Assembly: GCA_030682385.1 (NCBI GenBank)
Contig: JAUXOG010000138.1
Coordinates: forward strand, 1 to 64,000
DNA length: 64,000 bases
From: Bacteroidota bacterium
Lineage (GTDB): Bacteria > Bacteroidota > Ignavibacteria > UBA10030 > BY39
Direction: 5' to 3'
Below are positions 1-64,000 of the stretch, one piece after another. The translations under genes were made by a program, and so were the position numbers. Below the pieces are notes generated by a model. That model had not been told where the DNA came from. It searched no databases and saw only the letters and a program-made list of their open reading frames with translations. Numbering within the stretch: position 1 is the first letter of the stretch; the number at the start of each line of letters is the position of its first letter.

Positions 1-2
1 AA

Positions 3-790
3 TGGTCTCTGCGCTTATTAGCAGACAAGATGGTAGAACTAAAATATGTAGAAAGTATTTCACACGTAACGGTTAGAAGTGTTCTAAAAAAAACGAACAT
101 AAACCTTGGAAAGTAAAAGGCTGGGTAATTCCGCCCGAAAAGAACAGCGAATTTGTCGCAAATATGGAACGGTTATTAGATGTGTATAAAAGACCTTACA
201 ATTCTGATTATCCGGTAGTGTGTATGGATGAATCTCCTAAACAATTGATAGAAGAAGGACGCTCATCAATAGCGATGAAGCCGGGACAGGAAGCCAGAGT
301 GGATTATGAATATGTACGAAACGGAGTGGTGAATATATTTATGGCAAATGAACCATTGCGGGGAAAGCGTTTTGCGGAGGTTACAGAATTTAAAACCAAA
401 AAAGACTGGGCAGTATTTGTCAAAAGAATTGCTGATGAGCAATATTCCGAGGCAAAAAAAATAACATTGGTCATGGACAATTTTACAACACATGCAGCGT
501 CTGCCTTTTATGAAACATTTGAACCTGAAGAAGCAAAAAAATTATGGGATAGATTTGAATTTGTTTATACACCAAAGCATGGCAGTTGGCTCAATATGGC
601 AGAGATAGAATTACATGTATTAAACGGACAATGCTTAAACAGGCATATCTCAACAATGGAAAAAATCAAAGAAGAAGTTGAGGCGTGGCAATCAAATAGA
701 AATAATAAAAACTCCAAAATAAACTGGCAGTTTGCAACCAAAGATGCAAGGGTGAAACTTAAAAGATTATATCCGTCAATTCATGGCTAA
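3..790 (+). CDS. IS630-family transposase (5'-partial, two frames joined by -1 frameshift)
   Basis: DDE transposase of the IS630 family. From position 3 one frame encodes the end of the DNA-binding half (it reads WSLRLLADKM) up to an A8 run at 86-93, then stops at 114-116. The -1 frame continues without a break as NEHKPWKVKGW and runs to the stop at 788-790. The catalytic triad is visible in the second frame: Asp in CMDESP, Asp in VMDNFTTH and Glu in the GSWLNMAEIE segment. An ATG at 164 begins the second frame in a simple ORF call, but homology clearly starts upstream of it, so that ATG is not the real start. Intact catalytic residues and no other lesion suggest a functional element expressed by frameshifting. 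A true frameshift mutation is the alternative. Confidence 0.8.
86..93 (+). other. A8 slippery run, candidate programmed -1 frameshift site
   Basis: Eight consecutive A residues are read CTA AAA AAA ACG in the upstream frame. Slipping back one base on the A heptamer gives AAC GAA and enters the frame holding the DDE domain. The zero frame ends 21 bases later at 114-116. Runs of this kind drive -1 frameshifting in several IS families, IS630 relatives included. Confidence 0.6.
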
Positions 791-818
791 CACAACACTA
801 GTATTAGTACTCTCCTCA

Positions 819-1913
819 TTAAGGTCTTCCACCAAAAACATTTTTCTCCCAGAGATCCCCTACGCCATATTCATCAAGCCAATCCTTCATCTCCTCGTCA
901 GCAAGATGTTTGAACACACTTTGTTTATCTGCCCTATCAACAACACAAATGTTAGACGGTTCAAATTGGTTAACAAGCGTTACAGATTGCGTAGCAACCA
1001 TAACCTGACATTTTTTTGCAGCACTCCTTAGCAGATCTGCCAATAATGATATGGCATACGGATGTAAACCAAGTTCAGGTTCATCCATCAACACAATTGA
1101 AGGAAGCTTGGGTTGTAATAACAGAGTAACAAGGCACATAAATCGTAACGTTCCATCTGATAAAGCAGAAGCATTAAAATACTTGTCTCCTCCCTTTTCT
1201 TTCCATTCTAACTGAATCTTATTTGGATTTAGACTTGACGGTTCAAGCTGAAAAGCCTCAAAAAATGGTGCAACCATTTTCACAGTTTGCTCAATATTTT
1301 TAAAATGCTGCGGATACTGATTTTGTAATCTATATAGAAAAGACGCTAAATTTCCGGCGTCGGTATGAAGCATTTTATTATCACTAATCTCGCCTGTTTG
1401 TTTAACTCGCGCAGAATCACTTGTATCGTGGAAATGATAAAGTTTCCAACTCAGTAAATGGTCTGCTACATATTTTGGCACTCCTTTTCCTGCTTTTGGA
1501 GATTGCAATAAATTTGACTCGGCGTGTCCAGTTCCAAGAGGTTCTCTATAAGGTGAGGTATAATTGTTTTTATCATGGAACCATGTTGTCTCTTCTTGAA
1601 AAACGAATCTATCTTCAGCAGTTGGAACCAAGATACATTCATATCCATTCACTTCATCGGCAAACGACAATTTGATTGATAGACGCTCAGATGTTTTTCG
1701 CCCAAAATACAATATACTATCTGCTCCACCCGATTCTCCGGTATAGAGTTGTAATTGCTTGTTAATAACCTTATTAAGAAATTTAAATATGCCGATGAAA
1801 TTAGATTTTCCAACTCCATTAGCACCAATAAAGACATTTAAATCATTCAAACGTAATTCAAGCTTGCGTATCGATTTAAAATTTTCGATCTGGATTTTAT
1901 TTAATTTACCCAT
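819..1913 (-). CDS. AAA family ATPase (AAA_21 / RecF-OLD-like), solitary
   Basis: A 364-residue ABC-type ATPase of the AAA_21 group. Walker A is GANGVGKSN at about residues 30-38, a signature-like LSDGTLR segment is near 251, Walker B MDEPELGLHP lies near 276 with Glu278, and a downstream ATQS switch follows. The C-terminus WEKNVFGGRP is the usual end of this family, so the gene is complete despite the IS630 element 28 bp beyond its stop. Relatives are often the ATPase half of two-gene defence or overcoming-classical-restriction modules, with a small DUF4276/RloB-like effector directly downstream. No such partner is present here; the IS occupies that place. Function is inferred only. It has its own upstream gap of 49 bp and may be independently transcribed. 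Confidence 0.75.
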   Translation of the reverse strand: MGKLNKIQIENFKSIRKLELRLNDLNVFIGANGVGKSNFIGIFKFLNKVINKQLQLYTGESGGADSILYFGRKTSERLSIKLSFADEVNGYECILVPTAEDRFVFQEETTWFHDKNNYTSPYREPLGTGHAESNLLQSPKAGKGVPKYVADHLLSWKLYHFHDTSDSARVKQTGEISDNKMLHTDAGNLASFLYRLQNQYPQHFKNIEQTVKMVAPFFEAFQLEPSSLNPNKIQLEWKEKGGDKYFNASALSDGTLRFMCLVTLLLQPKLPSIVLMDEPELGLHPYAISLLADLLRSAAKKCQVMVATQSVTLVNQFEPSNICVVDRADKQSVFKHLADEEMKDWLDEYGVGDLWEKNVFGGRP

Positions 1914-1962
1914 AGATTTGAGTCAAATATAATAAACTAATGATTGTTACACAATAATCCCT

Positions 1963-3201
1963 CTAAAAATAATAAAATGCCGCCAGTAATATTCTTATAT
2001 TTGTAACCGAGTGTGTGTTTTCGATGATGGCTTTTTTGTCGTGAGTAATTTTTCCGTAAGCTGCGGTAGTATATTCTAACTCAGTTGAAATTTTTGTTTT
2101 ACCCGATGTCCATTGAATACGCGGCGAAATTCTAACAACTTTATCGATATTTGTACCACGCCCATAAACACTGTTAGTTATATTTTCAGTCGCTCCAAGA
2201 TTTTTAGTCAGTCCGGCAAACAAACCGAATTCAATTTCTTTTCCGTAAGTTAATTCGCCCCACACCGAATAGCTTGAGAGGTTGGTATATTGTTGTAAAT
2301 CAGTAACGGTATCATTCCGGACAGCCGCATATCCGCCCAACATCATCAAATCTGCCAAATTTTCTCCATACACGGCATTTGTTTTAAAGGTAAAACCCGA
2401 ATTACTCACCTTTGCGAAAGCATTAATTGCCCTACTGGCTATGGTTTCGTTAGTTTTAATTTTTTTGGAAGTTGAAAGGCGTGGCGTTAGTTTTTTATAA
2501 TCAACACCGACGCCTGCAATATTTTCATTAAATTTATAAAATGTTTGCAGATTCAAATTGGGCGATGCGGTATTTCTTAAAAATGATGAGCTTTGTATTA
2601 CAGCTCCATCGGTTGGACTTGGACCAAAGCTTTGAAAATCGCGTTGAGCAAGTGCAACACCCTGGATATTAAAGCTTCCAAAGTTAAAAATTAAGCGAAC
2701 TTGAGGGTTCCGTGAAAATGGTTGAAACGGAACTCCCGTATTAAACGAAACTACTCCGGGAAAAAATTCGGTAACAAACATCGGATGCCAGGTTTGTCCG
2801 ACGAGCAGCGAAAGTTTTTCCCAATCTAATTTTACATACGCATGACGAAGACGAAATCCGTTGGCATCACCCTCAGATGTTCCAAAAAATTCTCCTTCAA
2901 TTAAGCCGGAAGTTTTTGCATCGAAAGCATCGGGGGCTGATATTTTCCCGAGAAGCCGGGTTTGAATGGATAGAATATTATAATTCGATTTTGCATTAAT
3001 ATCGGCGCCTGTTTTATCTAGCAATTCATCCGCAGGATAAAGAGCAAAATGCCCCTCGCGCAAATTTATAGTCTGGCGTGTGTCATAAAAAATATCGGTT
3101 TTAACAAATCCTGAAAAATTAATACCAAATTTCGGCTCAGCATTTTGTTGAGAAAACAAAGCTGCCGAATAAAACATCAAACAAAAAAATATCTTTTTCA
3201 T
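1963..3201 (-). CDS. Outer-membrane porin, DcaP/porin-like, linked to acetate uptake
   Basis: A 412-residue protein with a Sec signal peptide (MKKIFFCLMFYSAALFSQQ), then alternating beta-strand sequence ending in an aromatic residue (AAFYYF), typical of barrels recognised by Bam. Segments such as GFVKTDIFYDTR, LRHAYVKLDW and LLVGQTWHPMF resemble DcaP-type trimeric porins that pass small carboxylates. The start codon is directly adjacent to the stop of the upstream acetate symporter gene, so the two are co-transcribed. This suggests that the barrel is the outer-membrane gate for the same substrate. The substrate assignment is inference; the barrel assignment is reasonably firm. Confidence 0.7.
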   Translation of the reverse strand: MKKIFFCLMFYSAALFSQQNAEPKFGINFSGFVKTDIFYDTRQTINLREGHFALYPADELLDKTGADINAKSNYNILSIQTRLLGKISAPDAFDAKTSGLIEGEFFGTSEGDANGFRLRHAYVKLDWEKLSLLVGQTWHPMFVTEFFPGVVSFNTGVPFQPFSRNPQVRLIFNFGSFNIQGVALAQRDFQSFGPSPTDGAVIQSSSFLRNTASPNLNLQTFYKFNENIAGVGVDYKKLTPRLSTSKKIKTNETIASRAINAFAKVSNSGFTFKTNAVYGENLADLMMLGGYAAVRNDTVTDLQQYTNLSSYSVWGELTYGKEIEFGLFAGLTKNLGATENITNSVYGRGTNIDKVVRISPRIQWTSGKTKISTELEYTTAAYGKITHDKKAIIENTHSVTNIRILLAAFYYF

Positions 3202-4749
3202 TTATTCTGCACCTACACCAAGATAAGTTCTTAACTTCTCGTCTTCAAATTTTTGTAAAGCTTCTGGCTCCTTAGTAAAGAGCGAAACTATTATTCCGAT
3301 TAAGAAAGCGGCAGGCATCGAGAATAGAGCTGGATTTTTTAACGGAAATATTGCCTGCTCGTTTTTCAAAATGTCAACCCACACAGTAGGACTTAGTAAT
3401 ATTAATATAAAAGCTAAACTTGCACCGGTTACGATGCTGGCTACAGCTCCTTTTGTGTTGAAGCGTTTCCACATAATCGACATAATCAGCGATGGGAAAT
3501 TTGCACTCGCCGCAATCGAGAAGGCTAAACCGACAGTGAAGGCAACATTCTGACCTTTAAAAATTAACCCGACTAAAATTGCAGTCAAACCTAATACAAT
3601 TGTAGATATGCGGGCAACATGGACTTCGCCGGCTGCATCGGTTTTTCCTTTCTTAATAACATTTACATAAAGATCATGCGAAAGTGTTGAAGCCCCCGAA
3701 AGTGTAAGTCCGGCTACAACTGCAAGTATAGTAGCAAAAGCAACAGCCGCGATAAATCCGTAGAATATCTCACCACCCACTGCTTCTGATAGCAGAAGAG
3801 CTGCCATGTTTCCACCTTTATCATAAGAACTAACAACATCTTGTCCCACCAAAACCATAGCTCCGAAACCAATTATAAAAGTGAGGATATAAAAGTATCC
3901 GATTAATCCGGTAGCCACGAAAACAGATTTCCGTGCCTGCTTGGCATCGGGAACAGTAAAGAAACGCATTAAGATATGAGGCAAGCCGGCTGTTCCTAAT
4001 ATCAAAGCTAATCCCAATGAAATGGCATCCCATGGATTTGTGATAAAACCACCGGGAGAGAGAACTGCGTCGCCATATTTTGCAGTCGCCTGTTTAAATA
4101 ATTCAATCGGATTAAATCCAAATTGTGCTAATGTCAAGATTACCAAAAATGTTGCACCACCTACTAAAAGAACTGCTTTAATAATCTGAACCCAAGTTGT
4201 TGCCAACATCCCACCGAATAAAACATACGCAATCATAACCAAACCTACTATGACTACAGCAATTTCGTATGGAAGTCCGAATAAAATTTGAATCAAAGCA
4301 CCGGCTCCGACCATTTGAGCAATGAGATAAAAAATTATTGTTGTTAATGAACCGATCGATGCAGCTATTCGTACGGGTCTTTGTTTTAATCTGAAAGCGA
4401 CTACATCGACGAAGGTGAATTTTCCTAAATTTCGAAGCGGTTCAGCAACCAGGAACATCACAAGGGGCCAACCGACTAAAAACCCGATTGAATAAATTAA
4501 ACCGTCGTAACCTTTTAGAGCAACCATTCCGGCTATACCGAGGAATGAGGCGGCGCTCATATAATCGCCTGCTAAAGCTAAACCATTTTTAAAACCCGAA
4601 ATGCTTCTATCGGCTGCATAAAATTCAGATGTAGTTTTTGTTTTTTTTGCTGCCCAATAAGTTATATATAAAGTTATCGCAATGAATATAAAAAATATTA
4701 TTATCGATGTAAGATGGGGTTCTCCCAATAAACTTTGAAAATTTTCCAA
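3202..4749 (-). CDS. actP: Cation/acetate symporter (sodium:solute symporter family)
   Basis: A 515-residue integral inner-membrane transporter of the SSF family that couples uptake of acetate or a similar monocarboxylate to a cation gradient. About 13 hydrophobic segments are visible. Family landmarks are FYAADRSISGFKNGLALAGDYMSAASFLG near residues 43-71 (positions only, core is GLALAGDYMSAASFLGIAG) and the GTAGLPHILMRFFTVPDA motif near 255, both characteristic of ActP. It lies 22 bp downstream of a DUF485 gene and abuts the porin gene, the usual ActP gene order plus an extra outer-membrane protein. Substrate could be another short-chain acid such as propionate or pyruvate. Confidence 0.88.
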   Translation of the reverse strand: MENFQSLLGEPHLTSIIIFFIFIAITLYITYWAAKKTKTTSEFYAADRSISGFKNGLALAGDYMSAASFLGIAGMVALKGYDGLIYSIGFLVGWPLVMFLVAEPLRNLGKFTFVDVVAFRLKQRPVRIAASIGSLTTIIFYLIAQMVGAGALIQILFGLPYEIAVVIVGLVMIAYVLFGGMLATTWVQIIKAVLLVGGATFLVILTLAQFGFNPIELFKQATAKYGDAVLSPGGFITNPWDAISLGLALILGTAGLPHILMRFFTVPDAKQARKSVFVATGLIGYFYILTFIIGFGAMVLVGQDVVSSYDKGGNMAALLLSEAVGGEIFYGFIAAVAFATILAVVAGLTLSGASTLSHDLYVNVIKKGKTDAAGEVHVARISTIVLGLTAILVGLIFKGQNVAFTVGLAFSIAASANFPSLIMSIMWKRFNTKGAVASIVTGASLAFILILLSPTVWVDILKNEQAIFPLKNPALFSMPAAFLIGIIVSLFTKEPEALQKFEDEKLRTYLGVGAE

Positions 4750-4771
4750 CTCTATTTCTCCTATATTAATT

Positions 4772-5083
4772 TTATTTTGTGATTTGATTTTTTATATCGC
4801 GGACACTTTTATCATACTTATTATTTGCCCACAAGATATAAAGTCCGGTAAGAACCCAGGCAAACACAATCAAACCTATTCCCAAAGGTAAACCTAACGT
4901 GATATGCTCACCTATTTGAGTGCTGATAAAAGGTTTGTTAAAGGCAATTAACAAGATAAATCCAAAATAAGCAGTTAACATAAGAACTGTGAATAAAATT
5001 GAAACGCTTCTTCTTTTTTTAACTAATTGATGGAATTCTTTAGAATTAAGAATTTTTGAAACATCTTTTTGAGAAATACTCAT
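4772..5083 (-). CDS. DUF485 small membrane protein (YjcH-like)
   Basis: A 103-residue protein with two transmembrane helices (around residues 27-49 and 63-86) and charged ends, matching the DUF485/YjcH family that almost always precedes actP. Its role is not defined; it is thought to assist the SSF symporter. It is the first gene of the three-gene acetate operon. An AAAAGGAAAA purine tract precedes the start. The 136 bp upstream (5084-5219) hold the presumed promoter of this operon but show no convincing -35/-10 pair to my reading. Confidence 0.85.
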   Translation of the reverse strand: MSISQKDVSKILNSKEFHQLVKKRRSVSILFTVLMLTAYFGFILLIAFNKPFISTQIGEHITLGLPLGIGLIVFAWVLTGLYILWANNKYDKSVRDIKNQITK

Positions 5084-5219
5084 ATTTTCCTTTTAGATTA
5101 TTAAACGATAAATTTATTGATAGAAGAAGAACAGGATTAAAGCGAGTTCGCTGATGGCGAGCAGTTTTTGATGAGTAAATTTAATGCTTTTTAATGAATG
5201 TTACAAGCATCAATCTATT

Positions 5220-5987
5220 TTATAGCTTCCACTTACGCATTGATTCTAACATCTTATAATCAGTCAAATCGTAATGGATTGGTGTAATTGATACACATTT
5301 GTTTTCGACAGCATAAAGATCGGTATCAGATTGTTTTTCCTTATCGACCAACCTGCCGGTGAGCCAGAAATATTCTTTGTTCGTCGGGTCGCGTCGGGCT
5401 TCAAACCAATCGTGCCACTTGGCGCTGCTTTGGCGAGTAATTCTGATACCTTTGATTTCTTTTTCCGGGATTGGTGGAACATTCACATTCAAAAGTGTTC
5501 CTGATGGAAGTCCTTTTTTTAAAACCATACCGGCAACCTTACCTGCGACTTTCGCCGCATACTTAAAATCAGGTTTGCCATAAGTTGTTAGCGAGACTGC
5601 TATCGAAGGAATACCAAGTATCGTTCCTTCGGTTGCTGCGGATACTGTTCCGGAATAAATAATACTGATTGCAGTATTAGCGCCGTGGTTTATTCCCGAA
5701 ACAATTAAGTCGGGTTTTTCTTTAAGTAACGAACAGACAGCAAGTTTAACGGCATCGGCGGGTGTGCCATCGATAGCGTAGCCAAAATATTTTCCGTTTT
5801 TATAAAACTTATGTGCACGCAGTGGATAGTTCATTGTAATCGCATGACCGACAGCGCTTTGCTGTTTATCGGGTGCAGCTACTATTACATTACCAATTTT
5901 TTTTAACTCATTTACTAAAGCATAAATACCGGGTGCGTCTATGCCGTCGTCGTTGGAAACTAAAATTTTTACATTGTTTTTTGGCAT
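5220..5987 (-). CDS. surE: 5'/3'-nucleotidase SurE
   Basis: A 255-residue metal-dependent nucleoside-monophosphate phosphatase. The N-terminal metal site is NDDGIDAPG with Asp13 and Asp14. Further family motifs are KQQSAVGHAIT and SGINHGANTA, which holds a metal-binding Asn. Length is normal for the family (about 250). It is the last gene of the long leftward envelope operon, 12 bp after the OLD-type ATPase gene. SurE is a stationary-phase housekeeping phosphatase that in other bacteria is linked to protein repair genes; here the linkage is to panB and lipid A genes. Confidence 0.95.
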   Translation of the reverse strand: MPKNNVKILVSNDDGIDAPGIYALVNELKKIGNVIVAAPDKQQSAVGHAITMNYPLRAHKFYKNGKYFGYAIDGTPADAVKLAVCSLLKEKPDLIVSGINHGANTAISIIYSGTVSAATEGTILGIPSIAVSLTTYGKPDFKYAAKVAGKVAGMVLKKGLPSGTLLNVNVPPIPEKEIKGIRITRQSSAKWHDWFEARRDPTNKEYFWLTGRLVDKEKQSDTDLYAVENKCVSITPIHYDLTDYKMLESMRKWKL

Positions 5988-5999
5988 AATTATTAAGGT

Positions 6000-7730
6000 T
6001 TAAACGAGATTTACTTTCTTCGCTATTTCAACAATTATATCCAATTTCTGTTTAATTTCATCGGCTATATCTTTTGGATCAGCAAACTTTGCAAGTTCAT
6101 AATAATTGGATTTATTCATAATATTTGGTAATTGAAGTTTTTTAAAATATAACTTAAATAATGGATCTAAGAATTGATCTGAAGCTTTTATTTCACCCGA
6201 CCATGGATTATAAGAATACAATGTTTGAACAGCTGCAGAAATTTCGTTTATGGATTCTTTCATCACCTGAATTCGCCGGTCTGCTTCAGCTCTACCAAAT
6301 AGGTCATCTCGATCTACACCGTATCTTGCATAAGATAATAGTATTTTTTCATCACATAAGTAATTTTCGATTTCATTTTTCATCCACATTGTTTCAAATA
6401 GGGGTGTACCTGTCTGTAATTTTTTATCGAGTCTATCAAAGATTGCTACTCCTACTAAATTTTGTTTTGCTTCTCTCAAACCATTGAAATGATCTCTAGC
6501 TCTTTGAGGCAAATTTGTTGCTACATAGTGGACAAACACATCGTCTAAATATTTCACTGATTCATGTTTTAGGATTGATGCTAATTCTCTTAGGATAGCC
6601 AAGTCAGATGGACCCTCAACATAAAGAATCCATCCTTTTAACTCAGCTTGATAATATTGATCAAAACCGATATCTGTCAAAGCTTTTAATAGTTGGCTAC
6701 CGCGCTCAATAATGAGATGGGGTTTTCCAATAAATGCGATTACAGTATCGCGCCCAGCGGCTTCATTCAAAACTACTTCAGAATGACTTGCGGCAATTAT
6801 TTGCGAGTTATGCTTATCCGCCACAGATGTCAATAGCTGATATATCTGTCGTTGACGTAAAATTTCTAAGTGGGCATCCGGTTCATCGAGAAGTAAAACT
6901 GTTCCTTTATTAGCGAATAAATGGGCTAATAATAGTAAAGTCTGTTGTAATCCCCGTCCGGAACTTGACAGATCTAACTGTACCCCTGAAGATTCCTCAT
7001 AAGCCATAGTTATCTCACCACGCTCTTTTATATATTGAGGTTCTAATAGTGTAACTCCAAACAAATTCAAAATGTGAGCTTTGAGTTCGCTCCACCCGTT
7101 TTCGGTTTTTTGTTTTTCGAAAATCTGGAAACATAAATTACGCAATACCTGCGCAGTCTGACCTTCTCCTAATAGGACATTAATTCTCCCTTGTTCCCAT
7201 TTGGGTTCACTCGCTGCCAAACCTGACATTGGTGGAAGAAAAGCTATTTGTATCTCGGGAGCAGATTGAGGAATAGACATTCTGCTTGGTTGTTTCTTAT
7301 CGTCTAACCTTAATGCCCTACAATAAAAAGATTCTGGATTTGCGTAGTCAAACTCTAAACCGCATTCCCATGACTTACTATTTGTTATTCCCGATACTAT
7401 AATATCAATTCTTACATTTTTAGTTTGCTGCTTACCGTCAATCATCTCCGCATCTCTAACGTGTAAATCTCTCCATAGTAGATTCGCTGCCGGAACTGGT
7501 ATAGATATTAAATCATTTCGATTAATTGTTACACCCGGTCTTCTTTCTGGAGATGATTTACCGACTCGTAATTCATTCCATTTTCTAACACCGATATACC
7601 ATAACGCAAGAGCCTGTAAAGCAGTTGATTTCCCGGAATTATTAGGTCCGATTAACACAACATTTTTTCCCAATTCAATATCCACATCATCAAATCTTTT
7701 AAAATTTTTTACCCTTAGTCTTGTTAACAT
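6000..7730 (-). CDS. OLD-family ATPase with C-terminal TOPRIM nuclease domain
   Basis: A 576-residue protein. The N-terminal ABC-type ATPase has Walker A IGPNNSGKST near 27-36, a signature-like LDLSSSGRGLQQ near 253, Walker B LLLDEPDAH near 279-286 (Asp282, Glu283) and an AASHSE switch near 313. A TOPRIM domain follows: YVEGPSDLAIL near 370 (Glu372, Asp376) and IFDRLDKK near 430 (Asp432, Asp435). This is the layout of OLD (overcoming lysogenization defect) nucleases, including GajA of Gabija. No UvrD-like GajB partner is adjacent, so it is a class 1, stand-alone OLD. It lies between panB (15 bp) and surE (12 bp) in the same direction, so it is transcribed with housekeeping genes. Phage defence is a reasonable but untested role. 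Confidence 0.8.
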   Translation of the reverse strand: MLTRLRVKNFKRFDDVDIELGKNVVLIGPNNSGKSTALQALALWYIGVRKWNELRVGKSSPERRPGVTINRNDLISIPVPAANLLWRDLHVRDAEMIDGKQQTKNVRIDIIVSGITNSKSWECGLEFDYANPESFYCRALRLDDKKQPSRMSIPQSAPEIQIAFLPPMSGLAASEPKWEQGRINVLLGEGQTAQVLRNLCFQIFEKQKTENGWSELKAHILNLFGVTLLEPQYIKERGEITMAYEESSGVQLDLSSSGRGLQQTLLLLAHLFANKGTVLLLDEPDAHLEILRQRQIYQLLTSVADKHNSQIIAASHSEVVLNEAAGRDTVIAFIGKPHLIIERGSQLLKALTDIGFDQYYQAELKGWILYVEGPSDLAILRELASILKHESVKYLDDVFVHYVATNLPQRARDHFNGLREAKQNLVGVAIFDRLDKKLQTGTPLFETMWMKNEIENYLCDEKILLSYARYGVDRDDLFGRAEADRRIQVMKESINEISAAVQTLYSYNPWSGEIKASDQFLDPLFKLYFKKLQLPNIMNKSNYYELAKFADPKDIADEIKQKLDIIVEIAKKVNLV

Positions 7731-7745
7731 TATCCACCTCTTTCG

Positions 7746-8558
7746 TTAAAAGCTTTCCTCTTTATTCGGGAAATTTCCGGCTTTAATATCTTTTACGTAA
7801 TTTTTAAAAGACGATTTAATTGTTTTTGTTAACTCAGCATATTTGCGTGCAAAGCGAGGTTGGAAATCCTCGAACATTCCAAGCATATCATACACTACGA
7901 GTATCTGTCCGTCGCAATGTGGACCAGCTCCGATACCTATCGTTGGTATTGAAACCGATTTTGTAATTTTTTTAGCGAGTGAAGAAGGAATTTTTTCCAG
8001 AACAATCGAAAACACTCCGGCTTTTTCCAAAGCTTTTGCATCGCGAAGAATATTTTCGGCTTCTCCTTTTTCACGTCCACGCACATCATAACTTCCGAAT
8101 TTGTGTATTGATTGAGGAGTTAAGCCAATATGCCCCATTACAGGAATGCCGATATCAACCAAGCGGCGAATTGTTTCAATCATCGGTTTTCCCCCTTCAA
8201 TCTTTACCGCTTCGGCACCAGTCTCTTTTAAAACTCTGCCGCAATTCCTAACTGCATCCTCGATACTGATTTGGTAGGAAAGAAAAGGCATATCGACCAC
8301 GAGCAGCGAATGCTTTACACCTTTACGAACTGCTTTTGTGTGATAAATAATTTCATCTACAGTTACAGGAAGAGTTGTCTCTTGTCCTTGAAAAACATTT
8401 CCGAGCGAGTCGCCTACAAGTATTACTTCGATACCCGATTCATCGAGCATGCTTGCAATTATATAATCGTAAGCTGTAAGCGCAGTAATTTTCTCCCTGC
8501 GGGCTTTCATCTCGATGATTACTTTGGTTGTAATACGTTTTATTTTTTCGGCAATCAT
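7746..8558 (-). CDS. panB: 3-methyl-2-oxobutanoate hydroxymethyltransferase
   Basis: A 270-residue TIM-barrel enzyme making ketopantoate from 2-oxoisovalerate and 5,10-methylene-tetrahydrofolate, the first committed step to pantothenate and coenzyme A. Landmarks are TAYDYIIASMLDESGI, VGDSLGNVFQG (Mg-binding Asp), and GIGAGPHCDGQILVVYD near the C-terminus, all classic PanB. Length is normal. It starts 5 bp after the lipoate/octanoate transferase gene, so it belongs to the leftward envelope operon. No other pan gene is in the window. Confidence 0.95.
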   Translation of the reverse strand: MIAEKIKRITTKVIIEMKARREKITALTAYDYIIASMLDESGIEVILVGDSLGNVFQGQETTLPVTVDEIIYHTKAVRKGVKHSLLVVDMPFLSYQISIEDAVRNCGRVLKETGAEAVKIEGGKPMIETIRRLVDIGIPVMGHIGLTPQSIHKFGSYDVRGREKGEAENILRDAKALEKAGVFSIVLEKIPSSLAKKITKSVSIPTIGIGAGPHCDGQILVVYDMLGMFEDFQPRFARKYAELTKTIKSSFKNYVKDIKAGNFPNKEESF

Positions 8559-8563
8559 AATTT

Positions 8564-9334
8564 TTATATGAGGGTTTGTTCTTTGTTATATTTTATCTCA
8601 GCGAACTTGATAGCCCATTCTTTTTCGAAACCCGCCTTAATTAATGCCGCCACCTCGTCGAACGATACTTCCCTGTTTAATATCGTTTTCAGATCGGTTG
8701 TATGAGCATCTAATGTTTCTTTCATTTTGGAAAGTATTTGTAAATCTTTCTCGGCTAAAAAATCGATGAGCCATTTGTGTTCGGGTCCTAACAAGATTGA
8801 GCCGTGTTGAAGCACGGTTTCTTTTCCGTTTGTTTGAGCATAACGTCGCTGAGCGCTTCCGACTAATTTTTTTCCGTTAAATTGAATTTCGGAGCGGGCA
8901 GAACTTGAAAAACAAGGAACCGAGCCGGGTTCACGATATAGGTTTTGAAAATTGGGTTGCGATTTTTCCAGTTCAACTTTTATTCCCAACATATTAATTC
9001 CGGTTACAAGCGCCCGGCTGATTTTTTCATACACAGCCGCAACCGAATCGCCTTCAACGTACATTACAACGCTGTAAGTCAATTCGTTCCAGTGAAGAAT
9101 TGCACGCCCGCCGGTCGGACGGCGGACTATATCAATTCCCTCGTCATCACATTTTTGTAAATCGATATCATCCATATTTTGATTATAACCGAGAGAAATT
9201 GCAGGTGGGTTCCAACCGTAAACCCGGACGCTCGGAACACCCGTCCCCTCAATCAACCGCGACGCTAAAAATTCATCGAACTCCATATTAAACTTGCCGC
9301 GCCGGAATTCCGTATTTATAAACCGCCACATCAT
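8564..9334 (-). CDS. LipM/LplA-like octanoyl- or lipoyl-transferase
   Basis: A 256-residue BPL_LplA_LipB-fold enzyme that attaches octanoate or lipoate to lipoyl domains of 2-oxoacid dehydrogenases and GcvH. The acyl pocket motif RRPTGGRAILH is at about 71-81, and the catalytic Lys (Lys155) lies in GKKLVGSAQRR. A Cys at about 141 in VPCFSSSA matches the nucleophile of LipM-type octanoyltransferases, which favours LipM over an ATP-dependent LplA; no C-terminal LplA accessory domain is present. Its start overlaps the end of lpxA by 4 bp. The exact member (LipM versus ligase) cannot be settled by eye. Confidence 0.82.
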   Translation of the reverse strand: MMWRFINTEFRRGKFNMEFDEFLASRLIEGTGVPSVRVYGWNPPAISLGYNQNMDDIDLQKCDDEGIDIVRRPTGGRAILHWNELTYSVVMYVEGDSVAAVYEKISRALVTGINMLGIKVELEKSQPNFQNLYREPGSVPCFSSSARSEIQFNGKKLVGSAQRRYAQTNGKETVLQHGSILLGPEHKWLIDFLAEKDLQILSKMKETLDAHTTDLKTILNREVSFDEVAALIKAGFEKEWAIKFAEIKYNKEQTLI

Positions 9335-10116
9335 TTTCGTCTTCCAATAATACCGCGTTTACTTTTTTGTATAAATTCAATCAGGTTATTTACTTCTTCT
9401 GTCGTTTGTAATTCTGATTTAATTTTCTGAACTGCTTGCGAAACATTTAAACCTGATGAATAAAGAATGTGATAAGCTTTTTCGATATTCGCAATTGCTT
9501 CGGGCGAAAAGTTTTTCCGTTTTAATCCGATAATGTTTGTACCTTCAAACGACATCGGGTCGTTTCCGGCAAGAATGTATGGCGGAATGTCTTTCGACGC
9601 CCGCAGTCCACCGCCGACCATTGCATTTCTACCGATGCGAACGAACTGATGAATCGCAGTCAATCCGCCTATCGTAACGTTCTCTTCAATTTCCACATGT
9701 CCCGCCATATTTACTGCATTTGCAAGAATTACATTGTTTCCGATTATGCAATCGTGGGCGATATGAATATATGCCATCAGGAAACAATTGCTTCCGACTA
9801 CAGTTCGCATGTGTGCTTTTGTTCCGCGATTCAGAGTTGCGTATTCACGGATTGTAGTGTTATCACCAACTTCGAGTGTAGTTTCCTCGCCACCGAATTT
9901 TAAATCTTGCGGTGCGGTGCCGAGGACAGCCCCGTGCGAAATTTTGCAGTTTTTTCCGACTCTCGTTCCCTTTGCCAATAAAGCATTGGACGCAATCTGA
10001 GTTCCTTCACCGATTATTACATTTTGCTCGATTACTGTAAAAGGTCCGATTGATACACCATCGCCGATTACTGCTTCCAGATGGACTGATGCTAATTTAT
10101 CAATTTGAACTGCCAT
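9331..10116 (-). CDS. lpxA: UDP-N-acetylglucosamine acyltransferase
   Basis: A 261-residue left-handed beta-helix acyltransferase that adds a 3-hydroxyacyl chain to UDP-GlcNAc, the first step of lipid A synthesis. Hexapeptide repeats run through most of the protein, and the catalytic His is visible in YIHIAHDC (about residue 121). The C-terminal helical domain matches LpxA length (about 260). It follows lpxC/fabZ by 3 bp and overlaps the next gene by 4 bp, as in Bacteroidota/Chlorobiota lpx clusters. Confidence 0.95.
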   Translation of the reverse strand: MAVQIDKLASVHLEAVIGDGVSIGPFTVIEQNVIIGEGTQIASNALLAKGTRVGKNCKISHGAVLGTAPQDLKFGGEETTLEVGDNTTIREYATLNRGTKAHMRTVVGSNCFLMAYIHIAHDCIIGNNVILANAVNMAGHVEIEENVTIGGLTAIHQFVRIGRNAMVGGGLRASKDIPPYILAGNDPMSFEGTNIIGLKRKNFSPEAIANIEKAYHILYSSGLNVSQAVQKIKSELQTTEEVNNLIEFIQKSKRGIIGRRK

Positions 10117-10119
10117 TTT

Positions 10120-11580
10120 TTAATTTACTCTATATTGTTCTTTGGGTTTATCGTATTTTTTTTGAGAAGTATCCGTTGCAGGATCGATTTTATCAACTAT
10201 AGCAGCCGACATTTCAGCTTCGGCAACCAAAATCCCATCCACATAAGCTTCGCCAGCCATGAAAGCCATCTTACTTCGTTTGCTAATTAATTTCAACTGT
10301 AGAACCAATTGATCGCCGGGCAATACCGGTTTACGAAACTTAACATTATTAATCGACATAAAATAGACTAGTTTATCGCCCGGATTTTCGACACCATTCA
10401 GCAGCAGGATACCACCAGTTTGAGCCATTGCTTCAACAATCAACACACCGGGCATCACAGGTTGACCGGGAAAGTGTCCTTCGAAAAACGGCTCGTTAAC
10501 TGTAACGTTTTTAATTCCAACTATTTTTTCGTCCAACTTGAAATCTACAATTTTATCAATCAACAAGAACGGATAACGGTGTGGGAGAATTTTTTTGATT
10601 GCATTAATATCGAAAACAACACCCTCTTTTTTCTCGTGCTGAAATTTTTTTACAAGTTTTTTTTGCAGATACATTTTGCGTACAAGTTTTGCAAATTCGA
10701 TATTGCTCGCATGTCCGGGGCGTGCGGCAAGAATTTGTGCTTTGAAGGGCGCTCCGATTAAAGCCAAATCGCCCATCACGTCTAAAAGTTTGTGCCGTGC
10801 CGGCTCGTTCTTGTAACGTAACATTTTATTATTCAACGCACCGGTTTTTCCTAAAAATATTGAACTTTCGATTCCAAGTTTTTGTGCAACCCGTTTTACT
10901 TCGTCATTCGGCATTTCGTTATCTACAATTACTATAGCGTTATCAAGATTTCCACCTTTTATCAGTCCGTGCGAATGAAGCGCCTCTACTTCGTGCAAAA
11001 AACAAAATGTTCGTGCCGATGAAAATTCTTCGATGAATTCTTTTTCGAGATTGAACAAACCTGTATGCTGACTTCCTAACGCTGGATTTTGATAATCAAT
11101 CATTACTGTAACGCGGTAATCATCGGTTGGCAGTGCAACAATATCGACCCCATTCTTTTCATCACGGTAATGTATTGTTTGATCGATTATAAGATAATCT
11201 TTCATTGCGTTTTGTGTATGAAGTCCGGCTTCCAACAGCGCATCAACAAAAGGTCGTGAGCTTCCGTCGCAGATCGGTGGTTCGATGTTATCTAATTCTA
11301 TAATGATGTTATCTATTTGAAGTCCAACTATTGCCGCAAGTATATGTTCGATTGTGTGAACTTTAGCATCACCGAGCGAGAGTGTTGTTCCGCGGGAAAC
11401 ATCAACTACTAAATCGACTAACGCTGGAATTTCGGGATTGCCCCCTAAATCTACACGCTTGAATTTGATGCCGTAATTTTCGGGGGCAGGTTTGAAAGTA
11501 AGTGTGGTTTCAACTCCGGTGTGTAAACCGTAACCTTTGAGAGATATACTTTTATTTATTGTCCGTTGATGAGCTATCAT
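10120..11580 (-). CDS. lpxC/fabZ: Bifunctional LpxC deacetylase / FabZ dehydratase fusion
   Basis: A 486-residue fusion. Residues 1 to about 300 are the zinc-dependent UDP-3-O-acyl-GlcNAc deacetylase LpxC, with zinc ligands His79 in HTIEH and His263 and Asp267 in RHKLLDVMGD. From about 325 a hotdog-fold 3-hydroxyacyl-ACP dehydratase FabZ begins (KKILPHRYPFLLIDK), with catalytic His369 in EGHFPGQPVMPG and Glu383 in VEAMAQ. Fusion of these two enzymes, which compete for the same acyl-ACP pool, is typical of the Bacteroidota-Chlorobiota group and is the main lineage marker here. Its start overlaps lpxD by 4 bp. Confidence 0.96.
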   Translation of the reverse strand: MIAHQRTINKSISLKGYGLHTGVETTLTFKPAPENYGIKFKRVDLGGNPEIPALVDLVVDVSRGTTLSLGDAKVHTIEHILAAIVGLQIDNIIIELDNIEPPICDGSSRPFVDALLEAGLHTQNAMKDYLIIDQTIHYRDEKNGVDIVALPTDDYRVTVMIDYQNPALGSQHTGLFNLEKEFIEEFSSARTFCFLHEVEALHSHGLIKGGNLDNAIVIVDNEMPNDEVKRVAQKLGIESSIFLGKTGALNNKMLRYKNEPARHKLLDVMGDLALIGAPFKAQILAARPGHASNIEFAKLVRKMYLQKKLVKKFQHEKKEGVVFDINAIKKILPHRYPFLLIDKIVDFKLDEKIVGIKNVTVNEPFFEGHFPGQPVMPGVLIVEAMAQTGGILLLNGVENPGDKLVYFMSINNVKFRKPVLPGDQLVLQLKLISKRSKMAFMAGEAYVDGILVAEAEMSAAIVDKIDPATDTSQKKYDKPKEQYRVN

Positions 11581-12650
11581 TTATTTTCCTTTTCTATTAA
11601 AAGTCGTTGACTTTTTAATTCTGCAATTTCCTTTTTTAAGGTTTCAAATTCTTTTAGTAGTTCAGGTAATTGTCGCTGCGAGACGATTATTCGCCTCATA
11701 TCGCCAATCTCCAGTGCTGGAGTACCGAAATAAGTTTTCCCTTCTTGGGTGATCGATTTTGAGATCCCGGACTGTGCAGCAATAGTCGTTCTATTGGATA
11801 TCTGAATATGACCCACAATACCAACTTGACCAGCTAAAATGCAGTTGTTACCGATTTTAGTGCTGCCCGATATACCAGTTTGTGCAGCAATAACAGTATT
11901 TTCTCCGATGGTAACATTGTGGGCTACCTGAACAAGGTTATCCAATTTTGAACCGTGTTTAATTCGTGTTTCTCCTAATGTTGCGCGGTCAATGCTGCAG
12001 TTCGATCCGATTTCAACATCATCTTCAATCACTACACTTCCACGCTGCGGAATTTTTTCATAAGTTCCATCCGGCTTCGGTGCAAAACCGAATCCATCGC
12101 TTCCAACTACGGTACCGGAATGTATTATTACATGATTTCCGATTTTACATCTTTCACGAATCGAGACATTAGGGTAAATCAAAACATCGCTTCCAATTTC
12201 AACATCATCACCAATTACAGTGTTGTGCCAAATTGCAGTGTTACTTTTAACTATAGCTCGATCACCCACGACAACATTAGCTCCGATTGCCGCGTCGCCG
12301 TCGATTTTAGCAGTCGCTGCAATTACTGCTGATGGATGGATACCTTTTGCAAGTGGTTGCGGTTCGGGATAAAAAACATCTATTAATTTTAAAAACGACA
12401 GATAAGGATTTTCGACTTTAACAAGGACAATAGGATTTTGACGAGAAGCTAATTCCTTATACTCAATATCTTTTGAAATTAATATGGCGGTTGCTTTTGT
12501 AGAAGATAAATACTTAGCATATTTAGGATTTGACAAAAATGTGATATCGCCTGGTTGGGCTTCTTCAATTTTTGCAAGGTGACTAATTTCGATTTCGTCG
12601 CCGCCGGTAATTTCACCGTTTACAAACCGGGCTAATTCTTTTACAGTCAT
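11577..12650 (-). CDS. lpxD: UDP-3-O-(3-hydroxyacyl)glucosamine N-acyltransferase
   Basis: A 357-residue LpxD: an N-terminal uridine-binding domain (about 1-100), a left-handed beta-helix of hexapeptide repeats, and a C-terminal coiled helix ending in a Lys/Glu-rich tail. The catalytic His is in LVQVAHNVTIG, about residue 230-235. It performs the third step of lipid A synthesis using acyl-ACP. It follows the second skp gene by 2 bp and overlaps lpxC/fabZ by 4 bp, giving the order bamA-skp-skp-lpxD-lpxC/fabZ-lpxA. Confidence 0.95.
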   Translation of the reverse strand: MTVKELARFVNGEITGGDEIEISHLAKIEEAQPGDITFLSNPKYAKYLSSTKATAILISKDIEYKELASRQNPIVLVKVENPYLSFLKLIDVFYPEPQPLAKGIHPSAVIAATAKIDGDAAIGANVVVGDRAIVKSNTAIWHNTVIGDDVEIGSDVLIYPNVSIRERCKIGNHVIIHSGTVVGSDGFGFAPKPDGTYEKIPQRGSVVIEDDVEIGSNCSIDRATLGETRIKHGSKLDNLVQVAHNVTIGENTVIAAQTGISGSTKIGNNCILAGQVGIVGHIQISNRTTIAAQSGISKSITQEGKTYFGTPALEIGDMRRIIVSQRQLPELLKEFETLKKEIAELKSQRLLIEKENK

Positions 12651-12652
12651 TC

Positions 12653-13177
12653 CTATCGTTTGAAAGTTTTTATTTTTTCAAGAACGGTAAGTGTCAGGTC
12701 GAATTTATCGTTTGTGTACATCAACAAAATTTCGCCGCTCTTATCAATGATATAGTCGTAGCTTTCATCTTTGGCAACATCCTGAATAGCTTTGTAGATT
12801 TTATCCTGAACCGGCTTCATCAACTCATTTTGTTTTTGGAATAGTTCACCGTTCTGTCCGAATTTCCGATTCCTGTATTCTGATATCTTCCGGTCAAGGT
12901 CTTGCAGTTCGCGTTCAGTATCGCTTTTCATTTGATCGGTTAAAATCAGTTTTTTCTTATCGTATTCGGCAAATTTTTTCTGCCATTCGTTCTGTATTTT
13001 TGCTAATTCGTTCTGCCATTCGGTTACTAAAGCATCTAACTGACGCTGTGCCTCTTGCGCCTCGGGAAGTTTGTCCATAATAGTGCGCGAGTTTATCCAG
13101 CCGATTTTTGCCTGCGGAAAAGCAACCGATGCGATTAATAAAACTAATGCGATTATTATTACTTTTTGAAGTTGCAT
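12653..13177 (-). CDS. OmpH/Skp-family periplasmic chaperone (copy 2)
   Basis: A 174-residue exported protein with a signal peptide (about 22 residues ending in AFPQA), then the Skp core: KIGWINSRTIMDKLPEAQEAQRQLD, a long charged coiled coil (about 45-120) and a C-terminal strand region ending in EKIKTFKR. Skp trimers hold unfolded outer-membrane proteins like tentacles. It is a tandem paralogue of the gene just upstream, and shares the PEAQEAQ segment with it. It is separated by 10 bp and followed by lpxD at 2 bp. Confidence 0.9.
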   Translation of the reverse strand: MQLQKVIIIALVLLIASVAFPQAKIGWINSRTIMDKLPEAQEAQRQLDALVTEWQNELAKIQNEWQKKFAEYDKKKLILTDQMKSDTERELQDLDRKISEYRNRKFGQNGELFQKQNELMKPVQDKIYKAIQDVAKDESYDYIIDKSGEILLMYTNDKFDLTLTVLEKIKTFKR

Positions 13178-13187
13178 ATTTATGCCC

Positions 13188-13733
13188 TTATTTTGTTCTC
13201 TTTAATTTATCTAAAACTTTATAAGTATAATCGAAAGCGGGATCGCCGTAAAGTAAAACCATAATAGTTTCGTTGCGATCGAAGATGAAAGATATTTTTT
13301 CATCCTTCGCTACCTGTTGTATCACTTTCAATACTTTATCTTTAATTGGCTGCAAAAGCTTTTCTGTTTCGTCAGCGAGTTCACCGTCGTTCCCGAATTT
13401 TTGAGTTCGATACTGATTAAATTTTTGTTCCAATTCAACAAGCTCCTGTTGTCTGGCAAGTTTTTTCTGTTCGGGCATCATTCCTTGCTGTTTTTGATAA
13501 TCTTCGTATTGCTTTTGAAGGTCTTTACTCATTTTTTCTAATTCTGCCTGCCACCCTTTGCCCATATTGTCGAGTTTCTTTTGAGCTTCCTGAGCTTCAG
13601 GATATTCCTGTAAAATTTTTGCAGAATTCACGTAGCCGATTTTCATTTGCTGACCAAACGAAACGCCCGCCACAAGAACGATAGCAATTAAGACGATTAA
13701 TAAGTTTTGCATTTTAAGAATTTGATTTTTCAC
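13188..13733 (-). CDS. OmpH/Skp-family periplasmic chaperone (copy 1), GTG start
   Basis: A 181-residue Skp-like chaperone. I take the GTG at 13731-13733 as start because an AGAGGT Shine-Dalgarno lies a few bases before it; the internal ATG 18 bases later lacks one. The signal peptide has basic residues, a long hydrophobic run (LLIVLIAIVLVAGVSFG) and cleavage before QQMKIGYVN. The coiled-coil arm is Lys/Gln/Glu-rich (about 60-125). It sits 84 bp after bamA, so the chaperones and their client machine share a transcript. Confidence 0.9.
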   Translation of the reverse strand: MKNQILKMQNLLIVLIAIVLVAGVSFGQQMKIGYVNSAKILQEYPEAQEAQKKLDNMGKGWQAELEKMSKDLQKQYEDYQKQQGMMPEQKKLARQQELVELEQKFNQYRTQKFGNDGELADETEKLLQPIKDKVLKVIQQVAKDEKISFIFDRNETIMVLLYGDPAFDYTYKVLDKLKRTK

Positions 13734-13817
13734 ACTTACCTCTATTTGTTATTTAAAATTTATTTTTTTATTAAACTGTTTCTAATCCCGCAACACAAAA
13801 ACGTTGTCGGAATGGCA

Positions 13818-16190
13818 TTAAAATCCTCTTCCGAATTGGAAGTGAAACTTCCATCCATCCGGTTTGCCGTCTCTCGGCATAACATCGTCGGCACCATAAC
13901 CATAATCGAACCCGACCATACCCAACGGCTGAATCATAATGCGTGCACCGAAACCATAACTTCGTTTTAAATTTAGAAAATCCATAGTCTTCAGATTTTC
14001 GTAAACATTTCCGGCTTCTGCAAAAGCTAAAAGATAAATCGGCATTGGAGTCATCGTTACGGAAAATCTAAGTTCTGCAGAATATTTTACCATTGCTTTA
14101 CCCCCTCTAACTTGCTCGTTTTCATCCTGAGGACCGATTGTCCGGTCGTCGTAACCGCGCATCGGAGTAGTTGCAATAAATCCTAATCCTGTACCTCCCA
14201 TAAAGAAATATTCGATGGGTGGTATATTTGAATTTGTTTTGAAGCCGTCTAACATTCCGATATTCGTTCCTGTAAAAAGAACTAATCGGTTTGTACCGAA
14301 GAGGGGTGTGTACCAATCGCCCGTGAATATCCATTTGTGATAATCGACATTACCAGGAAGAAAAGGACCACCCGAAATTTCTGTTGAAAGCGCAAAGCTC
14401 GAACCGATTGCCGGAAAAATCGGATTGTCGGTGCTATTACGGGAAATAACTTGTGTAACACTGAACTGACTTGTTTTTCCTTCTTGATACAAACCACCGC
14501 CATCAATTACATCGTTCAGTTGAAATCGTCCTATCCAATCGCCTCTGAAATAATCGTCGGGAAATTTAAATCGTCTTCCAAAACGAACGGAGCCGCCCGT
14601 CTGTCGTAAATCGTAAACATAAATTTGCCGTGTATCGAATAAATTAACTCCGAAAGTTGTAGGAGTATCGAAGAGCCACGGCTCAGTAAATCCGAGAGAA
14701 AAAGTTCTGAAACGGGCACCTTCGCCAAATTGCCACTCGAAGTTTAGAATTTGTCCCGCACCACCTCTAATCGGTTCAGTAATATCAAAGTTGTTAATCG
14801 TAAAACCGAGAGCGCCTGTAACACCGAAGGCTCCGCTGTAACCGACCGATGCGTTTATGTTATCGCTCGATTTTTCTTCAACTTCGTAGATTACGTTAGC
14901 CGTTTTTTCGTCATGCAATCTGTAATCGGGTTTTATTTTTTCGGGATTGAAATAATTCAACTGCACTAACTGGCGGGCGCTGCGCATTATTGCACCTCGA
15001 CTGAAAAAATCGCCTGGGCGTGTATAGAGTTCGCGGCGAATCACTTTTTCCTGTGTCTTCGAATTACCACGGATTTCAACTCTCCCAATTCTAAATTGGT
15101 TGCGCTCGAAAACCCGTATTCTCATATCGATACTGTCAGGGTCTATCCGAGTTTCTTCTTTATCTAAATTAAAAGTGAGATAACCGTTATCCAGGAACAA
15201 CGAAGCGACATCGGATTGTTCTTCGTTCTGTCTTAAATTTCTTTCGAAGCGTTCAACATCGTAAATGTCGCCTTTATAAAAACCGAGTCGTTGGGTTAAA
15301 ACTGATGCAGGATAAATTGTATTTCCTTCCCAAGTTATATCACGTATTTTAAACTGCTTGCCTTCGTTAATATTCAGCTGGATGGACATATATTTTTTTG
15401 TTTCATCGTACCAAATAGAATCGGAAAGAATTTCAGCATCTAAATATCCGTTTTTGCGATAGAATTTTATGACTTTCTCCTTATCGGTTTCATATTTGCC
15501 TTTTTCAAATTTAGCCGTTCGCCAGAACATCCACCAAACTTTTTCCTTTGTATCTTCCATCTCACCTTTTATATTGCTTTCACTGAAAGCTTCGGTACCA
15601 ACGACACGTATCTCTTCTACTTTTACAATTTTACCTTCATCGATGTTGAAACGCAACACTACTCTATTTGGCTTCGTAGAATCTTCAATAATATTATCAG
15701 TTGAAATTTCAGCAAGCAGCATCCCCTTTTCAGCATACAAACTTTTAAAACTATTTGTAATTTTGAGGATTTCCTGAGGAGTTAAAATTTGTCCTTTTGA
15801 AATTGTAACTTTTTTCATCAAATCGTCTTCATCGAGTTCGTCGTTGCCTGCAAACTCAACCCGTTCGAGGCGCGGATATTCTTTAACAGAAATCAACAAA
15901 TAGATTCCATCGCCCACTCTGCTTTCGACAGCGATTTGGATGTCTTCGAAAATACGCAAAGTCCAAAGTTTCTGAATCGCTTGACGGATGTGATCGCCGG
16001 GGATAGTAATTTCGGTTCCGGTTTTTAAACCCGAATTTGCAATGATCGCACCGGATTCGGCAGTGGTGTTTCCTTCAACCGATATTCCTAAGATAGAATA
16101 TTTTTCCGGCTTTTGGCGTTGAGCAAAAAGTGAAATATCCAGACCTAAAATTGTGATACAAACTAAAAATATTTTTAATAGACTTCGCAT
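13818..16190 (-). CDS. bamA: Outer-membrane protein assembly factor BamA
   Basis: A 790-residue Omp85 protein, the core of the beta-barrel assembly machine. A signal peptide (MRSLLKIFLVCITILG) is followed by about five POTRA domains (roughly 30-430), for example ISVEGNTTAES, VEFAGNDELDED, IRVVGTEAFSE, ITWEGNTIYPAS and VEIRGNSKTQEKVIRRE. A 16-strand barrel occupies about 440-790, with the conserved loop-6 motif MRGYDDRTIGP and a terminal phenylalanine (FQFGRGF). Length is standard. It lies 9 bp after uppS. Confidence 0.96.
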   Translation of the reverse strand: MRSLLKIFLVCITILGLDISLFAQRQKPEKYSILGISVEGNTTAESGAIIANSGLKTGTEITIPGDHIRQAIQKLWTLRIFEDIQIAVESRVGDGIYLLISVKEYPRLERVEFAGNDELDEDDLMKKVTISKGQILTPQEILKITNSFKSLYAEKGMLLAEISTDNIIEDSTKPNRVVLRFNIDEGKIVKVEEIRVVGTEAFSESNIKGEMEDTKEKVWWMFWRTAKFEKGKYETDKEKVIKFYRKNGYLDAEILSDSIWYDETKKYMSIQLNINEGKQFKIRDITWEGNTIYPASVLTQRLGFYKGDIYDVERFERNLRQNEEQSDVASLFLDNGYLTFNLDKEETRIDPDSIDMRIRVFERNQFRIGRVEIRGNSKTQEKVIRRELYTRPGDFFSRGAIMRSARQLVQLNYFNPEKIKPDYRLHDEKTANVIYEVEEKSSDNINASVGYSGAFGVTGALGFTINNFDITEPIRGGAGQILNFEWQFGEGARFRTFSLGFTEPWLFDTPTTFGVNLFDTRQIYVYDLRQTGGSVRFGRRFKFPDDYFRGDWIGRFQLNDVIDGGGLYQEGKTSQFSVTQVISRNSTDNPIFPAIGSSFALSTEISGGPFLPGNVDYHKWIFTGDWYTPLFGTNRLVLFTGTNIGMLDGFKTNSNIPPIEYFFMGGTGLGFIATTPMRGYDDRTIGPQDENEQVRGGKAMVKYSAELRFSVTMTPMPIYLLAFAEAGNVYENLKTMDFLNLKRSYGFGARIMIQPLGMVGFDYGYGADDVMPRDGKPDGWKFHFQFGRGF

Positions 16191-16199
16191 ATTAGAAAA

Positions 16200-17036
16200 T
16201 CACTTATTCTGTTTTTGTTTAATTTGGTTACTAGTCAATCCAAATCGACGTTCACGTTTTTGGTATTCGGTAATTGCACGATACAGCTCGTCGCGTCTGA
16301 ATTCGGGCCAGTTCAACTCGGTAATATAAATTTCCGAATACGCTAACTGCCATAACAAAAAATTACTGACCCGAAATTCACCGCTCGTCCGCACTAACAA
16401 ATCAGGATCGGGAATACCTTGTGTAGATAAGTACTTTGTTACTAAATCTTCATTAATTGAATCTTCATTCAAAGCGCCACGTTTAATTTCGGACGAAATC
16501 TTTTTTACGGCTTGCATAATATCCCACCTGCCGCTGTAACTTAATGCTAATAACAAATTCAAGCCGGTGTTATTTTGAGTTTTTACGATTGCATCTAAAA
16601 GTTCGTTTTGAACTTCGACGGGCAGTTTCGAGATATCGCCAATCGTTCGCACGCGTACGTTGTTGCGGTGAAGTTTATCGGTTTCGTCGCGCAGAGCTTT
16701 CATAAGAAGACGCATCAGCATCGAAATTTCTTCTTTCGGGCGTTTCCAATTTTCGGTAGAGAAGGCATAGAGCGTCAGATACTTCACACCAAGTTGCCCG
16801 CAAACTTCGACCATATCGCGAACAGATTCAACACCTTCACGATGTCCGGCAACTCGAGGCAGGCTCCGTTTTTGTGCCCATCTGCCGTTTCCGTCCATAA
16901 TGATGGCTATATGTATGGGAATTTCGCCCGATTGTTTCAGCGTTTCTTGCTTTTTGAGATCGACCTCAACTATTTTTTTGTTTTTTGTGAGCATTTCCTT
17001 TTCAATTGAACGATTGAAATTTAACTGATTTTGCAT
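16200..17036 (-). CDS. uppS: Isoprenyl transferase (undecaprenyl diphosphate synthase)
   Basis: A 278-residue cis-prenyltransferase making C55-PP, the lipid carrier for peptidoglycan and O-antigen. The catalytic motif IIMDGNGRWAQKR (Asp in MDGN) and GHREGVESV are followed by TLYAFSTENWKRP and the C-terminal DLLVRTSGEFRVSNFLLWQ. The 40-residue N-terminal extension is longer than usual. A second ATG at codon 15 would shorten it, but no good ribosome-binding site picks out either. It is the first gene of the envelope operon that runs to surE. Confidence 0.93.
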   Translation of the reverse strand: MQNQLNFNRSIEKEMLTKNKKIVEVDLKKQETLKQSGEIPIHIAIIMDGNGRWAQKRSLPRVAGHREGVESVRDMVEVCGQLGVKYLTLYAFSTENWKRPKEEISMLMRLLMKALRDETDKLHRNNVRVRTIGDISKLPVEVQNELLDAIVKTQNNTGLNLLLALSYSGRWDIMQAVKKISSEIKRGALNEDSINEDLVTKYLSTQGIPDPDLLVRTSGEFRVSNFLLWQLAYSEIYITELNWPEFRRDELYRAITEYQKRERRFGLTSNQIKQKQNK

Positions 17037-17190
17037 AGAAAAGCAAAAAGACTGGCTTGAAATTATTGATTTTTCAGGGAGTTAGGGAAATGTATGTGCA
17101 ACTCACTTCCCTCTTCGGGCCAACGCTGGATGTTAGTCGATTTTCGTTTCCTTATTTTATTAACGAATAAATATTATAAGGATTCGATTT

Positions 17191-17388
17191 ATGGCTGTAA
17201 CAACTGTTCCCAAAAAAAAGAGAAATAACAAGCACCGACGTAGTTTACCCACACCTTCATCTATACTTTCCGAGATTAAAGGTAAAAGAATTGACATTGA
17301 GAAAATCGAGCGAGCGAATGGTTTTTTACGATCCAAACGTTTGAAACCTCTCAAAATTCAACGAACTCTGCGGGATCAATGGGAGTGA
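17191..17388 (+). CDS. Small basic antitoxin-like protein upstream of broken PIN toxin
   Basis: A 65-residue protein with a Lys/Arg-rich N-terminus (PKKKRNNKHRR) followed by a short helical region ending in LRDQWE. An AAGGA ribosome-binding site precedes the ATG. Its 3' end overlaps the start of a PIN-domain reading frame by 10 bp, the coupling expected for an antitoxin-toxin operon, so I infer it is a VapB-type antitoxin of an uncommon family. It has no DNA-binding fold that I can recognise. It is still intact although the toxin is not. Confidence 0.5.
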   Translation: MAVTTVPKKKRNNKHRRSLPTPSSILSEIKGKRIDIEKIERANGFLRSKRLKPLKIQRTLRDQWE

Positions 17389-17718
17389 GATTCCTTTACG
17401 ACACAAATATTTTTCTCTACTATTTTGCTGGAAACCCAAAAGCAAAAAAATATTTCAATACGAATTTCCTTGAAGAAAACAAAATTATCGTTGAAGGAGG
17501 AAAAGATAATCAGTGAGATGTTAGATCAATTTATCATGGTTCCGCTGAACGAAAGAATCGAAGATATTGCGATTTATATTCGACGTAAATATTCTTTGAA
17601 AATACCCGATGCAATCATAGCGGCTACTGCTTATGATACATTCTCTGCATTACTCACTGCCGATGTTGATGATTTCAAACGTGTAACAGAGATAAAAATT
17701 ATTAATCCATTCTCATAA
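17379..17718 (+). pseudogene. VapC-like PIN-domain toxin, frameshifted with internal deletion
   Basis: From ATG 17379 one frame encodes RFLYDTNIFLYYF, a PIN N-terminus with the first catalytic Asp, and runs to NKII near 17489 before terminating at 17514. The +1 register then encodes LSLKEEKIISEMLDQF and the PIN C-terminal half with IPDAIIAATA and LLTADVDDF, stopping at 17718. The segment that should lie between, holding the second catalytic acidic residue (Glu of a SxxxxxEL stretch), is absent. So the gene has lost roughly 15-25 codons and its frame. The product cannot form an active PIN ribonuclease site. Reading frames upstream and downstream remain otherwise clean, suggesting recent inactivation. 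Confidence 0.8.
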
Positions 17719-17779
17719 TCACTAATTATCATCTAACCTATATATTGTTAAAACTTCCGATTTCTAGCTGAGAATTCAC

Positions 17780-19594
17780 TCATTCAGAAGTCGGAATTTT
17801 ATCTCTTGCCATTTCCTGTTCTTTATATTGCAACTGATAAAGCTTGTGGTATATTCCGCCAATCGAAAGAAGTTCCTGATGTGTGCCCATCTCGCGTATT
17901 TCTCCTTTATGCAGAACGATGATTTTGTCTGCCCGCTGTATTGTTGATAAGCGATGAGCGATAACAATCGAAGTTCTTCCTTTTAAAAGTTTTTGTATAG
18001 CTTTTTGAATGAGCTGCTCGGACTCGGTATCAATGCTCGACGTGGCTTCGTCCAATATTAAAATTTTAGGATTGAATGCAAGCGCACGAGCAAATGAGAT
18101 GAGCTGTTTTTGTCCGACAGAAAGTGTTGCGCCTCGCTCTTTTACTTCTTCGCTATAGCGGTTGGGAAGTGTATCGATAAAATTATTTAAACCAACGACA
18201 CGCGCTGCCGCTTTTACACGGTCAATTTTTATTTTCTCGTTTCCTAAATTGATGTTCGATTTTATATCTCCCGAAAATAAAAACACATCCTGATGCACAA
18301 CTCCGATTTGCTTCCGCAATTGATTTTGGTCGACGTCTCTGATATCCATTCCATCAATCAGAATGTTACCTTTTTGGATATCGTAAAAACGTGTGAGGAG
18401 GTTGATGATTGTAGATTTTCCGGCGCCAGTATGTCCGACGATCGCAACAGTTTCGGCGGGATTAATTTTGAAAGAAACATTCTTCAAAATCCAATCCTGA
18501 TTTTCAGAACCGTCTTCAGGATGATTATATGAGAAACTAACATTTCTGAATTCAATTTCGCCGCGGATTGAATTTAATGAAATTGCATCTGGTTTTGATA
18601 CGATTGTCGGTTTTTCATCAAGAAGTTTGAAGATTCTTTCCGACGAAGCCATTGCGGTTTGCATGATGTTGTATTTTTCGGATAAGTCACGAATCGGACG
18701 CCAGAACATTTCGTTGAATTGGAAAAAAGCCATAACCGTTCCGATTGTTACTGTTCCTGTTAAAGCTTCGACACCTGAATACCAGATAATTAAACCGACA
18801 GCAATAGCGCCGATTAACTCGACGCTCGGATAGAAAACAGCATAATAAAAAATTGATTTGATGTTTGCATCTCTGTGCGATGCATTTATGCCGGTAAATT
18901 TATTGTAGGAAACTTTTTCGCGGTTAAAAATTTGATCTACCGACATTCCGGTTATATGTTCCTGCATAAACGTGTTAATGCGGGCAACCTGCAAACGGAC
19001 ATCACGATAAGTTTCGCGTGCCTTTCGGCGAAACAGAAATGTTGCATAAAATAAGAGTGGTAACACACTCAGCGAAATTAATGCAAGCTGCCAGTTCATT
19101 TGGAACATAAAGTACAGGATGCCGATGATAGTAAAGACATCGGTGAACACCATAACTACTCCCGACGAAAACATTTCGTTCAAAACTTCAACATCGTTTG
19201 TAACACGGGTTATCAGTCTGCCAATCGGGTTTTTGTCGAAGAACTTGATGTTGAGCCGCTGCAGGTGCTCGAAAATCTGCATACGCAAATCGAATATAGT
19301 CCGCTGACCAATCCACTGAGTAAGATAGGCGCTGAAGTATTGAACTACCCCACGCACAACCAGCACAGTAAAAAATAACAGAACAGTTAGAAGTAAACCA
19401 TGTTTATCACCGTTCGCAATGTTTACATCAACAGCAATTTTAGTAAAGTAGGGCCGGACTGCTTCCATTCCTGATACTATCATACTCAAGAAAATTCCGA
19501 GTGCAACATACCAGCGGTACGGTTTCAGCGACTTCAAAAGCCTCTTCATCAATCGTGTATCGTATGCTTTGCCGAGTACTTCTTCTTCGTGCAT
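17780..19594 (-). CDS. ABC exporter subunit, YheH/BmrD-like (transmembrane plus ATPase)
   Basis: A 604-residue type IV ABC exporter half: six transmembrane helices in about 20-320 and a nucleotide-binding domain in about 345-590. Walker A is GHTGAGKST, Walker B LILDEATSSID has the catalytic Glu, and the signature is LSVGQ rather than LSGGQ. With the related gene 450 bp upstream it should form a heterodimer in which this subunit supplies the non-canonical signature to the degenerate site. Substrates may be drugs or lipids. It is the last gene of the leftward operon, 53 bp after the four-helix gene. Confidence 0.88.
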   Translation of the reverse strand: MHEEEVLGKAYDTRLMKRLLKSLKPYRWYVALGIFLSMIVSGMEAVRPYFTKIAVDVNIANGDKHGLLLTVLLFFTVLVVRGVVQYFSAYLTQWIGQRTIFDLRMQIFEHLQRLNIKFFDKNPIGRLITRVTNDVEVLNEMFSSGVVMVFTDVFTIIGILYFMFQMNWQLALISLSVLPLLFYATFLFRRKARETYRDVRLQVARINTFMQEHITGMSVDQIFNREKVSYNKFTGINASHRDANIKSIFYYAVFYPSVELIGAIAVGLIIWYSGVEALTGTVTIGTVMAFFQFNEMFWRPIRDLSEKYNIMQTAMASSERIFKLLDEKPTIVSKPDAISLNSIRGEIEFRNVSFSYNHPEDGSENQDWILKNVSFKINPAETVAIVGHTGAGKSTIINLLTRFYDIQKGNILIDGMDIRDVDQNQLRKQIGVVHQDVFLFSGDIKSNINLGNEKIKIDRVKAAARVVGLNNFIDTLPNRYSEEVKERGATLSVGQKQLISFARALAFNPKILILDEATSSIDTESEQLIQKAIQKLLKGRTSIVIAHRLSTIQRADKIIVLHKGEIREMGTHQELLSIGGIYHKLYQLQYKEQEMARDKIPTSE

Positions 19595-19648
19595 AAATCA
19601 ATTGAAAATTAAAAAGTTAAAAGTAAAAAAGGGTGCCGACATATTAGT

Positions 19649-20002
19649 TTATTTTTTATTTTTCCTTAATTTACTGACGATTGCACCAAGCACTTTTTTT
19701 ATCTCTTCTGCTTCCGCAATAAGTCCATCGAGCTTTTCAGGTTCAGAAATATTCGAACCTTTGATCAACCTTAACCAATAATGTGTTTCACGTGCTTCTT
19801 TTAGAGATATGTTCAATTTATAAATAAAATCATCACTACTATAAGCAGCGACAGCTTCTTCTGCATTAGCGCCGATTGAAGTACCTGCACGCAATAACTG
19901 ATTTCCAAGAATATAATTTTCTTTTGTGCTATATAAAATTTTTGATAGCTGGATAATTCTTAGAGCAAATTTAAATGTCCTATCTTTAATATCTTGATAC
20001 AT
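19649..20002 (-). CDS. Four-helix-bundle protein (S23 / 23S rRNA IVS family)
   Basis: A 117-residue all-helical protein of the four helix bundle/S23 family, first seen in 23S rRNA intervening sequences and now found free in many Bacteroidota genomes. The start is set at 20002 (MYQDIKDRTFKFALRI) because GGAGG lies 4 bases upstream; an upstream in-frame start would add a poorly conserved 16-residue tail. Family marks are LLRAGTSIGANAEEA and SLKEARETHYWLRLI. Function is unknown. It is inserted between the two halves of an ABC exporter, with short AT-rich spacers on each side. Confidence 0.85.
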   Translation of the reverse strand: MYQDIKDRTFKFALRIIQLSKILYSTKENYILGNQLLRAGTSIGANAEEAVAAYSSDDFIYKLNISLKEARETHYWLRLIKGSNISEPEKLDGLIAEAEEIKKVLGAIVSKLRKNKK

Positions 20003-20046
20003 AATTCCTCCATTTTTAATTTTGATTTTTGAATTTTGAATTAGAC

Positions 20047-21807
20047 TCACATCTTCTCCAGCTCTTGTTCTAACAATTGCTTAGCATACAAATCGGCATA
20101 AATACCACCAAACCCGACTAATTCCTCGTGAGTGCCTCTCTCGACGATAGTACCTTTATCCAACACTACAATCAAATCGGCATCTTTCACAGTCGAAATT
20201 CGATGGCTGATAATTATGCTTGTGCGATTCTGCATCACCCGTTTCAGACTTTTTAAAATTTCTTCTTCGGTGTATGTATCAACCGCTGAGAGTGCATCGT
20301 CCAAAATCAAAATTTTCGGATCGCGGATAATAGCACGTGCGATACTCGTGCGTTGTTTCTGTCCCCCCGAAAGTGTTATTCCCCGTTCACCGATTAAAGT
20401 TTCGAACTGCAATGGAAATTCGTTTACATCCTTCGTCAGTTGCGCCGCCTCGGCAGCTTGAATAACTTTGCTTCCGTCTTCCCCATTAATTCCATAAGAG
20501 ATATTATTTGAAATCGTATCTGAAAATAAAAATGTTTCCTGCGGAACAAAGCCGATATTCGAGCGCAGCACTTCAACAGGAATTTCTTTTATATTCACAC
20601 CATCAATCAGCAGTTCGCCGCCGGTTACATCATACAAACGTGAAATCAAACTTATCAATGTTGATTTGCCGGACCCTGTGTAACCCACGACTGCAACCGT
20701 CATTCCCCTTTCAACTTTAAGATTGATATTTTTAAGAGTCGGTTGCGGACTGCTCTTATGTTTGAATGTTACGTTTCGAAATTCTATAGTCCCGAAAATA
20801 TTTTCTACCGAGTGATTTGTATTTTCGTCGTCTTTAATTTCGGGTTGAGTATCAAAAATTTTTCCGAGCCGCCCCATTGATGCCGCGCCCTGCTGCAGAA
20901 GATTTATAACCCATCCGAACGCAATCATGGGCCAGATCAACATAATCAGATAAGCAAAGAAAGCTGTCAGCGTTCCGATAGTCATCTTCTCTTCAATCAC
21001 CCGTATGCCGCCGAAGTAAATAGAAATAACGAGGGAGATACCAACTAACAAAAACATCGTGGGCCAAATTATGGCTTGATACTTTGCAAGAACCAAATTT
21101 TTCTTTAAATATTCCCAGCTTAAATTTTTGAATAATTCGATTTCGTAATCTTCACGCACATAAGCTTTCACAACTCGGATGCCCGATAAATTTTCCTGTG
21201 CGCGCGTAGTTAATTTGCTGTACTGTTCCTGCCGTTCCTGAAATTTTATGTTAATCAATTTTCCCAACTTGAAAACAGCCAACGAAACGAGAGGTAGTGG
21301 AATTAAAGCAAGAAGTGTCAACTGCCAATCTTTTATCAACATCATTGTAAGCACCATAACAAACGTAACGAAAGTATCGGAGGGATACATAATGCCGGGA
21401 CCGACTACATTGCGGACGGCTCCGATGTCGTTTGTTGCATGCGCCATTAAATCGCCCGTTGGAGTGTTTTGGAAAAACGAGTGAGATAATTTTTGGATAT
21501 GTTTAAGAAAGTCGTTACGCAGATCGAATTCAATGTGGCGCGAAACGACGATAATTGTTTGCCGTGTTGCGAACGACAACACACCGGCGACAACAGTAAA
21601 TCCGACAATCGCCGCAGCATAAATTAACAATTGAAATGAATCGAGTGTGTGCGTATCAATTCCGTACTTCAAATCATCAATTGCTTTTCCAATGAAGTGG
21701 GGTTGGATTACGGTAAAAATATTACTCCCAACAATTGCAATCAGACCGATGAGAAGTGTTTTCTTGTATCGTAAAAGATATGGGAGAAGCCGAAGCAGCG
21801 ATTTCAT
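20047..21807 (-). CDS. ABC exporter subunit, YheI/BmrC-like, degenerate catalytic Glu
   Basis: A type IV ABC exporter half of 586 residues if started at the ATG at 21807 (MKSLLRLLPYLLRYKK). A TTG 36 bases upstream would overlap serS and is less likely. Six transmembrane helices precede a nucleotide-binding domain with Walker A GYTGSGKST and canonical signature LSGGQKQR. Walker B reads LILDDALSAVD: Asp replaces the catalytic Glu, the hallmark of the BmrC-type subunit of asymmetric heterodimeric exporters. The second half is the gene at 17780. Separated from it by the four-helix gene. Confidence 0.88.
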   Translation of the reverse strand: MKSLLRLLPYLLRYKKTLLIGLIAIVGSNIFTVIQPHFIGKAIDDLKYGIDTHTLDSFQLLIYAAAIVGFTVVAGVLSFATRQTIIVVSRHIEFDLRNDFLKHIQKLSHSFFQNTPTGDLMAHATNDIGAVRNVVGPGIMYPSDTFVTFVMVLTMMLIKDWQLTLLALIPLPLVSLAVFKLGKLINIKFQERQEQYSKLTTRAQENLSGIRVVKAYVREDYEIELFKNLSWEYLKKNLVLAKYQAIIWPTMFLLVGISLVISIYFGGIRVIEEKMTIGTLTAFFAYLIMLIWPMIAFGWVINLLQQGAASMGRLGKIFDTQPEIKDDENTNHSVENIFGTIEFRNVTFKHKSSPQPTLKNINLKVERGMTVAVVGYTGSGKSTLISLISRLYDVTGGELLIDGVNIKEIPVEVLRSNIGFVPQETFLFSDTISNNISYGINGEDGSKVIQAAEAAQLTKDVNEFPLQFETLIGERGITLSGGQKQRTSIARAIIRDPKILILDDALSAVDTYTEEEILKSLKRVMQNRTSIIISHRISTVKDADLIVVLDKGTIVERGTHEELVGFGGIYADLYAKQLLEQELEKM

Positions 21808-21826
21808 AAAAACTTTCTGAAGCAAA

Positions 21827-23089
21827 TCATCCGATGATTTCAAATCCTGTATATTTGTGCAGAACTTTCGGAATAATGACTTTCCCTTCGGGAGTTTGGT
21901 AATTTTCTAAAATTGCAGCCACAACGCGTGGAAGTGCGAGTGCCGAACCGTTTAATGTATGCACAAATTCCGGCTTGCCGCCATCGGGACGAAAACGTAC
22001 GTTGATGCGGCGGGCTTGGAATGATTCGAAGTTGCTGATAGAGGAAACTTCCAACCAACGCTTTTGTCCGGTCGCCCAAACTTCTAAATCATACTTTTTA
22101 GATTGAGTGAAACCCATATCGCCCGTGCACATTAAGAGGACGCGATAAGGTAGATTTAATTTTTGAAGAAGATTTTCAGCGTCTGCGCGTAATCCATCGA
22201 GTTCGTTGTAAGAAGTTCCGGGATGAACAAATTTTACAAGTTCAACTTTATCGAATTGGTGCAAGCGGTTCAAACCACGAACATCTTTTCCGTAAGAACC
22301 GGCTTCGCGGCGAAAGCAAGGTGTGTATGCACAGTATTTCAGAGGTAAATTTTTCTCTGCAAGAATTTCGTCGCGATGAATATTAGTTACAGGAACCTCG
22401 GCAGTCGGTACTAAATATAATTCATCTCGATCCACAACGTACATCAAATCTTCTTTGTCGGGAAGCTGACCTGTTCCGATCGCGCTTGCAGTATTGATCA
22501 TCAACGGCGGTTGTAGTTCAACATATCCTGCATTATGAGCTTCGTCCAAAAAGAAATTAATTAAAGCACGCTGCAACTTTGCACCGGCGCCGCGATAAAG
22601 CGGAAAACCTGCACCTGTAATTTTTACGCCCGATTCAAAATCAATTATTCCTAACTTCTCTGCTAATTCCCAATGCGGTTTCGGTTCAAAATCAATTTCA
22701 TTTACTTTTCCCCACGAAAAAATAACTTGGTTATCTTCGGGTTTATGTCCTTCGGGAACTGAAGGATGCGGAACATTCGGAACTGAAAGCAGAAGCTTGT
22801 TAAAACTTTCTTCGATCTGCCTCAAATCGTCGTCCATTGTTTTAATTTCGTCCTTCACTTTATTCATCTCGGCAATGGCAGCAGTTGCATCTTCTCCGGC
22901 TTTTTTCATTTTGGCAATTTGTTCGGAAACAACATTCCGTTGATTTTTTAAAACTTCAACTTTTTGAATAAGAGCACGCCGTTTCTCATCCAATTCTAAA
23001 ATTTCATCTATTCTATCGACATCCCCTTTCTTGCGGATTCCTTCTTTTACAAGTTGTGGATGTTCGCGAATGAATTTTATATCTAACAT
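21827..23089 (-). CDS. serS: Serine--tRNA ligase
   Basis: A 420-residue class II aminoacyl-tRNA synthetase. The N-terminal long antiparallel coiled coil (about 27-105) grips the tRNA-Ser variable arm. The catalytic core has motif 2 CFRREAGSYGKDVRGLNRLHQF (key residues FRREAG and RLHQF) and motif 3 LNGSALALPR. Length is typical. It lies 17 bp after the rfbD-like gene and 19 bp before the ABC exporter start. Confidence 0.97.
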   Translation of the reverse strand: MLDIKFIREHPQLVKEGIRKKGDVDRIDEILELDEKRRALIQKVEVLKNQRNVVSEQIAKMKKAGEDATAAIAEMNKVKDEIKTMDDDLRQIEESFNKLLLSVPNVPHPSVPEGHKPEDNQVIFSWGKVNEIDFEPKPHWELAEKLGIIDFESGVKITGAGFPLYRGAGAKLQRALINFFLDEAHNAGYVELQPPLMINTASAIGTGQLPDKEDLMYVVDRDELYLVPTAEVPVTNIHRDEILAEKNLPLKYCAYTPCFRREAGSYGKDVRGLNRLHQFDKVELVKFVHPGTSYNELDGLRADAENLLQKLNLPYRVLLMCTGDMGFTQSKKYDLEVWATGQKRWLEVSSISNFESFQARRINVRFRPDGGKPEFVHTLNGSALALPRVVAAILENYQTPEGKVIIPKVLHKYTGFEIIG

Positions 23090-23106
23090 AAATTCTATTA
23101 TCCTTT

Positions 23107-24036
23107 TTAGATTATATGATATTCTTTATTTTTCTGTTGATGGTAAAATTGATTTTGGAAAACCGTCAAACCATTTTCAACGTTCGACATTTTCAGATTC
23201 AACTCGGTTTCAGCTTTTAAAATAACGAAGCCCGATTTCAGAGGTCGTAACGCCGGTTGTTTCAAGATTGAAGTTTTTATTGGAGTTATCAGATCTTTAT
23301 TGAACTTAAATTTTTTCGCTAATGCTAATGCAAAACCGTACCGGCTGATCAATTCGCCGCCGGTAATATGAAAAAGTCCTGAACGATTGTATTCAACGAT
23401 CTTTAAAACAGCATAAGCTAAATCGTCAACTAACGTCGGATTACCAATTTGATCGTCCACAACGCGAATTTGTTTGTTCTCGCTCAAATTGTTAGCTAGC
23501 CAAAGTGCGAAATTATCTTTCACCTGATTCGCAATTCCGTAAAGTATCATCGTTCTGATAATTACATTAGGAATTCCTGAAAGCTTTAAAACATTCTCAC
23601 TTGCCAACTTCGTCCTGCCGTAATATGAAATTGGATTGGGTGTTTCTGATTCGGAATAAGGTCCGTTCTTTCCATCGAAAACATAATCGCTTGAAAAGTG
23701 AATTACTTTCGCACCTACCATTTTTGCACCGTAAACAAGGTTTTCAACTCCGCTTACATTGACTTTCCAGGCAAGCGCTCTGTCAGTTTCGCATAAATCC
23801 ACATTAGTTACGGCGGCTGTATTGATGATTACATCTGGTTGAACTGAGTCGATAAATTTTAATACCGAAGATCGTTTCGTAATATCCAACTGGTGATAAG
23901 GAAAATCTTTTTCATCTAAAAAAGATTTTTCCTCAACTGAAACATTGAAAATATCATACTGTTTACTTTTAGAGAAAAGTGTAGTTATCTTCTGTCCTAA
24001 AAGTCCGTTGCTTCCAACGACTAAAATACGTTTCAT
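23107..24036 (-). CDS. dTDP-4-dehydrorhamnose reductase-like SDR (RfbD family)
   Basis: A 309-residue extended short-chain reductase. The NAD(P)-binding motif GSNGLLGQK lies at residues 8-16, YVFDGKNGPYSE is typical of RmlD, and the catalytic YYGRTK (YxxxK) lies near 150. It would reduce dTDP-4-dehydrorhamnose to dTDP-rhamnose for surface polysaccharide. No rfbA/B/C genes are adjacent, so the sugar substrate is not certain; some RmlD-family proteins are MAT2B-like. It sits 2 bp after dapD in the dap operon. Confidence 0.82.
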   Translation of the reverse strand: MKRILVVGSNGLLGQKITTLFSKSKQYDIFNVSVEEKSFLDEKDFPYHQLDITKRSSVLKFIDSVQPDVIINTAAVTNVDLCETDRALAWKVNVSGVENLVYGAKMVGAKVIHFSSDYVFDGKNGPYSESETPNPISYYGRTKLASENVLKLSGIPNVIIRTMILYGIANQVKDNFALWLANNLSENKQIRVVDDQIGNPTLVDDLAYAVLKIVEYNRSGLFHITGGELISRYGFALALAKKFKFNKDLITPIKTSILKQPALRPLKSGFVILKAETELNLKMSNVENGLTVFQNQFYHQQKNKEYHII

Positions 24037-24038
24037 AC

Positions 24039-24878
24039 TTATCTTAAACTTTCTTCAAGAGCTGTAGAAGCATCCGTTTTTTCGTCACGATATTTTACAA
24101 TCACCGGAGTATAAACCGAAATTCCATTAATTTTTCCCCACTCGCTTGAAATAGGCCGCGAACCGGGAACTACAACTGCATTTTCGGGAATTATCAAAGG
24201 TGCTTGGTGTGTCTTTCTATAAATTTTATTTTTTACAGCATCATAAACCGGCGTTGAACCTGTGATGAACACACCCGTTGCAATTACGCAACGTTTTTGC
24301 ACGATCGTCCCTTCGTAAATACCGCAGTTACCACCAATGAGAACATCGTCCTCAATGATAACAGGCATCGCACCTACCGGCTCAAGAACGCCGCCAATTT
24401 GTGCGGCTGCGCTAACGTGAACCCGTTTACCTATTTGCGCACACGAACCAACCAACGCATGCGAATCAATCATCGTTCCTTCGTCAACATAAGCGCCGAT
24501 GTTTATGTAAGCCGGCGGCATCATTACTACACCCTTTGCCACATAAGCTCCGTCGCGAACAGCACTTCCGCCGGGAACGATACGCACGTTATCTTGTATC
24601 TCAAAGTTTTTTAACCTCATTGTATGTTTATCGAAATACTGAAACAACTCGTCGGTTGAATATTCAGTTAACAAACCAATACGGAAGCCGAGCAGTATTC
24701 CTTTTTTCACCCACGTATTCACTCTCCATCCGCTGCTATCTTGTTCAGCCGATCTGACTTCGCCGCGGTTTAATAACTCTTTAAGTTCTTTAAAAACTAT
24801 GTGAGCTTCTGTGCGATTGAGTTGATTGAGCGGCTCGGAAAATAGTTGTTCTATTTTTTCCTGTAAAGAAGTGTGCAT
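24039..24878 (-). CDS. dapD: 2,3,4,5-tetrahydropyridine-2,6-dicarboxylate N-succinyltransferase
   Basis: A 279-residue left-handed beta-helix succinyltransferase of the lysine/diaminopimelate pathway. The N-terminal helical domain is followed by hexapeptide repeats from about 105, with [22 protein letters not shown]-type segments ([26 protein letters not shown]) and [17 protein letters not shown], all diagnostic for DapD. It follows dapA by 20 bp. Its presence means the organism uses the succinylase branch to make diaminopimelate for peptidoglycan. Confidence 0.95.
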
Positions 24879-24898
24879 ATTTCGGATTTCGGATTTTA

Positions 24899-25792
24899 TT
24901 ATATCAGTTTTAATTCTTTCAATATCTTTTCTAACTTCGGACGATGTTTATCGCTTAACGGAACAAGCGGCAGACGGTATGCTTCTTCAATTTTCCCCAT
25001 CATAGCGAGTGCTGATTTTACAGGAATCGGGTTCGATTCAATGAAGTTAAAATTCATTAACGGTAAAAGTTTGTTGTGTAACTTTGCCGCTTCGTTAAAT
25101 TTACCATTTAATGCAAGTCGGGTCATTTGAGAAAACATTTTTGGAACTTCATTTGCGACCACGGATATAACTCCATCGGCACCCAGGGAAACAAGTGGAA
25201 GTGTGATAGCATCATCGCCCGACCAGACTGCAAAACCTTTCGGACGGTTACGAAGGATTTCCATAATTTGTGTGAAATTGCCGGATGCTTCTTTAACTCC
25301 AATCACGTTCGGAATTTTTTCAGCAATCCGAAGAATGGTTTCAGCTTCGATGTTGCTTCCTGTTCTACCGGGGACGTTATAAACTACTATCGGTACACCT
25401 GTTTCTTCTGCAATTATTTGGTAGTGGCGGAAGAATCCTTCTTGAGTCGGCTTGTTGTAATATGGACCGACGGATAAGATTGCATCGGCTCCTGCTTGAA
25501 AAGCCAAATTGGAAAGTTTGATGGCTTTGCTTGTATCGTTAGAGCCGGCGCCCGCAACTATTTTTGCTCGTTTTCGTGCAGTATCAGCAACAATTCGGAT
25601 TACATCTATTTGCTCGGCTTCGTTCAGTGTGGCACTTTCGCCGGTAGTGCCTGTAGGAATTATTGCTTCAACTCCGTTCTTAATTTGGAACTCGACTAAA
25701 TTGCGAAGCGCCTTTTCGTCAATCGTTCCGTTTGTTTTGAAGGGTGTAACTAACGCAGTTCCTGTTCCTTTAAATAATATTTCTCTTTTCAT
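24899..25792 (-). CDS. dapA: 4-hydroxy-tetrahydrodipicolinate synthase
   Basis: A 297-residue TIM-barrel aldolase condensing pyruvate with aspartate semialdehyde. The Schiff-base Lys167 is in IGVKEASG, Tyr138 in YNVPGRTG and the TGTTGES motif is near 47-53. Length is normal. It lies 32 bp after dapB and 20 bp before dapD; with them it forms the diaminopimelate core of this operon. Confidence 0.97.
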
Positions 25793-25824
25793 AAAATTAA
25801 TCCATTATTTTTTCTTTGTGATTT

Positions 25825-26562
25825 TTATATTGAGGTCATAACATCTTTCATAGTAAACACACCTTTTTTACCGTTGAGCCATTCGGCTGCTAACAGCGCA
25901 CCGAGAGCGAATCCTCTGCGGTTTTTTGCTGTATGAGTCAACTCAATACAATCAAAATCGGAATCGAATAAAACAGTATGCTTACCGACGCAAGAACCAA
26001 CACGAGTTGATGTTATATGCAATTGATCAGATTTCATTTTCGAGTGTGCAGTTTCTTGCAGCATCTCTTTCTTCCGCTTCACGTTTTGCGTTATTATCTG
26101 TCCTAACACTAACGCAGTTCCGCTTGGGCTATCAGCTTTTTGTTTATGATGGATTTCCGAAACCATCATATCATACTCATCAAAATTATTAAAAATACTC
26201 GATGCAGTATTTATTATGCGGTAAAAGATGTTTATTCCCAAAGAAAAATTCGGTGAATAAAGTAAACCGATGTTGTTCTTCTTCACAATCTTCTTTACAT
26301 CTTCAAGTTTATCGAACCACCCGGTTGTTCCAACCACAATATTTTTTCCGGCATTTGCAACAGCTTCAATATTATCGAAAACCACTGAGGGCGTCGTGAA
26401 ATCGATGCATACATCAATATTTTTCAGATTTTGTTTAGTCAGTGCAAGCGAATTGTAATTTTCTTCTTCTGTAATTATTTTTTTAACAGTTGAACCTTTT
26501 TCGACTGCAACTTCCTCGATAGCTTTACCCATCTTACCATAACCAATTATAGCAATATTCAT
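25825..26562 (-). CDS. dapB: 4-hydroxy-tetrahydrodipicolinate reductase
   Basis: A 245-residue NAD(P)H-dependent reductase. The Rossmann motif IIGYGKMGKAIEE is at the N-terminus, the substrate/catalytic EIHHKQKADSPSGTA segment is near 160-174, and VGTTGW near 80 binds the cofactor. Typical of the shorter DapB of Bacteroidota. It lies 11 bp after the PfkB-kinase gene. Confidence 0.95.
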   Translation of the reverse strand: MNIAIIGYGKMGKAIEEVAVEKGSTVKKIITEEENYNSLALTKQNLKNIDVCIDFTTPSVVFDNIEAVANAGKNIVVGTTGWFDKLEDVKKIVKKNNIGLLYSPNFSLGINIFYRIINTASSIFNNFDEYDMMVSEIHHKQKADSPSGTALVLGQIITQNVKRKKEMLQETAHSKMKSDQLHITSTRVGSCVGKHTVLFDSDFDCIELTHTAKNRRGFALGALLAAEWLNGKKGVFTMKDVMTSI

Positions 26563-26573
26563 ATTATCTCCAT

Positions 26574-27497
26574 CTATTTTTTATTTTCATTAATTTTAAA
26601 TTTCGATAGTCGATCAATTTCGTTCGACGATTTAAAAGTTGCATTCATAGCAGCAACCTCATTCGCGTATTCCGTTGATATCTTTTCGTCTTTAGCACGG
26701 ATATATTTTGCGCAGTAGGCGGCTGCAAAAACATCGCCGCAACCGGTTGAATCCAATGTCCGTTCGGTTTCGATGCCCGCAAAATCAAACCGCTCAATGT
26801 GTTTATGTTCATCTTTGAAAAGTGTACATCCTTTTGAACCCCGTGTTATAATTACGTTGTTCGTATTCAATGCTGTTATTTGTTTAATCAAATACTCTTC
26901 GTCGGGCTTTTCATTTGCAAGTCCGGCTGTTTCTTCTTCGTTCATCTGAACTGTGTGCAGCATAAACAACCATCGCCGCCAATCGGGTATCGACCGGCGA
27001 TACCGTTTTCCGTCTTCATTAATTCCTAAGGATAAACTGTGGACATCTAAAAAAACCGGTATCTTTTCTTCTCGTACAGCCATTCTAATTTCATCTAAAG
27101 TTTCGAGTGTAATATCAAAACCCGAAATCATATTTATCAAAATCATATTTGTATCAAGATACGGTTTTATTTTTTTAAAAGGAATTGGTTTGGCAATGTC
27201 CTTTGAACACTCGATGCGGTGATTATTATCCTGATAGTAGAGATGAACCTGATTCGTTTGCCCATCGGTTTTAAAAATCCCGGAAGTATCTACGTTTTTG
27301 TAGGCACTTAGCCGTTCAATCAACTGTGGATAATCTTTGCTTCCGATACCGAACACGGGAAAAATTTTCGTGTTTGAATCGGCAATGTTTGCAAGAGCGG
27401 CGAGCGAATAAAAAATTCCGCCGTAACCTTGCGATTCGCTACCGTCGGCGTGATGAATTACATCGAGGCAAATATGTCCGACTACAGTAATTAACAT
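26574..27497 (-). CDS. PfkB-family carbohydrate/nucleoside kinase
   Basis: A ribokinase-fold kinase. I start it at the ATG at 27497 (MLITVVGHICLDVIH, 307 residues), which has an AAAGGT ribosome-binding site and leaves 2 bp after the HisA-like gene; an upstream in-frame start would overlap that gene by 40 bp. The first PfkB signature region is YGGIFYSLAALAN. The second is DSTGCGDVFAAAY, where the catalytic Asp of the G-x-GD motif is retained. The phospho-acceptor is unknown; close coupling with a HisA-like TIM barrel hints at a phosphorylated ribosyl or sugar intermediate. Confidence 0.8.
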   Translation of the reverse strand: MLITVVGHICLDVIHHADGSESQGYGGIFYSLAALANIADSNTKIFPVFGIGSKDYPQLIERLSAYKNVDTSGIFKTDGQTNQVHLYYQDNNHRIECSKDIAKPIPFKKIKPYLDTNMILINMISGFDITLETLDEIRMAVREEKIPVFLDVHSLSLGINEDGKRYRRSIPDWRRWLFMLHTVQMNEEETAGLANEKPDEEYLIKQITALNTNNVIITRGSKGCTLFKDEHKHIERFDFAGIETERTLDSTGCGDVFAAAYCAKYIRAKDEKISTEYANEVAAMNATFKSSNEIDRLSKFKINENKK

Positions 27498-27499
27498 TT

Positions 27500-28252
27500 T
27501 TATACCTTTGCCGTGAATGGATATTTCATTGATTCGCAAACCCGCCAGATGCTTTGGCAGGAAAATTTATTTTCATAAAGAGCTTTCCCGATTACAACTG
27601 AATCGACACCGTGTTTAACTAACTCTTGCATTTTCAGAAGGTCGCTTAGTCCCCGGATACCGCCTGAGGCAGTTACACGCATACCGGTTTCGATTGCGAA
27701 CTCTTTGATAGCATCGAAATTCGGAGATGATGTTTTTCCGTCAGTAAAAATATTTCGATACACAATGCGGTTGAAGCCGAGAAATTTAGCATGCTGTGCA
27801 GCTTCAACAAGAGTGATGTCCCAATTTTTGACCCAGCCCTTAGTAACAACTTTGTTATTTTCCACCGACAGACCTATTACCACTTTGCTACCACCGAACC
27901 GTTGCAAAATCTTTATAGCTTCTGTTGGTTTTTCAAGGAACAAAGTACCGATTAAAATTCTGTAAACACCGATATCGAAAGCGCGTTGAGCATCTACAAG
28001 ACTTTGAATACCTCCACCCAACTCGATTGGGATATCAACGGTCTCGATAATTTTTTGAACCACATCGAGGTTTACAAAATGCCCGGCATCCACAGCATCG
28101 AAATCGGTAATGTGCAGCGACTTAGCATTTTCGCGGCGCCAAAGTTTAGCCATTTCGACTGGATCGTCCGAGCAAACTGAACCATCCTCGTATTTCACTC
28201 TGAAGAGGCATTTACCCGCTTTAATTCGTATTGCCGGTATAATTAATAGCAT
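27500..28252 (-). CDS. HisA-like (beta/alpha)8 protein lacking the catalytic aspartates
   Basis: A 250-residue TIM barrel of the HisA/HisF family; typical isomerase length. The phosphate-binding C-terminal signature (ASGGIRGLSDLLKM and VVIGKALYENKF) and the ELGGGIQS segment are retained. The N-terminal catalytic Asp of HisA (PAIDL) is Arg9 here (PAIRIKAG), and the second catalytic Asp (ALDVR-type strand) is Ser129 (IGLSVENN). The TDIxxDG motif is also changed, to RNIFTDG. No other his gene is in the window. So the fold and phosphate grip are kept but histidine-pathway chemistry is unlikely. It is first in the operon with the PfkB kinase 2 bp downstream. Automatic annotation as hisA would probably be wrong. 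Confidence 0.75.
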   Translation of the reverse strand: MLLIIPAIRIKAGKCLFRVKYEDGSVCSDDPVEMAKLWRRENAKSLHITDFDAVDAGHFVNLDVVQKIIETVDIPIELGGGIQSLVDAQRAFDIGVYRILIGTLFLEKPTEAIKILQRFGGSKVVIGLSVENNKVVTKGWVKNWDITLVEAAQHAKFLGFNRIVYRNIFTDGKTSSPNFDAIKEFAIETGMRVTASGGIRGLSDLLKMQELVKHGVDSVVIGKALYENKFSCQSIWRVCESMKYPFTAKV

Positions 28253-28288
28253 AATTTGGATTTAAATTGCACAAAAATTCGAAGAAAT

Positions 28289-29653
28289 TCAAGCTGATAA
28301 AGCATCAAAATCCTTTTCTGTCATAATTCCTTTTTCAATAACCAATTTTTTAACTGTTACATTTTTTTCTAAAGCTTCCTTGACCAACTCGGCTGTTTTG
28401 AGATAACCAATCTTAGGGCTGAGAAGAGTAGCTACACTTATACTTTTTTCAGAATAATTTTTACAACGCTCTCTATTCGCTTCGATGCCTTTTACACACT
28501 TTTCCGAAAATACAGTAATTGCATTAGTAAGGATTTCTATAGTTTGTAAAAGATTATAGTTGATCACGGGCATCATTACATTTAATTCGAGCTGCCCGGC
28601 TTGAGCTGCCAGCGAAATGGTTGTGTTGTTTCCAATTACCTGAAAGCAAACCATATTTAACATCTCGGCAATCGACGGATTAATTTTCCCCGGCATAATT
28701 GAGGAACCGGGTTGAACAGCCGGTAATTTTATTTCAGCTAATCCGGTCATTGGACCTGAGCTTAAAAGTCTTAAATCATTAGCTATTCGGATTAAATCCA
28801 ACGATAGGTTTGCGAGTGCATTCGATAAATGTACAAAAGGGAACATACTTTGCATTGCTTCAAAATAATTATCTGCTTTTTTGAATTCCATACCCGTCAG
28901 CTTTTGCAGTTCTTCAATAACTACATCTCGATAATCCGTCGGCGTGTTGAGTCCAGTGCCGACAGCGGTCCCACCTAATCCCAACTCGAGCAAATATTTC
29001 TTTGAATCGTTTATCGTTTCAATATGTTTCTTTAAAACGGAAGCATAGCCGGAAAATTCCTGCCCTAAACTTATCGGCGTAGCATCCTGTAGATGTGTTC
29101 TACCTGATTTTATTACGTCAATAAATTCCTTTTCTTTATTTGCCAATTCGGATTGAAGTTTCTGAAGTGTAGGTAATAATTTTTGTAATTTAAACAACAC
29201 AGCTATTCTCATTGCTGTAGGATAAGTATCGTTTGTAGATTGACTCATATTCACATGGTCGTTTGGGTTAATTAACGAGTAGTCCCCTTTTTCTTCTCCG
29301 GTTAATTCGAGAGCTCGATTCGCAATCACTTCGTTTACATTCATATTAAATGATGTGCCCGCACCGGCTTGGTACACATCCACCACAAACTGGTCGATAA
29401 ATCTTCCCGATAAAATTTCATCACAAGCCGAGATAATTGCATCAGCAATCTTTTTATCCAAAACATTACATTTTTTGTTTGCAATAGCTGCTGTTTTTTT
29501 TATGAGCAAATATGACTCAATAAATTCATTATGCGCTTTGAGATTACTAATATGAAAATTTTCCAGTGCGCGCTGCGTTTGTATTCCATAGTATGATTCA
29601 TCGGGAATATGTTTCTCTCCTAACGAATCCTTTTCTAATCTAAACGATTGCAT
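28289..29653 (-). CDS. aspA: Aspartate ammonia-lyase
   Basis: A 454-residue lyase of the fumarase/aspartase superfamily, removing ammonia from aspartate to give fumarate. The signature GSSIMPGKINPS (catalytic Ser loop) is near 315; NPNDHVNMSQSTNDTYPTA and AAQAGQLELNVMMPVI favour aspartase over class II fumarase. The start is the ATG at 29653, which has AAGGAGGA 7 bases upstream. An in-frame TTG two codons earlier overlaps the same site and is less likely. The Shine-Dalgarno lies inside the end of the small zinc-ribbon gene upstream, so translation is probably coupled. Confidence 0.92.
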   Translation of the reverse strand: MQSFRLEKDSLGEKHIPDESYYGIQTQRALENFHISNLKAHNEFIESYLLIKKTAAIANKKCNVLDKKIADAIISACDEILSGRFIDQFVVDVYQAGAGTSFNMNVNEVIANRALELTGEEKGDYSLINPNDHVNMSQSTNDTYPTAMRIAVLFKLQKLLPTLQKLQSELANKEKEFIDVIKSGRTHLQDATPISLGQEFSGYASVLKKHIETINDSKKYLLELGLGGTAVGTGLNTPTDYRDVVIEELQKLTGMEFKKADNYFEAMQSMFPFVHLSNALANLSLDLIRIANDLRLLSSGPMTGLAEIKLPAVQPGSSIMPGKINPSIAEMLNMVCFQVIGNNTTISLAAQAGQLELNVMMPVINYNLLQTIEILTNAITVFSEKCVKGIEANRERCKNYSEKSISVATLLSPKIGYLKTAELVKEALEKNVTVKKLVIEKGIMTEKDFDALSA

Positions 29654-29655
29654 TT

Positions 29656-29835
29656 TCAATCCTCCTTATGCAATGTAAATTCTGTTTTAGAAGCATTACA
29701 TGACGGACAAGTTTCCGGTAACCCATCTTTACGATGAACTGAATAACCGCATTGCGTGCATTCCCATAGAAGTTCTAAATCGAATGATTGAAAATCTTCA
29801 GCTTGTCCATTGTCTCCTTCTATCTGTTCGTTCAT
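29656..29835 (-). CDS. Small rubredoxin-like zinc/iron-ribbon protein
   Basis: A 59-residue gene, easily missed by size cut-offs. An acidic N-terminus (MNEQIEGDNGQAEDF) precedes a ribbon with Cys26-x2-Cys29 and Cys43-x2-Cys46 (ECTQCGYSVHRKDGLPETCPSC), spacing like the rubredoxin-like end of rubrerythrins. An AAAGGTAA site precedes its ATG, and its stop lies 2 bp before the aspA ATG. Many anaerobes carry such stand-alone ribbons of unknown role (metal binding or electron transfer). Confidence 0.75.
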   Translation of the reverse strand: MNEQIEGDNGQAEDFQSFDLELLWECTQCGYSVHRKDGLPETCPSCNASKTEFTLHKED

Positions 29836-29957
29836 AAATTACCTTTTCTTTTTTCAATATTAACATAGAGATAACTGTAATAATTTCCAAAACTATTTTC
29901 TTTGATTGCAAAAGTCCGTAAATTTCACTACTTTTTTATAGAATTTTGTTACCAGAT

Positions 29958-30230
29958 ATGCAAATACAACCTTTAGAAGAAATAGAAGAAGCCGTCGAAA
30001 CGCAGACACCCGCAAAAGTAATTTTGTTTAACGACGAGGTGCATTCGTTTGATGAAGTGATTTACCAGATTATCCGAGCGGTTCGCTGCGACTTCGAAAA
30101 AGCAAAAGCACTTACTAATCAAGTTCACAATTACGGAAAAGCGGTTGTGTACTCAGGAGAGATGGCGCGATGTATTGAAATCAGCGGCATACTCGAAGAA
30201 ATCGAATTGATGACACAGGTGGAATATTAG
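29958..30230 (+). CDS. clpS: ATP-dependent Clp protease adaptor ClpS
   Basis: A 90-residue adaptor that binds N-degron residues and hands substrates to ClpAP/ClpCP. The core begins VILFNDEVHSFDEVI (the conserved N-D motif), followed by the helix KAKALTNQVHNYGKAVVYSG and the C-terminal strand. I use the ATG at 29958; an in-frame TTG at 29946 is possible. No clear Shine-Dalgarno precedes either. The gene is divergent from the zinc-ribbon/aspA pair, sharing a 122-bp AT-rich promoter region. No clpA is nearby. Confidence 0.92.
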   Translation: MQIQPLEEIEEAVETQTPAKVILFNDEVHSFDEVIYQIIRAVRCDFEKAKALTNQVHNYGKAVVYSGEMARCIEISGILEEIELMTQVEY

Positions 30231-30295
30231 GATGATTGAATCAATGAACAAATGGATTATTGGAATAATGGAATAATGGATGGAAGGTTAAACTT

Positions 30296-30499
30296 ATGAA
30301 TTTAAAAATAAAAGAAGCACAGGTGTTATATGATGCAAAAGGAAATAAAACACACGTGTTACTTCCATATAAAAGATATGAAAAATTGATTGAGCTTATC
30401 GAGGATTTAGACGATATACAAGCGATCAAGGAAGTTGAACACGAAGGAGATATCCCTTGGGAAGAAGTAAAGAAAAAATTGGATAAGAAGAAAAGATGA
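30296..30499 (+). CDS. Orphan antitoxin-like protein (Phd/RelB-type)
   Basis: A 67-residue protein starting with a strand-rich segment (VLYDAKGNKTHVLLPYKRYEKLIEL) and a charged helical tail ending in PWEEVKKKLDKKKR. This profile is common in antitoxins paired with RelE/ParE toxins. A GGAAGG site precedes the ATG. Only 107 bp separate its stop from alaS, too short for a toxin; the only frame there is 24 codons and covers a palindromic repeat. So it is probably an orphan left after toxin loss. Confidence 0.55.
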   Translation: MNLKIKEAQVLYDAKGNKTHVLLPYKRYEKLIELIEDLDDIQAIKEVEHEGDIPWEEVKKKLDKKKR

Positions 30500-30530
30500 A
30501 ACATTTTTTTACTAATCTTTTGATATGCAA

Positions 30531-30559
30531 TAAACCCCATAGGGGTTTTATGTTTGTAG
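30531..30559 (+). repeat. Short palindromic repeat with TATGTTTGTAG tail
   Basis: A stem of AAACCCC/GGGGTTT with a 3-base loop is followed by TTATGTTTGTAG. Hairpins of different stem sequence but with the same tail occur again at 35021-35046 and, in shorter form, at about 35070-35092, so this is one member of a repeat family whose tail is conserved and whose stem varies but stays self-complementary. It may also act as a terminator for the antitoxin gene, although no T-run follows. Confidence 0.65.
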
Positions 30560-30606
30560 TTGAATGTTGAAAATATTTTAAATAGAATGGAATCGAATAA
30601 TTAATT

Positions 30607-33363
30607 TTGAAAACCTCAAACGAAATACGAAACGATTTTATAAATTTTTTTGAAGAACGCGGACACAAATTTGTTCCGAGTTCGCCAGTAGTTCCATACG
30701 ACGACCCGACGCTATTATTCACAAACGCCGGGATGAATCAGTTTAAAGATGTTTTTTTGGAAATCGGTAAACGTGATTATACCCGTGCTGTTAATTCTCA
30801 AAAGTGCATACGCGTCAGCGGCAAACATAACGACCTTGAAGAAGTCGGAAGAGACACCTACCACCACACTCTTTTCGAAATGCTTGGCAACTGGTCGTTC
30901 GGAGACCCTGCCCGTCCGGCAGGCGGGTATTATAAGAAGGAAGCTATTGAGTGGGCTTGGGAGTTACTTACCAAAGTTTGGAAACTTGATAAGAAAAGAT
31001 TGTATGCATCAGTTTTTGAAACTGATTCCGAAGCCGAAGAGCTCTGGAATAAAGTTACCGACATTAACCCGTCGCACGTTTTACGTTTTGGAAAGAAAGA
31101 TAATTTCTGGGAAATGGGCGAGACTGGTCCGTGCGGACCGTGTTCTGAAATTCATATCGACCTTAGTGAAAAAGGCGATTGCGGTCATCTCGTTAACGCG
31201 GGCGACCCGCGCGTGATGGAAATCTGGAATCTGGTTTTCATCCAATATAACAGAGACGATAAAGGGACTCTCACTCCGCTACCGGCAAAGCATGTTGATA
31301 CAGGCATGGGCTTCGAAAGAATATGCGCAGTCTTGCAAGGGAAAAAATCAAATTACGACACAGATGTTTTTACACCGATTCTAAAACATATCTCAAAGCT
31401 CGTTGGCAAGCCGTATCAATCCAAATTAGATGACCCGATCGATATTGCGATGCGAGTTATCGCAGACCATGTTCGTATGTTGTCATTCTCTATCGCCGAC
31501 GGTGGAATGCCTTCAAACGAAGGGCGTGGTTACGTGATGCGCCGTATCCTGCGCCGTGCTGCCCGCTTCGGACGAAGCTTAGAAATGCACGAGCCATTCA
31601 TTTATAAAATTGTGGAAGCCGTTGTCCAATCTATGGGCAATCAATATCCCGAAATAAAAGAGCGACAAAACCACATTGAGCGTGTGATAAAAGGAGAAGA
31701 AGAAAGTTTCAACATAACACTCGACCGCGGACTTGAGATATTCGAAACCGTAATTGAAGAAATAGGACACTCGAAAACATTTCCCGGTGAAGATGCGTTT
31801 AAACTTTACGACACGTTCGGATTTCCACTTGACCTTACCGAAATGATAGCCGCTGAAAGAGGATTAAAAGTCGATACCGGACGGTTCGCGGAGTTGATGG
31901 ATGAACAACGATCTCGAGCAAGAGATGCAGTTAAGTCTTCCACACAAATAGCACATATCGGGAATGAATTTAACGATTCCAGTTTTATCGGATACGATAA
32001 AAACGAAGCCGATGTTCTACTCGATAAAGTTATAGATGATAAATATATTTCATTCAACGAAACTCCATTTTATATCGAATCGGGAGGACAGGTTGACGAT
32101 ACTGGTATTGTTGAAGGAAAAGGATTTAGAGCAAGGATTCTCAAATCCATTAAGCAGGATAAAAAATTAATACATGAAATCGAGATACTCGAAGGAAATA
32201 TCACCGATAATATTGGTAAGATTGTTCATGTGAAAGTAGATTACAATCGCCGTCAAAACATTATGCGTAACCACACCGCCACACACTTATTGCACGAGGC
32301 ACTGCGCAGAGTGCTTGGCAGTCACGTTCAGCAGCATGGTTCGTTGGTCGCACCCGATAGATTACGTTTCGACTTCAATCATTTTGAAAAAGTAACGGAA
32401 GAACAAATTCACGAAATAAAAAACATCGTCAATAAAAAAATCTCAGAAGGAATATCTGTCGAATCGACCGAAATGCCAATCGAGGGAGCAAAGAAAATTC
32501 CCGGCATAAAAATGTTCTTCGGCGAAAAATATGGAGACGTCGTCCGCGTTATAAAAATGGCGGATAATTTTTCAGCCGAGCTTTGCGGCGGTACGCACGT
32601 CAAAAATACAAGCGACATCGGTTTCTTTAAAATTATATCTGAGGCAAGCATCGCCAGCGGCATACGTCGCATAGAAGCTGTAACAGGTGAAGGAGTCAAA
32701 CTATACATCGAAGATCAAATTGATAAAATCTTAAATATTGATGACAATTTGGAAATACTACTTAAAGAAAAAGAATCTTCGGAAAAAGAACTCAGTCAAT
32801 ACAAAAAAGTTGAACCTTCAAAACCACCACCACTCGGTATCGTTCCAACTTCAATCCAAACTGTAAACAACGATTTTGTAAATGAAGTCGAGTCTCTTCT
32901 CCAGCAACGAGAACTGGCAGTTGAACAGATAAATAAAGAAATTAGTGATCTCAAAAAAGAGCTTTCGAAACATCGTGTGCAGGAAGCATCCTCGGGTATT
33001 GATGCGCTGGTTGACGGCGGAGTAGAATTTGATGGTTTCAAAATCGTGTTTAGCAAGATTGAAGCAAGCAGTATGGACGAGTTGAAAAACATCGGCGATA
33101 CGCTTCGTGCAAAACTAACATCCGGCGTCGGTGTTCTTGGGACAGTTATCGATGAGAAGGTTGCGCTTGTTTGCGTCGTAACTGACGATCTAATCAAGAA
33201 TAAAAAACTTCAGGCTGGAAAAATCGTTTCCGAAGTTGCGAAGATTACAGGCGGCTCAGGCGGCGGGCGACCGCATTTAGCAACCGCAGGCGGAAAAGAT
33301 GTAAACAAGCTTGATGAAGCTTTAGAAAAAACCGTAGATATAATAAAAGCAATGATAGCTTAG
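30607..33363 (+). CDS. alaS: Alanine--tRNA ligase (TTG start)
   Basis: A 918-residue class II synthetase with editing and C-Ala domains. The catalytic core begins EIRNDFINFFEERGHKFVPSS. The editing domain zinc/catalytic motifs HTATHLLHEAL (near 560) and CGGTHV (near 660) are intact, and the DHHA1-type C-terminus has SGGGRPHLATAGG. The only usable start is TTG at 30607: a stop lies three codons upstream and the family N-terminus begins here. Codons 101-107 (PARPAGG) are an extra segment between WSFGD and YYKKEAI caused by a 21-bp palindromic insertion; other AlaS proteins read GDYFK-type sequence without a gap. Confidence 0.97.
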   Translation: MKTSNEIRNDFINFFEERGHKFVPSSPVVPYDDPTLLFTNAGMNQFKDVFLEIGKRDYTRAVNSQKCIRVSGKHNDLEEVGRDTYHHTLFEMLGNWSFGDPARPAGGYYKKEAIEWAWELLTKVWKLDKKRLYASVFETDSEAEELWNKVTDINPSHVLRFGKKDNFWEMGETGPCGPCSEIHIDLSEKGDCGHLVNAGDPRVMEIWNLVFIQYNRDDKGTLTPLPAKHVDTGMGFERICAVLQGKKSNYDTDVFTPILKHISKLVGKPYQSKLDDPIDIAMRVIADHVRMLSFSIADGGMPSNEGRGYVMRRILRRAARFGRSLEMHEPFIYKIVEAVVQSMGNQYPEIKERQNHIERVIKGEEESFNITLDRGLEIFETVIEEIGHSKTFPGEDAFKLYDTFGFPLDLTEMIAAERGLKVDTGRFAELMDEQRSRARDAVKSSTQIAHIGNEFNDSSFIGYDKNEADVLLDKVIDDKYISFNETPFYIESGGQVDDTGIVEGKGFRARILKSIKQDKKLIHEIEILEGNITDNIGKIVHVKVDYNRRQNIMRNHTATHLLHEALRRVLGSHVQQHGSLVAPDRLRFDFNHFEKVTEEQIHEIKNIVNKKISEGISVESTEMPIEGAKKIPGIKMFFGEKYGDVVRVIKMADNFSAELCGGTHVKNTSDIGFFKIISEASIASGIRRIEAVTGEGVKLYIEDQIDKILNIDDNLEILLKEKESSEKELSQYKKVEPSKPPPLGIVPTSIQTVNNDFVNEVESLLQQRELAVEQINKEISDLKKELSKHRVQEASSGIDALVDGGVEFDGFKIVFSKIEASSMDELKNIGDTLRAKLTSGVGVLGTVIDEKVALVCVVTDDLIKNKKLQAGKIVSEVAKITGGSGGGRPHLATAGGKDVNKLDEALEKTVDIIKAMIA
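30907..30927 (+). repeat. 21-bp palindromic insertion inside alaS
   Basis: A GC-rich segment with CCTGCC...GGCAGG inverted arms interrupts a conserved alaS motif and adds exactly seven codons (PARPAGG). Similar GGCGGGCAGG/CCTGCC strings occur in the repeats at 35131-35180 and 43188-43252. This supports a small mobile palindrome family that can sit in coding DNA when the frame is kept. Confidence 0.7.
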
Positions 33364-33438
33364 AGCGTAGAGCATGGAGCGTAGAGTTATAACAATTGAC
33401 TATTAATTAGACTCCAAATAGTATTAACTCAATGAATA

Positions 33439-33561
33439 ACTGAAGTTACGCAGAACAGTCATTCTGAACGAAGTGAAGAATCTTAAACCTCAATTTCGAG
33501 CTATTTTTAGATGTTTCGCTTCGCTCAACATGACAAAAAGTCGATTCTGCGTAACTTCAGT
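33439..33561. mobile_element. MITE-like element, 17-bp perfect terminal inverted repeats
   Basis: The left end reads ACTGAAGTTACGCAGAA and the right end is its exact reverse complement. The flanks are direct repeats of GAATA (33434-33438 and 33562-33566; extended TGAATAA on both sides if the terminal base is counted as flank). The 123-bp interior holds a second, imperfect inverted repeat beginning GTCATTCTGAACGAAG and ending with its degenerate complement. There is no coding capacity, so it must be moved by a transposase in trans. It lies between alaS and gmhA. Confidence 0.8.
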
Positions 33562-33604
33562 GAATAATGAATATCGAATAACCAATAACGAATGATGAAC
33601 TAAA

Positions 33605-34207
33605 ATGACACACCTACCACTAACACTTTTACGCAGACAAAAATATATACAAGACCAGCTCGACGAAAGTGCGGCGACAAAAAAGAAAATGTTCGAAGCT
33701 TGCTCAGCCGATATACTGAAAGCTGTGGATGCAATTTTCAACGCACTGAATAACAAAAAGAAAATCCTACTTTGCGGAAACGGCGGCAGTGCTGCCGATT
33801 CACAACATATGGCAACAGAGCTTGTAATAAGGATGAGCAAGCCAAACCGTCCCGCTATTCCTGCCATCGCACTCACGACTGACACCTCAATGCTAACTGC
33901 CGGTGGAAACGATATTGGTTTTGAAAATATTTTCTCACGACAAGTGGAAGCGTTAGGAAACGACGGGGACATTCTTATCGCAATCACGACCAGCGGAAAT
34001 TCCGAGAACATAATTCGCGCAATAAACGAAGCCAAGAAACGTGGTTTAACCGTAATTGGTTTTCTCGGTAAAGACGGAGGAGCTTCTAAAAATTTAGTCG
34101 ATGTCCCGATTATCATTCCTTCGAACGACACTCAGCGAATTCAGGAAGGACATATCACACTTGCTCATATCATCTGTGGAATAATCGAAGACGAGTTGTT
34201 TGGTTAG
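33605..34207 (+). CDS. gmhA: D-sedoheptulose-7-phosphate isomerase
   Basis: A 200-residue SIS-fold isomerase making D-glycero-D-manno-heptose-7-phosphate for the LPS inner core. The phosphate-binding motif is LLCGNGGSAADSQHMATEL, then TTDTSMLTAGGND, ITTSGNSENI and the C-terminal HITLAHIICGIIED, all typical of GmhA. It precedes the YgjV-like gene by 6 bp. A decayed 3' fragment of a second gmhA copy lies at 35600-35696. The region 33364-33604 upstream holds only a MITE and a doubled GAGCGTAGAG string. Confidence 0.94.
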   Translation: MTHLPLTLLRRQKYIQDQLDESAATKKKMFEACSADILKAVDAIFNALNNKKKILLCGNGGSAADSQHMATELVIRMSKPNRPAIPAIALTTDTSMLTAGGNDIGFENIFSRQVEALGNDGDILIAITTSGNSENIIRAINEAKKRGLTVIGFLGKDGGASKNLVDVPIIIPSNDTQRIQEGHITLAHIICGIIEDELFG

Positions 34208-34213
34208 TCAATT

Positions 34214-34837
34214 ATGATTTGGTATGAAACTGTTGGCTATCTCGGCTCCGTACTGATAGCGGCGTCCATGTTGATGAATAACATCTGGAAGTTGCGGTGG
34301 CTGAATATGAGCGGCGCCATACTGTTTGCTGTTTACGGCGTTGTTATTGGCTCGCTGCCGGTTATACTTCTCAACTCATTTAACACTACAGTCAATATTT
34401 TTTTTCTCCTTCAAATCAGTCGTAAGAAAGATTTTTTTACACTTCTTCCTTTGTTGAAGATGCGAACACTCTTCCTCGAAAATTTTCTAAATTATTATAA
34501 GAAAGATATTTTAAAGTTTTTCCCGGATTTCGACCCCGCAACAATAACGGAAAACAATGGTTTTATCATTTTACGTAATGTTGTCCCTGTCGGATTGTTC
34601 ATATACGAAGAAAAACCGGATGGCATTATTGAAATTAAACTCGATTATATAATACCCGACTACCGTGACTTTAAAAACGCGTCCTTCACACTTTCATCGC
34701 AAGCCGAACTACTCAAACAACGCGCGTTTAAAACATTTATAACGACGAGTAATATCAACTCGCACCGGAAATATTTGAAGAAAATTGGCTTTATCCAGTC
34801 TCACGATAATCCCTACTTGTTTCGGAAAGAAATATAA
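34214..34837 (+). CDS. YgjV-like membrane protein with C-terminal GNAT-like domain
   Basis: A 207-residue protein. The first about 80 residues hold two or three hydrophobic helices (ETVGYLGSVLIAASMLMNNIWKLRWLN, then GAILFAVYGVVIGSLPVILLNSF; only cores quoted) resembling YgjV-family inner-membrane proteins. The second half is soluble, and its end NINSHRKYLKKIGFIQ resembles the last strand-helix of GNAT acetyltransferases. The role is unknown. It is co-directional with gmhA at 6 bp. A nearly identical 3' portion of the gene is repeated about 790 bp downstream. Confidence 0.6.
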   Translation: MIWYETVGYLGSVLIAASMLMNNIWKLRWLNMSGAILFAVYGVVIGSLPVILLNSFNTTVNIFFLLQISRKKDFFTLLPLLKMRTLFLENFLNYYKKDILKFFPDFDPATITENNGFIILRNVVPVGLFIYEEKPDGIIEIKLDYIIPDYRDFKNASFTLSSQAELLKQRAFKTFITTSNINSHRKYLKKIGFIQSHDNPYLFRKEI

Positions 34838-35015
34838 AACTATGATAGGTTGTTCGAGCAATTACTTCGCATCAGTATAGTAGTTCGAATAGCTCCTGTT
34901 TTCCGCAATGCAACACCCAAGAATCAAAATCTATTTTAGTAACTTCTTAATTTAGAATAATATAAAATGATTTCTGCTGTCTGCGAAAAATGGGAAAACC
35001 AATTAATTGTGTTGC

Positions 35016-35240
35016 AAGCGAGTCCGTAGGACTTGTATGTTTGTAGCGCAAGATCCAGAGAGATCACTTCCGCTCCAGAGGAGCGGTATGTTGATTATCT
35101 TTGGTTCAATGATTCAAATACATTCGACCCCCGCCTACCAAAGTCCCGAAAAGAGGGACGGCGGGCAGGCCGCTGGGGTCGGAATAATTTTTTATTTTCT
35201 TTCTACAGACATTGAACTCCTAACGGAGTTCTGATTCTTT
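35016..35240. repeat. Cluster of variable-stem palindromic repeats
   Basis: At least four hairpins in 225 bp: AGTCC-GTA-GGACT followed by TGTATGTTTGTAG (35021-35046); CCGCTCC-AGA-GGAGCGG followed by TATGTTG (about 35070-35092); a CCGCC...GGCGG element with inner GTCCC/GGGAC arms (about 35132-35165); and AACTCC-TAAC-GGAGTT (about 35216-35231). The hairpins share architecture and the TATGTTTGTAG-like tail with 30531-30559, while stems differ by compensatory changes. Confidence 0.65.
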
Positions 35241-35343
35241 TTCATATTTTCCGCATTGCAGCACCCAATTTTCTGATATCGTTTCCATAACTCTTTATTT
35301 TACATAAATTATTTTTTCAAATTCTACCTGTGCGGAAAACAGC

Positions 35344-35595
35344 AAAACAATGGTTTTATAATTTTAGGTAATGATGGCATTATTGAAATTAAACTCGATT
35401 ATATCATACCCGACTACCGTGACTTTAAAAACGCATCATTCACACTTTCGTCGCAAGCCGAACTACTCAAACAACGCGCGTTTAAAACATTTATAACGAC
35501 GAGTAATATCAACTCGCACCGGAAATATTTGAAGAAAATTGGTTTTATCCAGTCTCACGATAATCCCTACTTGTTTCGGAAAGAAATATAAAACT
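35344..35595 (+). pseudogene. 3' fragment of a second YgjV-like gene
   Basis: This segment matches 34551-34843 almost base for base, apart from a 39-bp deletion near its start and a few substitutions. All the substitutions I compared in the coding part are synonymous third-base changes (for example ATA/ATC, GCG/GCA, TCC/TCA, TCA/TCG and GGC/GGT). It ends with the same FRKEI stop. There is no start codon or membrane segment left, so it is a truncated duplicate. Confidence 0.85.
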
Positions 35596-35599
35596 ACAA

Positions 35600-35696
35600 T
35601 CAACATTCCCTGTAACAATACACAGCGGATACAGGAAGGGCACATTACAGTTGCTCATATAATTTGTGGAAAATAGAGGACGAGATGTTTGAGTAA
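35600..35696 (+). pseudogene. 3' fragment of a second gmhA
   Basis: The segment encodes NNTQRIQEGHITVAHIICG, matching the gmhA C-terminus (NDTQRIQEGHITLAHIICG). One base is then missing, so the remaining IEDEMFE tail is out of frame before a TAA at 35694-35696. It directly follows the YgjV-like fragment, the opposite order to the intact gmhA-ygjV pair, as expected if several tandem copies were reduced by deletion. Confidence 0.8.
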
Positions 35697-35729
35697 ATGT
35701 GCGACTCACTTGCGAAGTGAGTCGCACAT
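35697..35729. terminator. Perfect 15-bp-stem hairpin 3' of sppA
   Basis: A fully complementary palindrome with arms GTGCGACTCACTT and AAGTGAGTCGCAC (plus AT at each end) and a GCG loop. It lies 7 bp beyond the sppA stop in the sppA direction and at the end of the gmhA fragment on the other strand, so it could stop both transcripts. No long T-run follows. A degenerate match (GTGCAACTCACTT) occurs near 17096, so it may also be a dispersed repeat. Confidence 0.55.
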
Positions 35730-35736
35730 TGCGGGT

Positions 35737-38160
35737 TTATTCCTTCTGTCCAAAATCCATTTCATCTATCGGCAGCATCGGCATCGGTTGTCCGTTATGC
35801 TGCAAACGGAATTTGACGTAGTTTAAAGTCGGGTCGTCTTCGATGCTCACACCGAAAAGTTTCGGCTGTAAAAAGCTCATATCAATCCATCCCTTTTCAG
35901 GATATTCAATAATCTTCACATCCTGTGTAGGACAAATCTTTGCACGTTCTTTTGCAATCTGAATCGCGGTTTCAAGTCCGCCCAATACATCCACTAATCC
36001 GTTTTGTTTACCGTCGTAACCCGACCACACGCGCCCCTGAGCAATCGGTTCGATGTCGTCGAATTTTTTCTTTCGTCCAAAAGCCACCTTATTCACGAAA
36101 TCCTTATACATCGTTTTTATCAAAAATTCTGCTTTCGAGCGTTCATCCTCGGTCAGGTTGCGGTCGGGAATTCCAAGTCCGATGAATGGCAATGTAAAGC
36201 CAAAACCCAAATCGGCATGCTTACCTACTTTTACAAAATCGGTAGTCATACCGAGCGAATCCTTCAATCCTTTATTGTACAGCCATCCACCGATAACACC
36301 AATTGATCCTGTAATCGTATTCGGTGCAGCTACTATTGTGTCGGCGTACATGGAAAGCCAGTAACCGCCTGAAGCGGCAACGTATCCCTGCGAAATTATA
36401 ACCGGCTTTTTCTCCTTACACTTTTTCAAAGCTTCGGCAATATAATCAGAAGCCATTGCATCGCCGCCGGGCGAATCGACGCGAAGGACAACCGCTTTCA
36501 CTTTTGTATTATTGGTTACTGCTTCAACATCTTTTACGAGCTTGCGGGCTGTTATTCCTTCGTCCATAGCGCAGGCGCCTAACGCATATATCACTGCAAT
36601 CTGCGGTGGTTCGCCCCAATAATTATCATACGGAAGTTGGAATTTAACGAGAGAACCCGCACCCACCATTTTCTTTTCATCTCCTTCAAATTGCTTCACT
36701 AATTCCTTTACGGTCTCCCACCTGCCTAAGGTATCAACAAGCCCTTCCTTAATGGCATCGTCAGGAAGGAAGAATACAAAATCGTCAACGAGCATGTCGA
36801 AACGTTCGGGCGATATTTTTCTACTGTCACAAATATCTGTCTTTGCTAATTTATAAAAATCGTCTAATATCTTTTGCCGCTGTTCACGGTCGGCATCCGA
36901 CATTTTATCGCGTGATAAACTTTCGGCTGCGGATTTATATTTGAAGAAACGCCACTCGTCGTAACCGATACCGAGTTTTGCCAAGGTTCCCTTCAAGAAA
37001 GTTCTCCCCATTATATAACCTTCAAGCATCATTGTTCCAGTTGGGTCCATAATAATTTTATCGGCGACCGATGCGAAATGATAAACGTCTATATTCGGTC
37101 GGTCGATGAACATGATAACTTTTTTACCCGCGGCTTTAAACTCTTTTAATTGCTCACGTAATTCCCAAAGCATTTCTCTGTTCGCCATCAAACCGGATGT
37201 ATTGATAGCAATACCGGCAATACTTTGATCCGTCTTCGCTTCCTTTATAGTTGTTAGTAACCCAGCCAATGTAATCGATTTATCGAAAAGTTTGAAGCGT
37301 TGATATTTTATCGGTCCTTTGAGATTTAGCTCGATGTATTTTTTATCAGGCAAAACTTTAGTACCGATAATTGTGCGGTCATAAGCACCCATTCTGATTG
37401 CATAACTGTTGTAATTGTGCTTTTTATCTTTATCGTAATGAGATTGGGTTGAAACTCCGAATCTTCCAAAGCTAAATTGGAAACCAACCGTAAATGTGTG
37501 TGTGTCGAAATACCGACCTGTAAGTCTAATACCGGGAAGCGCTTCGATGGCAGCACCGTAACTCCATGCCCCTTGTTTTAGATTTTGTTTATTCGCTATG
37601 GCATAGTCGGCAAATAAAGTTACTAATTCATTACCGAGTGGCCGAGCAGCTAATTCGAGTACTCCTTCTTTTCTATCTACTTTTGTGAATGTCCCCATTG
37701 CGCCAACCGACAAATATGGAATCGGCCTGAAAAGTGAACCGACAGTAATTATTTTTCTTCGCTGGAAATACTTAGTGTCGCCCGCCGACCATCCGACACC
37801 GAGTCCAAAGCTTGTTGATTTATCGCCAAAACCAAGAGACATGCGATAATCAGTAACTGACTTTCCCGCTTCCTTCTGGTGAATCAAACCAAATCCAAAA
37901 TTTTGCACACCAGTAAACAACCCAAATCGATTAAAGTCGTTCCACTTACCCGCTGCATCCGACCAAGTGAACATCAAATCGGGTTGGCGGATGTATGTTA
38001 GCAAGGCAGGATTATCATAGCCGTACAATCCGAATTTCATTGCACCGGGAGATGTGAGAAGAAAGTTATTTCTCGACTGATAGTCCGAAAAACCGTTTTG
38101 AGCATTTGTAATACTTACAGAAATAAGAAATAAGAAAAATAGTAATTTGAAGATTTTCAT
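35737..38160 (-). CDS. sppA: SppA-type signal peptide peptidase fused to an N-terminal beta-rich domain
   Basis: An 807-residue protein. A cleavable signal peptide (ends about residue 20, TNAQ) is followed by about 250 residues of beta-strand-rich sequence (TDYRMSLGFGDKSTSFGLGVGW, FTVGFQFSFGRFGVSTQS; cores only) that resembles part of an outer-membrane barrel. From about 275 a duplicated SppA (67K type) follows. The Ser/Lys dyad is present: Lys409 in FKYKSAAES of the first repeat and Ser597 in VAASGGYW of the second. Ordinary SppA is an inner-membrane enzyme with one N-terminal anchor; here the fusion suggests periplasmic or outer-membrane placement. AAAGGAG precedes the start. Confidence 0.88.
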   Translation of the reverse strand: MKIFKLLFFLFLISVSITNAQNGFSDYQSRNNFLLTSPGAMKFGLYGYDNPALLTYIRQPDLMFTWSDAAGKWNDFNRFGLFTGVQNFGFGLIHQKEAGKSVTDYRMSLGFGDKSTSFGLGVGWSAGDTKYFQRRKIITVGSLFRPIPYLSVGAMGTFTKVDRKEGVLELAARPLGNELVTLFADYAIANKQNLKQGAWSYGAAIEALPGIRLTGRYFDTHTFTVGFQFSFGRFGVSTQSHYDKDKKHNYNSYAIRMGAYDRTIIGTKVLPDKKYIELNLKGPIKYQRFKLFDKSITLAGLLTTIKEAKTDQSIAGIAINTSGLMANREMLWELREQLKEFKAAGKKVIMFIDRPNIDVYHFASVADKIIMDPTGTMMLEGYIMGRTFLKGTLAKLGIGYDEWRFFKYKSAAESLSRDKMSDADREQRQKILDDFYKLAKTDICDSRKISPERFDMLVDDFVFFLPDDAIKEGLVDTLGRWETVKELVKQFEGDEKKMVGAGSLVKFQLPYDNYWGEPPQIAVIYALGACAMDEGITARKLVKDVEAVTNNTKVKAVVLRVDSPGGDAMASDYIAEALKKCKEKKPVIISQGYVAASGGYWLSMYADTIVAAPNTITGSIGVIGGWLYNKGLKDSLGMTTDFVKVGKHADLGFGFTLPFIGLGIPDRNLTEDERSKAEFLIKTMYKDFVNKVAFGRKKKFDDIEPIAQGRVWSGYDGKQNGLVDVLGGLETAIQIAKERAKICPTQDVKIIEYPEKGWIDMSFLQPKLFGVSIEDDPTLNYVKFRLQHNGQPMPMLPIDEMDFGQKE

Positions 38161-38250
38161 AATAACTCCTTTGTTTTTTTGTTTGTAACGAAGGCATCGT
38201 AAAAATGTTTCACTTATACGATTCTGTCGGTTCGCGTTATATAGGGTAAG

Positions 38251-39846
38251 TTATGCTTGTTGTTTTATTTTTTGTTCTAACTGCTGATGCAGATCATGTG
38301 AAATATTCAATTCCTGTCTGATGATCTCGAGCCGCTTTTGCTCTTCGGGTTTGATTGAACCATCACGCAAGCATTCGCGTAAATTTTCTTCATAGCTAAG
38401 TATTTGAATTTCTCGTTCGAACTTTTCGTGTTCGTCTCTCGTAATGTCTAACTCAGCTTTGCGTGTCTCGATACATGCAAGTTCCTCGACTGTCGGACTC
38501 CCCTCTATCCAGGCATCCTTTAAAGTTCTTTTATAAGATTCAGATAAGAAATCTTTCGAAACCACTTTTACTTTGTCGTAATCTTTTTCCCATAACTTCA
38601 TTTGTTCCTGTTTGAAGAGTTCCTCGAGTCTGAGAGCTTCTTCGTAATCCGGGCCTATCATCAAAGCTTTAGCAATTTCCACCGAAGCCTCTTCAAATTT
38701 TCCGATCATAATTAGTTCTTTGCCGGTACCTAAATGTTCAATTATTTTTTTATTCTTAGCCAACTCAGCACCTTCCTGTTCGGCTGCTTTTAAAAATTCT
38801 TCTTCTTGTTTCTTGCGACGTTCTTCTTCTAATTTCCGGCGAAGTTCTTCTTCGAGTTTCCTTTTAGCTTCTTCGGCAGCTTTTCTTTTTTCTTCTTCCT
38901 CAATTCTGCGACGTTCTTCTTCCTTACGTCTAAGTTTTTCTTCTTCTTCTTCTATCCTTTTGTCTTCTTCTTCCTCACGTCGAAGTTTTTCTTCTGCTTC
39001 TTTCCTTTTGCGTTCTTCTTCCTCACGTCGCTGTTTTTCTTCTTTTTCTCTCCTATTGCGTTCTTCCTCTTTTTTTCTAAGTTCTTCTTCCTTCTTTTTA
39101 CGTTCTTCGTCGAGTCTGCGTTTTTCTTCATCTTTCCGAAGTTTTTCTTTTTCAGCTCGTTTGAGCAGTTCTTCTTCAGCGGCTTTTCGTTGAGCTTCTT
39201 TACGGCGGTTTTTTTCTTCTTCTTCTTTTTTGATTTCTTCAATTCGAAGTTTTTCTTCTGCTTCAGCACGCTTACGAATTTCTTCTTCTAATTTGCGGCG
39301 TTCTTCTTCGATGGGAAGAAGTCCTTTTTCTAAACGCCTTTGTTTTTCTTCGGCGGCTTTTATTTTACTTTCATCCGCCTCAAAATCTTGTTTCTTCTTG
39401 ATTTTAGAATCAAACTTACGCTTCTCTTCGTCTTCTGCATAGCGGAGAATTTCAAGTTCACTCGCTCGGCGGCGCAGTTCCTCTTCAGCTTGTTTGCGTG
39501 CATCTTCAGCAAGTCGTTTAGCTTCACCAATTTCCTTCTGTTTCTTGTCTTTTAATTTCTGCCGGGCTTCTTCCTGCGTCTTCTGCCGAATATCCTCAAC
39601 AGATTTCTTCTCTTCGCTGGCCGGTGAATCCAATTGATCCATATCCCGCTGTTGCTCTAAGCTATTATTAATCCTGTCCTTATACGCAAGAGCATAAAAA
39701 TTTTCAGGATCAGTCTCTATCGCAAGCTGAACTGATTCAAGAGCTTTCTCATATTCACCGGCTTTAAAAAATTTATCCGCTGTTTTAAGATGATCGCATG
39801 CGATTCTTCGCCTCTCATCCTTGCTTAATGTTTTATCGCCTTTCAT
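38251..39846 (-). CDS. TPR protein with long ER/K single-alpha-helix segment
   Basis: A 531-residue protein. The N-terminus carries a TPR-like pair (TADKFFKAGEYEKALESVQLAIETDPENFYAL; core GEYEKALESVQLAIETDP). From about 75 to 360 the sequence is almost entirely Glu, Lys, Arg, Ala and Leu in (R/K/E)n blocks, predicted to be a long stable helix. A second TPR-like motif (GKFEEASVEIAKALMIGPDYEEAL) and a helical C-terminus follow. There is no signal peptide or membrane segment. It is a paralogue of the next gene upstream. The function is unknown; a scaffold or cytoplasmic spacer is plausible. Low-complexity sequence may shift between strains by repeat-length change. Confidence 0.7.
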   Translation of the reverse strand: MKGDKTLSKDERRRIACDHLKTADKFFKAGEYEKALESVQLAIETDPENFYALAYKDRINNSLEQQRDMDQLDSPASEEKKSVEDIRQKTQEEARQKLKDKKQKEIGEAKRLAEDARKQAEEELRRRASELEILRYAEDEEKRKFDSKIKKKQDFEADESKIKAAEEKQRRLEKGLLPIEEERRKLEEEIRKRAEAEEKLRIEEIKKEEEEKNRRKEAQRKAAEEELLKRAEKEKLRKDEEKRRLDEERKKKEEELRKKEEERNRREKEEKQRREEEERKRKEAEEKLRREEEEDKRIEEEEEKLRRKEEERRRIEEEEKRKAAEEAKRKLEEELRRKLEEERRKKQEEEFLKAAEQEGAELAKNKKIIEHLGTGKELIMIGKFEEASVEIAKALMIGPDYEEALRLEELFKQEQMKLWEKDYDKVKVVSKDFLSESYKRTLKDAWIEGSPTVEELACIETRKAELDITRDEHEKFEREIQILSYEENLRECLRDGSIKPEEQKRLEIIRQELNISHDLHQQLEQKIKQQA

Positions 39847-39861
39847 ATTCTATCTTCTATT

Positions 39862-42297
39862 TTATTTTTCTTTCAATCGAATTGCACCGGAAAATTCAGG
39901 TATCTTTCGTAAATTATAAAAATCGATATCCAATATTTCTTCGGTACTATAATGTAACGACACAGCTTTTTGTAATTTATCCAAAGCCTTGCTGAATGCC
40001 TGTTCGGGATTGCGTTTATTTTTCGTTGTAACTTTTAGTGTATCGCCTCGTCCACCTTGTATCGCATACATCCGGGCAGCTTTATAATTAATTTCATAAT
40101 TATCCGGAGCCAAACCTATAGCTCTTCGTGATAGTTTTTCAGCTTCAGCAAATCGCCCCATACGAGTGTAAATTAATGCACGATAAATTTCCAGAGTAGC
40201 ATCGTTTGGCTTCTTTGCTAATTCTAATTCTACGAGATCAAGAGCGTTAATTAAAAGCGGCATTGCATCCTTCGATTGTCCTATCCCCTGATATAATCGA
40301 GCTAACTTATATCTGCTATCATAATCTTTTGGATTTTGGATAATTAAATTTTCAAAGATTCTCACAAGTCGGTATGAATATTTTATAAGCAAGGCAGGAT
40401 CGGACATTATCACATTCGAAACATAGTTACTGATATATGCAGAACTATCTTTTGTTAGCGGTAAGTATCCGTTATAAATAGATAATGCATCATTGTATTC
40501 TTCTTTCAGTTGATGTGCGGCGGTTATTAATTTAATTATTTCAGGATTGAATGGGTCAAGATTGTAAGCTTTAGTTAAAGCATCAATGGCGTCGGAATAT
40601 TTTCCTGTAAAAATATAAAGTTTACCGATAGCTGTATAATTTTCTGAAATATTCGGATTTAATTTTATTACCTCGTTCAACTCTGAATTAGCTGCATTGA
40701 ACCGTTTATTATATATGTTCAATATCCCGAGATAACGTTTTGTTTGTACCGATTTATAAGTGGAAATATCAGCACGCTGAAGCATATCTTCAGCTTTAGC
40801 AAATACTTTTTTCGTTTTATTCCATCCATTTTCAATTTTTAAAATCGATGCGTAGCCGCTTGCAGCAAAAGCTTCCGTAAAGCTATTATCTTCCGAGGCG
40901 GCATAATCGAATAATTGTTCAGCGTTTTCACAACTTTCAAGCGTGTTCCGATGAAGTAATTCGAGTCCTCGCAGGTACATCAGAAAGGCGGTATTATTGT
41001 TTGTGGAAATCCTGAATGCCTGTTGATTTTTCTCAAGACCTTCAATATGAAATTCATCAGCTATTTCTTTACATATTTCAGCGGGAATTTCAATTATAAG
41101 GTTTTCGTCTTTTCGTATCTGTTTTTTCCATATAACGTTGTTCGCGGAATCTTTTAAAGATAAATCGATAATCCGTTGTTTGTCCGATCGCGATATTACT
41201 CCTTCCAATTGATAATTAAATCCGGCAGCGACAATTAGATTGTTTATACTGGTTGAAAAATTTTCGAGTGTCCTGATTGATGAAATACCCATCGTTTGAA
41301 AACCGGGTATTGTAGTAAGGCGGTTTGAAATTTCTTGAGATAAAGCCTTACCGAGAATGTCGTCCTCTAATATTCCGGTGCTGCTTTTAAATAATTTGAT
41401 TGCAATAGAGGGGACTGGAGGGAATATGATTGGGATGAGTTGTGAAATTATAATTCCCACCACAACAACTGCGACCATACTAAGAGCGAGCCATGGAACT
41501 CTTCGTGGAGTTTTAAACTGCGGAGTAGGAAGTTTGATTTCAACAGCTTTTTCGATTTCTTTTTCTTCGGCAACTTCCGTTGTCTCATTTTCTTCTTCAA
41601 CTATTGGCTCAAAAATTTGATGAGTAGCTCTTATTTTTTTTCTTAGCGCTAATGCCTCAGCGTGATGAGAATCGTGCACAAGAGCTTTAGCAATTTCAAT
41701 TAAAGCACGATCATAATCACCCCTATCCATATGAAGTTTTGCTTCTTCAAGCATCATTTGAATGCGTATCTCCCGTTCCTCCTTCTTGCGGGCATCATCT
41801 TCTTCTCTACGAGCTTTTTCTTCTTCTTGACTGCGTCGGTCTAACTCCTCACGAAGCCGGCGTTCTTCTTCAAGCCTTCTTTTCTCTTCTTCAATCTGGC
41901 GAAGTCGCTCTTCTTCAAACTTACTTTTCTCTTGTTTAATTCTGAGGCGTTCCTCTTCTTCCCGGCGGCGTTGCTCTTCCTCTTCTCGTTTTTCTCGTTC
42001 TTCCTCGTTGTGTTTTCTAATTTCTATTTTTCTTGCCCGCTCAATTTTCAAAAGACGTTGTATCGCAACCTCTCTATCTAATAAAACATTTTCCGAATTC
42101 TTTCGATGTTTTTCAGCCTCGATCAATTTGCCTTCGTGCTGCCTAAAAAAATCCTGATATCTTATTCGTGCAAATTCTGCTACATTCCTCTCTACTTCTC
42201 CAATTCGGAGCAATTCTTCGGCTTCCGCCTTCTGTCTAACCGCCTCGGCACGTTTCTTTAGGTCTTCACTAATTTCAAAACTCATAGTATTTGTCAT
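39862..42297 (-). CDS. Single-pass membrane TPR protein with N-terminal ER/K helix
   Basis: An 811-residue protein. Residues about 10-165 form a charged coiled coil, followed by a TPR-like unit (GDYDRALIEIAKALVHDSHHAEAL) shared with the neighbouring gene. A single transmembrane helix (WLALSMVAVVVVGIIISQLIPIIF; core VAVVVVGIII) lies near 275-295. The outer part has a FlgO/TolB-N-like module (about 310-430) and at least six TPRs to the C-terminus. This layout, cytoplasmic helix and periplasmic TPRs, resembles the sensor halves of TPR-linked cyclases but no enzyme domain is present. A strong sigma70-like promoter lies upstream. Confidence 0.7.
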   Translation of the reverse strand: MTNTMSFEISEDLKKRAEAVRQKAEAEELLRIGEVERNVAEFARIRYQDFFRQHEGKLIEAEKHRKNSENVLLDREVAIQRLLKIERARKIEIRKHNEEEREKREEEEQRRREEEERLRIKQEKSKFEEERLRQIEEEKRRLEEERRLREELDRRSQEEEKARREEDDARKKEEREIRIQMMLEEAKLHMDRGDYDRALIEIAKALVHDSHHAEALALRKKIRATHQIFEPIVEEENETTEVAEEKEIEKAVEIKLPTPQFKTPRRVPWLALSMVAVVVVGIIISQLIPIIFPPVPSIAIKLFKSSTGILEDDILGKALSQEISNRLTTIPGFQTMGISSIRTLENFSTSINNLIVAAGFNYQLEGVISRSDKQRIIDLSLKDSANNVIWKKQIRKDENLIIEIPAEICKEIADEFHIEGLEKNQQAFRISTNNNTAFLMYLRGLELLHRNTLESCENAEQLFDYAASEDNSFTEAFAASGYASILKIENGWNKTKKVFAKAEDMLQRADISTYKSVQTKRYLGILNIYNKRFNAANSELNEVIKLNPNISENYTAIGKLYIFTGKYSDAIDALTKAYNLDPFNPEIIKLITAAHQLKEEYNDALSIYNGYLPLTKDSSAYISNYVSNVIMSDPALLIKYSYRLVRIFENLIIQNPKDYDSRYKLARLYQGIGQSKDAMPLLINALDLVELELAKKPNDATLEIYRALIYTRMGRFAEAEKLSRRAIGLAPDNYEINYKAARMYAIQGGRGDTLKVTTKNKRNPEQAFSKALDKLQKAVSLHYSTEEILDIDFYNLRKIPEFSGAIRLKEK

Positions 42298-42328
42298 TTT
42301 GTAAGCCCATGGTTATCAATTTTAAAAA

Positions 42329-42357
42329 AATATATCGAAAACACACGTGAATGTCAA
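42329..42357 (-). promoter_or_regulatory. Sigma70-like promoter TTGACA-17-TATATT
   Basis: On the minus strand a perfect -35 box TTGACA (42357-42352) and a TATATT -10 box (42334-42329) are separated by 17 bases. It sits in the gap between the PEGA gene stop (42370) and the start of the 811-residue TPR gene (42297), so it most likely starts a transcript for the two ER/K-TPR genes independent of the upstream operon. Confidence 0.6.
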
Positions 42358-42369
42358 ACACCCCAACGC

Positions 42370-43344
42370 TTATTTCGATAATAATAAATATGTTAACAAA
42401 AAACTACTGACCTGAGTAACTGCTAAGGAGATTCCCGAATAAGTATCAAGTTTGCGGACTTTTGTTAATAAACTTGCATCTCCGGTTTTGCGATAACGTT
42501 TATAATACTCGTCAGCCTTAATTTTTGTATAAACCGCCGTCGCTCCAAACAGAACAGCACCACCAGCCGCCACATAAACCGACCCCTGAAGTTTATTACC
42601 ATCTTTAGATAAATATTTATTTTGATGGATAAGAATATTTTGTTCCTCCGGTCGAAGCTCTACGTCGATTCTCGAATTGTTTTTATCGGCCGGTATAGTA
42701 ATTTTTTCGTAACCGGGTTTATCAAAAGTTATTAAGTTGATATCCGATTTTGAATAAAACACTGTTGGCGTTCCTCCAATCAACGAATCTTTGTAATAAA
42801 CATCAGCGCCCGACGGAGAGGAAGAAATAAACCAGATATATTCAAGTTCAATATTCTTCACGAAATTTTCATTCAGTTGAATTTGGATTGAATCGATATA
42901 TGATTTCGAAAACCAACTGCGTTCGTCAGGACTCAAAACTCTCAGGACATAAAAACCCGGCTTAACCGTATAATTCTCCAATGATGTATAGCCAACTAAT
43001 GTTGTATCTAAAAATATTTTTGCATTTTGTACATTACAATAAATGGATATTCTTGATTCAGGGATCACCACATTATCCTGAGCGTGAGTATGAGTAGAGA
43101 TTAAAAAATATAAGACAGTGAAATATTTAAGGAGCGTGTTGCCGAATACCACACAGAAGTCATAGCGAGACACGTAGTGTCGAAGCCTGCCCACCGCTTC
43201 GCCTGCTTGCAGAATGAAATTCATTTCAGCAGGCAAGCTTCGGCAGGTGGGCAATCCCACATTCCAATTCAAATACGAGTATGAGATTGCTTCGCTTCGC
43301 TCGCAAAGACAATTCGGCAACATGCTCTTAAGGATAAATTTCAT
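42370..43344 (-). CDS. PEGA-domain envelope protein carrying a MITE inside its signal-peptide codons
   Basis: A 324-codon frame. After position ~95 it has two PEGA-type beta modules (RISIYCNVQNAKIFLDTTLVGYTSLENYTVKPGFYVLRV; core KIFLDTTLVG, and PSGADVYYKDSLIGGTPT), then a linker and two C-terminal hydrophobic helices. The frame opens with MKFILK, then 67 codons from an inserted 196-bp element plus 5-bp target duplication, then KYFTVLYFLISTHTHAQ. Removing the insertion gives MKFILKYFTVLYFLIS..AQ, a standard signal peptide. The insertion length (201 bp) keeps the frame with no stop. As it stands the hydrophobic segment is about 70 residues from the N-terminus, so export may fail or use an internal GTG. 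The start overlaps the PQQ-propeller gene by 4 bp. Confidence 0.75.
   Translation of the reverse strand: MKFILKSMLPNCLCERSEAISYSYLNWNVGLPTCRSLPAEMNFILQAGEAVGRLRHYVSRYDFCVVFGNTLLKYFTVLYFLISTHTHAQDNVVIPESRISIYCNVQNAKIFLDTTLVGYTSLENYTVKPGFYVLRVLSPDERSWFSKSYIDSIQIQLNENFVKNIELEYIWFISSSPSGADVYYKDSLIGGTPTVFYSKSDINLITFDKPGYEKITIPADKNNSRIDVELRPEEQNILIHQNKYLSKDGNKLQGSVYVAAGGAVLFGATAVYTKIKADEYYKRYRKTGDASLLTKVRKLDTYSGISLAVTQVSSFLLTYLLLSK
43132..43327. mobile_element. MITE-like element with terminal inverted repeats, TTAAG target duplication
   Basis: The left end GAGCGTGTTGCCGAAT and the reverse complement of the right end GAGCATGTTGCCGAAT match at 15 of 16 bases. Direct TTAAG copies flank it at 43127-43131 and 43328-43332. 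The 196-bp interior contains a further long inverted repeat (about 43188-43252) around a central AATGAAATTCATT palindrome. It has GCGAAGCGAAGC and GCGAGACACG strings typical of dispersed bacterial repeats. It has no gene of its own. Confidence 0.85.
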
Positions 43345-44507
43345 TTTAGTTCTTTTATACTTTCAACGAAAGCTGTAACAATTTGATTGTCGGTTAATAC
43401 AAAGAGGTAACCGCCCCAAATAACGGGAGATGATTTAATTCTACCTCTCATGAGATAAGACCAAACAAGATTGCCCGTATGAATATCGATAGCATACAAT
43501 TTTTTATCGAGCGAGCCAATGTAAAGTATATTGCCGGATATTATCGGTGCGGCATAAAAATTACTATGAGCTTTAAAACTCCATTTCTCCCTTCCGTCTG
43601 TAATATCTAAACATCTCAACATTCCATCTGAAGACCCAGCATACACAAATGAATCCGAAACAGCTTGCGAAGAAAAAATCGGCGCTGAAAAATTTTTCTT
43701 CCAAATCAAATTACCATCCGTAATATCCACACAATAATAATATCCGTCGAGCGAGCCAAACACAACAGCATTTCCAACGATAGATGGTGATGAAAAAATA
43801 CTCTTATCAGTTTTGAATTTCCATTTTAAATTTCCGTTATCAATATCAACCGCGTACAAAGTACCATCGTCGCTGCCTACAACAACTATGTTTCCATCGG
43901 TAGCAGGTGCCGACCGCATAGGTTTCACATTTTTTTTCGCGGAAACAAACTCCCAATTAAGAATTCCTGTCCGTGCATTAATTGCTGATAACTTACCTTC
44001 AAGAGATGCAACAAAAACCTGGTTACCATAAAGCAAAGGCGCAGTTTCAATTTGACCGGCATTTATTGTCCACTCAAACTTACCGTTGAGCAAATCGAAC
44101 TTTCCAAGTGTTTTACTATTATTCAGCAGAGCGATATATGCAGCGCCTGTAGTCAAAGCAACTGCCCCGGGAATCGCTGTTCCAAATTTTTGCTTTTTAA
44201 TTTTTTTGCCGGATTGGATATCGACTAAATGTAAATCGCCGCGTAAATTACCAACGAAGAGAATGCTATCGGATGCAGTTACCGAGTATGGTCCGAACCC
44301 TGCCTCGGCGTCATACTCCCATACCGGTACGAGCGGTGGTGTTAATTCTATTTTGCTGTAGTTCGTCCGTAGATGGCTGCCGCCATATTGAACCCAATCG
44401 GTTGCTTGCGGTTTAATTTGTTTTGTCAATTTGATTACACTGCAACTGACCAAGTTTAGTGCAACCATAAAACACATCATGAAAATATAAAGGTTTATTT
44501 TTTTCAT
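43341..44507 (-). CDS. PQQ-type beta-propeller lipoprotein (BamB-like)
   Basis: A 388-residue lipoprotein: the signal peptide ends in a lipobox LVSC with Cys at about residue 22. The rest is a seven- or eight-bladed propeller of PQQ-like repeats, each with an A-x-D-x-x-x-G-x-x-x-W pattern (for example AINARTGILNWEF, AVDIDNGNLKWKF, CVDITDGNLIWKK, CLDITDGREKWSF, AIDIHTGNLVWSY). BamB, an accessory of BamA, has this architecture, but PQQ propellers have other scaffolding roles. It directly abuts the metallopeptidase/barrel fusion, so the two products probably work at the outer membrane together. Confidence 0.8.
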   Translation of the reverse strand: MKKINLYIFMMCFMVALNLVSCSVIKLTKQIKPQATDWVQYGGSHLRTNYSKIELTPPLVPVWEYDAEAGFGPYSVTASDSILFVGNLRGDLHLVDIQSGKKIKKQKFGTAIPGAVALTTGAAYIALLNNSKTLGKFDLLNGKFEWTINAGQIETAPLLYGNQVFVASLEGKLSAINARTGILNWEFVSAKKNVKPMRSAPATDGNIVVVGSDDGTLYAVDIDNGNLKWKFKTDKSIFSSPSIVGNAVVFGSLDGYYYCVDITDGNLIWKKNFSAPIFSSQAVSDSFVYAGSSDGMLRCLDITDGREKWSFKAHSNFYAAPIISGNILYIGSLDKKLYAIDIHTGNLVWSYLMRGRIKSSPVIWGGYLFVLTDNQIVTAFVESIKELK

Positions 44508-47324
44508 CTAAAAATCCCATCCAAAGAAAAATTGATGGAAGTAATCTTTTTGAACAGTAGTAAGTTTATTTTCGATACGTTTTCCGAAATCATATCTCAG
44601 CACAAGGAAGCCGCCTAAATTTAAACGCAGCCCGGCGCCGTAGCTTGCCAGAGTTTCTACGTAAACTTTATCCCAAGCATTACCCGCATCAAAAAAGGCA
44701 GCGCCACGAAGACCTACAAAAGTAAGCCCGAAAAAGGGGAATTTAACCGTTATCTGGTCGATAAACGGAAATCGTAACTCGTGCGAAACGAGCCATAATT
44801 TTTGTCCTCGCAGCGACCAGCGTGGATAGCCGCGCAAATCCCAGTTGCCACCCATAAAAAATCGCCTCGCCTCTTGTCCGTCGTTGTAAAACAACCAGTA
44901 TCGCATAGCATAAGCGCTTCGCTGCGTTAACCTGATGTAATGGCGATAATCAAAAATAAATGAGTAATAATTAGCATTCGAATATTGGATGTCGCTTGTG
45001 TAAGCAAAAGTAATTTTGAACCGGCTGCCATCGAGCGGACCGCACGGACCCCAGAGAGAATTATCGTGAACGAACGTAATCGAGTTCGATAAAAAGAGTG
45101 CCTTGCGTCCACGAATAGTTTCGATAATTTCTTTCTCGGAATTACTAATACTTGTAACTGATTCGAGACGCTTGAATTTTGATAAAGGATAACTCAACGC
45201 AAAATATCCACCGAATACTCTTTCGAAATAAAAATAATCAGGATCGGAGAGGTCGTACCGCCTGCCCGAAAATCTGAATATCCCGTAACCAAAGTTCGTC
45301 CGTTGTGTTAATGAGATGCGGCTTATTGCAAAATTAAAACTATTCAAAAGCTCCGATTGACTTTGAGCAGTGTTGTAAATTAGAAAATAGTATTGCTCGT
45401 TTCCTAACAGATCGCTCAAGGCAACGAACGCCCCGCCTGATGTTCCGAAAACCGGATCGGTAGATATCTGACTTTGTGCAATATCGAGACTGTATTCATC
45501 GATATATTTAAGAGACTTTGTTTCTGAAACACCGATGATGGATTTAGGAATCCACTTTTCTTCAAACGGAAGGATGTTTACAGTTCGCCTTGTTGATGAG
45601 GAATCGTAAATAGCATATACGTTTTCGATAGTACGAATTTGAAAACTATAATTTTCAAAAACCGCAAAAAGTATTCGGCTGCTATCGGCAAATGTCGGGT
45701 CGAAAGCGGCTGTTGTGAAATTTGTTAGCTTTCTCATCTCTCGTGGATGCTTACTATCATTTTGCATCATCCAGATATTTCTCGAACCGCCAATATCCGA
45801 TGCGAACATCAGCCACTTTCCGTCGGCACTCCAATCGGGTGAATAATAATTATTTCCACCGTAAGTGAGATACTCGATATCCGACGTCTCGATGTTGAAA
45901 CTGAATAAATTATAAACTCCATGTTTCCCGAAAGGAGTTCTATCGGAACTAAAAGCTATCAGCTTACCATCGGGCGACCACGAGGGGTCTCGATCATCGT
46001 ATATATCGTTGGTTAATTTTTTTAAAGCTTTTTCATCCACATTCCAAATATAAAGGTCGTAGCTTCCCGAAATACCGGTTGCGGAAATAACTATCTGCTT
46101 ACCATCGGGCGACCACGAAGCTGAAGCTAATGCAACTAATTCTGAAAAGCGGAGTGTTTCGATATTTTTTTTGCCCGCTATATCGAACAAATGCAGAACA
46201 TCGTTCTCACCACTCTTTGTTACAAAAATTAATATACCATCTTTCGATATCGATAATTTATTTTGAAATAAATGAAATGCCTCGAACTCATCGGTTCTCT
46301 CTCCCTCAATCAATAACTTCGGTTTTTTTTCGGGATTACTCAAATCTAATTCATATATACTCGAATATCCTGAATGGTTGGCTACGAAATACATCTTACG
46401 TGAAGTGTCGGCATTTTGTGGTTTGTAAAAAACCGGTTTCGAGTTGAATCCTTTACTTACCAATTCTTCGGTTACATTTCCCGCCTGATCATGGTCGGAT
46501 AGAATCGGATAATACTTTTTTTTCAATGAGTAAATCCAATCTTTATCGAATTCCTCATAGTCAACACCGAGAGTAAGTTTAAAAACTTTTTCAAAAGTAG
46601 ATTCCCTCCAGAAGTTCTCCATCAGCAGCAGAATTTTTTCTTCACCGAATTTTTCAGCAATAAATTCAACAATCGACTGCCCTTCTTTGTACATCAAATA
46701 TGTTCCGTAAATCCTTTCGATATTATCCAAAGGCACAATGTAATTATTCAGAACGGCATCCCGAAGAATCATTTCGGCTTGGCTATCCCAATCGGTTGAC
46801 CAATATTCGGCAATTCCTTCCACAAACCATAGAGGAGGCAAACGGTCGGTAAATACACGATGGTCACGCATTACACTGTTTATTTTACTGTACATAAAAA
46901 CGTGTACAAGTTCGTGTTCGATTACATGCCGGAACTGTTCGAGCGAACCGTTGAAAGGAATTACGACACGCCCTTTAATAAATTCGAAAAACCCTCCCAC
47001 ACCTTCCGGGATAAAACCGGGCGTTACATTAGTTTGCTGAAAATGTAAATGAGTGCTATAAAAAATTAATGGAATTCTTTTAAGAACGTTATGATTAAAT
47101 TTTTGTTCGAGATTTTTGTAAGATTGTTCGGCAACATAAGCCCCCTTCTCAGCCAACTCCTCCATCCCGTTGTAATAATATATATCGAAATGCTCGGTTT
47201 CAAGAACATGCCAGTCGAATTGCGTGTATTGAACTTTATTCCTGCCAAAATAAAAAAACTGTGAATAAAGTAATTCATTGCAAATCAACAACAGTAATAA
47301 AAAAATGAAGCAAAATTTCTTCAT
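44508..47324 (-). CDS. Gluzincin metallopeptidase / TolB-like propeller / outer-membrane barrel fusion
   Basis: A 938-residue exported protein. Residues 25-260 form a peptidase-MA-like zinc metallopeptidase: HExxH at 137-141 (IEHELVHVF) and a third-ligand Glu near 169 (WFVEGIAEYW). About 280-560 is a PD40/TolB-type propeller (SWSPDGKQIVISA, PSWSPDGKLIAFSSDR, DWSADGKWLMFASD). About 620-938 is a surface-antigen/BamA-type barrel with MGGNWDLRGYP, FFDAGNAWD and the terminal FFFGWDF. Thus it would place a protease and a propeller in the periplasm tethered to a barrel. No substrate can be deduced. Its start lies 8 bp after the PGI/PMI gene. Confidence 0.8.
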   Translation of the reverse strand: MKKFCFIFLLLLLICNELLYSQFFYFGRNKVQYTQFDWHVLETEHFDIYYYNGMEELAEKGAYVAEQSYKNLEQKFNHNVLKRIPLIFYSTHLHFQQTNVTPGFIPEGVGGFFEFIKGRVVIPFNGSLEQFRHVIEHELVHVFMYSKINSVMRDHRVFTDRLPPLWFVEGIAEYWSTDWDSQAEMILRDAVLNNYIVPLDNIERIYGTYLMYKEGQSIVEFIAEKFGEEKILLLMENFWRESTFEKVFKLTLGVDYEEFDKDWIYSLKKKYYPILSDHDQAGNVTEELVSKGFNSKPVFYKPQNADTSRKMYFVANHSGYSSIYELDLSNPEKKPKLLIEGERTDEFEAFHLFQNKLSISKDGILIFVTKSGENDVLHLFDIAGKKNIETLRFSELVALASASWSPDGKQIVISATGISGSYDLYIWNVDEKALKKLTNDIYDDRDPSWSPDGKLIAFSSDRTPFGKHGVYNLFSFNIETSDIEYLTYGGNNYYSPDWSADGKWLMFASDIGGSRNIWMMQNDSKHPREMRKLTNFTTAAFDPTFADSSRILFAVFENYSFQIRTIENVYAIYDSSSTRRTVNILPFEEKWIPKSIIGVSETKSLKYIDEYSLDIAQSQISTDPVFGTSGGAFVALSDLLGNEQYYFLIYNTAQSQSELLNSFNFAISRISLTQRTNFGYGIFRFSGRRYDLSDPDYFYFERVFGGYFALSYPLSKFKRLESVTSISNSEKEIIETIRGRKALFLSNSITFVHDNSLWGPCGPLDGSRFKITFAYTSDIQYSNANYYSFIFDYRHYIRLTQRSAYAMRYWLFYNDGQEARRFFMGGNWDLRGYPRWSLRGQKLWLVSHELRFPFIDQITVKFPFFGLTFVGLRGAAFFDAGNAWDKVYVETLASYGAGLRLNLGGFLVLRYDFGKRIENKLTTVQKDYFHQFFFGWDF

Positions 47325-47332
47325 TTAATTTG

Positions 47333-48382
47333 CTAAACTTTGGCTAACTCGTTTTTTAAATAATCGATAATCGTTACAGGTGTCGGATCGATTCCGTTGA
47401 TAATTGCAAGATAATAACTCACCCAATCGCCAAAATAGATAAGCGAAAAAATTCGGGTTAACGGCGAGTTGCCTGCGCTGCTAATGTTTAAAACGTTGCC
47501 CGCGTATTCATTCATAATATCCTGCATTATATTCATACGAATTTGCACCCGCTTGTGGTCGGCTTTGTCGCGTAAAAATATTACAGCCATCTCCGACATC
47601 TGGCGTTTGAGCACTTTCCATCCGACTAACTCGTTGTGATTCATTTCGGGAAGGGTATGACCGAAAGCCAAGACTTTTGAATTCTCGCAAAGCTGTCCTC
47701 GCCACCGAATGTTCACACTATCGAACCGGTCGGCAGACGAATAAATGATTGGTATTTTTTTAAATAATTCAGACGCCAATAAAAGTGTCGGATTTTTTTC
47801 AGCATCTAAATTCTGGTATTGCAGCGATTTCTTTTTTAAGAACGATATGGTTTCCTTAATTTCTTTATCCCGATTTTTAATAAGTCCGATTTTAACTAAT
47901 GCCATTAACAAGGGGAAAAAAGAAAAACCTAATGCAGCACGCGGCGGATAACCTTTTGGAATTTTGATTATCGGATGATTGTATTTTTTAGCTAATTTTT
48001 CTGTTTCACCGCCGGAAGAGATACAAAGAACTTGCGCCCCTCGCTTCTGTGCATCCTGATGAGCGGCTATGGTTTCTTCGGTGTTGCCTGAATAACTTGA
48101 AACAACAACCAGGCTGTTCTTATCGACAAAATCGGGCAGGAAGTAATGCCGGTTCACGACGAACGGTAAATTCAAATCGGATGCTAAATACGAACGTAAT
48201 ATATCGCTGCCGATTGCCGAACCTCCTAATCCGGTTACAACAATATTTTTGATAGATGATTTTTTAAGATTAATTTTCGCTTTTGCACCTATCGAAACTG
48301 CTTCAGTTACCTGTTTGTGAAAGTCGATGAGCAGTTGCCGCATATTTGATTTATCGTAAAGTTGAATTGATCTGTCTTTCAT
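47333..48382 (-). CDS. Bifunctional phosphoglucose/phosphomannose isomerase
   Basis: A 349-residue double-SIS protein of the PGI/PMI family that interconverts fructose-6-P with glucose-6-P or mannose-6-P. Motifs are VVTGLGGSAIGSDIL (about 49-63), VVSSYSGNTEETI (about 93-105) and the C-terminal WVSYYLAIINGIDPTPV, which carries residues typical of the family. Length matches archaeal and Bacteroidota members. It sits 22 bp after ptsI. It would supply mannose-6-P for surface sugars as well as glycolysis. Confidence 0.9.
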   Translation of the reverse strand: MKDRSIQLYDKSNMRQLLIDFHKQVTEAVSIGAKAKINLKKSSIKNIVVTGLGGSAIGSDILRSYLASDLNLPFVVNRHYFLPDFVDKNSLVVVSSYSGNTEETIAAHQDAQKRGAQVLCISSGGETEKLAKKYNHPIIKIPKGYPPRAALGFSFFPLLMALVKIGLIKNRDKEIKETISFLKKKSLQYQNLDAEKNPTLLLASELFKKIPIIYSSADRFDSVNIRWRGQLCENSKVLAFGHTLPEMNHNELVGWKVLKRQMSEMAVIFLRDKADHKRVQIRMNIMQDIMNEYAGNVLNISSAGNSPLTRIFSLIYFGDWVSYYLAIINGIDPTPVTIIDYLKNELAKV

Positions 48383-48404
48383 AAATTTCCTTGTATTTTA
48401 TTGT

Positions 48405-50174
48405 TTACTCGTTGTTGTTTTCAAGCAGTATATCGGTAAATCTTTTTTCTATATAGTGGCGTAAGTAAGAGCGTACTTCTTCAGTAGTGCGTAATCTCAA
48501 AACTTCACTGGCAAGTCTTTGTGCCTGCGAGTAACTCACCGAGCGGATAATTTTTTTTATTTCGGGAAGCACCGACGGAACTACACTAAACTCATCTAAC
48601 CCTAAACCGATCAATAAAACTGTCGCCAGCGGATTACCCGCCAATTCGCCACACATACCCACCCATTTTTTTTCCTTATGACCGGCTTTAATAATATGCC
48701 GGATTGTATGAATCACACTCGGATGAAATTCCTGATATAAATCTGATATAATATCGTTGCCACGATCGACTGCTAAAAGATATTGAGTTAAATCGTTCGT
48801 TCCGATACTCAAAAAATCGACTTCTTTAGCAATAGTATCGGCAGTAACAGCGGCAGATGGAACTTCGATCATAACGCCAACTTGAATATTAGGATCGAAT
48901 TTTATTTTTTTAGATCTAAGTTCGGCTTTGGCAATCTCGATGTATTCTTTGGCTTTAATAACTTCTTCGACCGTAGTAACCATCGGGAACATAACAGCGA
49001 TGTTTTTCCGTGAACTTGCCCGGAGAATTGCACGGAGTTGTTCAAGTAAAATTTCAGGACGGTCGAGGAAGATACGGATACCCCTCCAACCTAAGAACGG
49101 GTTTGCTTCTTCGATTGTTTGCGGTGCGATTTTATCGCCGCCGATATCGAAGGTTCGAATTATAACACGATTCGGAAAAACTCTATCGGCAAATAATTTA
49201 TACTTCTTATACTGTTTCTCTTCACTCGGAATTTGGTCGTTAGCGAACAACAAACTTTCGGATCGATACAAACCGATTCCGTCGCCGCCCTGTAACAACA
49301 TATATTCAAGTTCTTCTTCGAATTCAATATTAGTTGCGAGTTCAACTTTCCGTCCATCCAAAGTTTTCGCCGGAAGCGATTTAAACTTTGCAAGATTTGA
49401 TTCGAATTTGGTGTATCTCTCTTTTTTTATTTGATATTTTAATATCTGCTCTGATGAAGGATTAATAATCACATTGCCGCTGTAGCCATCGAGAATAATC
49501 GAGTCGCCGGGAGAAATCCTTCGGGAAATATCGCCTAAACCTAACACTGCTGGAATTTTCAAAGCCCTCGAAAGGATTGCAGCGTGCGATGTAATTCCCC
49601 CCTTATCGGTTGCATAACCGAGAACAGCATTTCTGCTGAATATCATCGTATCGGCAGGAGTAAGGTTGTGCGACACTAAAATTGCCGCCGATTCAAACTT
49701 GGATACGAGTTTTGTCGATTGCATATTGCGGATGATACGATTTTTCAAGTCATCGACGTCGTGAGCCCGCTCGTGCATATAATCGTCCTGAGCCATCAAC
49801 ATCATCTTTTCGTATTTGCTGATTTCATTATTAACTATAAATTCAGCGTTGCGGAGTTCAGAACGAATACGCTTGACGAGAGAATCTATCAAAAACTGAT
49901 CTCGCAAAATCATTATCTGTGCTTCGAATATCTTAGATTTGCTCTCACCGATTTTCGCTTGAGCGAAAGACAAAATTTTTGTAAGTTCCTTCTCCGATTT
50001 TGCAATAGCTTTCTTTAACCGTTCTATTTCAGAATCCACGTCCCCTGGATTTAAAGCACGTTCGATAGCCGAAGGAACATCTCTTGTGTAGAGATAAATA
50101 TTCCCGATGGCAATTCCCGGTGCGGCAGGAATTCCCCGCATGATTATTTCCGATTTAATTTTACCTTCAGTCAT
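48405..50174 (-). CDS. ptsI: Phosphoenolpyruvate--protein phosphotransferase (PTS enzyme I)
   Basis: A 589-residue enzyme I. The N-terminal HPr-binding domain is followed by the phospho-His site GGITSHAAILSRA (His in about 190-195). The PEP-binding TIM barrel has RTFDIGGDK, FLGWRGIR, MIEVPSAA and the C-terminal active-site Cys in GMCGELAGNP. It receives phosphate from PEP and passes it to HPr encoded 5 bp upstream. No enzyme II permease lies in the window, so the pair may serve a regulatory rather than an uptake role, or work with distant EIIs. Confidence 0.96.
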   Translation of the reverse strand: MTEGKIKSEIIMRGIPAAPGIAIGNIYLYTRDVPSAIERALNPGDVDSEIERLKKAIAKSEKELTKILSFAQAKIGESKSKIFEAQIMILRDQFLIDSLVKRIRSELRNAEFIVNNEISKYEKMMLMAQDDYMHERAHDVDDLKNRIIRNMQSTKLVSKFESAAILVSHNLTPADTMIFSRNAVLGYATDKGGITSHAAILSRALKIPAVLGLGDISRRISPGDSIILDGYSGNVIINPSSEQILKYQIKKERYTKFESNLAKFKSLPAKTLDGRKVELATNIEFEEELEYMLLQGGDGIGLYRSESLLFANDQIPSEEKQYKKYKLFADRVFPNRVIIRTFDIGGDKIAPQTIEEANPFLGWRGIRIFLDRPEILLEQLRAILRASSRKNIAVMFPMVTTVEEVIKAKEYIEIAKAELRSKKIKFDPNIQVGVMIEVPSAAVTADTIAKEVDFLSIGTNDLTQYLLAVDRGNDIISDLYQEFHPSVIHTIRHIIKAGHKEKKWVGMCGELAGNPLATVLLIGLGLDEFSVVPSVLPEIKKIIRSVSYSQAQRLASEVLRLRTTEEVRSYLRHYIEKRFTDILLENNNE

Positions 50175-50179
50175 AAATT

Positions 50180-50446
50180 TTATGCTTCATCAAAACCACG
50201 ATCGAATAATTCACAAACTGCTTTTGCTGCATCTTTTTGGTCAACTCCGTCAAACCGGAGATTTAATTTTGCCCCCTGCTCGGCGGCAAGTGTCATAACG
50301 CCAATTATACTTTTTCCGTTAATTTCATATCCATCTTTATATATATAAAAATCGGATTTAAACTTGGCAGCAGTTTTTACTAATTGAGCGGCAGGGCGTG
50401 TATGTAAGCCTGCTTTGTTTTTAATTATTACTTCAACTTCAAACAT
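50180..50446 (-). CDS. ptsH: Phosphocarrier protein HPr
   Basis: An 88-residue HPr. The catalytic His15 is in GLHTRPAAQLV. Ser46 is present in NGKSIIGVMTLAA, the regulatory site phosphorylated by HPr kinase in organisms that have one. It therefore resembles dual-use HPr rather than Crh. The gene is 3 bp after the prenyl synthase gene and 5 bp before ptsI. Confidence 0.96.
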   Translation of the reverse strand: MFEVEVIIKNKAGLHTRPAAQLVKTAAKFKSDFYIYKDGYEINGKSIIGVMTLAAEQGAKLNLRFDGVDQKDAAKAVCELFDRGFDEA

Positions 50447-50449
50447 CTT

Positions 50450-51421
50450 TTAAGAATTTCTGTGAATTATTTTTTCAGCAAGATCAGTTAATAAGCCGGT
50501 GGCTTCGTTCGCTTTGAGCCCTGAAATATTTCGTTTTGCTTTCAGTGTATATCTTACAATTTCTTTCCGGGCGAACTCCGTTACACCAAGCCGGTGATAT
50601 ATCTTTTTAACGCTTTCTGTTTTTTTATTTCCAATCAACTGCCGTTTGGCAACTTGTTTAAGTAATGCCAAATCATCCGGCTCAGCAATTTCGAGGGCTT
50701 TTAGGAGTAATATAGTTTTTTTTCCCTCTAAAATGTCTTTTCCAATCGGCTTACCTAACTTGCCTGCCTCGCCGGTAACATCTAACAAATCGTCTTTAAT
50801 CTGAAACGCGATACCAAGATTAGTACCGTAATTTCGAAGAGCGGTAACTTGTTGCTTTGAACCGCCTCCGGCAATGGCGCCAATTTCGGCTGCTGCCGAA
50901 ATCAGGCAAGCAGTTTTCTTATTAATCATCTCGTAATACTGTCCGACGGAAATCAGGTCTTTCTTTCCATACTCAATATCTAAATCCTGTCCTTCGCACA
51001 CTGTAATAAAAGCATTTGTAAACACTTTTGCAATTTCAGGCAACTTGTCGCCGCGAGTTTTTAAAAGAGATTTGTAAGCAATACCGGCAAGCATATCGCC
51101 CGCTAAAATTGCCGTGTTAGTGCACCACTTTTTATGAATTGTTTCGATGCCCCTTCGTGAATCGGCATTATCAATAATATCATCATGGACGAGTGTGAAA
51201 GTGTGCAATAGTTCAACAGCAACAGCGGCATCGAGGATGTTGCGGTAATTACCACCGACAGATTCGGCGGCGAGTAGTGTAATAATGGGACGTAGCCGTT
51301 TTCCACCTGCTGTCAGAATATAGTCAATCGGTTTATAAATGAAGCCTTCACGTTTGGATAGCGACTTCATTTTTTTTTCAATTGCCTGTTGCAATACTTT
51401 AATTTTTTTGTTTGCACCCAT
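50450..51421 (-). CDS. Polyprenyl (farnesyl/geranylgeranyl-type) diphosphate synthase
   Basis: A 323-residue trans-prenyltransferase. The first Asp-rich motif DDIIDNADSRRG is at 80-91, the second (KDDLLDVTG) near 211. LTAGGKRLRP near 37-46 binds IPP. Phe75 lies five residues before the first motif, a position that helps set chain length, but chain length cannot be settled by eye. The ATG overlaps the end of fni by 23 bp. Together with fni and uppS it feeds polyprenyl carriers and quinones. Confidence 0.9.
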   Translation of the reverse strand: MGANKKIKVLQQAIEKKMKSLSKREGFIYKPIDYILTAGGKRLRPIITLLAAESVGGNYRNILDAAVAVELLHTFTLVHDDIIDNADSRRGIETIHKKWCTNTAILAGDMLAGIAYKSLLKTRGDKLPEIAKVFTNAFITVCEGQDLDIEYGKKDLISVGQYYEMINKKTACLISAAAEIGAIAGGGSKQQVTALRNYGTNLGIAFQIKDDLLDVTGEAGKLGKPIGKDILEGKKTILLLKALEIAEPDDLALLKQVAKRQLIGNKKTESVKKIYHRLGVTEFARKEIVRYTLKAKRNISGLKANEATGLLTDLAEKIIHRNS

Positions 51422-52442
51422 AAATTTTTGTTTTCTTTAAAGTTTCTATATTTTTTGCACCCACAAGAAACATAACTCCTTGCAATTCATTTTTCCACAG
51501 GGTTAAAATATCAATGATACCTCGTTCGCCTCTTTGTTTTAAAACTTTCAAAATTGGAGTTGCAGATGCGGCGACATCAGCACCTAATGCGAGAGCTTTC
51601 GCGATATCAAGTCCGCTTCTAATTCCACCCGAACCGATAATAAAAATTTTCTTAGATAATTTTCTGATTCCGATTATCGAGTCTGCAGTCGGAATTCCCC
51701 AGTCCCAAAATGTTTCAGCCAACGAGTCATCATTACGACGAATAATTTCTACCCCAGCCCAACTTGTTCCGCCTGCACCGGCTGTATCTATAATGTTGAC
51801 GCCAACATTCATCAGCTTTTGAGCAACGGTTGGAGAAATTCCGGCGCCGATTTCTTTTACTATTATCGGAACACTTAAGTATTTAACCAAATTCTCAATC
51901 CCTTTGAGAACACCGGTAAAATTGGTTTTGCCTTCGGGCTGCAGAAATTCCTGAAGCGGATTAAGATGAATTGCAAAAGCATTGGCTTGAATAGTATCGA
52001 CTAATCTTTGTATCGGAGAAACATCTTTTATAGAAGCTATCTCTGCCGCTCCAATATTTCCAACTAACGGAATATCGGGCGCATTTTTTCGAACAATCTT
52101 AAACGATTTAATGTATTTTGAATTTTCTAATGCCTGACGCTGACTGCCCACTCCCATTGCAACTGAAAATTCGTTACACACAGTTGCGAGTAAACCATTT
52201 ATCTTTTCCGCTCCTAAAAATCCTCCGGTCATTGATGAAACCATAAACGGAAAACTCAACTGTTTGCCTAAAAATTTAGTCGATGTATCTATTGTGTTTG
52301 CATTTAATTCGGGAAGAGCGTTGTGTTCAAATTCATACAATTCGAAGCCGGTTTTCTTTTGTCGAAAACCAATTTCTTCATTCAAAGTAATATTGATATG
52401 ATCTGCTTTGCGTTTTGATATTTGTTGATTTTTGGGAGCCAT
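51399..52442 (-). CDS. fni: Type 2 isopentenyl-diphosphate delta-isomerase
   Basis: A 347-residue FMN-dependent TIM-barrel isomerase converting IPP to DMAPP. Landmarks are RKADHINI near the N-terminus, FMVSSMTGG (flavin/phosphate site), HLNPLQEFLQPEG, VKEIGAGIS and the C-terminal GSGGIRSGLDIAKALALGAD. It is the first gene of the operon running to the PEGA gene at 42370. A 165-bp divergent gap separates it from the FecR/CHASE2 operon. Confidence 0.93.
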   Translation of the reverse strand: MAPKNQQISKRKADHINITLNEEIGFRQKKTGFELYEFEHNALPELNANTIDTSTKFLGKQLSFPFMVSSMTGGFLGAEKINGLLATVCNEFSVAMGVGSQRQALENSKYIKSFKIVRKNAPDIPLVGNIGAAEIASIKDVSPIQRLVDTIQANAFAIHLNPLQEFLQPEGKTNFTGVLKGIENLVKYLSVPIIVKEIGAGISPTVAQKLMNVGVNIIDTAGAGGTSWAGVEIIRRNDDSLAETFWDWGIPTADSIIGIRKLSKKIFIIGSGGIRSGLDIAKALALGADVAASATPILKVLKQRGERGIIDILTLWKNELQGVMFLVGAKNIETLKKTKIYGCKQKN

Positions 52443-52539
52443 TTTATTATTGCTAACTTATTGAATGATAAGAAATTACGACTATATAAGCAAGCGGTTT
52501 AGAAAAACGTGACACCGATTACCCTTTATTTACAACTGC

Positions 52540-52568
52540 TTGCAATTATGTTCAAATTTAATTATACT
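52540..52568 (+). promoter_or_regulatory. Sigma70-like promoter TTGCAA-17-TATACT
   Basis: TTGCAA (52540-52545) and TATACT (52563-52568) are 17 bases apart, on the strand and at the distance (about 40 bp to the ATG at 52608) expected for the rightward four-gene envelope-signalling operon. The fni promoter must lie in the same 165-bp gap on the other strand, where I see no equally good match. Confidence 0.55.
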
Positions 52569-52607
52569 GATTCAGAATTTATTAACAAAACTAATTATGG
52601 AGGATTT

Positions 52608-53666
52608 ATGAACATAAAATTCTTCTCGAAGATAGTTTTTATCTTCTTCTTCGCCATTTTCGTATATGGCGAACTACATAGTCAACCTCAAGTAAATATC
52701 ACTTATGCGAGAATTCAACAGTTATCCCCTTCGCAAATCGACTTTCAAAACCTTAAAAGCAGTGTGTGGTTGTTCACAATTAACATCGCTTATCGGGATA
52801 CACATACCGTCCAATTAAAAAACTGCCAGATTATGGTTACATTGAAAGACGGCAAGAGGATAACACTGTTAGAGGGTGATGGATTCGGTTCGGAACCTTT
52901 CACGGTAGTGAACAATAAAGTTATCACGAACCTCGACTTCGGAAACGAAATTAAAATTAAAGATTTTAAACTCAGTTCAGATGGAAAGACGAAGATAATC
53001 GAACCGGCACTCGCATCCGGAAAATTTCCAACTGGTCTATACTCATTCATCATCAAGGTAGCCGATGTAGACCCGGCTGGTGGCGAATCGGAGGATGTCG
53101 TTGAGTTACCTTTGGAAAGTTATTCTCAAATCGAATTACTTTATCCGCGTGATGGTGAAACTACAAACGAGTTTCCTGCATTCGGATGGCTCTTCGACGG
53201 AGAAGAAGTTGAAGTTACGATCAACGAGAAACCCCCCGGCTTATCGCGTGAAGCCGCATTCAACAAATTACCAATTATTTACCAAACTACTTTCTTACAT
53301 GTACAAAATTCTTTTCAATATCCGTCCGGCGGTGTTCGACCGCTTCATAAAGGAAAAACATACGTTTGGAAAGCAGTCGGGAAAGTTAAAAGTCTTGGCG
53401 GCTATCAATTAGTTCAGAGTTCAATTGCTGAATTCAAAGTAGCTGACGATTCCGCCCCGATGAAACGTTCAGAACTCCTTGAGCAACTCGAGCGGGCACT
53501 CGGCAGCAAATGGAAAAAAGTCTTCGACAAAATCCGTGCACAGGAATTAGATGCATCTTCCACTTTTTATTTAAACGGAAAACCAATTAGCAACGCTGAA
53601 TTGCAGGAAATTATCCAGTTCCTTAACCAAAATCCGGAAAACGTAAACAATGTAATAATGGATTGA
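52608..53666 (+). CDS. Exported protein of unknown function, first gene of FecR/CHASE2 operon
   Basis: A 352-residue protein with a signal peptide (MNIKFFSKIVFIFFFAIFVYG). The start is chosen at 52608 because GGAGG lies 7 bases upstream; an in-frame GTG 99 bases earlier has no such site and would bury the signal peptide. The mature part is beta-rich, with an immunoglobulin/fibronectin-like segment ending RPLHKGKTYVWKAVGKV and a charged helical C-terminus (about 285-350). I do not recognise a family. It is followed by the FecR gene at 17 bp, so it is probably a periplasmic partner of that system. Confidence 0.6.
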   Translation: MNIKFFSKIVFIFFFAIFVYGELHSQPQVNITYARIQQLSPSQIDFQNLKSSVWLFTINIAYRDTHTVQLKNCQIMVTLKDGKRITLLEGDGFGSEPFTVVNNKVITNLDFGNEIKIKDFKLSSDGKTKIIEPALASGKFPTGLYSFIIKVADVDPAGGESEDVVELPLESYSQIELLYPRDGETTNEFPAFGWLFDGEEVEVTINEKPPGLSREAAFNKLPIIYQTTFLHVQNSFQYPSGGVRPLHKGKTYVWKAVGKVKSLGGYQLVQSSIAEFKVADDSAPMKRSELLEQLERALGSKWKKVFDKIRAQELDASSTFYLNGKPISNAELQEIIQFLNQNPENVNNVIMD

Positions 53667-53683
53667 TAAAGGAGAAGATAAAA

Positions 53684-54379
53684 ATGAAAACGATAAATAT
53701 TTTTTTAGCATTAGTTATTTTAACAACCTCTGTAACTTTCGGAATGCAGAGCGGAACCACGCCCCTTGCTGTCGTTACCAAAGTTATTAATTCGGTAGAT
53801 AAAAAAGTTCCCGAGTCCGATTGGAAAAAAATAATAAAGGGCGACCCGCTAAAAATGAAAGAGTTAGTGCGAACAGGTCTTAAATCGGTAGCTATAATTA
53901 AATTTACTGATAAAAGTATTATACGCCTGCTCGAAAATTCTAGGCTCGAAATGTTGGGAGGAAAACAACCGAAGCAAACTTTGAACGATATGAAGCTGCA
54001 AAAAGGGGCTATCGGATTTAGCATAACAAAGAAACAAAACGAACAGTACACATTCTCGTCGCCAACCTCTGTCGCATCAATCAGAGGCACGAAAGGAAAA
54101 TTTCATTCTCAGGACGAATTGGATATACTAATTGTAACAGAAGGAATCGTTAATTTAAAAAATTTGATCTCCGGAAAAGATACAGATGTAGGTTCAAATC
54201 AGATTGGTTTTTCGCACCCTGACGGTAAATTAGAAGTGCGGGATGCTACACCCGATGAAATTGCAGGTTGTGAAGAGTCGTTAAAAGCCGGTGATGTCCG
54301 GAAAAAAAATGAAATTCAGCTCGAATTGCGCGACTCTGACGGAACCAAACGTAACTTAAAGATTGATTACCAGGAATAA
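53684..54379 (+). CDS. FecR-domain periplasmic protein
   Basis: A 231-residue exported protein. The ATG at 53684 has AAGGAGAAG just upstream and begins a signal peptide (MKTINIFLALVILTTSVTFG). The mature region matches the FecR sensor domain: LVRTGLKSVAIIKFTDKSIIRLLENSRLEM, then TPTSVASIRGTKG-like PTSVASIRGTKGKF and a strand-rich tail. FecR domains outside iron uptake often bind partner proteins or glycans in the periplasm. There is no transmembrane segment, unlike anti-sigma FecR proteins, so the signal must pass to a partner. Confidence 0.82.
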   Translation: MKTINIFLALVILTTSVTFGMQSGTTPLAVVTKVINSVDKKVPESDWKKIIKGDPLKMKELVRTGLKSVAIIKFTDKSIIRLLENSRLEMLGGKQPKQTLNDMKLQKGAIGFSITKKQNEQYTFSSPTSVASIRGTKGKFHSQDELDILIVTEGIVNLKNLISGKDTDVGSNQIGFSHPDGKLEVRDATPDEIAGCEESLKAGDVRKKNEIQLELRDSDGTKRNLKIDYQE

Positions 54380-54407
54380 TGTTGACCTTACTCTGGAGTT
54401 TTAAATT

Positions 54408-56768
54408 ATGATTCGGAAATACAGTTGTGCCGGCATACTATTATTTGTATTTGCATTTTTTCTTTTTATATCTGATATAGTGCAAGCTCAAGTAAGCGAT
54501 AAAATTTTAAGCATTACTACATCCCCGGTATCAGAAAACGAACCTATCAACATATCGGCAGTCATTTCGCCTGCTTATGTGTACAATAAAATTGAAGTTG
54601 CATACCGGACTTTCGGAGAAACTGAATTCAAGCGGATAGAGATGCAAATAACAGGAAACAATGCCGTTGCAGTTATTCCTAATTCCGCAGCAAACCCTCC
54701 CTATTTAGAATATTTTTTATTTATTCACATTCCGGGAACAGACCAGCCCGAAACTTTTCCAATCGAAAATCCCACTTTACATCCTTTAAAATTACTTATC
54801 ACACCAGTTGAGAGTCGTGAAAATATAATCGATTGGATAAGCCCTGCAACCGACGAAGCAGTAACTCCTGATGATTTGTTGATTGCCTTTAGTGTAAATA
54901 ATGTGAGTGCACTTAAAATTTTTATTGACGATAAAGATTTCTCGGAATATTTAATTAAAACTGAAGATTTATACATTGCGAAGTTAGAAAATCTTCCCAT
55001 CGAATTAAACGAGGGCAAGCATAATATCCGGGTTGAATTTTTCGATAGCACTGGGAAAAATATTTATTCTGAGAGCCGGCAATTTTCAATCGTGCTATAC
55101 AAAGAAAATATAATCAAGTTAAGCAGTTTACGGTACAAAGCACAGCTTCAATTAGAGAGCCGCAACGAAAACATAAACCAGAAGAGCAACACTTACAATC
55201 GCGGAAGTATTAACGCTACCTCAGATTACGGGATTTTAAAAATAAACGGAAATTTATACGCAACCAACGAAGAAAAAGCGGATAGGCAGCCCCAAAACAG
55301 GTACTTTATAGGAGCCGAAATTCCTTGGTTGAGGGCTGGTTACGGCGATAACTATCCCACATTCCCAAATTTAATTATGAACGGCAAACGAATCCGTGGG
55401 CTAACAACTAATTTAACACTCGGCTTTTTTAATCTTGATTTTGTTTATGGCGATGTAGCGAGAAAGATTCCTACAAAATACAACGTTCTTGCTTCGGCTC
55501 CCGATTCTACAAGCGACCCGAATAAAACTTATTTTAGATTGGACGACGGAAGGTTCGCTGAATTAATTAAGCGCGGAGAATTCGATAGAAACCTATTTAT
55601 CTTGAGACCAAGTTTTGGAAAAGGTAATAATTTTCTTTTCGGTTTGAGTTTTCTAAAATCCAAAGACGACATGCGGTCAATTAAACAAGGATTGATGCCT
55701 CAGGAAAATTTAGTTGTCGGCTCCGATTTGTTTTTTGCCTTCGACGAACGAAGGATTGAGTTTAATGCACAGGCCGCTTTTTCAGCAACGAACAAAGATA
55801 TAACGAAAGGAACAATTAAAGACGAAGATATCGATTCCCTATTTAAATCGCTCACTGAAAAAGAACGGGATATGATCCGTCAAGTTAAAGATGCGCTTTC
55901 AAATTTTATGACCATCAACGAGCATATCGTTCCGTTAGCTCTTAATAATTTAACTACACTCGCATACGAAGGTTCACTAAATTTAAACTATCTGAATAAT
56001 TCACTCAAGTTTACTTACCTGAGGCGCGGCAGTGCCTACGAATCGTTCGGACAAACCTATTTACGTAACGATGTGCAGGGTTTCAACATTACCGACAGAT
56101 TTCGTACATTGAAAAACAGTTTGTTATTTTCTTTCGGCTTTGAAAAACTTTCCGATAATACGGATAACACAAAACCTACAACTACAAGCTACACAACTTT
56201 ATCGGGTATGGTATCGTATTATCCGGTAATTGATTTTCCTAACATCTCTACGGGTTATTCATATTCATCGGCAAAAAATAACATCGTTGATACTGTTTAT
56301 CGGACAGATGATTTTACACACCGGGTATTCGTTCAGTTGGGTTACAATTTCTTTTACCTCGCACGGCAAAACGTTTCTTTGAGCCTCAGCACATCAAACA
56401 GGAATGATCAAACTAAACACGATATAGACTCAAAGAATAAATCGTTTACATTTGGGTTAAATACTACTTACTCAATTCCATTGCAATCATCCTTCAATAT
56501 CTCTTATAATAACAGTTTAATATTGAAGAAGGAAATTAACTACACTACAATTTCGTTCACAGTATTTTATAAAATGTTTGAAAACCGTTTACAGTTAAAT
56601 ACCGGCATCCGTCCTACCTTCGGCGATATTCAGCGCGGTGTATTCGACATTGGCGCACAATATTTATTAGCTGCCAATTTTAATCTACTCGGACAATTAA
56701 GCATTTATTTCAATAAACATACAAAACCTGAATCGGTTTTCAGTTTAACACTCCGTTATGATATTTAA
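54408..56768 (+). CDS. Large outer-membrane beta-barrel protein, FecR/CHASE2 operon
   Basis: A 786-residue protein with a signal peptide (about 1-28, ending VQAQ). Residues 30-230 look like two Ig-like beta domains (VSENEPINISAVISPAY, KENIIDWISPATDEAVTPDD). From about 240 to the end the alternating pattern, many Tyr/Asn/Ser residues and the final SLTLRYDI indicate a transmembrane barrel of roughly 20 or more strands. I recognise no named family. Gene spacing (28 bp and 3 bp) ties it to the FecR and cyclase genes. Confidence 0.65.
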   Translation: MIRKYSCAGILLFVFAFFLFISDIVQAQVSDKILSITTSPVSENEPINISAVISPAYVYNKIEVAYRTFGETEFKRIEMQITGNNAVAVIPNSAANPPYLEYFLFIHIPGTDQPETFPIENPTLHPLKLLITPVESRENIIDWISPATDEAVTPDDLLIAFSVNNVSALKIFIDDKDFSEYLIKTEDLYIAKLENLPIELNEGKHNIRVEFFDSTGKNIYSESRQFSIVLYKENIIKLSSLRYKAQLQLESRNENINQKSNTYNRGSINATSDYGILKINGNLYATNEEKADRQPQNRYFIGAEIPWLRAGYGDNYPTFPNLIMNGKRIRGLTTNLTLGFFNLDFVYGDVARKIPTKYNVLASAPDSTSDPNKTYFRLDDGRFAELIKRGEFDRNLFILRPSFGKGNNFLFGLSFLKSKDDMRSIKQGLMPQENLVVGSDLFFAFDERRIEFNAQAAFSATNKDITKGTIKDEDIDSLFKSLTEKERDMIRQVKDALSNFMTINEHIVPLALNNLTTLAYEGSLNLNYLNNSLKFTYLRRGSAYESFGQTYLRNDVQGFNITDRFRTLKNSLLFSFGFEKLSDNTDNTKPTTTSYTTLSGMVSYYPVIDFPNISTGYSYSSAKNNIVDTVYRTDDFTHRVFVQLGYNFFYLARQNVSLSLSTSNRNDQTKHDIDSKNKSFTFGLNTTYSIPLQSSFNISYNNSLILKKEINYTTISFTVFYKMFENRLQLNTGIRPTFGDIQRGVFDIGAQYLLAANFNLLGQLSIYFNKHTKPESVFSLTLRYDI

Positions 56769-56771
56769 TAC

Positions 56772-58964
56772 ATGCCCGAAGTAAAAGACAAATCGTACCG
56801 GAAGTCTTTAAACAAACTGCTGATATGTTTGGTGCTTTCGGCAATCATTATTCTTCTTACCTCAGACACGATATTTGAATTTGCTCCTTTCAAAAGAATT
56901 GAATTAGCAACTATAGATAATCGGTTTAACAGCCGCGGAGTTGTTCCTTTCAGCCCTAAAGTTGTTATCATTGAAATTTCCGAAGCATCAATCAAATCAC
57001 TCCCCGATAAGTGGCCCTGGCCACGCCATTATTACGCCCGTCTAATTAGAAACCTGAAAAAAGCCGGAGCTGAAGCGGTAGGCATCGATATAATTATGAG
57101 CACCGAGGACTTTCGTAATCCGGCTTATGATGATGAATTAAGGAAGGCTTTATCCGAAGTTAAAAATGTTGCATTAGCCGGAAAAGTAAACATTGCCGAC
57201 GAACGTTACGACATTGTCCAGGCAAATGAAAATTACAGCAATATTTTTTTTGATGTTGATAGTTCAATTGGTATTGTGTTTTTGCGAAATGATGAAGACG
57301 GTGTTTACCGCCGTTTTCACCCGATAGTGTTTGACCGTTCCCGCCAGCGACGATTGCCTACTTTTTCATTCGCTGTTCTGAACAAATCTTTCGGCTTAAA
57401 CCCTTTAACAACAGTAAATGTTGAATCGAACAACTTTGATTACGAAAATATTAAAATTCCAAGCTACGATTCTTCCACAGCATTAATCAATTATTATGGA
57501 CCATCGGGAACATTTGTTCCAATTAAATTTGTAGATGTAATTGATGATGAAGAATTTCAAACAAATGAAGAACGGGAACTCGGAGTTGATATCAACACAT
57601 TCGACGATCCTGAAACCGGATACCTTTATGATGGAACATTCAAGGATAAAATAGTGCTTGTCGGTTCCACCAATCCCGAAGACAAAGATTTGTTTCCCGT
57701 TCCAATCTCTCATGGTAAACAGGAAGGCGATAATTTGATGTACGGTGTTGAGATTCACGCAAATATAATTCAGAGCATCCTCGATCAAAATTTTTTACAA
57801 CGCGAACCTGTTTGGTTAGAAATTCTGAGTGTATTTTTCTTTTTAACTTTAACATTTTTCTTCCTTCTGAATTTAAAACGGGAAAAGATTAAACATCATT
57901 ATTTGATCGAGGCGCTCGCTATTGCAGTTGTTATTGCCGAGCTATTTTTAATTGCCGCAGTTTCTCTTCTTTTATTTTATCAACAAAATTATGTCGCTTC
58001 GATTACAGGTCCTTTAATGGCTGTAATTTTCGGATACGCCGGCAGCATGGTGTTCAGTTACGTTTCTGAAAGAAAACAAAAAGTTATAATAAAATCGATG
58101 TTCAGTCAGTATGTGAACCCGACTGTAGTAAACCAACTTATTGATGATCCAAAGAAACTCCACTTAGGCGGCGAAAACAAGGAGCTTACAGTTTTCTTTT
58201 CGGACATCGAGAAGTTTACAACGTTAGCTGAAAAGATGACTCCCGAAGAACTTGTAAAAATACTTAACGAGTACTTTGAGGAGATGACCGAAATAATATT
58301 GCGAAACAACGGAACACTCGATAAATATCAGGGGGATTCAATAATGGCTTTCTTCGGGGCGCCTATCCCCCAATCCGATCACGCTTTAAATGCCTGTCGC
58401 GCCGCTTTACAAATGCAAACTCACCTCGATGAATTAAATCAAAGATGGTTAAAAGACGGCAGGCCTGAACTTCAAACCCGTATCGGAATTAACACAGGCA
58501 AGATGGTGGTTGGAAACATCGGCGGCTCAGATCGGTTCGATTACACCGTAATCGGCGACAGCGTAAATTTAGGTTCAAGGCTCGAAGGCGTTAACAAACA
58601 ATATAATACCCGTATCATTATCAGCGAGAATACTTTCAAACCGTTAGCAAGCCAAATAATTACACGGGAACTCGATCTAATTCGAGTAGTCGGTAAGGAT
58701 AAACCTCTAAAAATTTATGAACTGCTTGGCTTCACGAATGAAAAAATAAATTCAAACATTTTAAAACTAATTGAAGTATTTACTGAAGGATTAGTTCTCT
58801 ACCGCGACAGAGAGTGGCTTAAAGCTATCGAAATCTTTGAAAAAGTTCTTTCGCTAAATCCGAATGATTATCCATCCAAATTATATATCGAACGATCCAA
58901 ATTTTTTATCCAACATCCTCCGGATGACAGATGGGACGGGATATTCGAGATCAAAACAAAATGA
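56772..58964 (+). CDS. CHASE2-domain adenylate cyclase (class III)
   Basis: A 730-residue sensor enzyme. One N-terminal helix (about 15-32), a periplasmic CHASE2 domain (about 40-335, VVIIEISEASIKSLPDKWPWPR), three helices (about 350-435), a class III cyclase (about 470-650) and a C-terminal TPR-like helix pair. Metal-binding Asp478 (FFSDIEKFT) and Asp522 (GDSIMAFFG), base-selecting Lys518 and Thr592 (DYTVIGD), and transition-state Asn599 and Arg603 (NLGSRLEG) are all present, consistent with ATP use and full activity. It overlaps priA by 4 bp. CHASE2 is an extracytoplasmic sensor domain of unknown ligand. Confidence 0.92.
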   Translation: MPEVKDKSYRKSLNKLLICLVLSAIIILLTSDTIFEFAPFKRIELATIDNRFNSRGVVPFSPKVVIIEISEASIKSLPDKWPWPRHYYARLIRNLKKAGAEAVGIDIIMSTEDFRNPAYDDELRKALSEVKNVALAGKVNIADERYDIVQANENYSNIFFDVDSSIGIVFLRNDEDGVYRRFHPIVFDRSRQRRLPTFSFAVLNKSFGLNPLTTVNVESNNFDYENIKIPSYDSSTALINYYGPSGTFVPIKFVDVIDDEEFQTNEERELGVDINTFDDPETGYLYDGTFKDKIVLVGSTNPEDKDLFPVPISHGKQEGDNLMYGVEIHANIIQSILDQNFLQREPVWLEILSVFFFLTLTFFFLLNLKREKIKHHYLIEALAIAVVIAELFLIAAVSLLLFYQQNYVASITGPLMAVIFGYAGSMVFSYVSERKQKVIIKSMFSQYVNPTVVNQLIDDPKKLHLGGENKELTVFFSDIEKFTTLAEKMTPEELVKILNEYFEEMTEIILRNNGTLDKYQGDSIMAFFGAPIPQSDHALNACRAALQMQTHLDELNQRWLKDGRPELQTRIGINTGKMVVGNIGGSDRFDYTVIGDSVNLGSRLEGVNKQYNTRIIISENTFKPLASQIITRELDLIRVVGKDKPLKIYELLGFTNEKINSNILKLIEVFTEGLVLYRDREWLKAIEIFEKVLSLNPNDYPSKLYIERSKFFIQHPPDDRWDGIFEIKTK

Positions 58965-61522
58965 TGTTCATAGATATAGCTGTACCGGTTGCTGTTGAAC
59001 ACTTGTTTACCTATTCAGTTCCAGCCGACTTGCAAAATCAGATAAAAAAAGGTGTACGCGTTACTGCTCCTTTCGGAAAAAAAACTGTAGTCGGTTTTAT
59101 TGTTTCTATTTCTCAAACTACCTCAGCCCCATATACAAAAGATATTTTCGATGTGCTCGATTCCGAACCGATAATCTCGGAAGAAATGCTAAAGCTTACA
59201 CATTGGATTTCGGAATATTATTTTGCTCCTTGGGGCGAAGTGCTTAAAGCTGCATTACCTCAAAAAACATTTTCGACATCACACAAAATTGTAACGCTGT
59301 TAGAAACAGATGTCGAAAAAGCTTTTTCCAAAACGAAGGGCGCCCCAAAACAAACTGAAGTTCTAAAGCTACTGTTTGAGAAGAAAGAAATCAGCATTGA
59401 ACAAATTCATAAAAAACTCTTTCTCAAAAATGTTCATTCCATACTAAACGAATTAGCGCAGAAAGGATTGGTGAGCATTTCTGAACAATTCGTTACACAT
59501 ACTATCAAGCCGAAGTTTGAGAAAATAATCCATGTAACTGAAACGTCGAAACAAAAGTTTAATACATTTTTAGAGGCGTCGCAAAGTAACAAACGAATTT
59601 CAAAACAAATCAGTATTGTTCAATTATTAAACAAGTCTCCGATAGGTTCGGTGATAACGGTTAGCGACTTATCAAAAAAAACGGGAGCTACTTTAACCTC
59701 GCTGAAAAGCCTTGAACGTACGGGCGTTTTGCTGATATCTGAAAAGGAAGTAAATCGCGGAATTAAATACGAATTACAACCTGATATGAACCAGCAGATC
59801 ATTTTAAATCAACATCAAAATGAGGCGCTCAATAATATTCGGGAAGCAATGGAACGCAACGAGTTTCAAACTTTTTTGTTGTACGGAATTACAGGGAGCG
59901 GTAAAACTCAAATTTATATTGAAGCGATTCGTAAGGCACTTGACGACGGAAAAAGTGCAATCGTATTAGTGCCGGAAATTTCGCTAACACCGCAAACGGT
60001 TTCGCGGTTTCAAATGCACTTCGGCGATAAAGTGGCTGTACTACACAGCAGGATGTCGTTTGCCGAACGGCAGGATGTGTGGCGTTTATCAAAAAGCGGA
60101 CACTACTCAATTGTTATAGGTCCTCGCTCGGCAATTTTTTCACCATTAAAAAATTTAAAACTAATTGTTGTAGATGAAGAGCACGAATCATCCTACAAAC
60201 AATACGACCAGACGCCCCGTTACAACGCACGCGATGTTGCTATAATGAGAGGCGTGAACAACGCTGCCGTTGTAGTTCTCGGCTCTGCAACTCCATCAAT
60301 CGAAAGTTACTACAATTCTACAAACGGAAAGTATAAACTGATTGACCTTCCCGAACGGGTTGATAACGCAAAACTTCCTGAGATAGAAATTGTTGATATG
60401 ACTATTGAGCGACAGGTAGTAGTAGAAAAGTTTCGTACAGAGAGAAAGGTAGAATTCGCAAAAGACCCGGTCGCAGCACGGCAATCTAAACGGAAACCTG
60501 AGTTCAGTTCAATATCGGAACTTTTAAAAGCACAAATTCAAAACCGTTTAGAAAAAAAGGAAGGAGTAATTCTTCTTCAAAATCGCCGTGGGTTTTCTTC
60601 TTTTTTAGAATGTTTGGAATGTGGATATGTTGAGATGTGTGAGAACTGCCATGTAACACTCACATTTCACATCATAAAAAAACACCTGCGATGCCATTAC
60701 TGCGGCTTCGTAAAACATCCGCCGGAAGTTTGTCCACACTGCAACTCGACAGATATCAGTTATAAAGGTTTTGGAACCCAGCGTGTTGAAGAAGAACTTC
60801 AGAAATTTTTCCCGGCAGCTTCTATTGTCCGAATGGATTTGGATACAACTTCGCAAAAAGGTTCGCACGATAAAATTTTAAGTCGCTTCTCAAGAGGCGA
60901 AATTGATATTTTACTCGGCACTCAAATGGTAGCCAAAGGTTTGGATTTTGCTCACGTTACGTTAGTGGGAGTAATCAGCGCCGACACGCAAATGTTATTA
61001 CCCGATTTTCGTTCTGCCGAAAGAACATTTCAGCTCCTCACACAAGTAGCAGGAAGAGCTGGACGTAGTGGATTGATGAAGGGAGAAGTTATAATTCAAA
61101 CTTACCAACCCAAACATTACACTTTAAAACATGTTGTGTTGCACGATTATTTAGGATTTTACAACGAAGAAATAAAAGGACGGATGGATTTAAAATATCC
61201 CCCTTTTTCACGGATGGTATTGATTGAGATAAAAGGCGAAGATGAAAGTGATGTGATTCGGTATTCGAATAAGTTATATCAATTGTTTAAAAACGAAAAA
61301 ACTAACCTGATATATTTAGGTCCCTCCGAAGCAGCAATTCCGAAATTAAACAAACAATACCGCTGGCACATTTTGATAAAAGATTTAAAGAGCAACGACC
61401 CTTCGGGAAAATTACTTCGCGAAGTTTTAACCTCAGTTATGCAGAAATTTCATAAATCGGATTTCAAAAAAAGTAAAGATGTAAAAATTATTGTGGATGT
61501 GGATCCAGTGGGGATGATGTGA
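58961..61522 (+). CDS. priA: Primosomal helicase PriA
   Basis: An 853-residue 3'-5' helicase that restarts stalled forks. The N-terminal 3'BD and winged-helix domains are followed by Walker A GITGSGKTQ, the DEEH box VVDEEHESSYKQYDQ, and the eight-Cys zinc insertion (CLECGYVEMCENC, then CHYCGFVKHPPEVCPHC), and motif V/VI QMVAKGLDF and VAGRAGR. The ATG at 58961 overlaps the cyclase stop (ATGATG/TGA). An ATG 30 bases upstream is possible but adds ten non-conserved residues. It is long for PriA, as usual in Bacteroidota-like groups. Confidence 0.95.
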   Translation: MMFIDIAVPVAVEHLFTYSVPADLQNQIKKGVRVTAPFGKKTVVGFIVSISQTTSAPYTKDIFDVLDSEPIISEEMLKLTHWISEYYFAPWGEVLKAALPQKTFSTSHKIVTLLETDVEKAFSKTKGAPKQTEVLKLLFEKKEISIEQIHKKLFLKNVHSILNELAQKGLVSISEQFVTHTIKPKFEKIIHVTETSKQKFNTFLEASQSNKRISKQISIVQLLNKSPIGSVITVSDLSKKTGATLTSLKSLERTGVLLISEKEVNRGIKYELQPDMNQQIILNQHQNEALNNIREAMERNEFQTFLLYGITGSGKTQIYIEAIRKALDDGKSAIVLVPEISLTPQTVSRFQMHFGDKVAVLHSRMSFAERQDVWRLSKSGHYSIVIGPRSAIFSPLKNLKLIVVDEEHESSYKQYDQTPRYNARDVAIMRGVNNAAVVVLGSATPSIESYYNSTNGKYKLIDLPERVDNAKLPEIEIVDMTIERQVVVEKFRTERKVEFAKDPVAARQSKRKPEFSSISELLKAQIQNRLEKKEGVILLQNRRGFSSFLECLECGYVEMCENCHVTLTFHIIKKHLRCHYCGFVKHPPEVCPHCNSTDISYKGFGTQRVEEELQKFFPAASIVRMDLDTTSQKGSHDKILSRFSRGEIDILLGTQMVAKGLDFAHVTLVGVISADTQMLLPDFRSAERTFQLLTQVAGRAGRSGLMKGEVIIQTYQPKHYTLKHVVLHDYLGFYNEEIKGRMDLKYPPFSRMVLIEIKGEDESDVIRYSNKLYQLFKNEKTNLIYLGPSEAAIPKLNKQYRWHILIKDLKSNDPSGKLLREVLTSVMQKFHKSDFKKSKDVKIIVDVDPVGMM

Positions 61523-61539
61523 TAATGAGTTGTACGTTT

Positions 61540-62310
61540 TTAATCTAACTTACCAAAACTATTTAAATATTTTCCCCACTTACCAAAATCGTTCACACTA
61601 AAATGTTGTCTATCTTGATCCTTAAAAAAAGAAATCCCTTTAATAGATTCGCCCATTGTTTCAATAAACTCATTAACAGACAATACTAAAAAATGAGGTC
61701 TATCGTCATTATCAATTAAACACCAAATAAAAAAATGTATATTATCTCTAATTAAATCTTTGGGTTTCATATCTATAGCGTAAGTGTTTTTACTCTTCCC
61801 AGTTTTACTATTTATTTCAATTCGTGAGGACTTTACCTGTATAGTCCTAAACTTAGTTACATATTCCGTAGAGCCGCATTCACAGTTATGCTTAATCATT
61901 TTTACTTCGCCTTTACATTTATTGCAGGTAGGTCTATTTACCAAATTTTTATTACCACAACTTAAGCATTTTGTCTTATTACCTATCATTTCTTTTTCAC
62001 AACTACTACAGATTTTCTTAGCAATAATATCCTTCTTTAAACTTTTTGAAAAATCTTTTTTACACGATTCGCAAACCAACTGTGGGGTGTGTTTCCAAAT
62101 AATACCACAATTTTTACAAACATATTTATGTATTATCGTATCAATATATTCATCATAAACAGGGCTATAAATATTCCAACCATGTTTAGATAACTCAAAA
62201 GAAACTAGAAACTCTCCATATCTTGAAAAGTGTTTTTCGCTTAAATCAGAGACACTTTTCCCTTCGCCCTTATTTAATATTTTCTTTTTCTTGGTTTTCT
62301 TTTTTACCAT
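61540..62310 (-). CDS. Putative PD-(D/E)XK restriction endonuclease with three embedded zinc ribbons
   Basis: A 256-residue protein starting 2 bp after the methyltransferase stop. The nuclease fold is split: GEFLVSFELSKHGW (Glu33) and YDEYIDTII (Asp53/Asp57), then after a 95-residue insertion TIQVKSSRIEI (Gln158, Lys160) and MKPKDLI, the pattern of Holliday-junction-resolvase-like/DUF4365 nucleases. The insertion carries twelve cysteines as CxxC pairs at 65/68, 80/83, 101/104, 115/118, 129/132 and 143/145 (the last CxC), enough for three four-Cys zinc ribbons. The Lys-rich N-terminus may bind DNA. I infer it is the R subunit of a type II system; no database family is recalled with this layout. 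Confidence 0.65.
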   Translation of the reverse strand: MVKKKTKKKKILNKGEGKSVSDLSEKHFSRYGEFLVSFELSKHGWNIYSPVYDEYIDTIIHKYVCKNCGIIWKHTPQLVCESCKKDFSKSLKKDIIAKKICSSCEKEMIGNKTKCLSCGNKNLVNRPTCNKCKGEVKMIKHNCECGSTEYVTKFRTIQVKSSRIEINSKTGKSKNTYAIDMKPKDLIRDNIHFFIWCLIDNDDRPHFLVLSVNEFIETMGESIKGISFFKDQDRQHFSVNDFGKWGKYLNSFGKLD

Positions 62311-62312
62311 TT

Positions 62313-63614
62313 CTAATAATCCAGTTCCGTAATCTTTATTTTTGCATCAATTTTCTTATTAATATTAGCTATTATTGATTTTTTAAATCTTTCCTTATTA
62401 AGTTCTATACCTATCCCTATTCTACCCAATTTATTTGCGACAATTGCAGAGGTAAAACTTCCAGCAAAAGGATCAAGAATTAACTCGTTAGGATACGAAA
62501 AAAAATTAATAGCCATCTCGGGGATGTCTTCTGGAAACGGAGCAGTATGTCCTAATAAGTTTTCTCCTTTACTATTTATTTTAATGACTGGTGAAAATTT
62601 TATAATATCTCTCCTCCATTTTTTTATAATATCCAAATTAATAACATTACTGTCATTTTGTCCTGCTTGAGTAATTATTGATTTCAGGGAGAATCTCTTC
62701 CCGCGATTACTTTTACTCCTAATAAAACACTTTTCATTTTTACATTCCCAACTCTGGATACCCACTTCTGACTGTGTATTTCCATTAACTTTTAATGTTC
62801 CACAAACAGGACATGGGAAACGCGTCTTGTCGAGTCGATGTTTATGAAAAATTAATAAATGTTCATAGCAATTCATCGGATACTGATAAAAAGGATATGG
62901 CGTGCTACCATTTTTATGTCTTTCGCTCTGGACCTCACCTTTATCCCATATAAAATCATCGACAAAAGTAAAACCTACTTCTTCAAAAATCTTGATAAAA
63001 TATGCACCTAATGGTAACCGCCTATTCCCCCAAACAGATTTTGTTTTAATATTATCATTATCAAATATATCGCCAACGTTAAATACAAATACTCTGTGAT
63101 TATCTAAAACTCGATATGCTTCTTCAATTATTTTTCTCATATCTTTTAGATATTCTTCTAAATTCGACCAATTTGAATAATCTCTCGCATTATAATATGG
63201 TGGCGATGTTACCATAAGATGAATACTCTCATGGTCCATCGACTTTAAAACATTATACGCATCTCCCCAGATAATTTTTATACTACTATCTTCTTTACTA
63301 ATAAATTCAAATAGGTTTTTGTCTCTGTGTTTGTTGCTTCTTTGATAGATTTCTTTAGCAAATAAGATATACTGATTAACAAATCCAGCTATTATTTTAT
63401 CAGTATTATTAATATTTTCAATATACTTTATCCTACTATAAAATTCTTCTAACTGCCCATTAGTAAATTGTTGTTCAAGATATTTCTCACTAATGGATAA
63501 AATATTTTTAAGATAATTCTTTGGATTTAATTTCGATTTTATGAATAAATTATTTCTTACTTTCCCTAAACCTTCATCTTTTGGTAATCGATATTTTATT
63601 TTTTGCGCTAGCAT
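62313..63614 (-). CDS. Type II site-specific DNA methyltransferase, beta class
   Basis: A 433-residue SAM-dependent methylase. Motif IV TSPPYYNARD is at 136-145 and motif I DPFAGSFTSA at 381-390, the permuted order of beta-class N4-cytosine or N6-adenine enzymes; the SPPY form favours N4-cytosine but does not settle it. A zinc-knuckle in the target-recognition region has Cys268, Cys271, Cys291 and Cys296 (FPCPVCG, ECKNEKC). It lies directly upstream of the nuclease gene at 2 bp, the usual R-M operon. Its sequence looks more AT-rich than its neighbours, consistent with horizontal gain; I did not compute this. Confidence 0.88.
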   Translation of the reverse strand: MLAQKIKYRLPKDEGLGKVRNNLFIKSKLNPKNYLKNILSISEKYLEQQFTNGQLEEFYSRIKYIENINNTDKIIAGFVNQYILFAKEIYQRSNKHRDKNLFEFISKEDSSIKIIWGDAYNVLKSMDHESIHLMVTSPPYYNARDYSNWSNLEEYLKDMRKIIEEAYRVLDNHRVFVFNVGDIFDNDNIKTKSVWGNRRLPLGAYFIKIFEEVGFTFVDDFIWDKGEVQSERHKNGSTPYPFYQYPMNCYEHLLIFHKHRLDKTRFPCPVCGTLKVNGNTQSEVGIQSWECKNEKCFIRSKSNRGKRFSLKSIITQAGQNDSNVINLDIIKKWRRDIIKFSPVIKINSKGENLLGHTAPFPEDIPEMAINFFSYPNELILDPFAGSFTSAIVANKLGRIGIGIELNKERFKKSIIANINKKIDAKIKITELDY

Positions 63615-63710
63615 TCTTAGTGAGATAAATCAGTATTTATTATCATTTATTATTAAAAATATACGAAATTATTATTAGGACTCCAAACAATAAAAATGCA
63701 AAATGCAAAT

Positions 63711-63752
63711 CCGCCTACGTCCCGAATACTTTGGGGACTTCGGCGGACAGGC
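63711..63752. repeat. CCGCC...GGCGG palindromic element (GTCCC inner arms)
   Basis: Arms CCGCC (63711-63715) and GGCGG (63742-63746) flank an inner GTCCC/GGGAC pair, then CAGGC follows. The element at about 35132-35168 has the same order (CCGCCTAC, GTCCCGAA, GGGAC, GGCGGGCAGGC), so the two are copies of one dispersed family. Both sit between transcription units. The rest of the 250-bp gap around it shows nothing further. Confidence 0.65.
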
Positions 63753-63864
63753 ATCAAACATCGTACATCACTTATAGCTATTCAGCACCTTCATATAGTT
63801 CGCACGTTCAAAAGCAGCCGGTTCTTTAACAGATTTATGACTCATACTACCAATCATCTGCTGC

Positions 63865-63999
63865 TTAAATGTAATCCGGTCTAATCTTCTTGAAATGCGT
63901 AGTCAGATTTTTTTCTAACATTAAATCAAATTTTCTTAACCAGGATAGAATATACCTTGAATCGAATTCCGGATTCTTTGAGAGTATAGCAACAATGTC
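63865..63999 (-). CDS. C-terminal part of an unrecognised protein (partial)
   Basis: The last 45 codons of a frame entering from outside the window: [20 protein letters not shown], then [16 protein letters not shown], ending at a TAA at 63865-63867. The helical end looks a little like the tail of nucleotidyltransferase-type (AbiEii/DUF6036-like) proteins, but this is a weak guess. A further 29-codon frame (63768-63857, minus) follows in another register and contains [15 protein letters not shown]; it could be a small gene or the true end of this one after a frameshift. Confidence 0.4.
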
Positions 64000-64000
64000 T

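What the first reader, a model, noticed from the sequence alone, without database searches (positions are those of the whole stretch)
61540..63614. Restriction-modification pair with three zinc ribbons inside the nuclease core
Seen: in a 256-residue protein twelve cysteines lie between the Asp and the Q-V-K halves of a PD-(D/E)XK site; the neighbouring methylase also has a four-Cys knuckle in its recognition region. Inferred: the ribbons form the nuclease's DNA-recognition module, matched to the methylase knuckle. I know no described restriction enzyme with this split architecture, so this may be a new type.
Basis: partly seen in the sequence, partly recalled or inferred. Interest (0 to 1): 0.72.

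Follow-up and report, generated by a model that had tools for sequence, protein, structure and literature searches.

The report
Zinc-ribbon restriction enzyme, predicted CCN7GG target
A bacterium carries a DNA-cutting enzyme whose cutting site is interrupted by three zinc-binding fingers, next to the enzyme that protects its own DNA; the pair belongs to an uncatalogued but widespread restriction family that probably recognises CC-seven-bases-GG.

Summary
In detail: nuclease 61540-62310(-) has E33, D57 and Q158-V-K160, with twelve cysteines (three C4 ribbons) between D57 and Q158. The methylase 62313-63614(-) is a beta-class N4/N6 MTase with a four-Cys knuckle in its recognition region. The nuclease matches no Pfam, NCBIfam or PADLOC family at cut-off. 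A scan using only the methylase returned 80 loci from about 20 phyla; 64 have a nuclease homologue within 750 bp. E33, D57, Q158 and K160 are invariant. Homologues carry 1, 3 or 4 ribbons, or one ribbon plus a separate, catalytically dead three-ribbon paralogue. AlphaFold gives a PD-(D/E)XK core (closest: I-Ssp6803I) with the ribbons on the beta2-beta3 hairpin. The methylase recognition region is nearly invariant, and the same methylase is sometimes paired with BstXI-family enzymes. Host genomes avoid CCN7GG, the BslI site: it is the most depleted of 224 bipartite palindromes in two hosts (0.44 of expected). BslI is the only described enzyme I know with this target plus Zn(Cys)4 motifs, but its sequence could not be compared. 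I conclude this is a real Type II system, a new single-chain variant of a BslI-like kind. Using the ribbons for recognition is inferred, and so is the target of the window's own copy.

The parts
61540..62310 (-). Predicted Type II restriction nuclease, 256 aa
   Evidence: 64 of 80 methylase loci have a homologue within 750 bp; AF2 pLDDT 88.6
62212..62214 (-). E33, helix-1 glutamate of the active site
   Evidence: invariant 64/64
62140..62142 (-). D57, PD-(D/E)XK aspartate at the start of strand 2
   Evidence: invariant 65/65
61876..62118 (-). Three C4 zinc ribbons (residues 65-145) inserted in the beta2-beta3 hairpin
   Evidence: Foldseek matches one ribbon to ribosomal protein eL40
61831..61839 (-). 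Q158-V159-K160, second half of the active site
   Evidence: Q and K invariant 66/66
62313..63614 (-). Beta-class DNA methyltransferase, 433 aa (Pfam N6_N4_Mtase, 7.3e-35)
63195..63209 (-). Motif IV TSPPY (residues 136-140)
   Evidence: sequence; invariant
62727..62813 (-). Four-Cys knuckle in the target-recognition region (C268, C271, C291, C296)
   Evidence: found in 81 of 83 relatives; TRD nearly invariant
62451..62474 (-). Motif I DPFAGSFT (residues 381-388), after the TRD as in the beta class

Best explanation
A horizontally acquired Type II restriction-modification system. The methylase modifies one base in each half of CCNNNNNNNGG (probably N4-cytosine, from TSPPY and the beta order). 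The nuclease, probably a dimer on this symmetric site, cuts unmodified copies with an E33/D57/QxK160 metal site. Its core has the I-Ssp6803I / PDDEXK_5 fold. The three zinc ribbons project from the beta2-beta3 hairpin beside the active site and most likely contact DNA or bridge the half-sites across the 7-bp spacer. Shown by computation: the pair, its conservation, the fold, the ribbon series, and avoidance of CCN7GG in hosts of relatives. Inferred: cleavage, zinc binding, the modified base, the target of the window's own copy, and the role of the ribbons.
For: Linkage: 64 of 80 methylase loci found without using the nuclease carry a nuclease homologue within 750 bp, most overlapping or within 25 nt. 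Catalytic residues are invariant. The ribbon-excised core hits PDDEXK_5 (0.0016, below its cut-off) and phrog_5018 (1.3e-8). AF2 pLDDT 88.6; the top PDB match is I-Ssp6803I, probability 1.00. Target: in 22 hosts, fixed before counting, CCAN5TGG (a subset of CCN7GG) has ratio z < -3 in 6/22 against 1/117 control genomes, Fisher p 5e-5; the BstXI site CCAN6TGG is not depleted, 1.01. CCN7GG ranks 1 of 224 in the L091 and L107 hosts, 0.44 of expected, z about -9. The methylase TRD is nearly invariant, so the same target is expected here. GC of the pair is 0.293 against 0.390 +/- 0.017.
Against: The window's own host shows no avoidance of CCN7GG (0.96), and three-ribbon loci only 0.81 (z -2.2) against 0.91 in controls, so the target of the three-ribbon form rests on TRD identity. 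The L089 host, with a methylase almost identical to that of L091, shows no depletion. Hosts sampled for one search were picked after seeing the first counts. Another system with the same target in those hosts cannot be excluded. Foldseek E-values do not reach 0.001.
Confidence: 0.72

Rival explanations
1. The family is simply the BslI family: BslI beta corresponds to the one-ribbon nuclease, BslI alpha to the dead three-ribbon paralogue, and the window enzyme is a single-chain member.
For: Target avoidance at exactly the BslI site. The review PMC4081073 gives BslI as CCN5|N2GG, alpha2beta2, needing Zn in Cys4 motifs. Split loci L122, L131, L132 show the two-protein layout.
Against: No BslI sequence was available. 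PADLOC, which holds many REase_II models, does not match the split-locus proteins.
Confidence: 0.6
2. The ribbons are structural or dimerisation elements and do not read bases; recognition lies in the C-terminal part of the nuclease.
For: Numbers vary from 1 to 4 beside an unchanged methylase TRD. PMC4081073 states that Cys4 sites in HNH restriction enzymes are structural.
Against: The array sits on the hairpin that carries the active site; the split partner is little more than ribbons on a dead core.
Confidence: 0.4
3. The target is the BstXI site CCAN6TGG.
For: Three genome loci and one viral contig pair this methylase with RE_BstXI proteins.
Against: CCAN6TGG is not depleted (1.01), while CCAN5TGG and CCN7GG are, also in the two BstXI-paired Pelagibacteraceae hosts.
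Confidence: 0.07
4. The nuclease is not a restriction enzyme but a repair, homing or modification-dependent nuclease beside an orphan methylase.
For: The closest solved fold is a homing endonuclease; ribbon-free solitary relatives exist.
Against: Constant overlap with one methylase, replacement at the same place by RE_BstXI enzymes, and site avoidance.
Confidence: 0.06

Closest known systems
BslI (Type IIP, CCNNNNN|NNGG, alpha2beta2)
   Same: Predicted target; several Zn(Cys)4 motifs; a split two-protein form exists in relatives; methylase matches a 912-position profile of the length I recall for M.BslI
   Different: The window enzyme is one 256-aa chain with all ribbons inside the catalytic core; sequence homology to BslI untested
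I-Ssp6803I homing endonuclease (PDB 2OST) / Pfam PDDEXK_5
   Same: Core fold and active-site layout (Foldseek probability 1.00; PF11645 at 0.0016 after ribbon excision)
   Different: No zinc ribbons, no methylase partner; the Pfam cut-off is not reached
BstXI (PF09552)
   Same: BstXI-family enzymes sit beside the same knuckle methylase in L087, L118, L119 and L044
   Different: Different protein family; no match of the window nuclease to PF09552; predicted site differs
DREN nuclease of SPARDA systems
   Same: PD-(D/E)XK fold similarity
   Different: Argonaute-associated; no methylase

Membership tests
Type II restriction-modification system | Nuclease gene constantly linked to a cognate DNA methylase | tested here: met
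   64/80 within 750 bp
Type II restriction-modification system | Site-specific cleavage blocked by methylation | not testable with these tools
   Indirect only: avoidance of CCN7GG
PD-(D/E)XK nuclease | alpha-beta-beta-beta core with E, D and (E/Q)xK in place | tested here: met
Pfam PDDEXK_5 (PF11645) | Score above gathering cut-off | tested here: not met
   18.9 bits against 26.1, and only after ribbon excision; no hit full length
BslI | Target CCN7GG | tested here: inconclusive
   Strong avoidance in one-ribbon hosts, none in the window host
BslI | Two subunits, alpha2beta2 | tested here: not met
   One nuclease gene in the window; split form only in L122, L131, L132
BslI | Sequence homology to BslI alpha and beta | not testable with these tools
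   No BslI sequence at hand; paper not held
BstXI (PF09552) | Match to RE_BstXI | tested here: not met
Beta-class N4/N6 methyltransferase | Motif IV (TSPPY), then TRD, then motif I | tested here: met
N4-cytosine methyltransferase | Modifies N4 of cytosine | not testable with these tools
   TSPPY suggests m4C but does not prove it

The most novel reading that the evidence does not exclude
One methylase with a fixed CCN7GG recognition module has, across bacteria and archaea, been paired again and again with interchangeable nucleases for the same site: PD-(D/E)XK enzymes whose zinc-ribbon array grew (1, 3, 4) or split off onto a catalytically dead paralogue, and unrelated BstXI-family enzymes. 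The window's form carries a complete recognition array inside the catalytic hairpin of a single chain.
Probability: 0.45. Interest if true: 0.72.

Novelty: new variant of a known kind. Interest (0 to 1): 0.6.

Why it matters
It defines a widespread restriction family, including many uncultured phyla, Helicobacter cinaedi and Campylobacter, that Pfam, NCBIfam and PADLOC do not describe. It predicts its target and gives a natural series of 1-, 3- and 4-ribbon and split enzymes. That series makes it testable whether zinc ribbons inserted in a nuclease hairpin are recognition modules, and how a one-chain enzyme relates to a BslI-like heteromer.

Tried and rejected
Searching with the window nuclease alone found nothing in 395 phylum genomes, viral contigs, plasmids or phages; relatives appeared only through the methylase alignment. 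The BstXI target CCAN6TGG was the first hypothesis and was rejected by site counts. Literature searches for methylomes at CCAN6TGG or CCN7GG and for zinc-ribbon PD-(D/E)XK restriction enzymes gave nothing relevant. PADLOC hits of the nucleases (PD-T7-4 at 0.0005 or worse, one REase_II at 0.0045) are weak and cover only the D57-ribbon stretch where I could see them. The PDB profile search gave only zinc-finger noise. CCN7GG itself is too short for the pattern search, hence the CCAN5TGG proxy and sampled stretches.

Full report
Observation. The nuclease has E33, D57 and Q158-V-K160, with twelve cysteines between D57 and Q158 in six CxxC/CxC half-sites. The methylase matches N6_N4_Mtase at 7.3e-35, has the beta-class order TSPPY, TRD, DPFAG, and carries a C268-C271-C291-C296 knuckle in the TRD. 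The pair has GC 0.293 against 0.390 +/- 0.017 for the window, the lowest there, which suggests recent horizontal gain. The window contig ends about 1 kb further on.

Family. The whole nuclease matches nothing above cut-off in Pfam, NCBIfam or PADLOC. With the ribbons cut out, the core hits PDDEXK_5 at 0.0016 and phrog_5018 at 1.3e-8. Direct searches with the nuclease were empty. An alignment of the methylase with a Staphylococcus phage relative found a viral contig, L043, with a 217-aa one-ribbon homologue overlapping the methylase, and L044, with a BstXI-family enzyme instead. A genome-collection scan with four methylases gave 80 loci from about 20 phyla including archaea.

Association. An iterated profile found a nuclease homologue in 65 of the 80 loci; 64 lie within 750 bp, mostly overlapping or within 25 nt. 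Of the other 15, two contigs end there (L093, L104), three have RE_BstXI enzymes (L087, L118, L119), four have a ~360-aa protein with at most a weak BstXI match (L105, L124, L129, L141), L101 has a second methylase and a DUF6997 protein, and five have no evident partner.

Ribbon series. E33, D57, Q158 and K160 are invariant in all aligned homologues. Three-ribbon enzymes like the window's: 14, one clade with 99.8% SH-aLRT support in a tree built without the ribbon columns. One-ribbon enzymes: about 40, including Helicobacter cinaedi L127 and Campylobacter L125/L126. Three or four ribbons on a longer core: six. A split form: L122, L131, L132, with a one-ribbon nuclease plus a separate protein of about three ribbons. 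Profile comparison shows that second protein to be a paralogue of the nuclease over the first helix to the ribbons (probability 95.7%), with the E33 and D57 positions lost and no QxK.

Structure. AF2 with 43 homologues gives pLDDT 88.6 and pTM 0.75: helix 25-42, strand 58-65 starting after D57, ribbons 65-145, strand 150-166 carrying QVK, then strands 173-181, 192-199, 205-211 and helix 212-223. The best PDB match is I-Ssp6803I (E 0.005, probability 1.00, TM 0.65 on the target), then SPARDA nucleases; one ribbon matches eL40. A one-ribbon model, L127, gives the same two fold groups.

Methylase. The TRD is almost letter-identical in all 80 aligned relatives; about 40 of 80 positions are nearly invariant, while the N-terminal region is only 20-35% identical. 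Nuclease kinds are scattered on the methylase tree: three-ribbon partners need at least 3 changes on starred branches, BstXI at least 2. On the nuclease-core tree the three-ribbon enzymes are one clade. Nucleases have therefore been exchanged between methylase lineages, which is easiest if all read the same site.

Target. For 22 hosts, fixed before counting, CCAN5TGG (inside CCN7GG) was compared with the same-phase spacer CCAN8TGG. Six hosts have z below -3, ratios 0.55-0.83, against one of 117 control genomes (Fisher p 5e-5; Mann-Whitney p 0.0005). The BstXI site CCAN6TGG against CCAN9TGG averages 1.01. Over the 80 loci CC-Nk-GG has its lowest count for k between 3 and 18 at k = 7: 801, against 990 and 963 at the same-phase spacers 4 and 10. 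In sampled stretches CCN7GG is the most depleted of 224 bipartite 2+2 palindromes in the hosts of L091 (110 against 251) and L107 (120 against 270), and third or fourth in three more samples. The window host (0.96), the E360 loci (1.02) and mixed controls (0.91) show little; three-ribbon loci show 0.81, z -2.2. The target is thus well supported for one-ribbon systems and inferred for the window through the shared TRD.

Known systems. CCN7GG is the BslI site. PMC4081073 describes BslI as an alpha2beta2 enzyme that needs zinc in Cys4 motifs. From memory, not tested: alpha carries two Zn(Cys)4 motifs and is thought to recognise DNA, beta cuts and has one more, and M.BslI is 2,739 bp. The window methylase matches a 912-position PADLOC profile at 3.4e-93, in an order that implies a tandem methylase, which fits M.BslI. 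The split loci look like alpha/beta, and the window enzyme like a single-chain counterpart with three zinc sites. I could not compare sequences, so I claim 'works like BslI', not 'is BslI'.

Mechanism. Best supported: a Type IIP enzyme, dimeric on CCN7GG, cutting with a D57/QxK160/E33 metal site, with ribbons contacting DNA or bridging subunits over the long spacer. That the ribbons read bases is plausible (they sit on the catalytic hairpin, and a split-off ribbon protein exists) but not shown.

Verdict. The 'new type' claim is reduced to a new variant, with an added prediction of target and evolution.

Noticed in passing
L087, L118, L119, L044: The same knuckle methylase is paired with RE_BstXI enzymes; two such Pelagibacteraceae hosts avoid CCAN5TGG (0.55) but not CCAN6TGG, so these BstXI-family enzymes may not have the BstXI site.
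   Followed up: partly
L105:5236-6336, L124:2871-3965, L129:2876-3949, L141:5283-6443: A ~360-aa protein family beside the same methylase; one member weakly matches the BstXI N-terminus (0.0045), the others match nothing in Pfam: likely a further restriction enzyme family.
   Followed up: partly
L131:2958-3602, L132:2990-3643, L122:5235-5960: Separate ribbon protein that is a catalytically dead paralogue of the nuclease, next to a one-ribbon nuclease: a probable heteromeric enzyme.
   Followed up: yes
L061, L062, L063, L065, L069, L070, L075: Solitary ribbon-free relatives of the nuclease core (130-167 aa, phrog_5018) in unrelated genomes, with no methylase; function unknown.
   Followed up: no
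genome G079: A control genome with very strong depletion of CCAN5TGG (186 against 389), suggesting a PflMI-like or BslI-like restriction system there.
   Followed up: no
L171-L190 (host of L120): GCN7GC (0.62) and CAN4TG (0.74) are also strongly avoided, suggesting further restriction systems in this spirochaete.
   Followed up: no
L032:4974-5903: A Staphylococcus epidermidis Sepunavirus carries a related knuckle methylase with no nuclease beside it, perhaps a counter-restriction methylase.
   Followed up: no
L101:5291-7427: In a Methanophagales archaeon the knuckle methylase is followed by a Dam-like methylase and a DUF6996/DUF6997/DUF7226 protein, possibly another nuclease kind.
   Followed up: no
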